The notes under the pieces were generated by a model. The model searched no databases. It saw only the letters and a program-made list of their open reading frames with translations, and was not told the origin of the DNA. A stretch of DNA of 40,366 nucleotides from Planctomycetia bacterium (GTDB lineage: Bacteria; Planctomycetota; Planctomycetia; Pirellulales; UBA1268). Shown here one piece after another: positions 1 to 40,366 of the stretch. The stretch spans positions 1 through 40,366 of the forward strand of contig JAIOPD010000052.1 of NCBI GenBank assembly GCA_021414115.1. The letters run 5' to 3'. The translations under genes were made by a program, and so were the position numbers. Position 1 is the stretch's first letter, and each line of letters opens with the position of its first letter.

Positions 1-657
<657 letters not shown>

Positions 658-667
<10 letters not shown>

Positions 668-1707
668 GGCCGGCCTGCTTCGGGCGAGGGTGTGAATTGG
701 AGACAGTGCCAGTCGCCCATGCTCGTCATGACTGGGCGTAAGTCGAGGAGCCGTGTGTAACACTCGGCCACCTGCGGCCACTCCTCGGCGAGGAGGCCGG
801 AGAGCACGACGCATCCGGCCAGCCCACCGTTGGCGTCGCGACGAACGAGCCAACAGATCGCTTCCGCCTCCGCGACGAGCACGGCGGCCACGATGTTGGC
901 ATACACGAGATCGTAGCCGGCGGCAGTCTCGGAGAGTTGTCCAGCCACGCGAATGCACTCGGCCACGCCGTTTCGGCTGGCATTTGCCCGGATCGCCTCG
1001 TGCGCCCATCCGTCGATCTCGACGGAGTCCACCTGGCCCGCGCCGAGCACGGCGGCGGCAATGCCGAGGATTCCCGAACCGCTGCCGAAGTCGAGCACGC
1101 AGTCGAGCGGCCCTCCACCCTGCCGCCAGCGCATCAGGGCCGCCAGGCAGAGCTGCGTCGTCTCGTGGAGGCCGGTGCCGAAGCCGATCCCCGGCTCTAT
1201 ATAGATGGTGGCGCCGGCGGCGCTGGCCGCGGCGTGCCCCTCGTCCCATGCGGGGCGGATCACGCCGAACCCCGGCACGTCGATCGGGCCGAAGCCGGCT
1301 CGCCACGAGTCGTCATGCACCGCCGGCGGTGCTTCGCGAACGCCCTGCACCATGCAGCCGGCGACGGCGGCCAGCCCCGCCGCCGCAGCCCGCGCGGCTG
1401 GTTCGTCCGTGAACCACGCTGCCGCCGTCGTCTGCGGCAACCGAGCGACCCAGTCGCGTTCCGCCGGCGCCACGGCAGCGTCGAGCACGCGGGCCGTCGG
1501 CTCGAACCCGAGCGTCACGGCCTCGGAGGCATCGACCGCGCCTTCGAACACACCCGCGAGGCCGTCATCGCCCCACTCGCCCCACAGCCAGTCATAGAAG
1601 CCATCGCGATCGATCGACTCACCCGACGGCAGCACGACAACGAAGCCGATCACGAGATCGACGATCCACGCGGCGGCCGGTGGTGGGATGGATGGCAGGG
1701 ACGTCAT
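658..1707 (-). CDS. prmA: Ribosomal protein L11 methyltransferase (PrmA-like)
   Basis: Predicted cytoplasmic SAM-dependent methyltransferase that modifies ribosomal protein L11 on lysines and the N-terminus. The protein is 349 residues from the chosen ATG at 1707 (MTSLPSIPPP); a further in-frame ATG at 1761 would add 18 residues with no family character. Family landmarks are the pre-motif IEPGIGFGTGLHETTQL, SAM motif I VLDFGSGSGILGIAA, the acidic residue of motif II in SVEIDG, and ANIVAAVL where PrmA has its NPPY-like NI(L/V)A motif. The N-terminal 150 residues are the weakly conserved substrate-recognition part. The stop overlaps the ATG of the downstream ABC-F gene by ten bases, suggesting one transcript. 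Known function is inferred from family only. Confidence 0.85.
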
Positions 1708-2055
1708 GGTGGCTGGGGAGAACGGCCGGCGGGATGAACAAACCCATGATCGACGCGGCACCCGCTCGCGGGAAGACCGCCTGCGGAACGCGGCAGATTT
1801 GAGGTTTCAGACGGCGCGGAAAACCGATACCTTCCGCCCCCCGATTCGCCCCCCTCAGGCCACCACGATGCGCATCGTCCACCCCTCTCCGCCGTTGGTC
1901 GTCGTGGCCTGCCCGTCGTACGGGGCCTTGTCGACATCGATCCGGAGCGGCTCGCGCGGTCGCTCGAGGCCGATGATGAACTGCTGCTGCTCACCAGTCC
2001 GCTCGCCACTCGCAAGGCGCTGCTCGCCGCCGTCAGTCAGCGGGCGACATGGGCG

Positions 2056-4359
2056 GTGCAGCGGGAGGGCTTCGCCGCGGCGCGGGCCGTGGCCCGGATC
2101 GAACCCAGCGCCGCCGGCGACGCCATCGTCATCGACATCGATCAAGGAGCCCGGCAGGTGGCCGGAGGGATCGAAATCTCCGGATTTCCCGACGAGCTCG
2201 CCGGACAGCTCCGCAGCTGGCTCAAGTCACAGCGACCTCCGCCGGCCGCGGTGCCGCAGTCGGTCGACTCCGATGGCGGGTGGAGCGGCACCCGCTGGCT
2301 CGACGTCGGCGGGCAGCCCGTGCGGATGGAGCCGCCGCTCTGGACCCGCGGACAGCCGGCGGCCTTCGATCCCCCGCATCTCGAGGCCATCCGCGTCGCG
2401 ATCGGACGACTCCTGCGCGAGCAGGGTTATTTCGCAGCGGCCAAGGCACTCGACAAGGGGTCCGCCCGCGGAGCCGACGCTCCGACGATCGACGTCTCGA
2501 TCCGGCCCGATCCCGAAGGCGCGGTGCTGGTGATCGCCGGGGCCCATCTGCCTCCCCCCTCGATCCTCACCCGCATCGACGTCACCCCCGCGGCCCTGAC
2601 CGGCGCGACGCAGGCGGCGCTGGGGTGTGCGGTGGGCCAACGGGTGACTGAACTCAACCGGCTCGCATGGCAGGAGACGCTGCGACAATCGGGCCGCTTC
2701 CTCAAGAGCGGCGTGAAGTTCAAGGAACTCCCCCCGGAAGCCGGCGGCGCGCCGGGCATCGCCGCGACCGTCAATCTGGAGGCCTACCCCCACGTGCCGC
2801 CTCTGGGCAAGCCGCTGTCGCGGGAGGAGGAGGCCGTGCTTCGCGTGCGCGGCTGGGTGCTTCAGACGCTTGCCAACGAGGACGACCTCGTGCTCACCTG
2901 GAGGACTCCGACCGCTGCCGACCCATCCCACGCGACCGGCGAACTGATCGTAGCGACGCGGGAAGGAGTGCTGCTGACGGCACTGCCTGGAAGCCCCGAT
3001 GCCTGCGGTCTGGCCGTGAGCGAGGACGGCCTCGGCTGGTTTCTGCCGCACGACGACGGCTGGTTTCAACTGCCGCTGCCGACCCGCAGGCGACTCACCG
3101 TCAACGTCGCACTCTTCCTGGCCGAGACGGTTCATACCGGCCGGCACGAATACCTCCGCCGCTACGCCGTCGACGCCCACATCGAACAGCGGCCGCGCGA
3201 CGCCCTGGCGGCCCTGGCAATCACGGCACGAATCGAACCGGTGGCCTGCCTTGCATTCCTGCACGAGGGTGATCCCGCGGTCACGTGGGAGGGCGACGAT
3301 CTCGTCGTGGACCGCGCCGACATGACCACACGGATCGATTCCCGCACGGGGCGGCTGATGTCGGTGACCCTGCCGGGAGGCGACCATATCGACATCGACG
3401 CGGCGCCGGGCCGATTTGCCACGCAGCTCGCGGCACTCCGCGCAGCGGCCGGCCCGAATCAGACGCGGCCCGAGGCCCTCGTCTCGTCCGGCATCGAGTT
3501 CTTCACGGGCACTGGACTAGCCACGGCGGCGGAGCGGCTCGCCGACGCCACCGGATCGCTGCATGCGGCCCCCGTTTCGATGCTCGCCGCCTGGCAGAAT
3601 CGAGCGCAGGCGATCGCCGACAAGCTGCAGCGCACGGTCGCGGCCGGTGGCTTCGCGGCAGCCGATGCCGCTGTCGCTCGAGCGGTGACACGGGCCACCG
3701 TCGCGGCGTCATCTCCGCGACTCGCCGTGCCCTCCACCGCGCCGCCTCTGCCCGATGCCGACCCCACGACGCTGCTGGCCCGCTCCGCGGCTCCCTGGGT
3801 GTGGCGCTGGCTGGAGCAGGCCTCCGGCCGTGATTCGTGGCCGGCGGCGCTCGCCCGCCTGGGAACGCTCGCGGCTCGCCACGACTCGAGCGCGCTCTGG
3901 GAACTGACGGCCTATCTCTCCGCCGAGCGATTCGGACCGCTCGCCTATCTCACCGCGGCATCCGTGTCACCCCTGCCGAGCGCCACTCTCTCGTTCGCGG
4001 CCCGCGGCGAGCAGCGACTCACGGCCGATGCATTTCAGTCTGATTGCGATGCCGCGCTCGCCGTGCTGCAGAGCTGCGGCCTCGACGCCCCGCTCGTGTC
4101 GCTCTTCCGCACGCTCGACGACGAGGAGGCGACGCGACTCGGCGCGGCGGTGTTTCGCGACCACGAGTGTGTTCTGCCGCTCGTGCATGCGCTGCGCGAT
4201 TCCGACTCAGACGCCTCTGCGAGGGCGACGCTGAGCTCGGCGCTCGGCCAATGGTGGAGCCAGTCGCTGGAACGGACCCTCGCCGCGGCCCTCTCCCGCC
4301 GGGCCGCGCCGCTTCAGACCGCCGAGGCCCCGAACCCCACGCCCGCGGCCGTACGATAG
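2056..4359 (+). CDS. Large hypothetical protein with apparent 5' frameshift
   Basis: Not recognised as any named family. The uninterrupted frame from the GTG at 2056 gives 767 residues, rich in Ala, Arg and Leu, with no clear signal peptide, membrane segment or catalytic motif. Residues around 190-270 (VTELNRLAWQETLRQSGRF and following) faintly resemble a small alpha/beta POTRA-like unit, which is only an impression. Protein-like sequence continues upstream in the same frame (LARSLEADDELLLLTSP) to about 1921, where no standard start exists. Just before that, in another frame, ATG 1868 opens MRIVHPSPPLVVVACPSYG. One extra G in the G run at about 1922-1925 would join the two into a single protein of about 830 residues. 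I therefore think the true start is 1868 and that the gene has a sequencing error, a disabling frameshift or a slippage site. It is divergent from prmA across a gap of about 160 bases. Confidence 0.6.
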   Translation: MQREGFAAARAVARIEPSAAGDAIVIDIDQGARQVAGGIEISGFPDELAGQLRSWLKSQRPPPAAVPQSVDSDGGWSGTRWLDVGGQPVRMEPPLWTRGQPAAFDPPHLEAIRVAIGRLLREQGYFAAAKALDKGSARGADAPTIDVSIRPDPEGAVLVIAGAHLPPPSILTRIDVTPAALTGATQAALGCAVGQRVTELNRLAWQETLRQSGRFLKSGVKFKELPPEAGGAPGIAATVNLEAYPHVPPLGKPLSREEEAVLRVRGWVLQTLANEDDLVLTWRTPTAADPSHATGELIVATREGVLLTALPGSPDACGLAVSEDGLGWFLPHDDGWFQLPLPTRRRLTVNVALFLAETVHTGRHEYLRRYAVDAHIEQRPRDALAALAITARIEPVACLAFLHEGDPAVTWEGDDLVVDRADMTTRIDSRTGRLMSVTLPGGDHIDIDAAPGRFATQLAALRAAAGPNQTRPEALVSSGIEFFTGTGLATAAERLADATGSLHAAPVSMLAAWQNRAQAIADKLQRTVAAGGFAAADAAVARAVTRATVAASSPRLAVPSTAPPLPDADPTTLLARSAAPWVWRWLEQASGRDSWPAALARLGTLAARHDSSALWELTAYLSAERFGPLAYLTAASVSPLPSATLSFAARGEQRLTADAFQSDCDAALAVLQSCGLDAPLVSLFRTLDDEEATRLGAAVFRDHECVLPLVHALRDSDSDASARATLSSALGQWWSQSLERTLAAALSRRAAPLQTAEAPNPTPAAVR

Positions 4360-4402
4360 CGCTGGCTCTCCGCGAGGGCGGAGCGGAGTGGAATGGTGGG
4401 CG

Positions 4403-4483
4403 TCTACCCCGCGCTCGCGCTTGGGGCTTCCCGAGGAAAGGCCCGGCATCGGATGCCTGGGAAGCCCGGAGCGCAAGCGACGG
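4403..4483. repeat. Dispersed palindromic repeat, copy 1 (two inverted arms)
   Basis: Arm one (4403-4434) contains CGCGCTCGCGCTTGGGGCTT and arm two (4459-4483) contains GGGAAGCCCGGAGCGCAAGC. The arms are imperfect reverse complements, so the unit can fold into a long hairpin with a small inner stem (GGCAT/ATGCC). The same arms occur at 17142-17327. The copy lies in the spacer between the unknown gene ending at 4359 and the secreted-protein gene starting at 4576. The form resembles REP-type intergenic palindromes; no transposase for it is visible in the window. Confidence 0.65.
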
Positions 4484-4575
4484 CTCAACGCGTGGCGGCC
4501 CGACAGGCTGGTGGGAGCCGACCCGCCGTGCCATCATGCAGCAGCCTGGTGAACAACCAACAAAGTGAGGTTCCT

Positions 4576-5274
4576 GTGCGAAATCGGTCACTGTCCTGTG
4601 GTAGCCACGTGGCCCTGCTCGTGAGCCTGGTGCTGGGGGCCCCATGCGCCGGCCGCGCCGCCGAGACGGTGATCTGGCGCGACGCGACGCCCGCCGCGCC
4701 GCTCGACCACTCCGTGATGGTCCGCAGCCTGTTCCTGCCGAGCCACGTGCGGGTGCACCTCGACGGCCCTCGCGCCCTCGTGATGCCGGCCCCCGCGGCG
4801 GACGACACCGGAACCTTCAACGCCTATCGAATCACGACGGTCGCAGACGAGGAGCCACGGGTCGTCGGCGTGGCAATCGATGCGACGAAACTCGAAGACG
4901 TGCGTCTCGGCCCGGCGGAGTTCCTCCTGGTGCCGACTCGGCGCCTGACCGACGGCGCACCCCAGCCCACGGCGGAGCATGTCTATGAAGCCCGCCCGAT
5001 TCTCGGGGAGCCGCTCCTCGACGGCGTCGCCGCAGCCGCCGGCCAGAACATCGGACAGCCCACGCACCTCTGCCTGCCCGTCGACTACAAGCACCATTTC
5101 GAACGCGTCAAGATCCGCGACGCCGCCCGAGGTCTGGTGCTCTTCTCCCCAAGCACCGCCACCGAGGAAGCCGCCGTCTCGGTCGTCGATGATTTTGGCA
5201 CGAACCGCCTCGTCCCCGGCACCACTTCCCGAGCCGGTGTGTGGGTCGTCGTCAGGGCCGGGGCCGCTCCCTGA
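4576..5274 (+). CDS. Secreted hypothetical protein
   Basis: The product is 232 residues from GTG 4576, chosen because a Shine-Dalgarno-like GTGAGG lies six bases upstream and the protein then starts with a short basic stretch. A hydrophobic signal segment follows (VALLVSLVLG) and an alanine-rich cleavage region near residue 30. The mature part is about 200 residues with no recognised catalytic motif. It reads as mixed beta structure, with a histidine-containing stretch (VDYKHHFERVKI) and a conserved-looking C-terminal VWVVVRAG. It probably acts outside the cytoplasmic membrane. It follows the palindromic repeat and faces the fasciclin gene across a shared terminator. Function unknown. Confidence 0.7.
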   Translation: MRNRSLSCGSHVALLVSLVLGAPCAGRAAETVIWRDATPAAPLDHSVMVRSLFLPSHVRVHLDGPRALVMPAPAADDTGTFNAYRITTVADEEPRVVGVAIDATKLEDVRLGPAEFLLVPTRRLTDGAPQPTAEHVYEARPILGEPLLDGVAAAAGQNIGQPTHLCLPVDYKHHFERVKIRDAARGLVLFSPSTATEEAAVSVVDDFGTNRLVPGTTSRAGVWVVVRAGAAP

Positions 5275-5313
5275 ACGCCGGCCGCCTCCACACGGTCGCC
5301 TCCGCCAACGAAA

Positions 5314-5339
5314 AAACGCCGACCTTTCGGCCGGCGTTT
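5314..5339. terminator. Bidirectional intrinsic terminator
   Basis: An 8-base stem AAACGCCG/CGGCGTTT, extended inward by CC/GG pairs around a small loop, sits between the convergent genes ending at 5274 and 5408. It is flanked by an A run on its left, which becomes a U run on the minus-strand transcript, and by TTTC on its right. It could stop transcription from both sides. Confidence 0.7.
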
Positions 5340-5407
5340 CCTCGCTTGCGGGCGGCATCAGGTCGGGCGTGCTGCTTGCGGCTCGCCGAACTGATGTTCG
5401 AGCGCGG

Positions 5408-5911
5408 TCAGTTCTTGGGCAGGATCACGGCGTCGATGACGTGAATCACGCCGTTCTTCGACGTGATGTCGGTCTTCACGACCTTGGCGCCATCGAGGAA
5501 AACCGTGCCGTCCTTGACGGCGATCGCGACCATCTTGCCGTTCACCGTCTTGGCTTCCTTCAGCGTCACGACGTCCTTGGCCTTCACGTTGCCCGGCACG
5601 ACGTGGTAGGTGAGGATTTCGACGAGCTTCGACTTGTTCTCCGGCTTCAGCAGGCTCTCAAGGGTGCCCGCGGGCAGTTTGGCAAATGCCTCGTCCGTCG
5701 GGGCGAAGACGGTGAACGGCCCGGGGCCGGACAGCGTCTCCACGAGGCCGGCGGCCTTCACGGCTGCAACGAGGGTCTTGAAGGATTCATTGGCGGCGGC
5801 ATTTTCCACCACCGTCTTGTCACACGTGCCGCATCCGGCATCGGCAATCCGCACCATGCCACCAAACACCATCGCGAGCGTTGCGACGCACACGAACATG
5901 CGAGACTTCAT
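5408..5911 (-). CDS. Secreted fasciclin (FAS1) domain protein
   Basis: This 167-residue protein has a signal peptide ([18 protein letters not shown], cleavage after IADA) followed by GCGTCDKTV and one complete FAS1 domain. Hallmarks are [17 protein letters not shown] (the H1 box), ILTYHVVPG (the YH motif) and the closing [13 protein letters not shown] (the H2 box). FAS1 domains mediate adhesion or matrix interactions; single-domain secreted forms are common in bacteria and their ligands are mostly unknown. ATG 5911 is chosen because the signal peptide starts exactly there; in-frame sequence further upstream is not protein-like. The CGTC pair just after the cleavage site could form a disulfide. 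It is monocistronic and ends at the shared terminator. Confidence 0.9.
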
Positions 5912-6457
5912 AAGATTCAAGCCTTTTCTCAGTGCCACCCCGGAGGGCAGCGGTTCAGAGACCTTGGTGACAGGCGGGGTTGCCCAGCACCTCGGCGGCA
6001 TCATAGCCGATCGGCTCGGAAGAGACTTCTCGCAGGCGGCTGGCGGGTTCACGCTCGGCCGGATTCCGTAGGGTGCAACTCCGCGGCTGTTTGCGACCGC
6101 ATTCCCACGGCTCACGCAGCCGGGCTTTGACGGCGGTCGCCCGCGTGGTCCGCCGCATCAAAGCCCCGGCCGAAAGCGACGGCAATGCGGGCAGCGTCAC
6201 CCGACCCATCTTGCCTTGCCCCCTTATCGGGGCACCCTCCGGCCCCTCACCGCCGTGGTGAGGCCATCACTCCCTGAGTTGCATACCCGGGTGACCTCAC
6301 CGCGGGCCACCGTCATGGAACCGCTTTTCTTCCGATAAAAACGCGTCCTCTTCGGATTCCTGCGGCTTCGGCACGAGATTCGCACCGCAATCGTGGGTCG
6401 GCGGACGCGCCGGCGGCTTGCGATCGGACATGTCCCCCAAAATCAGGAGTTCGCTTC
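5912..6457. other. Intergenic region without a recognised gene
   Basis: These 546 bases lie between the divergent fasciclin and PEP-CTERM genes and should hold both promoters. Short inverted repeats are present (CCCCTTATCGGGG near 6220; GTGAGG and CCTCAC pairs at about 6246-6300). I could not match them to a known riboswitch. An AGGAG at about 6446-6450 serves the gene at 6458. Confidence 0.5.
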
Positions 6458-7150
6458 ATGCACACTTTCGCCTCCCCCCCCACCCGGCGAGCCCTCGCCC
6501 TCGCGGCGCTCGCGATCAGCTGCGGCCTGTCGGCCACCGTCGCCCGCTGTGGAACGCTCGTGTCGAGCACCAGCTCGCAGGGATTCCTCAGCCTCGCGGG
6601 CGTGCTCGTCGATGGCACGTCCAACGGCAACATCAACACGGGCACCTCGTTCGACGTGCAAACCCTGGTGACGACGCAGGCTGGCAGCGGCTACTTCGCC
6701 TTCTCCGGTACGGCTTCTCCACAGCTCTTCAGCAACGTCGCGTTCAACACCTCGGCCCCGGTGCAGGGCCTCCTGTTCGGCAATGCCGACTTCGGCACGT
6801 TCAGCCTGCAGTCGCTCGTCGAGGAATCATCCGGCTCCGGGTTCCGCAGTTTCCTGATCACGGGCGACTTCGTCGGCGGCACGCTGGGCGGCCCGGTGAC
6901 TCCAAGCCCGGCCCCGGCGGAGTTCCGGATCAGCTTCACCCAATCGGGCGGCGAGGGCTCAACGATCTCGTCAAGCGCCACGATGACGTTCGTCGCGGTT
7001 CCCGAACCATCCATGCTGGCACTGCTGGGCCTCGGCGGAACTGCCTTCACCCTGCGCATCGCCCGACGGCGACGGCCGGTGGCCTCGCTCACCAACGCGC
7101 CTCGACGCCGAGATTGGCACCGTGGAGGAACAGGCCGCCGTTGTCGTTGA
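6458..7150 (+). CDS. PEP-CTERM sorting domain protein
   Basis: This exported 230-residue protein has a signal peptide (ALALAALAISCGLSA), a beta-rich body of about 140 residues full of Ser, Thr, Gly and Phe, and a C-terminal PEP-CTERM signal: VPEPSMLALLGLGG, a hydrophobic stretch and then IARRRR. Such tails are recognised by an exosortase (EpsH/XrtA type) and are linked to surface or exopolysaccharide delivery; no exosortase is in this window. The body is homologous to the N-terminal domain of the protein at 8472 (shared NTGT/HTAT, GSGFR.F, PSPAPA/PNPAPA and RISFTQS). The reading frame runs about 25 residues past the basic cluster and overlaps the convergent BBP7 gene by 62 bases. An AGGAG Shine-Dalgarno precedes the start. 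Confidence 0.85.
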   Translation: MHTFASPPTRRALALAALAISCGLSATVARCGTLVSSTSSQGFLSLAGVLVDGTSNGNINTGTSFDVQTLVTTQAGSGYFAFSGTASPQLFSNVAFNTSAPVQGLLFGNADFGTFSLQSLVEESSGSGFRSFLITGDFVGGTLGGPVTPSPAPAEFRISFTQSGGEGSTISSSATMTFVAVPEPSMLALLGLGGTAFTLRIARRRRPVASLTNAPRRRDWHRGGTGRRCR

Positions 7151-8213
7151 TTCCGGTGCCGGCCGTCGTGGCCGTGCTGAAATCCCACTGCGTCGGCGCC
7201 ATCGCCGCGTTCGTCAGCCAGTAGACGTTGTATCCCGCCCGCACACCCCAGACATCGGTCAGGCGATAGATGAGCGTGCCGTTGAGGCCGCCGATGAAGC
7301 CCACGCCACCGGTCTGTGTCGAGGTCCCAGGCCGCTCCGGACCTGAAATCGAGCCGGCGATCGGATCCTGGGCCTGGTAGGCCGACGTGCCGCAGACGGC
7401 GGCCTTCCACCAGCCCTCGGCCGCCCAGCGGGACCACTCCCGCCGCCCCCACATCCCGACCTGCGGACCGAAGTAGTTGGTGCTCGTCCGCACGGAGTAG
7501 GTGCTCGGCTCCGGGGGATCGCAGCACTCGGCCGTGAGGGCCGCCTGCTGGTCGAGGCCTGCCCAGAGGAAGCCGGTGAGGAACCGCACGCAGTGGCAGT
7601 TGGGCTTGCAGTTCGTGAGTGGGCACCGGGTCGGCCCGCACTCCTGACAGCAGTCGTAGCAGAAGACGTTGAACTCGGCCATGTTGAGGGTCGCCCACGA
7701 GGTGGCGCGAACCGCGTCGGCGTTGTTGAAGTTGTTGACGGCCTGACCAAGGTCCGGGGGCAGATTGAGGTTTCCGGCCCCCGTCACGCCGGCGCTGCCG
7801 AACATGCCATACACACCCGTGTAGCCGATCTCCCAGCCCCAGGTGTCGGTGATGAGGTTGCCGTAGAACACCCGGGCACCAGTGGCGACCGCGGGCGTCA
7901 AGTCCTTCGTGGTCATCAGCGGACTGCCAGCGTCGTCGAACACGAGCGGCCGATCCCCCGCGTTCGGGCAGGCCTGCAGGAAGAGCACGTCGAAGATCGC
8001 GTAGTTCGTCCAAGACGGGCAGCAGCAGCACCGCAGGGCCCGCATGCAGGCATCGTCGTCGGAGGCTGCCGGCTCGAGGACCTGCGTCGCATCCTCAAAA
8101 TCCACGGGCAGAATCCGCTCCTCGGCGGAGACCGACCGGCCGAGCGCCGCGCAGGCCAGGATCAAAGTCGCCCCCGCCACACCGACCAGCCTCAAACCGT
8201 TTCCGCGCAACAT
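7089..8213 (-). CDS. BBP7-family planctomycete outer-membrane beta-barrel protein
   Basis: This 374-residue protein has a signal peptide (VGVAGATLILACAALGRSVSA) and alternating beta strands. It is rich in cysteine (MRALRCCCC, CYDCCQECGPTRCP, CKPNCHC), and its C-terminus, FLHGANLGVEARW, is typical of BBP7 barrels with a terminal aromatic residue for outer-membrane insertion. BBP7 is a planctomycete-specific porin-like family of largely unknown cargo. Unusually many Cys pairs cluster at residues ~60-70 and ~165-205, suggesting disulfides or a metal site. It is flanked by two genes whose products share a domain; its 3' end overlaps the PEP-CTERM gene on the opposite strand. The start ATG 8213 gives a complete signal peptide. 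Confidence 0.8.
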   Translation of the reverse strand: MLRGNGLRLVGVAGATLILACAALGRSVSAEERILPVDFEDATQVLEPAASDDDACMRALRCCCCPSWTNYAIFDVLFLQACPNAGDRPLVFDDAGSPLMTTKDLTPAVATGARVFYGNLITDTWGWEIGYTGVYGMFGSAGVTGAGNLNLPPDLGQAVNNFNNADAVRATSWATLNMAEFNVFCYDCCQECGPTRCPLTNCKPNCHCVRFLTGFLWAGLDQQAALTAECCDPPEPSTYSVRTSTNYFGPQVGMWGRREWSRWAAEGWWKAAVCGTSAYQAQDPIAGSISGPERPGTSTQTGGVGFIGGLNGTLIYRLTDVWGVRAGYNVYWLTNAAMAPTQWDFSTATTAGTGINDNGGLFLHGANLGVEARW

Positions 8214-8471
8214 ACCGCCGCCCCCCCCGAAAATCCGCGCCGACCGTTCCCCTCAGCACACACCGGAAAATCGGCCGGCGAAAGGAGCCGGCATCACCGG
8301 ATTCCTCGGCAAAATCGGGAGCCCCCCCCTTGGAGCCGACCATATGATCCGGTCCTACCGGTTGGGTAACCTGTGAAGGCAGGGGCTCACACGCCGTAGG
8401 GCTGATTTCGAAGCCATACTTCAACCGGGTGCCTCGATCCCTATTTCTCGACCGCGGAGCAGCGTCCTTCC

Positions 8472-9989
8472 ATGCAGACGATTCTTTCCCGGCTGTTCGA
8501 TCGATCCGGACCCCGTGCCGGCGACCGCCGCCCGCTGCGCCGTCGCCCGGTCGGTCCGAGCCTCGGTGCCGAGTTTCTCGAGTCGCGACTGCCCCTCGCG
8601 GTCACCACCGGCACTGCGGGCTTCGGCGACCTGGGCGTGACCACCGTCTCCCCGGGCACGAGCATCCACACCGCCACGACTTTCTCGCTGGGCAGCATGA
8701 TCACGGCCGGCGTTCCGACGGGCTATTTTGCGTCGCTCCCTTTCCAGTTCTTCGGCGCCGAGAGCTTCGACTCCACGGTCGGCACCAGCCTGTCGTTCGC
8801 GACGGCGGCATTCGGTTCGTTTCAGTCGAGTTCGATCACGACCGTGACGAACGTGCCCGGCTCGGGCTTTCGCGACTTCTACGTCGTCGGCTCCTACACG
8901 CCGGGGACGTTCAACCCTGCGCCGCTGGTGCCGAATCCCGCGCCGGCGAGCCTCCGGATTTCGTTCACCCAGTCACCCGCGAACACCGGCACCATCTCCG
9001 TCAGCATCACGATGAAGCTCCCGCCGGAGCGGCCGGAATTTCTCGTCGCCGCCGACGATCTCGGCTGCACGAGCACGCCGCGGGTGTACGTGATCAATCC
9101 CTACAACGGCGAGGTCGTCAGCAGCTTCACCGCTTATGAGCCGGGATTCCGCGGCGGTGTGCGGGTGGCGATCGGCGACCTCGACGGCGACCCGACCACG
9201 CAGGAGATCGTCACCGGCCCGGGCCCCGGCCGCGCGGGTGAAGTCCGCGCGTTCCAGATCAACAGCACGGGCGCGTTGATCGGGCAACTCCCCGGCTTCA
9301 CGACGACGCCGTTCCCAGGATCCACCCGCGGCCTCGAAGTCGCCGTCGGCGACCTCGACGGCGACGGCAAGGACGACCTTGTGGCCGCTGAATCCCGCGG
9401 CCCGGGGCGAGTGAGCGCGCAGAAGAGCACCGGCACCGTTTTCACCCCCTGGAAGTCGTTCACCGCCTTCGGCGGCACCTACACCGGCGGGGCGAGCGTG
9501 GCAGTCGCAGGCACGAACCGGATCGTCGTCGGCAGCGGGCTCGGCATGGCTCCGACCGTGAAGGTCTACGACGTCGCCGCCGCCCCCGCGGTCGTCTCCC
9601 AGTTCGCGCCTGCAGTGCCCACGGGCACTGGCGGCGTGTCGGTCACGGCCCAGCGGTTCACGAGCTCCTCGGCGGTCAACGTGATGGTGGCCGGAGGCGC
9701 CAACGCGAAATCGGCCATCGGCGTCTATCCGTCCACGGGCGGAACGGCGACGAAGACCTACAACAATTTTGCCTCGCGGCCCAAGGCGAACTCGCCGGTC
9801 TACGCCGCCGCCACGGCACTCGCGGGCGGCCTCGTCGACACGGTCTTCCAGTCGCAAGGCACCGGGGGTGTCGGCGGCATTCTCAAGGTGAACTCCACCA
9901 CCGGGGCGGTCGATACGAGCTTCGCGCCGCAGTACAACGGCAAACTGCTCGCCGGCCCGCTGCGGATCGCGACCCGCGGCCCGCGGTGA
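8472..9989 (+). CDS. LEPR-xLL / FG-GAP repeat exported protein
   Basis: This 505-residue protein starts with an arginine-rich N-terminus ending in FLESRLPLAV, a variant of the planctomycete LEPR-xLL export or anchoring signal. It is followed by a domain (about residues 45-190) homologous to the body of the PEP-CTERM protein at 6458. From about 195 to 500 it has FG-GAP/VCBS-like blades, for example VRVAIGDLDGDPTTQEIV and LEVAVGDLDGDGKDDLVAAE, whose DxDGDG loops normally bind calcium in a beta-propeller. A surface or extracellular location is inferred. Start ATG 8472 immediately opens the basic leader. It is transcribed divergently from the BBP7 gene and lies just upstream of the metal ATPase, with no sign of cotranslation. 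Confidence 0.8.
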   Translation: MQTILSRLFDRSGPRAGDRRPLRRRPVGPSLGAEFLESRLPLAVTTGTAGFGDLGVTTVSPGTSIHTATTFSLGSMITAGVPTGYFASLPFQFFGAESFDSTVGTSLSFATAAFGSFQSSSITTVTNVPGSGFRDFYVVGSYTPGTFNPAPLVPNPAPASLRISFTQSPANTGTISVSITMKLPPERPEFLVAADDLGCTSTPRVYVINPYNGEVVSSFTAYEPGFRGGVRVAIGDLDGDPTTQEIVTGPGPGRAGEVRAFQINSTGALIGQLPGFTTTPFPGSTRGLEVAVGDLDGDGKDDLVAAESRGPGRVSAQKSTGTVFTPWKSFTAFGGTYTGGASVAVAGTNRIVVGSGLGMAPTVKVYDVAAAPAVVSQFAPAVPTGTGGVSVTAQRFTSSSAVNVMVAGGANAKSAIGVYPSTGGTATKTYNNFASRPKANSPVYAAATALAGGLVDTVFQSQGTGGVGGILKVNSTTGAVDTSFAPQYNGKLLAGPLRIATRGPR

Positions 9990-10046
9990 GCCGGTCACGC
10001 GGCCCGTGTGGCGGGATGAGTTCGATGGTGACGCGAGTCCATCGTC

Positions 10047-12353
<2,307 letters not shown>

Positions 12354-12355
12354 CG

Positions 12356-12384
12356 TTGACACGCCGCGATCCCGCTTTTACCGT
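12356..12384 (+). promoter_or_regulatory. Candidate sigma70-type promoter
   Basis: A perfect TTGACA at 12356-12361 is followed, after a 17-base spacer, by TACCGT at 12379-12384, a weak -10 match. It lies in the 109-base gap after the copper ATPase and would drive the methyltransferase, sulfotransferase and glycosyltransferase genes from 12463. Suggestive only. Confidence 0.35.
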
Positions 12385-12462
12385 ACCCCCTCTTCGGAGT
12401 GGATGGCGTGCCCGTCCTGGGTAACTCCCTGCAGTGAACGGCAGGATGGCAGTGGAGCCGAC

Positions 12463-13218
12463 ATGAATCGCTACATCTACAACGCCAGCGACGACGCCCT
12501 GGTCGCGTGGAATCGCAACTTCACCAGTCGCATCGGTGACGGCACCGGCGACCCCGAGGAAGACTACCTCTCGACGCTCCAACTCGTGGCCGCCAGCAAG
12601 CCGGACGCAGCGCTCCTCGAGATCGGCTGCGGTCTGGGCCGAATCATCCGGGTGATGAACCACGTGGGGCCGATCGTGGGACTGGAGCCCGATGCCGAGC
12701 GGTTTCGGGCCAGCTTTGCGTCGCTCCACGACGGCGAGCGGGTCCAGATCCTCAACTGCACGAGCACCAGCTATCGCACGGTCCATCCGCAGAGGCGGTT
12801 CGGGATCGTGGTGGTGTCGATGGTGATCCAGCACGTGCCGACCACGACGTGCGACCGGATTCTTCGGGACGTTCACGACTTCCTCGCCGCCGACGGTCTG
12901 GCCGTGGTGGCCACCACCCAGCAGGACGAGGAGCGCTTCACCTATCAGGCCGATCAGACGCATCGCCGGATGGACGAGTTCGACGCCTATGCCGGCGAGA
13001 GCGCGAGCCAGACGCGCGGCATCCCGGTGCGGCAGTTCTCGAAGGCCTCGTTTCTCGCGGCGGTCCGCCAGAGCGGCCTGAGCGTGGTGCGCTGGGGCCA
13101 GTTCAGCTACGTGCGGCCTGAAAAAGTCGCCTGGTTCGCGAAGTGGATGGGTTCCCGGCCGGTCGCCATCCAAGACGTGGCGACAAGCCAGTATGCAATC
13201 CTGAGGAGGGCTGCATGA
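12463..13218 (+). CDS. Class I SAM-dependent methyltransferase
   Basis: This 251-residue cytoplasmic enzyme has SAM-binding motif I LLEIGCGLGR (residues ~51-60), an acidic motif II in GLEPDAERF, and VVVSMVIQHVPTTT as the motif IV region. Substrate unknown. Start ATG 12463 (MNRYIYNAS) is preferred because sequence upstream in this frame overlaps the end of the ATPase gene and does not look like protein. Its last codons overlap the next start in an ATGA arrangement, implying translational coupling to the sulfotransferase fusion. Context points to methylation of a sugar, a glycan or a lipid head group. Confidence 0.8.
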   Translation: MNRYIYNASDDALVAWNRNFTSRIGDGTGDPEEDYLSTLQLVAASKPDAALLEIGCGLGRIIRVMNHVGPIVGLEPDAERFRASFASLHDGERVQILNCTSTSYRTVHPQRRFGIVVVSMVIQHVPTTTCDRILRDVHDFLAADGLAVVATTQQDEERFTYQADQTHRRMDEFDAYAGESASQTRGIPVRQFSKASFLAAVRQSGLSVVRWGQFSYVRPEKVAWFAKWMGSRPVAIQDVATSQYAILRRAA

Positions 13219-14885
13219 CAAAGCCACCCATGAATCCCGACCGACCCTTCCCCGATTTTATCATCATCGGGTTCAGCAAGTGCGGCACCACGTCGCTCTG
13301 CTCGGTGCTCGATACGCACCCCGAGGTCTGCATGTCGCGGCGGAAGGAGAACAACTTCTTCCTCTGGAATTACCAGCTCGGCCAGGAGTGGTATCGCGAC
13401 CAGTTCAGCGGCTCAGCGCCTCACCAATTGCGGGGCGATGGAAGCGTGTTCTATTCGGCGGCGTCATGGGAGCGGACAGCTGCCACGCGGATCGTGGCCG
13501 CCAATCCACGCGTCAAGCTGGTCTGGATTGCCCGGCATCCCCTCGAGCGGCTCGAGTCGAGCTACCGCGAGGCGCATCACAGCGGCCACTACTTCAACTT
13601 CCATGCTCCGTACTCCATCGGCGAGTACCTGCGTGAGGCACCCGCCGCAATCGATGACACGCGATATTGGAGCCGTCTCAACCACTACCGCGACCTTCTG
13701 CCCGACTCGCAGTTTCACGTGCTCTTCCTCGAAGATCTCGTCGCCGACCGCGAGACGGAGCTTGGCAGGCTGTGCGCATTCCTGGGGCTCAGCCACCCCC
13801 TGCCCCACAGCCTCACCGCGACGAACTGGCTGAACAAAGGTGCCGACAAGCTCTACGACAGCCGGCTGATGCGTCTGCTTCGCACCGCCCCGGTGTCGCG
13901 CCGCTGCGTGAAGGCGGCAGGCCCCGACTTCGTCGATCGGGCCGGACGCCGCATCGGACTGCGACGGCCGTTCGCCGGGCCGATCCACTGGCGTGCCCGC
14001 GACCGTGCCTGGGCCCTCGACGCGGTCCGAGAAGATGCCCTTCGCCTGCTGCGGTTCGCCGGCAAGCCGGCGGATTTCTGGAATCTGGAAGGCCCTCGTG
14101 TCAGTGCGAGTCGGTCGCGAAGGGCAGCGCACCATGAGCCCGAAGCGACGCAGCAGGTGCCACTGCTGGCCCTCCAGGATGCCGGCTGGTTCTGCGAAGA
14201 CACCGGCGAACTCGTGGAGGGCTTCTCCATCGAACCCGCCGACACCGTCGCCGACATCGGCTGCGGTCGGGGCCGCTCGAGCCTGTTTGCCGCAAGGCGG
14301 GGCGCCGAGGTGATCGCAGTCGACGTCGATGCAGGCCGCCTGGAGTCGTTGCAGGCACGGCTCGCGGAGTCGCCGGCCCGGGCCTTTCGAGTCGTCCGCG
14401 GCGAATCGACTCGAATCCCCCTGCCCGACGCAACAGCCACGAAGGTCGTCTGCATGGAAGTGCTCGAGCACGTCACCGATCCGGCGGCGATCGTCGCCGA
14501 GCTCGCGCGAATCACGAAGCCCGGCGGCCGATTGCTGCTGAGCGTGCCCGATCCGATCGCGGAGTCCGTGCAGCAGCAGGTCGCGCCCCCCTTCTACTGG
14601 CAACCGCCTCACCATGTGCGGGTCTTTGAGCGGGATGCGTTCGACGATCTCGTGCGGCAGGCGGGCCTGATCATCGATTCCCGGCACGAAGGAAGTTTTT
14701 TCCATGCCTTGCACTGGATCCTCTTCTGGGCGGGCGACGGACCGGAGTGCCCCAATCCGGCGCTCGCTCACTGGGCCTCGACCTGGAAATCGCTGCTCGA
14801 CGCCCCCAACGGCGGCCGCATCCGCCGTGCCCTCGACACCCTGATGCCCAAGAACCAGGCGATCATCGCGAGAAAGGCGGCCTGA
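13215..14885 (+). CDS. Sulfotransferase-methyltransferase fusion
   Basis: This 556-residue bifunctional protein carries in its N-terminal part (about 10-290) a PAPS-dependent sulfotransferase. The 5'-phosphosulfate loop is FSKCGTTSL (residues 20-28), and the 3'-phosphate-binding segment is WIARHPLERLESSY (~104-117). The C-terminal part (about 310-556) is a SAM methyltransferase with VADIGCGRGRSSLF (~345-358), AVDVD, and the post-motif LARITKPGGRLLLSVPD. The two activities suggest sulfation and methylation of the same acceptor, most likely a carbohydrate. ATG 13215 overlaps the previous stop by an ATGA; the next gene starts directly after its stop. The fold assignments are firm; the acceptor is inferred. 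Confidence 0.85.
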   Translation: MTKPPMNPDRPFPDFIIIGFSKCGTTSLCSVLDTHPEVCMSRRKENNFFLWNYQLGQEWYRDQFSGSAPHQLRGDGSVFYSAASWERTAATRIVAANPRVKLVWIARHPLERLESSYREAHHSGHYFNFHAPYSIGEYLREAPAAIDDTRYWSRLNHYRDLLPDSQFHVLFLEDLVADRETELGRLCAFLGLSHPLPHSLTATNWLNKGADKLYDSRLMRLLRTAPVSRRCVKAAGPDFVDRAGRRIGLRRPFAGPIHWRARDRAWALDAVREDALRLLRFAGKPADFWNLEGPRVSASRSRRAAHHEPEATQQVPLLALQDAGWFCEDTGELVEGFSIEPADTVADIGCGRGRSSLFAARRGAEVIAVDVDAGRLESLQARLAESPARAFRVVRGESTRIPLPDATATKVVCMEVLEHVTDPAAIVAELARITKPGGRLLLSVPDPIAESVQQQVAPPFYWQPPHHVRVFERDAFDDLVRQAGLIIDSRHEGSFFHALHWILFWAGDGPECPNPALAHWASTWKSLLDAPNGGRIRRALDTLMPKNQAIIARKAA

Positions 14886-16469
14886 ATGACACCCCAGCCC
14901 CGCACCGACAGTCATGTGGCGTCGCAGTTGCGAATCGTCGACGACGAAACGGTCGATTCACCGTCGTCCGTCGTGGTGCTGCTCTCCTGCTACATGACCG
15001 GCTCGACCGAGGGACGGAACCTGGGTATCGCCGGCTATTCCCACGATTTCGTGGCCAAGGCCTTCGCGTCCCTCCTCACTCGCTACGGCGACGTGCGCGC
15101 GGTCGTCGATCCGCGGCGGAATCTGCAGGCCGAAGTCGATCGGGTGATCGCCGAGGGCCGTCGTCCGCTGCACTTCAGCGTGCTGCCGCTACAGGACGTC
15201 GTGCTGGCGGAACGGGTGGCCACCATCGCCGTTCCGGCATGGGAGTTTCCCGACGCTCCCAACGAGGGCTTCGACGGCAATCCGCAGAATGATTGGGGGG
15301 CGACGGCGGACCGCTGCGACCTCGTACTCGTCAGCGGTCCTTTTACCGAAGGCGCTCTGGCCCGAACCGGCACGACGACGGCGATCGGCATCGTGCCTGT
15401 GCCGGTGGACGACTCGTATTTCACGGTCCCGGATTGGAAGCCCGGGCGATGCGTCACCCTCGAATGCCGCGGCTTCATCTTCGGGCCAGCCGAAGATCCC
15501 CGCGCCGACGGCAGCGAGCCCGTGCAGGGCTGCGTCATTCCCCCGACCGCCAGCGGCGACAGGGGTTTCACGACCATGGGCAAGCGGATCGAGCGCGCGG
15601 TGCGGGCGGCGATCCGCGGAGGCCTCGGTGAATGCATCGGCGATTCCATCTCCCGGAAGTTCCGTCGGGCGCGGGAGCGGCATCGTCTGCGGCAGCTTCA
15701 GCGACAGAAACCAAAACTCACCATGACGCGGCTCCCGTATCTCCACAGCGATCGGATCGAGCTGTCTGGCATCGTCTACACCAGCATCTTCAACCCCGAT
15801 GACGGCCGCAAAAACTGGTCCGATCTGATCACGGGCTTCCTGGCGGCCCTCGGCGACCGTGACGACGTCACGCTTGTCATCAAGCTGATCACGCAGAAGC
15901 CCGATTCGGTCCGCCGCGTGATCGAGTTTTATCGCGGACGTGACGTCCGCCACCGCTGCCGCATCGTGTTCATCTGCGATTTTCTCTCCGAAGCCCAGCT
16001 GCTCGATCTCGCGACCGCCACGACGTTCTACGTCCAGGCCACCAAGGCCGAGGGAAACTGCCTGCCGCTGATGAATCATCTCGCGGCCGGCCGCCCCGGG
16101 GTGTCGCCAGACCATTCATCCGTCGGTGACTACTTCGATGCCCACTCCGGCTTCGTCGTGGAATCGCATGCCGAGCCCTCGGCCTGGCCCCATGACCGGC
16201 GGCTTAGGCAGCGGACGACCTGGGCCCGAATCGTCTGGCCGTCGCTGCGGGACCAGATCCAGGCGAGCTACCGAATGGCGCGCGAGTCGTCGTCGGCCTA
16301 CGAGCAGATGTCCCGCTCCAGCCGCACACGGATGCGCCGCTGGGCGGGCAAGGAGGCCGTCGCCCGGGCACTCGACCGCACCGTCGGGCGGTTGCTCGGG
16401 GGCCTCGCGGCCGGTCTCGGCGCCGATACGCGGGCTGAGCAGAAGCCGCGGTCCAAAAACGCGGCGTGA
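14886..16469 (+). CDS. Glycosyltransferase, GT4/group-1 like
   Basis: This 527-residue protein has a GT-B look. The N-terminal half (SCYMTGSTEGRNLGIAGYS, then AVPAWEFPDAPN) resembles acceptor domains. The C-terminal half has the donor-domain signatures GIVYTSIFNPDDGRKNWSDL, FICDFLSEAQLLDL and TKAEGNCLPLMNHLAAGRPG, the usual nucleotide-sugar binding region. A basic, helical insertion occurs at about 235-285 (FRRARERHRLRQLQRQK). The start follows the preceding stop with no gap, so it is likely co-translated with the sulfotransferase fusion. It probably adds a sugar to a surface glycan in the cytoplasm. Donor and acceptor unknown. Confidence 0.8.
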   Translation: MTPQPRTDSHVASQLRIVDDETVDSPSSVVVLLSCYMTGSTEGRNLGIAGYSHDFVAKAFASLLTRYGDVRAVVDPRRNLQAEVDRVIAEGRRPLHFSVLPLQDVVLAERVATIAVPAWEFPDAPNEGFDGNPQNDWGATADRCDLVLVSGPFTEGALARTGTTTAIGIVPVPVDDSYFTVPDWKPGRCVTLECRGFIFGPAEDPRADGSEPVQGCVIPPTASGDRGFTTMGKRIERAVRAAIRGGLGECIGDSISRKFRRARERHRLRQLQRQKPKLTMTRLPYLHSDRIELSGIVYTSIFNPDDGRKNWSDLITGFLAALGDRDDVTLVIKLITQKPDSVRRVIEFYRGRDVRHRCRIVFICDFLSEAQLLDLATATTFYVQATKAEGNCLPLMNHLAAGRPGVSPDHSSVGDYFDAHSGFVVESHAEPSAWPHDRRLRQRTTWARIVWPSLRDQIQASYRMARESSSAYEQMSRSSRTRMRRWAGKEAVARALDRTVGRLLGGLAAGLGADTRAEQKPRSKNAA

Positions 16470-16576
16470 GGTGCGGTCGGCCGCGGCGACGTCCGCATTC
16501 AACTTTCTGACGGGCCGAAAAAGCAGCACCCGTTCTGACAATCGCGGATCTCAGAATTCGGGTTCATCTTGCTTCC

Positions 16577-17755
16577 ATGGTAGGGAAGGTTCGTACGTTT
16601 TCTCAATCGTCACTGATCTTTGAGAGGACCACCGCCCTGAGCTGTGCGTTCCGTCACCTGCGCGGGTCTCGCTCCCTCATTCTCAGCCTGATCGCCACAA
16701 CGGCCGCAGCAGGCGTCGGCCACGCGGGGGTCATCTACGACACGACGTCCTCGGCCACGCTGATCGATGTCAATATCTCGACCGACTTGAAGCAGGCCAC
16801 GCAGTTTCATACGACTGCCAGCGACTTCATCGTCACGGAAATGTCGTTTCGGCTTCGACTCGATTCCGAAACACCGGCTACAGGCAGCCTCAACTGGTTG
16901 ATCTACACCGACAACGCCGGACTCTCGTACCTGCCCATGCCGGGTGGCCCGGTATTCAATCTCGACGTCTCGACTTTGAGCGACACGCATGCGACCGTCT
17001 CCATCCGCCCGCTGAACGTTTCCCTGTCGCCCTCGAGGGACTACTGGCTTGTGCTCAACGGAGAGTCGCTGAGCGGCGGGATCCTTCAAGTCGAGGAAGC
17101 GCTGAGCCCAGCGGGCATCGGCGGGCCCTTCAAGGCGGCCTGGAAGCCCAAGCGCGAGTGCGGGGAATACGCGCCGCGACGAGACGGTGCCGTAGTGCCC
17201 CACGGCGCTGTCTCCAGTCGGGAAGCCCCAAGCGCGAGCGCGGGGTATCCGGGTTGCCTTATCGTTCGGTTCCGCGCTGCCAACGAGGTCGCCGCCGGTC
17301 TACCCGTCGCTCGCGCTCCGGGCTTCCTGAGCGCGATGGGGCACGCGCGAGGCTCACGTGTGACCCGTATAAGGCGGCAGGCAGACGAGCCTCGCTCCTG
17401 CAGCCGTGATCGCCTCGCGAACGCCAGCAACCTTGTGAGCACCGAGGTTATCCATCACCACGATGTCGCGTGGGTGGAGCGTCGGAGCGAGGTGGCCGCT
17501 CACCCAGCCGAGGAAGAGTTCGCCATTGATGGGTCCATCGACGACCAGCGGCGCCGTCAGGCCCGTGGTGCGAAGGGCTACAAGGAAGGTCGTCGTTTTC
17601 CAGTGGCCGTGGGGCACGCTGGCCAGCAATCGCTCGCGGATGGCGGCACTGGCGGCATAGCCTTCCCCCCCCTGAATCTGTCCGCCCCCCAAGCCCCGGC
17701 TCGTGACGTCACCGCTCAGAGCCGATCGCCTCGAATGACCGCACGTTTCCGGTAG
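16577..17755 (+). CDS. Secreted choice-of-anchor-like protein, 3' end replaced by repeat and IS debris
   Basis: The frame is open for 392 codons, but only about the first 178 look like protein. There is a signal peptide (SLILSLIATTAAAGVGHAG), then a beta-sandwich reminiscent of choice-of-anchor domains (LKQATQFHTTASDFIVTEMS, NWLIYTDNAG, VSLSPSRDYWLVLNGESL). Such proteins normally end in a PEP-CTERM tail. Here, at about 17110-17142, the frame runs into a palindromic repeat arm and then reads antisense through an IS630 remnant, giving Arg-rich nonsense to 17755. It overlaps the convergent gene end at 17716. I regard it as a broken gene whose sorting tail was lost. A product could still be secreted but would not be anchored. 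Confidence 0.55.
   Translation: MVGKVRTFSQSSLIFERTTALSCAFRHLRGSRSLILSLIATTAAAGVGHAGVIYDTTSSATLIDVNISTDLKQATQFHTTASDFIVTEMSFRLRLDSETPATGSLNWLIYTDNAGLSYLPMPGGPVFNLDVSTLSDTHATVSIRPLNVSLSPSRDYWLVLNGESLSGGILQVEEALSPAGIGGPFKAAWKPKRECGEYAPRRDGAVVPHGAVSSREAPSASAGYPGCLIVRFRAANEVAAGLPVARAPGFLSAMGHARGSRVTRIRRQADEPRSCSRDRLANASNLVSTEVIHHHDVAWVERRSEVAAHPAEEEFAIDGSIDDQRRRQARGAKGYKEGRRFPVAVGHAGQQSLADGGTGGIAFPPLNLSAPQAPARDVTAQSRSPRMTARFR
17142..17169 (+). repeat. Palindromic repeat arm, isolated copy
   Basis: GGAAGCCCAAGCGCGAGTGC followed by GGGGAATA matches the arm at 17220-17247 with a few changes. It begins about where the secreted-protein gene stops looking like protein. Confidence 0.6.
17220..17327. repeat. 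Dispersed palindromic repeat, copy 2 (two inverted arms)
   Basis: The left arm (17220-17247) begins GGGAAGCCCCAAGCGCGAGC and the right arm (17298-17327) holds TACCCGTCGCTCGCGCTCCG then GGCTTCC. They are inverted to each other around 50 bases. Compared with copy 1 at 4403-4483 the arms point inward instead of outward, so individual arms seem to move or recombine. Confidence 0.65.
17354..17640 (-). mobile_element. IS630-family transposase remnant
   Basis: The minus strand encodes about 95 residues of an IS630 DDE transposase: VPHGHWKTTTFLVALR, VVDGPINGELFLGWV, DIVVMDNLGAHK and ending at LVCLPPY. The second catalytic Asp is in VVMDNL. The N-terminal helix-turn-helix part is missing, and so is the C-terminal part with the catalytic Glu that normally follows LPPYSPDLNPIE. 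No terminal inverted repeats were found. It is a dead fragment next to palindromic repeat arms. Confidence 0.8.
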
Positions 17756-19872
17756 ACCAGCCACCGCATCTCGATCGGTGATTCGCCGCGGCTCACGTCG
17801 AACACATCGAGGCCGCTCGTCCAGTCGGCATACCACGTCGTGGGCGGCCAGGCTCCCTCCGGCAGATGCTGCTTTTCGTAGTCGTACACGGAGTCGTCGG
17901 CGACGAGGTCGAGCGGCAGTCCCGCCGCAGCGGCCGCCACCTCAGGGTGCGTGAAGATCGCCGTATAGACCTGCTGGCCGAGCTCCCGCGCGGCAGCGTC
18001 GGGCACATAGCCGTCGCGGGGAAGGAAGACGTTGAACACGAGACGCCCTCCGGGGGCCAGGCACTCGGCGGCCAGTTCGAACATGCCGCGCAGCTGGTCG
18101 GTGGAACGAAAGTCCGACGCCACCTCGGAAAGCACGACGAGCCCGTAGTCGTGCCGTAGGCCGTCACGCGTCTCGAACACGTCGCCCTCGATCACGCGCA
18201 TACCCAGCGACTCGTGCTCGGCCGCGGTACGCAGGATGGCGGCGAACTGCCCGCTCATCTCGACCGCATCGACGGCATGACCGCGGCGGGCGAGCGCGAG
18301 GGCATTGCGTCCGGTTCCCGCGCCGATGTCGAGCACCGGACAGGCGGCTGGGTCGGAAGCCTCGCTGGCCAGTGCCCACACGCGGGCATCCGGCGCGGTG
18401 CCGAAGTAAGGCGGCTCGCGGGTGGCCACCCAGTCGTCGTAAGCGGCCCCGATGGCAGACCACTGGGCCTTCACCCGGTAGTTCGCGGTCAAACCGACCG
18501 GCGAGTCGTAGGTGATCACGATCTCGGAACGCGGCGAGGCGGCATAGGCCACGGCGAGCTGGCTCTCGAGGGCTCCGCGCAACTGGGCGAGTTGCTCGGC
18601 GTTGAAGACCACACCTGCCGCAGCGAACGACCGCTCGCAGAGTTCCTGATAGGCATCGATCATCGCCGGCACGGCGGGCAGGCGGATCTCGCCATGCGCC
18701 ACCGATCGACGCAGGAGCCTCCTGATCAGTGCCTGGCGGAGCGGGCCAGAACTCGCGGTCGAACCGGCCTCGCGTGCGGCCGTTGCGGCAAGATCGCGAT
18801 TGGCCGTGATCCGCTTGCGGTCTTCTTCGGGCAGATCGTTGCGGGCCAACAGCCGCTGGCAGATGGCGAACGACTCGGCCGACTTGCCGATCCACGACGC
18901 ACAGACCGCCTGCTCGTCGAGCGCCCGCCATAGATAGACGTCGGCCGGCACGAAGAGCACGTCGTCCGTCGGCAGGGGAATGGCGGCCGCCCGTTCGGCG
19001 AAGAGATGGCCGAGCCGATACGCGCCGGCCACTCGGTAGTGGTGCGCGATCGCATACAGCGGCTCGGCGCGGGTGGGCCGCGCGGCCCATGCCCGCAGGT
19101 AGGCGTCCTGCACGTCCGGCCACGGTTCGCCGCCGCGATCCATGGCCTGGGCAACCCGGTACGCCGACCAGAAGACTTCCTCGTCCCAGCCGCCCATCTC
19201 CGCGCGACGCTCGTACCATTTCCGGGCGCTCGCGAAGTCGCCGGCGTCGAAGTAGCTCTGGGCCAGGTAGAAGACCGACCGCCGGCTGTCGGGATGTCGA
19301 TCGACCTCGGCCTGCAACACCTCGGCATCGCGGGCATACTTCTGAGGATCCCGGCTCCGCGCGCCGAGGCGGCGAGACTCGATGCGGTAGTCGCCCTCGA
19401 GCCGCTCCTGGGTGTGAGGCATGTCACAGACCGCCACCTCGTGGAGCACGCCCTCGTATCTCCAGGGCACTCCGTCGCGGAAGAGCTGGGCCCGCCAGTA
19501 CGTCATGCCGTCGCGGATCCGCATGCTGTAGGCGTCGGCGGAGAGTCCGCTGAAATCGACGGTTCCCGAGAGCGTGTCGTCGGCATCCATCACCCAGATG
19601 TAGTCGGCGCGGCCCTGGGCGAGCCCGAGCGCCTCGGTGCGGTTGCTGCCGAAGTCGCGCCAGGGCCGCTCGTGCAGTTCGCCCGGGATTCCCCGCTCGG
19701 CCATGAGGCGGCGGATGAGATCCTGCGTGCCGTCGGTCGAGCCGGTATCGACGATCACCCAGTGGTCGATCACGGCCGCGACCGCCTCGATGACTTCGTG
19801 AATGATGTGCGCTTCGTTGCGCACGATCATGTTCAGGCAAATCCTCGGCCGGCCACCCTTGCCCGAAGTCAT
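17716..19872 (-). CDS. Glycosyltransferase family 2 - TPR - methyltransferase fusion
   Basis: This 718-residue protein has three parts. Residues 1-150 are a GT-A family 2 domain (CLNMIVRNE, IVDTGSTDGTQDL, metal-binding VMDADDT at ~94-100, GVLHEVAVC). Residues ~190-360 are TPR-like helical repeats (RSVFYLAQSYFDAGDFASARKW onward). Residues ~480-640 are a SAM methyltransferase (VLDIGAGTGRNALALARRGH from ~513, and LAPGGRLVFNVF). A poorly defined stretch at 380-470 joins them. Glycosyl transfer coupled to methylation fits capping or tailoring of a surface glycan. It converges on the sulfotransferase cluster across the repeat/IS debris and is divergent from the flavoprotein gene at 20020. ATG 19872 opens MTSGKGGRPRICLN directly before the GT domain. 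Confidence 0.85.
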   Translation of the reverse strand: MTSGKGGRPRICLNMIVRNEAHIIHEVIEAVAAVIDHWVIVDTGSTDGTQDLIRRLMAERGIPGELHERPWRDFGSNRTEALGLAQGRADYIWVMDADDTLSGTVDFSGLSADAYSMRIRDGMTYWRAQLFRDGVPWRYEGVLHEVAVCDMPHTQERLEGDYRIESRRLGARSRDPQKYARDAEVLQAEVDRHPDSRRSVFYLAQSYFDAGDFASARKWYERRAEMGGWDEEVFWSAYRVAQAMDRGGEPWPDVQDAYLRAWAARPTRAEPLYAIAHHYRVAGAYRLGHLFAERAAAIPLPTDDVLFVPADVYLWRALDEQAVCASWIGKSAESFAICQRLLARNDLPEEDRKRITANRDLAATAAREAGSTASSGPLRQALIRRLLRRSVAHGEIRLPAVPAMIDAYQELCERSFAAAGVVFNAEQLAQLRGALESQLAVAYAASPRSEIVITYDSPVGLTANYRVKAQWSAIGAAYDDWVATREPPYFGTAPDARVWALASEASDPAACPVLDIGAGTGRNALALARRGHAVDAVEMSGQFAAILRTAAEHESLGMRVIEGDVFETRDGLRHDYGLVVLSEVASDFRSTDQLRGMFELAAECLAPGGRLVFNVFLPRDGYVPDAAARELGQQVYTAIFTHPEVAAAAAGLPLDLVADDSVYDYEKQHLPEGAWPPTTWYADWTSGLDVFDVSRGESPIEMRWLVYRKRAVIRGDRL

Positions 19873-20019
19873 CGTCCGCTTCTCCGTCGTTGTGGTTCGC
19901 TCGTCCGCGTTCCGGCCAAGAGCAGACTATCAGGGTACAAACATCTCGGTGTAGGATGCGTGGGCGTTTACACCGCTGCCTCGATGTGCCTCGATGTTCT
20001 GCCGCCGGTGCGATGATCG

Positions 20020-21210
20020 ATGATGCCCCGCGAATCCACGAACGACGAAACGCTCTCGGTCGCCGATGCCGGCCGCGACGTCTGGGACATCGTGGTCGTC
20101 GGCGCCGGGCTGTCGGGATCGATCGCCGCCCGGGAGGCAGCTCGCCTGGGCAGCAGGGTTCTGCTCGTTGAGAAGGCAACCCTTCCGCGCCGGAAAGTCT
20201 GCGGATGTTTTCTGAACGCCAACGCCGTGGCGAGCCTGGCGGCGTTGGATCTCACCTCCTTGCTCGTGACCAGCGGTGCCCCCGCCGTCCGCGGCGTCTT
20301 CGTGGCCGCGGGGAGGCGGCAGGCCTATCTCCCGCTCCCCACCGGGGCGGCCCTGTCGCGATTCTGGCTGGACGCGCATCTGTCTCGCGAGGCGACGGCC
20401 GCGGGGGCGTCTCTCCTGACGCGTACGGAAGCTCATCTGGTCGGCACGGACGACGAGCGGTGCACGCTGCGGCTGATTCGCGGCGCGGAGGAAGTCGAGA
20501 TTCGCTCACGGATCGTCGTGGCCGCCGATGGGCTGGCCGGCAGGCTGGCGCGGGAGACACAGGGCTGCACCCAGTTCATCAATCCCCGCTCGCGCATCGG
20601 AGTGTCGGCGGCGACGTCCCACGTGCCGGAGGGTTACGAGCCCGGCACGATCCAGATGGTGGTGGGACGCGAGGGCTACATCGGCAGCCTGCAGGTGGAG
20701 GACGGCCGCGTGGAAATCGCCGCCGCGCTCGACCCGGCGGCGATGAAACGCTGGGGCCCGGGAGAGACGGTGCGGCGCATCTTCGAGCACTCGCCCCTCC
20801 CCAGATTCGAGGGTGTGGGCGACCTCTCATGGCAGGGGACGACGCCGCTGTCGTGTCGCACCACCCCGCCCGCGGGACGACGCATCTTTTTCGTAGGCGA
20901 TGCGGCCGGATACATCGAGCCTTTCACCGGCGAGGGCATGGCCTGGGCGATCGCGTCGGGAGCCGCCGTCGCGGCCACGGCCCACGAGGCCGCCAGGCAC
21001 TACTCCGCCGATCTGCCACGACGCTGGATCGCCGAGCGCGAGCGGTTGCTCCGCGGAAGGATGCGGCTCTGTCGACTGGTGACACAGAGCCTTCGCTACC
21101 AACGCCTGACGGAATTGAACGTGACCCTGCTGGGTCACCTGCCCTTCCTGGCCACGCCCGTGATCTGCTGGCTCAATCGTCCCCGCCCCATCGCCTCCGG
21201 CCAGCGTTGA
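20020..21210 (+). CDS. FAD-dependent oxidoreductase, geranylgeranyl reductase family
   Basis: This 396-residue flavoprotein has an N-terminal Rossmann dinucleotide motif VVVGAGLSGSIAA followed by LLVEKATLPRRKVCG, the usual start of the geranylgeranyl-reductase/PHBH-like group. It also has VVAADG in the middle and the second FAD motif FVGDAAGYIEPFTGEGM. The family reduces or hydroxylates isoprenoid, polyketide or quinone-like substrates. In planctomycetes and actinobacteria such enzymes often sit beside a UbiE-like methyltransferase and a type III polyketide synthase; the methyltransferase is here (40 bases downstream) but no synthase is in the window. ATG 20020 or 20023 could be the start. 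The C-terminal segment (HLPFLATPVICWLN) is hydrophobic and may touch the membrane. Confidence 0.85.
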   Translation: MMPRESTNDETLSVADAGRDVWDIVVVGAGLSGSIAAREAARLGSRVLLVEKATLPRRKVCGCFLNANAVASLAALDLTSLLVTSGAPAVRGVFVAAGRRQAYLPLPTGAALSRFWLDAHLSREATAAGASLLTRTEAHLVGTDDERCTLRLIRGAEEVEIRSRIVVAADGLAGRLARETQGCTQFINPRSRIGVSAATSHVPEGYEPGTIQMVVGREGYIGSLQVEDGRVEIAAALDPAAMKRWGPGETVRRIFEHSPLPRFEGVGDLSWQGTTPLSCRTTPPAGRRIFFVGDAAGYIEPFTGEGMAWAIASGAAVAATAHEAARHYSADLPRRWIAERERLLRGRMRLCRLVTQSLRYQRLTELNVTLLGHLPFLATPVICWLNRPRPIASGQR

Positions 21211-21250
21211 CCGCCGTCCGGCATCTTCTTCCCTCATCAGTGCGGTCTCC

Positions 21251-22030
21251 ATGTCACCGTTGCCGTCCGATCAGGCCGACTTCCTGCGTATTCCCGAGGC
21301 CAAACGGGAATACAACGAGCTGCTATTCGCCGAGGTCGCCCGGCGCTACGATCTGGTGACGAGGGCGCTTTCGCTGGGACGGGATCAGGCCTGGAAACGG
21401 GCGCTGCTCGACTCGCTGCCGGTCGGGGATGCATCGCCGGCCTGCCGCACTCCGGTGTGCGTCGATCTCGCCTGCGGAACGGGCGACGTGACGTTCGCCC
21501 TGGCGCGGCGCTATCCGCAGGCGACGGTGTGCGGTGTCGACCTGACCCCGGAAATGCTGGCGATCGCACGGGCGAGGAACCACTTTCCGAATGTCTCTCT
21601 GGAGTTGGGCGACATGCATCAGTTGCCGTTCGCCTCGGCCAGCGTCGACATCGTCACGGGAAGCTACGCCTTGCGGAATGCCCCCGCCCTGACCGTAGCG
21701 CTCGAGGAGATCCATCGCGTGCTGCGTCCCGGGGGCACCGCGGCTTTCCTCGACTTCTCGAAGTCTCCGCACCGGGTGTGGCAGCGGCTCACCTACTGCG
21801 TGCTCTACGTCTGGGGTGCGTTCTGGGGGCTGGTGCTGCATCGCCAACCGGCGGTGTATGCGTACATCGCCAAGTCGCTCTGGCACTTTCCGGACCGGGT
21901 TGCGTTGCGGCAAGAGTTGTCGCATGCCGGGTTCATGGAGGTCTCCAGCCGGCAGTTCTATTTCGGAACGTTGGAGATGATCACCGTCGTACCGGTGCCG
22001 AGAGCAGACGCGCATGGCCCATGTACATGA
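21251..22030 (+). CDS. UbiE/COQ5-type methyltransferase
   Basis: This 259-residue SAM enzyme has motif I VDLACGTGDVTFALA (residues ~71-85), VCGVDLTPEML, and the family-specific block GSYALRNAPAL with EIHRVLRPGGTAAFLDFSK. The latter parallels the FGIRN and VLKPGG blocks of ubiquinone/menaquinone C-methyltransferases. N-terminal RRYDLVTRALSLGRDQAWKR also fits. It could methylate a quinone or a related aromatic lipid. It lies 40 bases after the flavoprotein and is likely co-transcribed. Its 3' end overlaps the convergent UbiG-like gene by 50 bases. A true MenG/UbiE for respiration is possible, but the neighbours argue for a pathway-specific paralogue. Confidence 0.8.
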   Translation: MSPLPSDQADFLRIPEAKREYNELLFAEVARRYDLVTRALSLGRDQAWKRALLDSLPVGDASPACRTPVCVDLACGTGDVTFALARRYPQATVCGVDLTPEMLAIARARNHFPNVSLELGDMHQLPFASASVDIVTGSYALRNAPALTVALEEIHRVLRPGGTAAFLDFSKSPHRVWQRLTYCVLYVWGAFWGLVLHRQPAVYAYIAKSLWHFPDRVALRQELSHAGFMEVSSRQFYFGTLEMITVVPVPRADAHGPCT

Positions 22031-22697
22031 TCTGCACGGAAGGAAAACGCCCGATGGTGAAGTCGAGCCGGCGGTTGAGGCCGGTCGGCGCCAGCCCGAC
22101 GAAGGGTCCTACCTCGAATCCGTGCGCGGTGAGCTTCGCGGTCAGCTCGGCGGGGCGGATGAACTTGGCCGGGTCGTGCGTGCCGCGCGGCAGCCCCCCC
22201 ATCATCGTTTCGCCCAGACGCACGAGCAGGAGGGTCGCCAGCGGCGTGCGATTGATGGTATCGAACAGGAAGATGCCGCGGGGCTTGAGGACCCGGCGAA
22301 CTTCCTCGAGCACCCGATCGACACTGTCGACGTGCTCGAGCACATCGACGCAGACGACGCAGTCGGCGGTGGCGCTTTCCACGGGAATGCGCTCGCCCGA
22401 GCCGACCCTGTAATCGATGCTCAAGCCTTGCGCTCGCGCATGCTCTCGCGCCGCTTCGACGGCGGGACCAGAGGGATCGACGCCGACGACGCTGGCGCCT
22501 TTCCGGGCCAGCACCTCCGCCATGAAGCCGCCGCCACATCCCAAGTCGAGCACGGTCATGCCGGGCCAGCCAGCAACCAGCGTCGAGAAGTAGCGCATGC
22601 GGGCCGGCACGATGTTGTGCATGAGCCGCAGGAAGCGCTGCGAGCCGTCCCACCAGTTGGCGGCGTAGGTGCGGTAGATGCTGAGGTCATTCGCCAG
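21981..22697 (-). CDS. UbiG-like O-methyltransferase
   Basis: This class I SAM methyltransferase resembles 3-demethylubiquinone O-methyltransferase: NWWDGSQRFLRLMHNIVPAR near the N-terminus, motif I VLDLGCGGGFMAEVLA, GVDPSG, and CVDVLEHVDSV with VLKPRGIFLFDTINR. The start is uncertain. The frame has an ATG at 22829, which would overlap the upstream gene by 143 bases and add non-conserved sequence, and otherwise none before the domain. A CTG at 22697 overlaps the preceding stop and gives 238 residues starting LANDLSIYRTYA, the normal family beginning. It is in tandem with the membrane methyltransferase gene and convergent with the UbiE-like gene. Confidence 0.75.
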   Translation of the reverse strand: MANDLSIYRTYAANWWDGSQRFLRLMHNIVPARMRYFSTLVAGWPGMTVLDLGCGGGFMAEVLARKGASVVGVDPSGPAVEAAREHARAQGLSIDYRVGSGERIPVESATADCVVCVDVLEHVDSVDRVLEEVRRVLKPRGIFLFDTINRTPLATLLLVRLGETMMGGLPRGTHDPAKFIRPAELTAKLTAHGFEVGPFVGLAPTGLNRRLDFTIGRFPSVQIMYMGHARLLSAPVRR

Positions 22698-23460
22698 TGG
22701 ACATCTCCAGTGCCGCCCGCGCGGCGGGCCGCGGCCAGGGCAGCCAATAGGGCACGCGCCGGCGATAGAGGTCGAACGAGGGTCCGTAGGCGCGCTGGAA
22801 GCGGCCCTCTTTGAGCATTGGCCCGACAAGGCAATAGAGCGTGAGCGTGATCGCGACCACGAGTTGGTCGGGCGTCCACGTGGGGGTGGTCCACAGTGTG
22901 AGCGCGAACGCCACGTAGATGGGCTGGCGCGAATAACGGAAGAGGCCCCCCTCCGGCATGGGCGGGTAGACGGGTTTACGATCGTTCAGCAGCGCCCACC
23001 AGCCGAGGTGCCCTGTCTGCAGGGCGAGTCCGGCATCGGCGATCGCCTTGACGAGCAGCAGCCACGCGCAGGCGTAGAGCCCCGTCATAAGCGCCAGCAC
23101 GGCGCCCTGCGCCTGCCACCAGATGATCCCCGTCGGCGACCACAAGGCGAAGAGCGCAAACACCGAAACGGAGGACAGAATGACGTAGGTCGTGGTGACG
23201 AGCCGGCCGCCGAAACCAGTGGGCGCGAGCCGCGCCAGCAGAGCCCTGCCGCCATTCGTCAGCAGCAGCGAGTGAACGACAGGAAACTGGAGGAGCAAGG
23301 CCCCATTGGCGGTCCAGCGCCAGGGCGGCTCGAGCCGCCCCAACGAGCCGCTCATGCCGAAGTACATCATCGTGATCATCGCACCGACGCCTGCGACGAA
23401 GCTGGCATGGCAGAGGATGCCATAGCAAATTGCCGTTGCTTGCCGAGACACGTGAGACAT
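22687..23460 (-). CDS. Isoprenylcysteine-methyltransferase/NnrU-like membrane methyltransferase
   Basis: This 257-residue integral membrane protein has about six hydrophobic segments (for example ICYGILCHASFVAGVGAMI, LVTTTYVILSSVSVFALFAL, GAVLALMTGLYACAWLLL). It ends with the ICMT/PEMT core GLFRYSRQPIYVAFALTLW and EGRFQRAYGPSFDLYRRRVP, the SAM-binding and catalytic region of that superfamily. ATG 23460 is chosen because the hydrophobic protein begins there; in-frame sequence upstream is Arg-rich and non-coding in style. Lipid-soluble acceptors (prenylated or quinone-like) are typical. Its stop overlaps the start region of the UbiG-like gene, so the two are probably one transcript. Confidence 0.8.
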   Translation of the reverse strand: MSHVSRQATAICYGILCHASFVAGVGAMITMMYFGMSGSLGRLEPPWRWTANGALLLQFPVVHSLLLTNGGRALLARLAPTGFGGRLVTTTYVILSSVSVFALFALWSPTGIIWWQAQGAVLALMTGLYACAWLLLVKAIADAGLALQTGHLGWWALLNDRKPVYPPMPEGGLFRYSRQPIYVAFALTLWTTPTWTPDQLVVAITLTLYCLVGPMLKEGRFQRAYGPSFDLYRRRVPYWLPWPRPAARAALEMSTGE

Positions 23461-23718
23461 TTCGGCGGCCTTGTGCCGTTCCGGGGCGTTGCGCAACGCG
23501 GTGAATCGTAGCCGCGATGGCCGACGCCGGCAACGTACGCGCGCGACCGTTGCGGTGAGCGGGGAGGGAGAAACAACTGCGTGATCCTTGGGTGGCGAGT
23601 ACAGAAGCCGGGAAAACTCGGCGTGACGATCAGCGAGCCGTGGCATCGGCTACAGGGGCGTGGGAAACCTTGAACCCGTGAAAATCTCCGATGAACCCGA
23701 ATGGCTTGGACAGGATCG

Positions 23719-24018
23719 TCAGCGAATGCCATAGCGGCGGCGAATCAGCGCGAGGAACCACGGCTCGACGAGCCGCATCCGGATTCCGAAGGGCCGCAGT
23801 TCCATGGCCAGCGACTCGCTGAATCCCTCCACGGCCCACTTGGTGGCCTGGTAGATGCTGTAGAGCGGAAAGCACGCGCGGCCCCCGATCGACGAGATCT
23901 GCACGATCGTGCCGCCTCTCTGCCGCCGCATCGCGGGAATCACTGCCCGCGTGACCCGCATCAGGCCGAGCACGTTGGTCTCGAACTGCCGGCGGATGAC
24001 CTGGTCGTCCATCGTCCC
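23719..24018 (-). pseudogene. Short-chain dehydrogenase remnant
   Basis: The minus strand reads VIRRQFETNVLGLMRVTRAV, then GGTIVQISSIGGR and the catalytic YSIYQATKWAVEGFSESLAM, the Ser/Tyr/Lys core of an SDR enzyme. The N-terminal cofactor motif TGxxxGIG is missing, and the frame stops soon after RLVEP, so substrate-binding parts are lost. About 100 residues of a normal 260-280 remain. It is joined directly to another remnant at its 5' side. Confidence 0.7.
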
Positions 24019-24100
24019 CGATCGTGTAATCGATGTTGCACGGTCCGGAATAGGCAAGCGGCTTCAGAAATGCCTCCAGCTCCCGAATCTGCGGCAAGGG
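24019..24100 (-). pseudogene. ATP-grasp-like remnant
   Basis: About 27 codons read ELEAFLKPLAYSGPCNIDYT, which resembles the ATP-grasp segment (YSGPC..DY.....P.IFEINPR) used in ligases, but it breaks off before the metal-binding Asn and switches to the SDR fragment. Short, so the family call is tentative. Confidence 0.35.
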
Positions 24101-24862
24101 CGATGGCTCACGCCGCGGCGGCCCGGTGCGGCGGATGACCGCAACGCCGTCATGGGGCTAAGCCATGACGCGATGCCAGATGATTTTTCCATTCGTGCAG
24201 ACGCAGTGGGCTACGCATTCGCCCGAATGGACGACGAGCGATTGAACGATATACGGCTCTCCGGCGAACGGTGGGTGTGTACTTGGCAAGCCCGTTCTCC
24301 CTGAGGCCACTCGGTTGCGAATATTCATCGTCAAACCGGTGGGCAGCAGACGACGATCGTGGCGGACCAGTGAACGGAATGATCCATAAGCCGCGGAAGC
24401 AAGGCGGCGATTGGGGAGGCCGGGGGGGGCTTGGCTGGCTTGGTCGAAATCTGCCGTTCTGCGCTCCCTGCCCGCCGCGCCGAGGGCGGCGTGCAGCTCG
24501 ACAAGGGCCGCCGACCGACTGGCGCGAGCTCGTCCAGCGGCGGTTTCGGGGGTGTGTTGAAATGACGAGACAGTCCCGGGGTCGCGAAGGGCCCTGGACT
24601 GCACCCAATCGACCGCTCGTCACCGGTCAAACGCTTGCGGGAGTGCCGTTGACAGCCCTATCCTTTTGTTGACTTCCGGGCAAAGACCGAGGCGAAGATC
24701 GTCAAGGCCCCGCCTGGGCCGCGAGCCTGCGACCTTTGCTCGTCGAACTGCGGCCGCTGGCTCCGGTCGCCCGCGGCCCCGTCTCCACGAACGTACTCGC
24801 TGAGATCGAGAAGCCGTAACGACCGGATCGCGCACCGACCTGACGACAGGAGGATTTATTCG
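24101..24862. other. Non-coding or decayed stretch upstream of the sulfatase genes
   Basis: I see no convincing gene on either strand in these 760 bases. Some short stretches look faintly protein-like (around 24725-24810 on the plus strand) but have no recognisable motif. A TTGACA at 24649-24654 could be a -35 box but lacks a good -10 partner. The sulfatase promoter must lie here. Confidence 0.45.
24848..24853 (+). promoter_or_regulatory. Strong Shine-Dalgarno for the first sulfatase gene
   Basis: A perfect AGGAGG, nine bases before ATG 24863, fixes that start. It is the best ribosome-binding site in the window and suggests efficient translation of this operon. Confidence 0.7.
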
Positions 24863-27800
24863 ATGCGGTTTGTAACAGTCGCGTTGCTCGGCACATGGCT
24901 CATGATGGGCGTGGCCGAGAGTGCCGTCCCTCCGAACATCGTCATCATCCTCGCCGATGACCTCGGGTTCTCGGATCTCGGCTCTTACGGCGGCGAGATC
25001 GACACGCCCAATCTCGACCGGCTGGCGGCCGGCGGCCTGCGGTTCACGCAGGGCTACAACACGGCCCGCTGCTGGCCCTCGCGGGCGGCGCTGCTGACCG
25101 GCTACTACGCCCAGTCCGTCCGGCGCGATGCCCTGCCTGAAGGCACGGGCGGCACGGGCGGCAAGCGCCCGGCGTGGGCCCGGCTCCTGCCCCAACTGCT
25201 CGCGCCGGCGGGCTACGTGAGTTACCACTCGGGCAAGTGGCACATCGATGGTGATCCACGCGGACAGGGCTTCGCGCGCTCACTCGACATGAGCGGTGCC
25301 GGCCAGAGCAACTATTTCGACCCAGCCGGCGCGAGCGTGGATGGAGACCAGGTGGCGCCCACGGACCGCTATTACGCCACCACCGCGATCGGTGAACATG
25401 CGGTGACCTGCCTGCGCGAGCATGCCGCGAACCGGGCGGGCCGGCCCTTCTTTCACTATGTCGCCTTCACGGCCCCCCACTTTCCACTCCAGGCACCCCC
25501 GGAGTTGATCGCGAAATACCGCGAGCGCTACCGGGCCGGCTGGGACGCCGTGCGGCAGGCGCGGGTCGCGCGGTTAGCGAGCATGGGGATTGTGACCACG
25601 CCTGCGGCCGAGCCCGAACGGGCTATCGGGCCGCCCTACCAGCCGAAGCCCGACACGCTCGCACAGCTCGGGGCGGGCGAGGTCGACCGGCCGCTGCCGT
25701 GGGCCGAGCTCACACCGGATCAGCAGAAGTTCCAGGCGACGAAGATGGCGATCCACGCCGCGATGGTCGAGTCGATGGATCGCGAGGTCGGGCGGATGCT
25801 CGCCGCGCTCGAGTCGATGAGCGCCCTCGAGAACACGCTCGTCCTGTTCGCGAGCGACAACGGCGCCTCGGCCGAGATCATGATCCGTGGCGAGGGACAT
25901 GATGCGGCAGCTTCGCCCGGCTCGCGCAAGACCTTTCTCTGCCTCGGGCCAGGCTGGTCCACGTGTGCCAATGCGCCGTTTCGTCGCCACAAGACCTGGG
26001 TCCACGAAGGGGGCATCGCCACGCCGTGGATCGTGCACTGGCCGCGCGGCATCGCCGCGCGGGGAGCGCTCCGCACCCAGCCGGTGCACGTGATCGACGT
26101 CGTGCCGACGGCGCTTGAAATCGCCGGTGTGGCGTCCCCCGCGGAGCATGATGGCAAGCCTGTGCCGGCCTTTCAGGGCCGCAGTTTCGCCAATGCCCTT
26201 GCCGATCCATCGGCCCCGCCTGCACACGAAGCGCTCTGGTGGTGCCACGAGGGCAACCGCGCGGTGCGCGCTGGCGACTGGAAGCTCGTGGCGGCCAAAG
26301 GCACGCCGTGGGAGCTCTACGATCTTGCGATCGATCGCTCGGAGCTACGAGACCGTGCCGCGGCCGAGCCGGGCCGCGTCCGTGAACTCGAGGCGGCCTG
26401 GAAACGCATCGCCGACCAATCTCACTCGCTCGCCGAAAACGATGCATCCCCGCGGCCCCAGGCCCGCACGAAGCGGCCGAACATCATCTACGTGATGACC
26501 GACGACCAGGGCTACGGCGACATCGCCGTCCATGGCAATCCGGTGGTGAAGACACCGAACCTCGACCGGATGCACGGTGAAAGCGTGCGGCTCACCGAGT
26601 TTCACGCGAGCCCCACCTGCGCGCCGACCCGCGCCGCCCTGATGACGGGCCGGCACGAGTTTCGTTCGGGAGTCACCCACACGATCTTCGAGCGGGAACG
26701 GCTGGCACCCTCGGCGACCACGCTCCCGCAGATTCTGAAGACCGCCGGCTACACGACTGGCATCTTCGGCAAATGGCATCTGGGCGACGAGGATGCCTAC
26801 CAGCCTGGGAAGCGGGGTTTCGACCGTGTGTTCATCCATGGCGGCGGTGGCATCGGGCAGTCGTATCCGGGGAGCTGCGGCGACGCGCCCGGCAACACCT
26901 ACTTCGATCCAGTGATCCGCAGCGACGGGACGTTCGTCAAGACGAAGGGCTACTGCACCGACGTGTTCTTCGACACCGCGCTCGACTGGATCGACGAGCG
27001 GCGCAAGCAGGACGGCCCGTTCTTCTGTTTCCTGGCCACCAACGCCCCACACTCGCCCTACGACGCGCCGCCGGGCTCCGATGCACCGTATCTCGCGAAG
27101 CTGGAGGCCGCCGGCATCGGGAACCCGAAGCAGCGTGCCGAAATCGCGAACTTTTATGGCATGATCGAGAATATCGACACGAACATGGGCCGGCTGCTCG
27201 TGAAGCTCGACGAATGGGGTCTCGCCGAGGACACGCTCGTCGTGTTCATGACCGACAACGGCACGGCAGCCGGTCACGCCGTGTATAACGCCGGCATGCG
27301 GGCCCAGAAGGGCTCGCCGTATCGCGGCGGCACGCGGGTGCCGAGTTTCTGGCGGTGGAAGGGAAGCCTGCCGGCGGGCATGGACATGCCGTCGCTCGTG
27401 GCCCACATCGACGTCCTGCCGACGCTCTGCGCCCTCGCCGACGTCGAGATCCCGGCGGCCGTCGCGGCGAAGGTCGAGGGCCGCAGCTTCGCGCCGCTGT
27501 TGCGCGGGGCCCGGATCGGCTGGCCCGACCGGCCGTTGATCACGCACGTCGGTCGCTGGGACCGGGGCAAGGCGGCAGAGAGCGCCTATGGCAACTGCCG
27601 GATTCGTGAGGGGCAGTGGAGCCTCGTCAACGTGAAGAACCGCCCCGATGCGTGGGAGCTCTACGACATCGCGGCCGATCCCGGCGAGAAGGCCGACGTG
27701 GCGAAAGATCATCCCGACGTCGTGACCCGGCTGGCCGCCGAGTACGACCGCTGGTGGGCGAGCGTGCAGCCAGATCTCGTCAACGAGGACCTCGATGGCC

Positions 27801-28717
27801 CCTCCGAGAACCCGTTCAAGGTGGCGTTCGATCGGCAGTTTGGCCCGCCACCCACGCTGCCTGACGTGTCCTACGGCCCGCACCCGAAGCAGCGGCTCCA
27901 CTTCTGGAAGAGCCCACTGGCCACGGCCGACAAGCCCGCGCCGCTCCTGTTCTTCATCCACGGCGGTGGCTGGCAGGGGGGCGACCGTCTCTCGGGGCTC
28001 GCTGGCATGCTTCCGAAGATGCTCGAGCGCGGCGTGTCGGTGGCGAGTGTCGAATATCGCTTCATCAAGGAAGCGATGGACGAGAGGGTCGATCCGCCGG
28101 TGAAGGCGCCGCTCACCGACGCCGCGCGGGCGCTCCAGACGGTGCGCAGCAAGGCGGCCGAATGGCAGATCGACCCGCGGCGGATCGCCGCCAGCGGTGG
28201 CTCGGCGGGCGCGTGCACGAGCCTGTGGCTCGCGTTCCACGACGACCTGGCCAACCCGTCGAGCGACGACAGGATCGCCCGCGAGTCGACGCGGCTCCTC
28301 GCGGCGGCCGTGAGCGGCGCGCAGACGACGCTCGACCCGGTGCAGATGAAGGAGTGGACGCCCAACAGCCGCTACGGCGGCCATGCCTTCGGGTTCATGC
28401 CGAGCCCGGAAAAGCGCGATACGCAATTCACCGAGTTCCTCGCCGCCCGTGACCGCCTGCTCCCCGTCATCAATCGCTATTCACCCTACGCGCTGGTCAC
28501 AAAGGACGACCCGCCGGTCTATCTGCTCTACCGCACCCCGCCGGCGCTCGGGCAGGCAGAGAAGGATCCGACGCATTCCGCGAATTTCGGCGTGAAGCTC
28601 AAGGAGCGCTGCGATGCGATGGGGGTGCCATGCGAACTGGCGTATCCCGGCGCCCCGGGTATGGCGCACGCCAAGGTCGAGGACTACCTCCTCGACGTAC
28701 TGACGAAGGCTCCGTGA
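24863..28717 (+). CDS. Secreted sulfatase-sulfatase-alpha/beta hydrolase fusion
   Basis: This 1284-residue exported protein has a signal peptide (VALLGTWLMMGVAESA). Sulfatase 1 (about 24-520) has metal site LADDLGFSD, the formylglycine motif CWPSR (Cys70) and SGKWH. Sulfatase 2 (about 540-970) has VMTDDQGYGD, CAPTR (Cys586, Thr in place of the usual Ser), FGKWHLGD and MTDNGTAAG. The third domain (about 990-1284) is an alpha/beta hydrolase with oxyanion loop HGGGW (1033-1037), nucleophile GGSAG (Ser1114) and a likely catalytic His in GMAHAK. Sulfatases hydrolyse sulfate esters after Cys is oxidised to formylglycine; the hydrolase may remove acyl esters from the same glycan. Most sulfatases are 450-600 residues with one domain. 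It is first of three co-directional genes. Confidence 0.88.
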   Translation: MRFVTVALLGTWLMMGVAESAVPPNIVIILADDLGFSDLGSYGGEIDTPNLDRLAAGGLRFTQGYNTARCWPSRAALLTGYYAQSVRRDALPEGTGGTGGKRPAWARLLPQLLAPAGYVSYHSGKWHIDGDPRGQGFARSLDMSGAGQSNYFDPAGASVDGDQVAPTDRYYATTAIGEHAVTCLREHAANRAGRPFFHYVAFTAPHFPLQAPPELIAKYRERYRAGWDAVRQARVARLASMGIVTTPAAEPERAIGPPYQPKPDTLAQLGAGEVDRPLPWAELTPDQQKFQATKMAIHAAMVESMDREVGRMLAALESMSALENTLVLFASDNGASAEIMIRGEGHDAAASPGSRKTFLCLGPGWSTCANAPFRRHKTWVHEGGIATPWIVHWPRGIAARGALRTQPVHVIDVVPTALEIAGVASPAEHDGKPVPAFQGRSFANALADPSAPPAHEALWWCHEGNRAVRAGDWKLVAAKGTPWELYDLAIDRSELRDRAAAEPGRVRELEAAWKRIADQSHSLAENDASPRPQARTKRPNIIYVMTDDQGYGDIAVHGNPVVKTPNLDRMHGESVRLTEFHASPTCAPTRAALMTGRHEFRSGVTHTIFERERLAPSATTLPQILKTAGYTTGIFGKWHLGDEDAYQPGKRGFDRVFIHGGGGIGQSYPGSCGDAPGNTYFDPVIRSDGTFVKTKGYCTDVFFDTALDWIDERRKQDGPFFCFLATNAPHSPYDAPPGSDAPYLAKLEAAGIGNPKQRAEIANFYGMIENIDTNMGRLLVKLDEWGLAEDTLVVFMTDNGTAAGHAVYNAGMRAQKGSPYRGGTRVPSFWRWKGSLPAGMDMPSLVAHIDVLPTLCALADVEIPAAVAAKVEGRSFAPLLRGARIGWPDRPLITHVGRWDRGKAAESAYGNCRIREGQWSLVNVKNRPDAWELYDIAADPGEKADVAKDHPDVVTRLAAEYDRWWASVQPDLVNEDLDGPSENPFKVAFDRQFGPPPTLPDVSYGPHPKQRLHFWKSPLATADKPAPLLFFIHGGGWQGGDRLSGLAGMLPKMLERGVSVASVEYRFIKEAMDERVDPPVKAPLTDAARALQTVRSKAAEWQIDPRRIAASGGSAGACTSLWLAFHDDLANPSSDDRIARESTRLLAAAVSGAQTTLDPVQMKEWTPNSRYGGHAFGFMPSPEKRDTQFTEFLAARDRLLPVINRYSPYALVTKDDPPVYLLYRTPPALGQAEKDPTHSANFGVKLKERCDAMGVPCELAYPGAPGMAHAKVEDYLLDVLTKAP

Positions 28718-28729
28718 GCGAACGGCTCC

Positions 28730-31654
28730 ATGAACAAAGGACTTCATGTGCGAATCAGCGGACTCCTGGCCCTCGTGGGCGTGGTGCTGGCCACGCCGGC
28801 CTTCGCAACGTCGAACGAGGCGAAGCGGCCGCCGAACATCGTCTTCTTCCTGTGCGATGACCTCGGGAGCGGCGACGTCGCCGCGCTCGGCTCGAGAGAC
28901 ATCCAGACACCGAACATCGACGCGCTCTTCGCTCGCGGCACGCGGCTCTCGCGGCATTGGGCCGGATGCGCCGTGTGCGCGCCGAGCCGCTGCGTGCTCA
29001 TGACGGGCAAGCATCCGGGCCACGCGGCGGTGCGAAGCAACCGCGAGGTGAAGCCGGAGGGGCAGTTTCCCATGCCCGGCGGCACCGTCACGCTCGCCCG
29101 GCTCCTTCAGGCCGGCGGCTATGCGACCGGCGGCTTCGGCAAGTGGGGGCTCGGGGCGCCGGGCAGCGGCTCGGAGCCGCTCGACTGCGGCTTCGACGAG
29201 TTCTTCGGCTACAACTGCCAGCGACAGGCGCACTCGTACTACCCCGACCATCTCTGGGACGGCCGCACGCGGGTGCCACTCGACGGAAAGACCTATTCCG
29301 CCGACCTGATCGCCACGCGACAACTCGAGTTCATCCAGCGGCACGCCGCGCGACCGTTCTTCCTCTTCGTGCCGACGACGGTGCCGCATCTGGCGCTCCA
29401 GGTGCCGGCGGACGAGCCGTCGCTCGTCGGGTATGAGCGGCACTTCGGCGCCGAGGAGCCGTATCTGGGCGGCAAGGGGTACGTTCGCTGCACGCGGCCG
29501 CTCGCGACCTATGCGGCGATGGTCACGCGGATGGACCGCGAGGTGGGCCGGATCGTGGCACTGCTCGAGGAGTTGCATCTCGCCGATGACACGATCTTCG
29601 TGTTCTCGAGCGATAACGGCGCCGCCAGGCCGGGTGAGGGCGGCATCGACACGTCGCGGCTCAGGAGCAATGGCGCCCTGCGAGACTGGAAGGGCTCGCC
29701 CTATGAAGGCGGCCTGCGCGTGCCGGCCGTCGCGGTGTGGCCCGGAAAGATTCCTGCCGGCAACGTGATCGACGCACCGACCGGTTTCGAGGATTGGCTG
29801 CCGACGCTCCTCGACCTCGCGGGGCTTGGCGACCGGATTCCCGCCGGGCTCGACGGCGCGAGCCTCGCGGCGGCGCTCCGCGGAGACTCTCCCGCGGCGG
29901 CCGATCGCGCGCTCTACCGCGAACTCACCGAACGCCACTGGCAGGCGGCAACGGACGGCCGCTGGAAGGCGGTCCGCCGGGCGGTGGACGGTGGGGATCG
30001 GTCTCGCGCGGCCCCGACCGAACTCTACGACCTCGCTGCCGATGCGTGCGAGTCCCGCGACGTCGCACCCGAGCAGCCTGCCGTCGTCACACGCATGGAG
30101 GCGATCCTCGACCGCGAGCACGCGGCCGACGCGGCGTGGCCGCTGCCGTTCACCAATGCCCGCGTTGCGGCGAGGACAGATGAGCCAACCTGCAAGCGAG
30201 TGAAGCGGCCGAACATCCTCTTCATCATCGTCGACGACCAGTCGCCGTTCGACTTCAGGTTTTATGACCCGTCCTCGACGCTCCACGCGCCGACGATCGA
30301 GCGGCTTGCGGCCGAGGGCATGGTGTTCGATGCGGCCTACCACATGGGGTCGTTCTCCGGTGCCGTTTGTACTCCCAGCCGGCACATGGTGATGAGCGGC
30401 CGGTCGGTGTGGCATCTGCCGATCGGGCCCGGCACGCCGAAGCGGAAGAACGGAGCACCGACCTCCGGGCCGCCGCTCTGTCCGCCGGGCCTCGAGCGGT
30501 TCACCTTGGCGCCGGTGTTCAACGCCGCCGGCTACGACACGATGCGCACGTGCAAGCAGGGCAACGCCTACGAGGCCGCCGACTCGCTGTTCACCGTGCG
30601 GCGTGACGCGACGAAGCGGGGCGGCACGGCCGAGACCGGGAGCGCCTGGCACGGTGATCAGGTGATGGACTACCTCGAGGAGCGCGAGCGGACAAAGGAC
30701 GCCGATCCGTTTTGCATCTACTTCGGCTTCTCCCACCCTCACGACACGCGGGATGGCACGCCGGAGCTGCTCGCGAAGTATGGTGCCACCAACCATGCCG
30801 ACGAGGCGTCGCTGCCGCCGGCCGATCCACGGCAGCCGCCGCTGCCCCCGAATTGGCTGCCAAAGCATCCCTTCGACCACGGCCACAGGGACGTCCGCGA
30901 CGAGGTCGACGTGAGTGGCGTGTGGAAGAACCGGGACGAGCGGACGATCCGCAACGAGCGCGGCCGTGGGTATGCCTGCAGCGAGAACATCGACCGCCAG
31001 ATCGGCCGCGTGCTCGACAAGCTCGCCGCGATGGGCGAGCTCGAGACCACGTGGATCTTCTACACCTCCGACCACGGGATCGCGAACGGCTGCCACGGCC
31101 TGCACGGAAAGCAGAATCTCTACGAGCACACCTGGCGGGTGCCGTTGGTCGTGAAGGGGCCGGGCGTGAAGCCGGGGAGTCGCGTCCAGGGCAACGTGTA
31201 CCTCGGCGACTCGCTTGCCACGCTCTGCGACATCTGTGGGATCGATCCGCCGGCGACGAACGAAGGCGCGAGTTTCCTGCCGGTGCTCGAAGGGAAGCTG
31301 CCGGCGGTTCGCGACGTGCTCTACGGCGTCTACTGCGGCGGCCAGAAGCCGGGGATCCGAAGCGTGCGGCACGGAGACTGGAAACTGATCAAGTACGAGT
31401 CGAACTCCGGCGGCCTGCACACGCAGCTCTTCAACCTCGCCGACAATCCCCGCGAGTATCTCGCCGAACATCACGCCGCCGCCGTGACCTCCCGCACAGG
31501 CATCGCGCCTGCGGCACATCAACGGAACCGCGCCGACGATCCCGCGTGCGCCACCGAGCGGGCCCGCATGGAAGCCCTTCTCCTCGCCGAGATGCGGCGG
31601 CTTGACGATCCATTTCGGTTCTCCGATCAGCCTGCGCCGGAGGTGCGGCCATGA
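28730..31654 (+). CDS. Secreted double sulfatase
   Basis: This 974-residue protein has a signal peptide (LLALVGVVLATPAFA). Sulfatase 1 (about 33-480) has FLCDDLGSGD, CAPSR (Cys83), FGKWGLG and FSSDNGAARPGEGG. Sulfatase 2 (about 490-970) has FIIVDDQSPFDFR, CTPSR (Cys547) and YTSDHGIANG. In domain 1 the usual GKWH histidine is Gly (GKWGLG), a variant known in some sulfatase subfamilies. Both formylglycine motifs fit the CxPxR rule, so both domains could be active. The second domain has no signal peptide of its own, so the junction is a real fusion, not adjacent genes. It starts 12 bases after the preceding stop and ends in an ATGA overlap with the next gene. Confidence 0.88.
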   Translation: MNKGLHVRISGLLALVGVVLATPAFATSNEAKRPPNIVFFLCDDLGSGDVAALGSRDIQTPNIDALFARGTRLSRHWAGCAVCAPSRCVLMTGKHPGHAAVRSNREVKPEGQFPMPGGTVTLARLLQAGGYATGGFGKWGLGAPGSGSEPLDCGFDEFFGYNCQRQAHSYYPDHLWDGRTRVPLDGKTYSADLIATRQLEFIQRHAARPFFLFVPTTVPHLALQVPADEPSLVGYERHFGAEEPYLGGKGYVRCTRPLATYAAMVTRMDREVGRIVALLEELHLADDTIFVFSSDNGAARPGEGGIDTSRLRSNGALRDWKGSPYEGGLRVPAVAVWPGKIPAGNVIDAPTGFEDWLPTLLDLAGLGDRIPAGLDGASLAAALRGDSPAAADRALYRELTERHWQAATDGRWKAVRRAVDGGDRSRAAPTELYDLAADACESRDVAPEQPAVVTRMEAILDREHAADAAWPLPFTNARVAARTDEPTCKRVKRPNILFIIVDDQSPFDFRFYDPSSTLHAPTIERLAAEGMVFDAAYHMGSFSGAVCTPSRHMVMSGRSVWHLPIGPGTPKRKNGAPTSGPPLCPPGLERFTLAPVFNAAGYDTMRTCKQGNAYEAADSLFTVRRDATKRGGTAETGSAWHGDQVMDYLEERERTKDADPFCIYFGFSHPHDTRDGTPELLAKYGATNHADEASLPPADPRQPPLPPNWLPKHPFDHGHRDVRDEVDVSGVWKNRDERTIRNERGRGYACSENIDRQIGRVLDKLAAMGELETTWIFYTSDHGIANGCHGLHGKQNLYEHTWRVPLVVKGPGVKPGSRVQGNVYLGDSLATLCDICGIDPPATNEGASFLPVLEGKLPAVRDVLYGVYCGGQKPGIRSVRHGDWKLIKYESNSGGLHTQLFNLADNPREYLAEHHAAAVTSRTGIAPAAHQRNRADDPACATERARMEALLLAEMRRLDDPFRFSDQPAPEVRP

Positions 31655-34194
31655 CGACGTTGATTTCCCTCGCCACGCTCTTCCTCGCGGTGCTGGCGGC
31701 CGATTCCACAGCCGCTCACCCGAACGTCGTCGTGATCCTCATCGACGACCTGGGCTACGGCGACATCGGGCCCTTCGGGGCGACGAAACAGAAGACGCCG
31801 CACCTCGATCGCATGGCGGCGGAGGGAATAAAGCTCACGAGCTTCTACGCCGCCCCCGTCTGCTCGGTGTCGCGCGAGACCGGAGAGCGCGTTGTGCCAC
31901 TGCTTCGCGACGATCGCGTCGAGGAACTGCTCACCGACGCGATGCAGACGCGCATCGTCGAGCGCTGCACCGACGAGGCGATCCGATTCATTCGCGAGTC
32001 GTGCGAAAAGCCCTTCTTCCTCTATCTGCCGCACACGGCCGTGCATCTGCCGCTCAAGCCCGGCGCGCGGTTCGCCGGAGCGAGCGAAAACGGCGCCTTC
32101 GGAGACTGGGTCGAAGAGGTGGACTGGGGCGTCGGCCGGATTCTCGACACGCTGCGCGAACTCGCGCTCGACCGGAACACGCTCGTGGTGTTCACGAGCG
32201 ACAACGGGCCGTGGTCCGGTGCCGTGGGCGAGGCGACGAGCGCCGGCCCGCTTCGCGGCGGCAAGGGGAGCACGTGGGAAGGAGGCGTGCGGGTGCCCAC
32301 GATCGCGTGGTGGCCGGGCCGCATCGCGCCGGGCATGACCTGCGACGCGGTGACCGGGACGATCGACCTCCTGCCAACCATCGTGCAGCTCGCCGGCGGG
32401 ACGGTGCCGACGGAGCCCGTGATCGACGGGCACGACATCTCGGGCCTACTCCTGGGCACGGTATCCGAGTCGCCACGCGAGGCGCACTACTACTTCAACG
32501 GCACGGTGCTTCAGGCCGTGCGGCAGGGCCGCTGGAAGCTCGTGGTCGCGCCGCAGACGCTCGGCATCGGCAAGAAAGGGGGCATGCTGCCGGCCTCCCC
32601 GGACACGCCGCGGCTCTATGATCTCGAGGCCGACGTCGGAGAGACAACCGATGTGGCCGCCGCGCATCCGGACGTCGTCACGAGTCTGCGCGGGCTCGTG
32701 GAGCGGATGCGGGTCGAGCTGGCGGGGCCGGGCCCGCGTGGGAAGCGGCCGGCAGGCGAGGTGGAAAACCCGACGACGCTCTACCCATCGCTGCCGCCGG
32801 ATCAGCGGAAGCAGAAGCCGGCCTCAGGGACATCGGCCGCGAGCGGTGTCGCGGCAGCCGTGATCGCGCAGTCGGCTGCGGCGGTCGCCACCGACGCGCG
32901 GCCCAGTGTCGTCCTTTTCCTCGCCGATGATCTCGGCTACGGGGAACTCGGCTGCTACGGTAACAAGGCCGCGATCACGCCGCACCTCGACCGCTTCGCA
33001 GCAGAGGGCTTGAAGCTCACCGACTGCCATGCTGCGTGTCCAGTCTGTTCGCCGTCGCGGGCCGCGCTGATGACCGGCCGCCATCCCTATCGGAACGGTG
33101 TGTTCACCTGGATTCCCGAAGGGAGCCCGATCCATCTGCGCGCAAGCGAGGTCGCGCTTTCGAAACGGCTCCGTGACGCCGGCTACGACACCTGCCACGT
33201 CGGCAAGTGGCATCTGAACGGCCTGTTCAACTCCCCGGAGCAGCCGCAGCCGGGAGACCACGGCTACGACTGGTGGCTCGCGACGCAGAACAACGCCGCG
33301 CCGAGCCACGCCTTCCCGGAGAACTTCGTGCGGAACGGGCAAACCGTCGGCAAGGCGGACGACTATTCCGCGCCGTTCGTCGCCCAGGAAGCGGCCACGT
33401 GGCTGAAGACCAAACGGGACCCGAAGAAGCCATTTTTTCTCACGGTCTGGACACACGAGCCGCACTATCCGATCGCGTCGGCCGAGCGGTACGAGAAGCT
33501 TCACGCCGCGATCGCCGATCCGGAGGAGCGGACCTACCGGGCGAACGTGACGCAACTCGACGATGCCTTCGGCCTGCTCATGAAGACACTTGACGAGATC
33601 GGTGCGGCCGATTCGACGCTCGTGTTCTTCACGAGCGACAATGGGCCCGAGGGGGATGGCGTGAAGGGGCCCGGCCGGGGACTGACGGGCGGCCTGCGGG
33701 AGCGGAAGCGGTCGGTGTACGAAGGCGGGCATCGTGTGCCGGGGATCGTGCGCTGGCCGGGGAGGATCCAGCCGGGCACGGAGAGCGATCTCACGATCGT
33801 TGGTAGCGACGTCTTCCCGACCGTGCTTGCGGCCGCGGGCCTCGAACCTCAGGCCGACCGGACGCTCGATGGAGTTAACCTTTTGCCGGCGCTTGCCGGG
33901 GCCGCGATCGACAGGCCCGAGCCCTTGTACTGGCGCTGGGGCGGCAAAGTGGCGTACCGTGAGGGCGATTGGAAGATCGTGACGAACGAAGCGTTCGAGA
34001 AGCCCGAACTCTACAACCTCGCGACCGACCGGGCGGAGGCACACGATCTCGCGGCGGCTGAGCCCGAGCGCCTCGCCGGCATGCTGGGCCGGCTGCAGGC
34101 ACACACGGCGGAGATCGAAGCCGAGGGCCCCGACTGGTGGCGCACGCACAACTGGAACGGCCCCAAGCGCCAGAAGCAGGCTGCAGCCCGCTGA
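31651..34194 (+). CDS. Secreted double sulfatase, first domain internally deleted
   Basis: This 847-residue protein has a signal peptide (LISLATLFLAVLAADSTAA). The first domain starts normally (ILIDDLGYGDIG, then APVCSVSR with Cys71) but jumps straight to TGERVVPLLRDD, which in intact relatives lies about 100 residues further on. The LMTG segment, the GKWHLG segment and their metal and substrate residues are missing, without a frameshift. C-terminal parts (FTSDNGPWSG, VPTIAWWPGR) remain. A pseudo-signal stretch (SGVAAAVIAQSAAA) precedes the second domain (about 410-847), which is complete: FLADDLGYGELG, CSPSR (Cys466), VGKWHLNG and FTSDNGPEGDG. I expect only the second domain to be catalytic. 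It is the last gene of the sulfatase operon; ATG 31651 overlaps the previous stop. Confidence 0.85.
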   Translation: MTTLISLATLFLAVLAADSTAAHPNVVVILIDDLGYGDIGPFGATKQKTPHLDRMAAEGIKLTSFYAAPVCSVSRETGERVVPLLRDDRVEELLTDAMQTRIVERCTDEAIRFIRESCEKPFFLYLPHTAVHLPLKPGARFAGASENGAFGDWVEEVDWGVGRILDTLRELALDRNTLVVFTSDNGPWSGAVGEATSAGPLRGGKGSTWEGGVRVPTIAWWPGRIAPGMTCDAVTGTIDLLPTIVQLAGGTVPTEPVIDGHDISGLLLGTVSESPREAHYYFNGTVLQAVRQGRWKLVVAPQTLGIGKKGGMLPASPDTPRLYDLEADVGETTDVAAAHPDVVTSLRGLVERMRVELAGPGPRGKRPAGEVENPTTLYPSLPPDQRKQKPASGTSAASGVAAAVIAQSAAAVATDARPSVVLFLADDLGYGELGCYGNKAAITPHLDRFAAEGLKLTDCHAACPVCSPSRAALMTGRHPYRNGVFTWIPEGSPIHLRASEVALSKRLRDAGYDTCHVGKWHLNGLFNSPEQPQPGDHGYDWWLATQNNAAPSHAFPENFVRNGQTVGKADDYSAPFVAQEAATWLKTKRDPKKPFFLTVWTHEPHYPIASAERYEKLHAAIADPEERTYRANVTQLDDAFGLLMKTLDEIGAADSTLVFFTSDNGPEGDGVKGPGRGLTGGLRERKRSVYEGGHRVPGIVRWPGRIQPGTESDLTIVGSDVFPTVLAAAGLEPQADRTLDGVNLLPALAGAAIDRPEPLYWRWGGKVAYREGDWKIVTNEAFEKPELYNLATDRAEAHDLAAAEPERLAGMLGRLQAHTAEIEAEGPDWWRTHNWNGPKRQKQAAAR

Positions 34195-34207
34195 TCGTCA
34201 GTGCTTG

Positions 34208-34465
34208 CTAGGCCAAGCAGCGGGCCATCGCCACCGTGCGGCCCTCCGCCTGCAAGGCCCGGACGAGCGCGTGCTTGCCCTCGGGCTTCACCCCGGCGCG
34301 AAACTCGTCGATCCCGAGCCCGGTGGCGACGGTGCGGGCCGTCTCTTCGCTGTCGCCGGTGAGCATGATGAGCCGCAGCCCGAGGTCGTGGAGGCTGCGC
34401 ACCGCCTCGGGCGTCGAGGCCTTGATCGGATCCGACACCGCGATCAGCCCGGCGAACCGCCGATC
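34208..34465 (-). pseudogene. P-type metal ATPase remnant
   Basis: About 85 codons from the catalytic core of a CopA-like ATPase: FAGLIAVSDPIKASTPEAV, LIMLTGDSEETARTVA, VKPEGKHALVRALQAEGRTV. It breaks off at AMARCLA, just where [11 protein letters not shown] should follow, and has neither transmembrane nor phosphorylation motifs. It differs from the intact pump at 10047, so it is the debris of another gene. Confidence 0.8.
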
Positions 34466-34550
34466 ACAGCACGCCGAAAATCCGGTCAATGCCCATCTGC
34501 GAAAGCCTGGTCAGGACGTACTCGGCGACGGTTGGCGCGTTCTCAGCCAT
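34464..34550 (-). pseudogene. N-terminal stub of a thiamine-diphosphate decarboxylase
   Basis: The ATG at 34550 opens 28 codons that read MAENAPTVAEYVLTRLSQMG then IDRIFGVL and stop. This closely matches the start of indolepyruvate/pyruvate decarboxylases (TVADYLLDRL..LGI.HIFGVPGD). It is cut exactly before the Gly-Asp of the cofactor region, where the ATPase scrap begins. The ATG overlaps the sdhB stop. Confidence 0.6.
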
Positions 34551-35046
34551 CGAACAGCTTCTTGATCATGTGCAGCGTGGTGGCCCGGCCGATCCGTCCC
34601 CACGAGTCGGTCAGCGGGATGTTCTTCGGGCAGACGGCGGTACAGTTCTGAGCCTTGCCGCAGAGTTGCACGCCGCCTGCGGACATTGCGGCGTCGAGTC
34701 GTTGCACGTCCACCAAAACAAACTACGGACAGGCCTCCAGGCAGCACCCGCAGCTCATGCATTGACTGAGCGGGTACGCCTCCTCCTGTTCCTTCGGCGA
34801 CTGCCGCGGTCCCGGTCCCAGGTCATGACAGCCGTCCACTGAAATCCATGCCCGGACTTTTTCCAGTGCCCGAAACAGCCGCCGGCGGTCCACGACCAGA
34901 TCACGCACGACAGGAAAGCTGCTCGTCGGGCGCAGCTCGATTTCCGCCGACTCCTCTTCGAGCAGTTTGTCCACCAAGGCGCTGCATGCCTGCCGGACAT
35001 GACCATTGATGAGCATGGTGCATGAGCCGCACACTGCTTCCTGCAT
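34543..35046 (-). pseudogene. sdhB: Succinate dehydrogenase/fumarate reductase iron-sulfur subunit (sdhB) remnant
   Basis: Two pieces of one iron-sulfur subunit lie in order on the minus strand. Piece one (34723-35046) reads EAVCGSCTMLINGHVRQACS, ELRPTSSFPVVRDLVVDRRR and the 4Fe-4S motif QCMSCGCCLEACP, then a stop. Piece two (34543-34707) reads GVQLCGKAQNCTAVCPKNIP and ends KKLFDG. The first ferredoxin half is missing upstream of EAVCGSC, and about 50 residues are missing between the pieces. The remaining cysteines are intact, so decay seems recent, or it happened by deletion only. A functional sdhB must be elsewhere if the organism respires succinate. Confidence 0.8.
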
Positions 35047-35229
35047 GGGACAGGTACTTTTCGAGAAAAAACGACACGTGAACTCACCGGATGAGCCACA
35101 CCTATCCCGGCAACATGAGCGGCGACATGTCCGCCAAGCCGTTTCGCCCCCTTTTCCGGCCCACGCCAAGCAGGACATTTCGTTCGACCGTTCCAGCGGC
35201 AGCCCCACGGTGCCGACACCCTCGACCAC
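35047..35229. other. Short unassigned stretch
   Basis: This lies between the sdhB scrap and the DUF2061 gene. No motif recognised on either strand. Confidence 0.4.
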
Positions 35230-35445
35230 CTATTGCGAGCCACGCATTCCCCACTGCACGTGTGCCCATAACCGTTCGTGACCGATGTAAGCGAGAGTCG
35301 TATAGACGTTGCTGGCAATCACGAACCCCAGGCTGACTCCCGGCGCTCCGGTAAGGAAGTAGATCGTCGCAAAGTCGAGCGCCATGATGAGCAGACGATA
35401 CGTCGTCGCCTTGACCAAGGAACGGCGAAGAAGCTCGGCTCGCAT
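35230..35445 (-). CDS. DUF2061 small membrane protein
   Basis: This 71-residue protein, MRAELLRRSLVKATTYRLLI onward, has two predicted transmembrane segments (LLIMALDFATIYFLTG and VSLGFVIASNVYTTLAY) and ends HERLWAHVQWG. The pattern RSL.K..TYR plus HERLW is that of DUF2061, small membrane proteins of unknown function sometimes found near sulfate-assimilation genes. ATG 35445 is preferred over 35487 because the conserved block starts there. It appears intact although it is surrounded by gene fragments. Confidence 0.75.
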   Translation of the reverse strand: MRAELLRRSLVKATTYRLLIMALDFATIYFLTGAPGVSLGFVIASNVYTTLAYIGHERLWAHVQWGMRGSQ

Positions 35446-35669
35446 CACGGAACGGCCACCACGCCCATGAATGATTGGACCCACCAATTAGTCAGGCCAC
35501 GCGGCGGCCTGTCCAATAAACGCCGGGACCATCGAAGCCCTGATGCTCTTCGCCAGCGGACACATTTGGCCCTGGCCGACTCGGACGTGTGGCGTTGGCC
35601 GAGGCCGAGCAACGCCATGCAGTGACCTGACCGAACTCGTTTTGTAAGACACGCCTTTTTTTCGTCTTA
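35446..35669. other. Unassigned stretch in the decayed region
   Basis: No gene recognised. Short open stretches lack motifs. Confidence 0.4.
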
Positions 35670-35879
35670 TTGCCCGGAATATCCGCTGCTGACGGCGTTC
35701 GTGTGCTTGTTGAACGGCTCTGGCCTCGCGGCCTGACGAAGAAAACAACCGCCCTCGACCTGTGGCTTCGCGACATCGCGCCCAGCCCACGACTGCGTAC
35801 ATGGTTCGGCCATGATCCAGAACGTTAGCGGGCGTTCCAGCGGCGAGACTGGACGGAACTGAAGGATCGGCCCGAGTGA
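35670..35879 (+). pseudogene. DUF488 family remnant with in-frame TAG
   Basis: The plus strand reads ADGVRVLVERLWPRGLTKKT, LDLWLRDIAPSPRLRTWFGH, then DPER, a TAG at 35826-35828 and RAFQRRDWTEL before a second stop. In DUF488/YeaO proteins the position of the TAG is normally Trp (DPERW), so a single TGG to TAG change explains it. The N-terminal 10-20 residues are also uncertain. Small cytosolic proteins of unknown function. Confidence 0.75.
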
Positions 35880-36134
35880 CCCAACTGCCTGCAAGTCTCT
35901 CGTCGTGCACCATACCCTCGAACCGATTGCCGAGCGGGCGCTCGCGATCACCCTCGATCCGGAGGGCTCTGGTTCGTTCGCCTTCGGCATCGACGGCACG
36001 CCGTTGCTTGCCTCCGAGGCGATCCGTCACGCACACGTGCTCATCGAGCGGGGGCAGTTTGGTCCCGTCGCTTCCGCTCCGGGCTTTTTATCGGACAAGA
36101 AGCCATCGGTGGGAGCCGGGGGACCCGCACCGCT
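35880..36134. other. Possible gene fragment, unrecognised
   Basis: The plus strand from 35905 opens an 84-codon frame (EPIAERALAITLDPEGSGSF, IDGTPLLASEAIRHA) that reads like real protein for about 55 residues, then loses character and runs into the 3' end of the oxidoreductase gene. Probably another scrap; family not identified. Confidence 0.35.
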
Positions 36135-37799
36135 TCAGATGTCGGCCACGACCGGATAGTACTCATCATCCTCGTTCTTGCCGCCGTATCCCTTGCCGAT
36201 CGATGCTTCGGACGTCACGAATTCGATGCTCTTGATCCACTTCACCATCTTGTAGCCGAGTTGGTTCTCGACCCGCAGTCGCAGCGGAGCACCGTGCCGG
36301 TCCGGCAGTGGTTGATCGTTCATCTCCCAGGCAAGCAAGGTCTGGGGATCACCTGCGTTTTCAATCGTGAGCGTGTCATAAAACTCGCCTCCGTAGTGTC
36401 CTTCGCCAAATGACCGGAAGACGACGATGCGGGCCGTCGGCAACGGCTGCACCACGTCCATCAGTTGGCGAACCGTGACGCCACCCCACGCGGCCACGCC
36501 CGTCCAGCCCTGGATGCAGTGGTGAAGCGTGACTTGTTCCCGCTTCCCCAGGCGCTCGAGGTCGGTAATCGAGAACTCCCCAGGCGAGGCAACGAGCCCC
36601 GACACTCGTAGCCGGTAGCCCTCCCGGCGCAGGTGCCCGAGCGACTTCCATTCCGGGCAGGAAGGCTGCTTGCCGTTGGTCCAGAAGGAGGGAGAGATCT
36701 GACGGCGGTCATACTGCACGCGGGCGGGAAGCCGGTGGAGTGTCGCTCGCTGGAGCGGTCCAAGAAGCCGTCGGAATCCCATCTGCACCCACCGCGGCCG
36801 GTGCCATGACACCCAGTGGGCCGCCGCACAGGCCGCTGCGATCGCGGCCAATCCGGCAAAGAAAAGCCAGAAACCGGCCGGCGAATCGTCGTCGGTTCCA
36901 AGCGTGATGTGATTGAGGTTCTTCCGCAGGCCCGTCACCGCCACCAGCGTGACGTGGACCACTACGAATCCACCGTATCCACAGAGAAGCAGGAAGTGGA
37001 GCGACCGGGCCACCTGCCGGCCGCCGAACAGTCGGGGATACCAGCCTGCCCAGTTGTCGATCGCGGGCGACATCGCCAGCCCGGTGAGAATGGAGAGCGG
37101 CGCCAGGCCGAAGACGACACCGGCATAGGCCAGTTGTTGAAGCGGGTTGTAGGCGACGAAACGATCCGGCTCGGGTGGCATGTGCAGCGTGGCATAGTGC
37201 ACGAACACCTTGGCGGCCTCCGTGCATGTCTCCACACCGGTCGGGATCAGCCGTCGCCAGTGGCCGGACGTGGCGAGCAGCACGGCGTACACGACGCCAT
37301 TGGCCAGCCAGAAAAATGCCGCCAGGAAGTGCCAATGGCGGGCGATGCCGACCGTATGACGGTAGCCAGGCAGGCCGAGCCAAGGCGTCAGGAACCGGCT
37401 GTCGTCCTTGGCTGTCCAGGCCGGGTCCTTCGGCATCTCGAGCGGGGTGAAGCGTGCCCATTCCGAGCCGGGCGTGCAGTGGTCGTTCCAGTAGAGCCGC
37501 GGGTGGTCCATGAGAATGGAGAGGCCGCTACGGACGAGGAAGACCATCAAGAGCAGGTTCGCGAAGTGGGCCAGCCGCAGCCAGCCTGGGAACCCCGCCA
37601 GGCCAGCCGGCGGCGGCGGACGGAGTTGCGGCAGGCCCACGGCGAGATACCAGGCCCAGGCACACGCCACCGGCACCAGAACCAGCCCGCACGCCAGCAG
37701 GATGAACGGCCGGCGGACGTACACCCGAAGGCGGCGATCCTTGGATGCCGGGGGATAGACGAGCGGATTGCCGTGAACGCCCTCGATCAACTCACCCAT
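36135..37799 (-). CDS. Cytochrome b561-like / molybdopterin-dependent oxidoreductase fusion
   Basis: This 554-residue protein has an N-terminal membrane part (about 30-335) of four to six helices. Histidines placed as in cytochrome b/b561 proteins are in LAHFANLLLMVFLV, ARHWHFLAAFFW, and the pair SLHFLLLCGYGGFVVVHVTL, so two b haems are plausible. The C-terminal part (about 385-540) is a sulfite-oxidase-fold molybdenum-cofactor domain: RLRVSGLVASPGEF, the Mo-ligand Cys428 in LHHCIQGWTGVAAWGG, and PLRLRVENQLGYKMVKWI. Comparable single-domain enzymes (MsrP/YedY) pair with a separate haem subunit MsrQ; here both are in one chain. Substrate unknown; the active site would lie on the outer face if oriented like MsrP. 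No twin-arginine signal is seen. Intact, in contrast to its decayed left neighbours. Confidence 0.85.
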   Translation of the reverse strand: MGELIEGVHGNPLVYPPASKDRRLRVYVRRPFILLACGLVLVPVACAWAWYLAVGLPQLRPPPPAGLAGFPGWLRLAHFANLLLMVFLVRSGLSILMDHPRLYWNDHCTPGSEWARFTPLEMPKDPAWTAKDDSRFLTPWLGLPGYRHTVGIARHWHFLAAFFWLANGVVYAVLLATSGHWRRLIPTGVETCTEAAKVFVHYATLHMPPEPDRFVAYNPLQQLAYAGVVFGLAPLSILTGLAMSPAIDNWAGWYPRLFGGRQVARSLHFLLLCGYGGFVVVHVTLVAVTGLRKNLNHITLGTDDDSPAGFWLFFAGLAAIAAACAAAHWVSWHRPRWVQMGFRRLLGPLQRATLHRLPARVQYDRRQISPSFWTNGKQPSCPEWKSLGHLRREGYRLRVSGLVASPGEFSITDLERLGKREQVTLHHCIQGWTGVAAWGGVTVRQLMDVVQPLPTARIVVFRSFGEGHYGGEFYDTLTIENAGDPQTLLAWEMNDQPLPDRHGAPLRLRVENQLGYKMVKWIKSIEFVTSEASIGKGYGGKNEDDEYYPVVADI

Positions 37800-38213
37800 C
37801 GTGGCACCTGCTTCATGTTCGAATCGTCACTGAATAATCCTGCCCCTCCCAAATTCCCGTGTCACGCCAGTAGAACGTGAACTGCATGGTTTCTCCGCGC
37901 ACCCGCCATGGCGGCCATCGTCTCCAGGTGGGGCAGCGGATCTTCGCCTGCGGCGAGCGCATGGTGTCCCGACGCGACGTTGTTGTCCGTATCGTCCCCA
38001 AGTCATGCTCCGAGGAGGGCGTAAGGCCGGAGGTTGTCATCTCCTTCCAACTGGTAACGAAGCAGGATCGCGTCACGCTTGTGCGACTGACAGATGCGGA
38101 GCGTCAAGGATGTCCTTGGCGGCGGTCGCCCAGGTCGGACAAGAAAAGACGGCTTGCGGCGCTCGCATGGATTAACTGCCGCCACTGCATGGGGATGCCG
38201 ATACTCGAAGCAC
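37800..38213. other. Intergenic stretch without a recognised gene
   Basis: These 414 bases lie upstream of the oxidoreductase gene. A plus-strand frame (37877-38275) and minus-strand frames are open but Arg/Ser-rich and motif-free. A minus-strand stretch near 37900-37970 (AAGEDPLPHLETMAAMAG) may be another fragment. Confidence 0.4.
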
Positions 38214-38750
38214 CTAGGACCCTCGGGCAAGCTGCCTGCGATGCAGTGACGGCACGGGATAGGCGTCCATTTTGATTCGTCTTATCCGAGTCGGCCCCGG
38301 ACGGCGGGCGCGAAGGCGACGCATCAGAGCGAGATGATCGTCGATCACCTCGTGCATGATCTCATCGATTGCCTGACAGCATTCCCGGGCCATCTGGGTG
38401 TCGTGCAATTCCTTGGCACACAGCAGACACAGTTTGCGGTGATGCTCCTTGGCGACCGCAAGCTTCTTTTGAATCGCCTCGACGGCTGCGAGCGTGTCGG
38501 AATCCTTACGCCATTCAGCGCGTTGGTGCATCCAATCTAAGTGACGCTCGAGCTGCTCAAGGTAGGCGGCCACCTCGTCGTTGTTGGTGCGCCACCTTTC
38601 GTCGTCAGTTGGTGCGACAGGCACTTCCGCCCGCGGCTCACGCGGCGGCGGCGGCGGCTCGGCTCGCGAGACGCCCGCCCATAGGCTGCCCGCCACCATC
38701 ATCACGCGAAACACCCACAGTCCTTGGGCTCGCTTTGTAAGGAATGGCAT
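38214..38750 (-). CDS. Secreted helical hypothetical protein
   Basis: This 178-residue protein has a signal peptide (LWVFRVMMVAGSLWAGVSRA), a proline-rich spacer (EPPPPPREPRAEVPVAP) and a long charged helical body (EVAAYLEQLERHLDWMHQRA, DTLAAVEAIQKKLAVAKEHH). Cys residues are spaced CLLC...CC (KLCLLCAKELHDTQMARECC), together with several His. The layout recalls small periplasmic metal-sensing or chaperone-like helical proteins, but no family is recognised. The tail after about residue 150 is basic. ATG 38750 is chosen over 38762 to place the basic residues directly before the hydrophobic core. Confidence 0.6.
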   Translation of the reverse strand: MPFLTKRAQGLWVFRVMMVAGSLWAGVSRAEPPPPPREPRAEVPVAPTDDERWRTNNDEVAAYLEQLERHLDWMHQRAEWRKDSDTLAAVEAIQKKLAVAKEHHRKLCLLCAKELHDTQMARECCQAIDEIMHEVIDDHLALMRRLRARRPGPTRIRRIKMDAYPVPSLHRRQLARGS

Positions 38751-39257
38751 GCATCTCTCCACGATAGGAGCAGGATTCTATGGTTGGGAGTCAAAACGGC
38801 GAGGAACGCGCCTCACACGAAGCCTTGCGGCAGGAAGACAGCCTCGCGAGTTGGCATACCGAGAACATGTTCATCTCGCAACGGCCTCACTTCTGGTGCT
38901 TGTGACGGCGGCCATCGGCTATGTGTCGGGAGCCGTGGGAGCGCTCACGTGGAACTGCTTGCATTACTGGTGCGCAGGCGCGGCAGTTTGCTCCAAGCCA
39001 TCTGCGGGCGCCGCGGAGTCATCACCCCGCCAGGGAGCCTGAGCCATCCGCTTGGCAGCACGCCGCCTATGGGCGGCCGTTCGTCTTGCAGTCGCGTAGC
39101 TGACGCTGGGGATCGCGGGGGGAGTGGAGGAGTTTTGAAGTGGCGCGGTAGCCGGCGGATCTGTCAGGCACGCCCCGCGACGCGCTGATCCTTGCATGTG
39201 TGCCCCGCATCGGATAGGTTGAATCGTTGCTCTTCGTGTGGGGAATGCAGCGAGCCG
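38751..39257. other. Intergenic stretch, possible remnant
   Basis: A plus-strand segment at about 38855-38940 encodes a hydrophobic run (LATASLLVLVTAAIGYVSGA) with no clear start or family; possibly debris of a membrane protein. Nothing else recognised. Confidence 0.35.
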
Positions 39258-39374
39258 CGTTCCGGAGGAACATCCGGAACGTGCTCGGTCTGCGATCCGC
39301 TGGATCGATCGCTGATCCATGGTGCGTCGCGACCCGTTGGTCGCGATGAAGTGCGGCCGGCCGCTCTGGCCGGC
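39258..39374. repeat. Four tandem perfect hairpins upstream of a glycosyltransferase gene
   Basis: Four inverted repeats with perfect stems follow one another. 39258-39281 has a 9-base stem CGTTCCGGA. 39301-39319 has a 6-base stem TGGATC. 39327-39346 has an 8-base stem TCGCGACC with a CGTT loop. 39356-39374 has a 7-base stem GCCGGCC. Spacers are 8-19 bases. They end 72 bases before the gene start at 39447. They could be a structured 5' leader RNA or binding sites; no known riboswitch was matched. Confidence 0.5.
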
Positions 39375-39446
39375 ATGTTCGCAAACGAGTGGCTGTCTTC
39401 GGCCCCACAGGCCTACGGTCCAGCCATCCCCCCTGGAAGGTGATCG

Positions 39447-40366
39447 ATGAAAGCCCCCGTGCGTCCACTGTTTGTCTCGACCTATCCGCCGGAAGCGTGC
39501 GGTCTGGCCACGTTCACCAAGGACTCCGCCGACGCGGTCGATCTGGCCGCCGGTCGGCCCGTCTCCACGGTGGCCGCCATCGAGCGGCTCGCAGTGATCC
39601 CGCCCGGCGATCCGCGGGTCACCCACGTCATCGACAACCATCGCCCCGACGCCTACCGGTTCGCCGCCGAAGTGGCCAACGACGGGCCCTGCGACGTGGT
39701 GAGCCTGCAGCATGAGTTCGGGCTCTATCCGGGGGAGTGGGGCGGCCGGATCCTCGATTTCGTGCAGGCCTGCACGAAGCCGATCGTGACCACGTTCCAC
39801 ACGCTCCTGCCTCGGCCCGATCCGGTGCCACGAATGCTGGTTCGGCAGTTGGCGGCGCACAGTCGCCGCGTCGTGGTGATGACGCGGATCGCGGCCCGGT
39901 TGCTGCGCGACGACTACGGCGTGGACCCTGGCCGGGTGCGGATCATTCCCCACGGTGTGCCTCCGGTGCCGTTTGGCCGCGACGAATCGCTCAAGGGGCG
40001 CTTAGGCCTCGCCGGCCGCCGCGTGATCTGCACATTCGGCCTGATCAATCGCGGCAAGGGGCTCGAACACATGATTCGCGGCATGCCGGCGGTGGTCGCG
40101 GCCTGCCCGGAAGCAGTGTATCTGGTCGTCGGCGCCACGCATCCACAAGTGAAGCTCCACGAGGGCGAGGTCTACCGCGAGGGGCTGGCGGAACTGGCCC
40201 GGTCGCTGGGCATGGAGGAGCACGTGCGATTCGTGAACCGCTACCTGAGTCTGCCAGACCTGCTCGCCCACCTGCAGGCCTGCGACGTCTTCGTCACGCC
40301 CTATCCCGGGAAAGACCAGATCGCCAGCGGAACGATGGCCTACGCCATGGCCGTCGTCGGCGCCGT
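39447..40366 (+). CDS. Glycosyltransferase family 4, partial at the window edge
   Basis: At least 306 residues; the 3' end is beyond the window. The N-terminus [20 protein letters not shown] is the nucleotide-independent GT-B loop region of group-1 glycosyltransferases. [23 protein letters not shown] and [13 protein letters not shown] follow, and the donor domain begins at [20 protein letters not shown]. The usual EX7E region would come next and is partly present ([19 protein letters not shown]). Similar planctomycete enzymes are called mannosyl- or glucosyltransferases of surface glycans. GGAAGG, seven bases before ATG 39447, supports the start. The four hairpins upstream may regulate it. 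Confidence 0.88.

Follow-up and report, generated by a model that had tools for sequence, protein, structure and literature searches.

Three adjacent genes in the window, that is, the whole stretch of 40,366 nucleotides of planctomycete DNA analysed here, may constitute a modular cassette for surface proteins, whose BBP7 barrel would serve a propeller-tailed exoprotein carrying an exchangeable passenger, the same passenger being also delivered by exosortase sorting (a reading given a probability of about 0.4). The trio is composed of a PEP-CTERM protein (P0001), an outer-membrane barrel (P0003) and a protein joining an LExR-type leader to an FG-GAP propeller (P0002), the first and the last of which share a domain of about 140 residues (Table 1). 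Two features had been missed by the initial annotation of this DNA: a second genus has conserved the trio, and across the window's family there is a specific association of its barrel with the propeller module.

Table 1. Features of the three-gene locus (positions in the window)
Feature	Position	Strand	Basis or remark
P0001, 230-aa PEP-CTERM protein	6458..7150	+	PF07589 and TIGR02595 both above cut-off
P0001 signal peptide	about residues 1-31	+	by eye
Shared domain, P0001 copy	6557..6997	+	BLASTP/alignment; AlphaFold2 pLDDT 87.6, all-beta
P0001 PEP-CTERM motif, hydrophobic stretch and basic tail	6995..7069, residues 180-204	+	Pfam
3'-end overlap of the P0001 and P0003 genes, 62 bp	7089..7150
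P0003, 374-aa BBP7-type outer-membrane beta-barrel protein, diverged	7089..8213	-
Divergent intergenic region, barrel gene to P0002	8214..8471		not conserved between the two genera
P0002, 505-aa protein with LExR-type leader, shared domain and FG-GAP propeller	8472..9989	+
P0002 basic leader ending LESRLPLA (LExR-type)	8472..8600	+	sequence, by eye
Shared domain, P0002 copy	8601..9029	+	AlphaFold2 pLDDT 94.4, pTM 0.87
P0002 FG-GAP propeller module	9042..9971	+	Pfam; widespread C-terminal part of LExR proteins

A domain shared by two proteins with different sorting signals

The initial annotation had proposed that a single undescribed domain is present in both the PEP-CTERM and the LExR/FG-GAP protein, and this was borne out, with the two open reading frames lying where it had placed them. 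BLASTP aligns P0001 and P0002 over 171 positions with 37% identity (E=7e-18), and their Smith-Waterman score of 201 compares with a mean of 44 (sd 8, maximum 80) among 2000 shuffles, corresponding to Z=20. Chance or low-complexity similarity is ruled out by this value together with profile matches at E<1e-40, the profile searches suggested in that annotation having returned strong cross matches between the copies. No described relative was found: 17 members of the family gave nothing beyond PEP-CTERM-type noise against Pfam and NCBIfam, with no choice-of-anchor model matched, and the domain had no match among PDB sequences and no relative in a viral collection.

The distribution of the domain is sparse. 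P0001 and P0002 hold the only copies above noise in the window's genome, and the A2 profile, built from the first copies, matched relatives in 2 of the 392 genomes sampled across the phylum and in 7 of the 72 belonging to the window's family, half of the congeners' genomes being devoid of any copy. A contig search added copies in Umea_bin-02666 and Tautonia sociabilis; a match in G036 (L020) was rejected as a false positive, there being no related open frame. In the wider alignment (A3), obtained by adding fifteen further copies, every one of these (15/15) ends in a PEP-CTERM tail recognisable by eye. Copies also occur in tandem, with two in Tautonia (L080) and six in Umea_bin-02666 (L079, contig 53, 3726-10858), the latter being PEP-CTERM paralogues arranged on one strand.

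The point where the domain of P0002 ends, at PPE, is where the congeners' copies enter their PEP motif (PPEAVPEPS). As all 15 other copies finish in a PEP-CTERM tail, P0002 has the look of a propeller protein that has incorporated a PEP-CTERM ectodomain. A very recent local duplication from P0001 to P0002 is not supported, for the P0002 domain is 50-54% identical to the congeners' PEP-CTERM copies and just 37-38% to P0001. A poorly resolved tree of the domain places it beside the PEP-CTERM copies of the congeners (bootstrap 77), apart from its counterparts in two genomes from a second genus, G486 and G568, which are described below. Such placement is compatible with either gene conversion or separate capture, the tree being too weak to date the entry of the domain.

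AlphaFold2 models of both copies, built on one common alignment of 14 sequences, are all-beta, with about nine strands in that of P0002 and pTM values of 0.87 (P0002) and 0.83 (P0001). Unrelated folds, which the initial annotation had named as counting against its proposal, were thus not predicted, though the agreement of the two models is not independent because a single alignment underlies both. Foldseek returned nothing at E<0.001 (best E=0.08). The top structural alignments, whose lists overlap for the two models, were to small up-and-down beta barrels with Z of 7.2 and 6.9; since these matches lie in the chance range, the fold is called here only meander beta-barrel-like, with no proven relative.

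The proteins that carry the domain

P0001 has the order signal peptide (assigned by eye), shared domain and PEP-CTERM tail. The tail scores 23.6 bits with PF07589 (Pfam cut-off 20.7) and 21.5 with TIGR02595 (NCBIfam cut-off 16), and a single exosortase is encoded in the window's genome (PF09721, E=2.3e-47). The P0001 frame continues for about 20 further residues inside the 3'-terminal part of the barrel gene, and the stops of the corresponding PEP-CTERM and barrel genes in G486 and G568 are about 5-7 bp apart, as against the 62-bp overlap of the window.

The FG-GAP repeats of P0002 also pass the Pfam cut-offs (36.8 versus 26.9 bits for PF13517, and 28 versus 22.1 for PF01839), so that the repeats, like the PEP-CTERM motif of P0001, had been correctly recognised in the initial annotation. 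Its claim of a LEPR-type leader stands as regards the motif, which is visible by eye as LESRLPLA and recurs in 17 propeller proteins of the window's family; as regards a family assignment, the leaders of P0002 and its G486 and G568 orthologues matched no NCBIfam model even at E<=10.

The propeller half of P0002 is present in 20 of the 22 genomes of the genus. It may directly follow the leader, with no passenger (L034, L058), or be preceded by long repeats in proteins reaching about 3200 residues, the parts ahead of it comprising DUF11 repeats (L126), calx-beta/Ig-like domains (by eye) or the shared domain. The propeller is thus a separate, widespread module with varied N-terminal parts, meaning that leader-passenger-propeller is a standing architecture of which the shared domain is one passenger. 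One propeller-bearing LExR protein beside a BBP7 gene (L107:7436-9448, in G022) carries an FKBP-type peptidyl-prolyl isomerase domain at its end (residues 567-667, NCBIfam E=2e-25), and about a dozen further propeller proteins bear tails of 113-144 residues at the C-terminus, a size similar to that of the FKBP-type tail.

The barrel and its association with propeller genes

BBP7 (PF07585) designates putative beta-barrel porins of planctomycetes, to which Pfam assigns no function. P0003 itself has no Pfam match at E<=1 and is absent from the BBP7 matches of the window's genome. In an alignment of 15 members of its family, all 14 other than P0003 match PF07585 (best E=4.9e-13); they share 37-69% of their residues with P0003, and those at 65-69% are among the matching proteins. 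The description of the gene between the two domain carriers as a BBP7 barrel consequently holds at the homology level, with the score of P0003 itself below detection. A cysteine-rich stretch, CMRALRCCCCPSW, is found at the start of the barrel (about residues 56-68) and is kept as MRRCCGNRCCPSW in G486.

The association of such barrels with propellers was assessed in a sample of the order by comparing the positions of propeller and barrel-profile matches. Within the window's family, 28 of the 42 propeller matches lie within 4 kb of a barrel-profile match, for an expectation of 0.32 (P about 5e-44), and the linked genes are mostly less than 500 bp apart and convergent. More pairs are hidden from this count by contig breaks and very long genes, as in G022, where the barrel has for its divergent neighbour a giant LExR protein whose propeller lies at the end away from the barrel. 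Five further families of the order also showed pairing: outside the window's family, and leaving out many short repeat matches of G041, 6 of 23 propeller matches fall within 2 kb of a barrel match (0.14 expected), partly in other orientations. Moreover, the trees of 37 neighbouring barrel-propeller pairs match (Mantel r=0.63), a correlation reached by none of 2000 free shuffles and none of 5000 shuffles within genomes. Tandem arrays of convergent propeller-barrel pairs occur at L131 and L126/L134; among their LExR proteins are some of about 3200 residues in which DUF11 repeats are numerous. As seen by eye, a separate BBP7 subgroup (L113, L114, L115, L116) is located among response-regulator and chemotaxis-like genes, with no propeller neighbour.

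A literature search returned no BBP7-propeller association, an absence that is weak evidence since subscription papers were mostly outside its coverage. The barrel-propeller pairing is apparently undescribed and would then be more novel than the domain.

Conservation and apparent rearrangement of the trio

In G486, a genome from another genus of the same family, a 527-residue frame with leader, domain and propeller adjoins a BBP7 gene, beyond which a PEP-CTERM copy of the domain is encoded. The same arrangement of PEP-CTERM copy, BBP7 barrel and LExR-domain-propeller protein exists in G568, which belongs to the same genus as G486. The whole trio is therefore present in all three genomes found to encode an LExR-domain-propeller protein (those two and the window's), and an accident of one genome is ruled out. 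Between the window and G486, identity is 60% for P0002, 62% for the barrel and 42% for the PEP-CTERM protein, and cross-genus comparison of the region between the barrel gene and P0002 revealed no conserved control region. The dN/dS values obtained between G486 and G568 (0.20 for the PEP-CTERM gene, 0.14 for the LExR gene and 0.12 for the barrel) indicate that all three genes are maintained by purifying selection. The genes flanking the trio are common to G486 and G568 and differ in the window, where, as judged by eye, its neighbours resemble a FAS1-domain secreted protein (5408-6115, minus strand) and a heavy-metal P-type ATPase (10047-12353, plus strand).

The trio barrels fall in one clade with the barrels that accompany giant LExR proteins (SH 1.0; bootstrap 100 when G022 is included). 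The trio propellers do not group with those of the giants (AU p=0.0001), meaning that barrel and propeller of the trio are not a co-inherited pair. In addition, the usual place of the propeller gene, at the 3' end of the barrel gene, is taken by the PEP-CTERM gene, with the propeller gene being divergent; the trio thus appears rearranged from the standard pair, and looks like a partner switch.

Proposed working of the locus and alternative explanations

In the proposed cassette, the LExR-type leader of P0002 would direct its export, and its C-terminal propeller would keep it at the cell surface by working with the neighbouring BBP7 outer-membrane barrel, whose gene is of the type usually paired with this family of propellers. 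P0001 would be exported by its normal signal peptide and then processed by exosortase, providing the domain with a second route to the surface or extracellular matrix. The shared domain could act as a ligand- or partner-binding module on barrel-anchored and on sorted, matrix-associated proteins, possibly bridging them. The occurrence of the domain on both proteins, the same trio in G486 and G568 with its low dN/dS values, the propeller-BBP7 linkage with matching trees, the variety of passengers and the exosortase gene count in favour of this proposal. It is opposed by the convergent orientation of most linked pairs, which are hence not co-transcribed (the window pair is divergent), by the fact that co-duplication also yields matching trees, by the AU result, by a leader lacking a family model and by the lack of the domain in half of the congeners. 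A bolder version, in which barrels of the P0003 subfamily would be dedicated outer-membrane partners (anchors or translocators) of propeller-tailed LExR exoproteins in a planctomycete display system with interchangeable passengers, the trio's passenger being deliberately repeated on an exosortase substrate for display of the domain at two sites, is held to be possible but less likely than not.

The most serious rival, and a live one, is that linked genes were duplicated together with no physical contact between their products. The propeller-barrel unit would in that case spread as a block by duplication and transfer, the domain of a PEP-CTERM paralogue having been shuffled into one copy, and the two copies of the domain would serve no common function. 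The tandem arrays of pairs, the frequent tandem copies of the domain and the matching trees, which co-duplication would produce, all agree with such a history, as do the different genes around the window's trio, suggesting that the block moved or its surroundings changed. On the other hand, pairing in other families of the order and partly in other orientations suggests that the neighbourhood has been selected and not only inherited, and the three genes are under purifying selection and together in every genome found with the LExR-domain-propeller protein. Shared history with no further meaning is thus held to be a substantial possibility, well short of even odds. That the locus is an ordinary PEP-CTERM family with one domain-shuffled member, a plain choice-of-anchor case beside an incidental barrel, would fit the PEP-CTERM nature of every other copy and the frequency of differently anchored proteins with a common domain, sufficient for named NCBI families. 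This explanation is already weakened by the conservation of the trio in two genera and by the strong association of the barrel's family with propeller genes, and is judged improbable. Slightly less credit still is given to the barrel being an export pore for propeller-tailed LExR proteins in a two-partner secretion route: the gene pairing, the matching trees and the size of the exoproteins (which reach about 3200 residues and bear the propeller at the C-terminus or close to it) speak for it. Against it, the barrel region is short, at about 310-320 residues, and Pfam searches matched neither POTRA nor any other domain of a translocator.

Comparison with known systems

P0003 resembles the BBP7 family in being 61-69% identical to matching proteins and departs from it in its own undetectable score. 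With two-partner secretion (type Vb) the locus has in common that the gene for an outer-membrane barrel adjoins that of a large exoprotein. It differs in the barrel of about 310 residues, in the conserved part of the exoprotein, which is a C-terminal propeller instead of an N-terminal TPS domain, and in the mostly convergent genes; neither hallmark, POTRA translocator or TPS domain, was matched in Pfam. To our knowledge, no system for the display of very large planctomycete LExR proteins has been described, and the strong, repeated gene pairing with matching trees offers a testable proposal both for BBP7 function and for such display.

PEP-CTERM/exosortase sorting is represented in P0001 by the PEP motif, hydrophobic stretch and basic tail, and in the genome by the exosortase; exosortase cleavage and placement at the surface or in the matrix are themselves proposals for PEP-CTERM proteins generally, whose ectodomains are typically highly diverse (Haft et al. 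2006, PMC1569441). P0002 departs from this system by carrying such an ectodomain with no PEP-CTERM tail, the domain stopping where the tail of the congeners' copies starts.

One extracellular domain on differently anchored proteins is a known pattern, embodied in the named choice-of-anchor families of NCBIfam, of which choice-of-anchor A is an example whose domains in Acanthamoeba cyst walls are lectins (PMC6541295). The shared domain is a new family of this type, here combined with a PEP-CTERM tail or with an LExR leader and propeller. Unlike the known families, none of whose models matched its 17 members, it is found in two differently tagged copies encoded together around a barrel gene. Because one locus puts this domain both on an exosortase substrate and on a propeller protein, it amounts to a natural experiment in which the two routes can be contrasted for an identical cargo.
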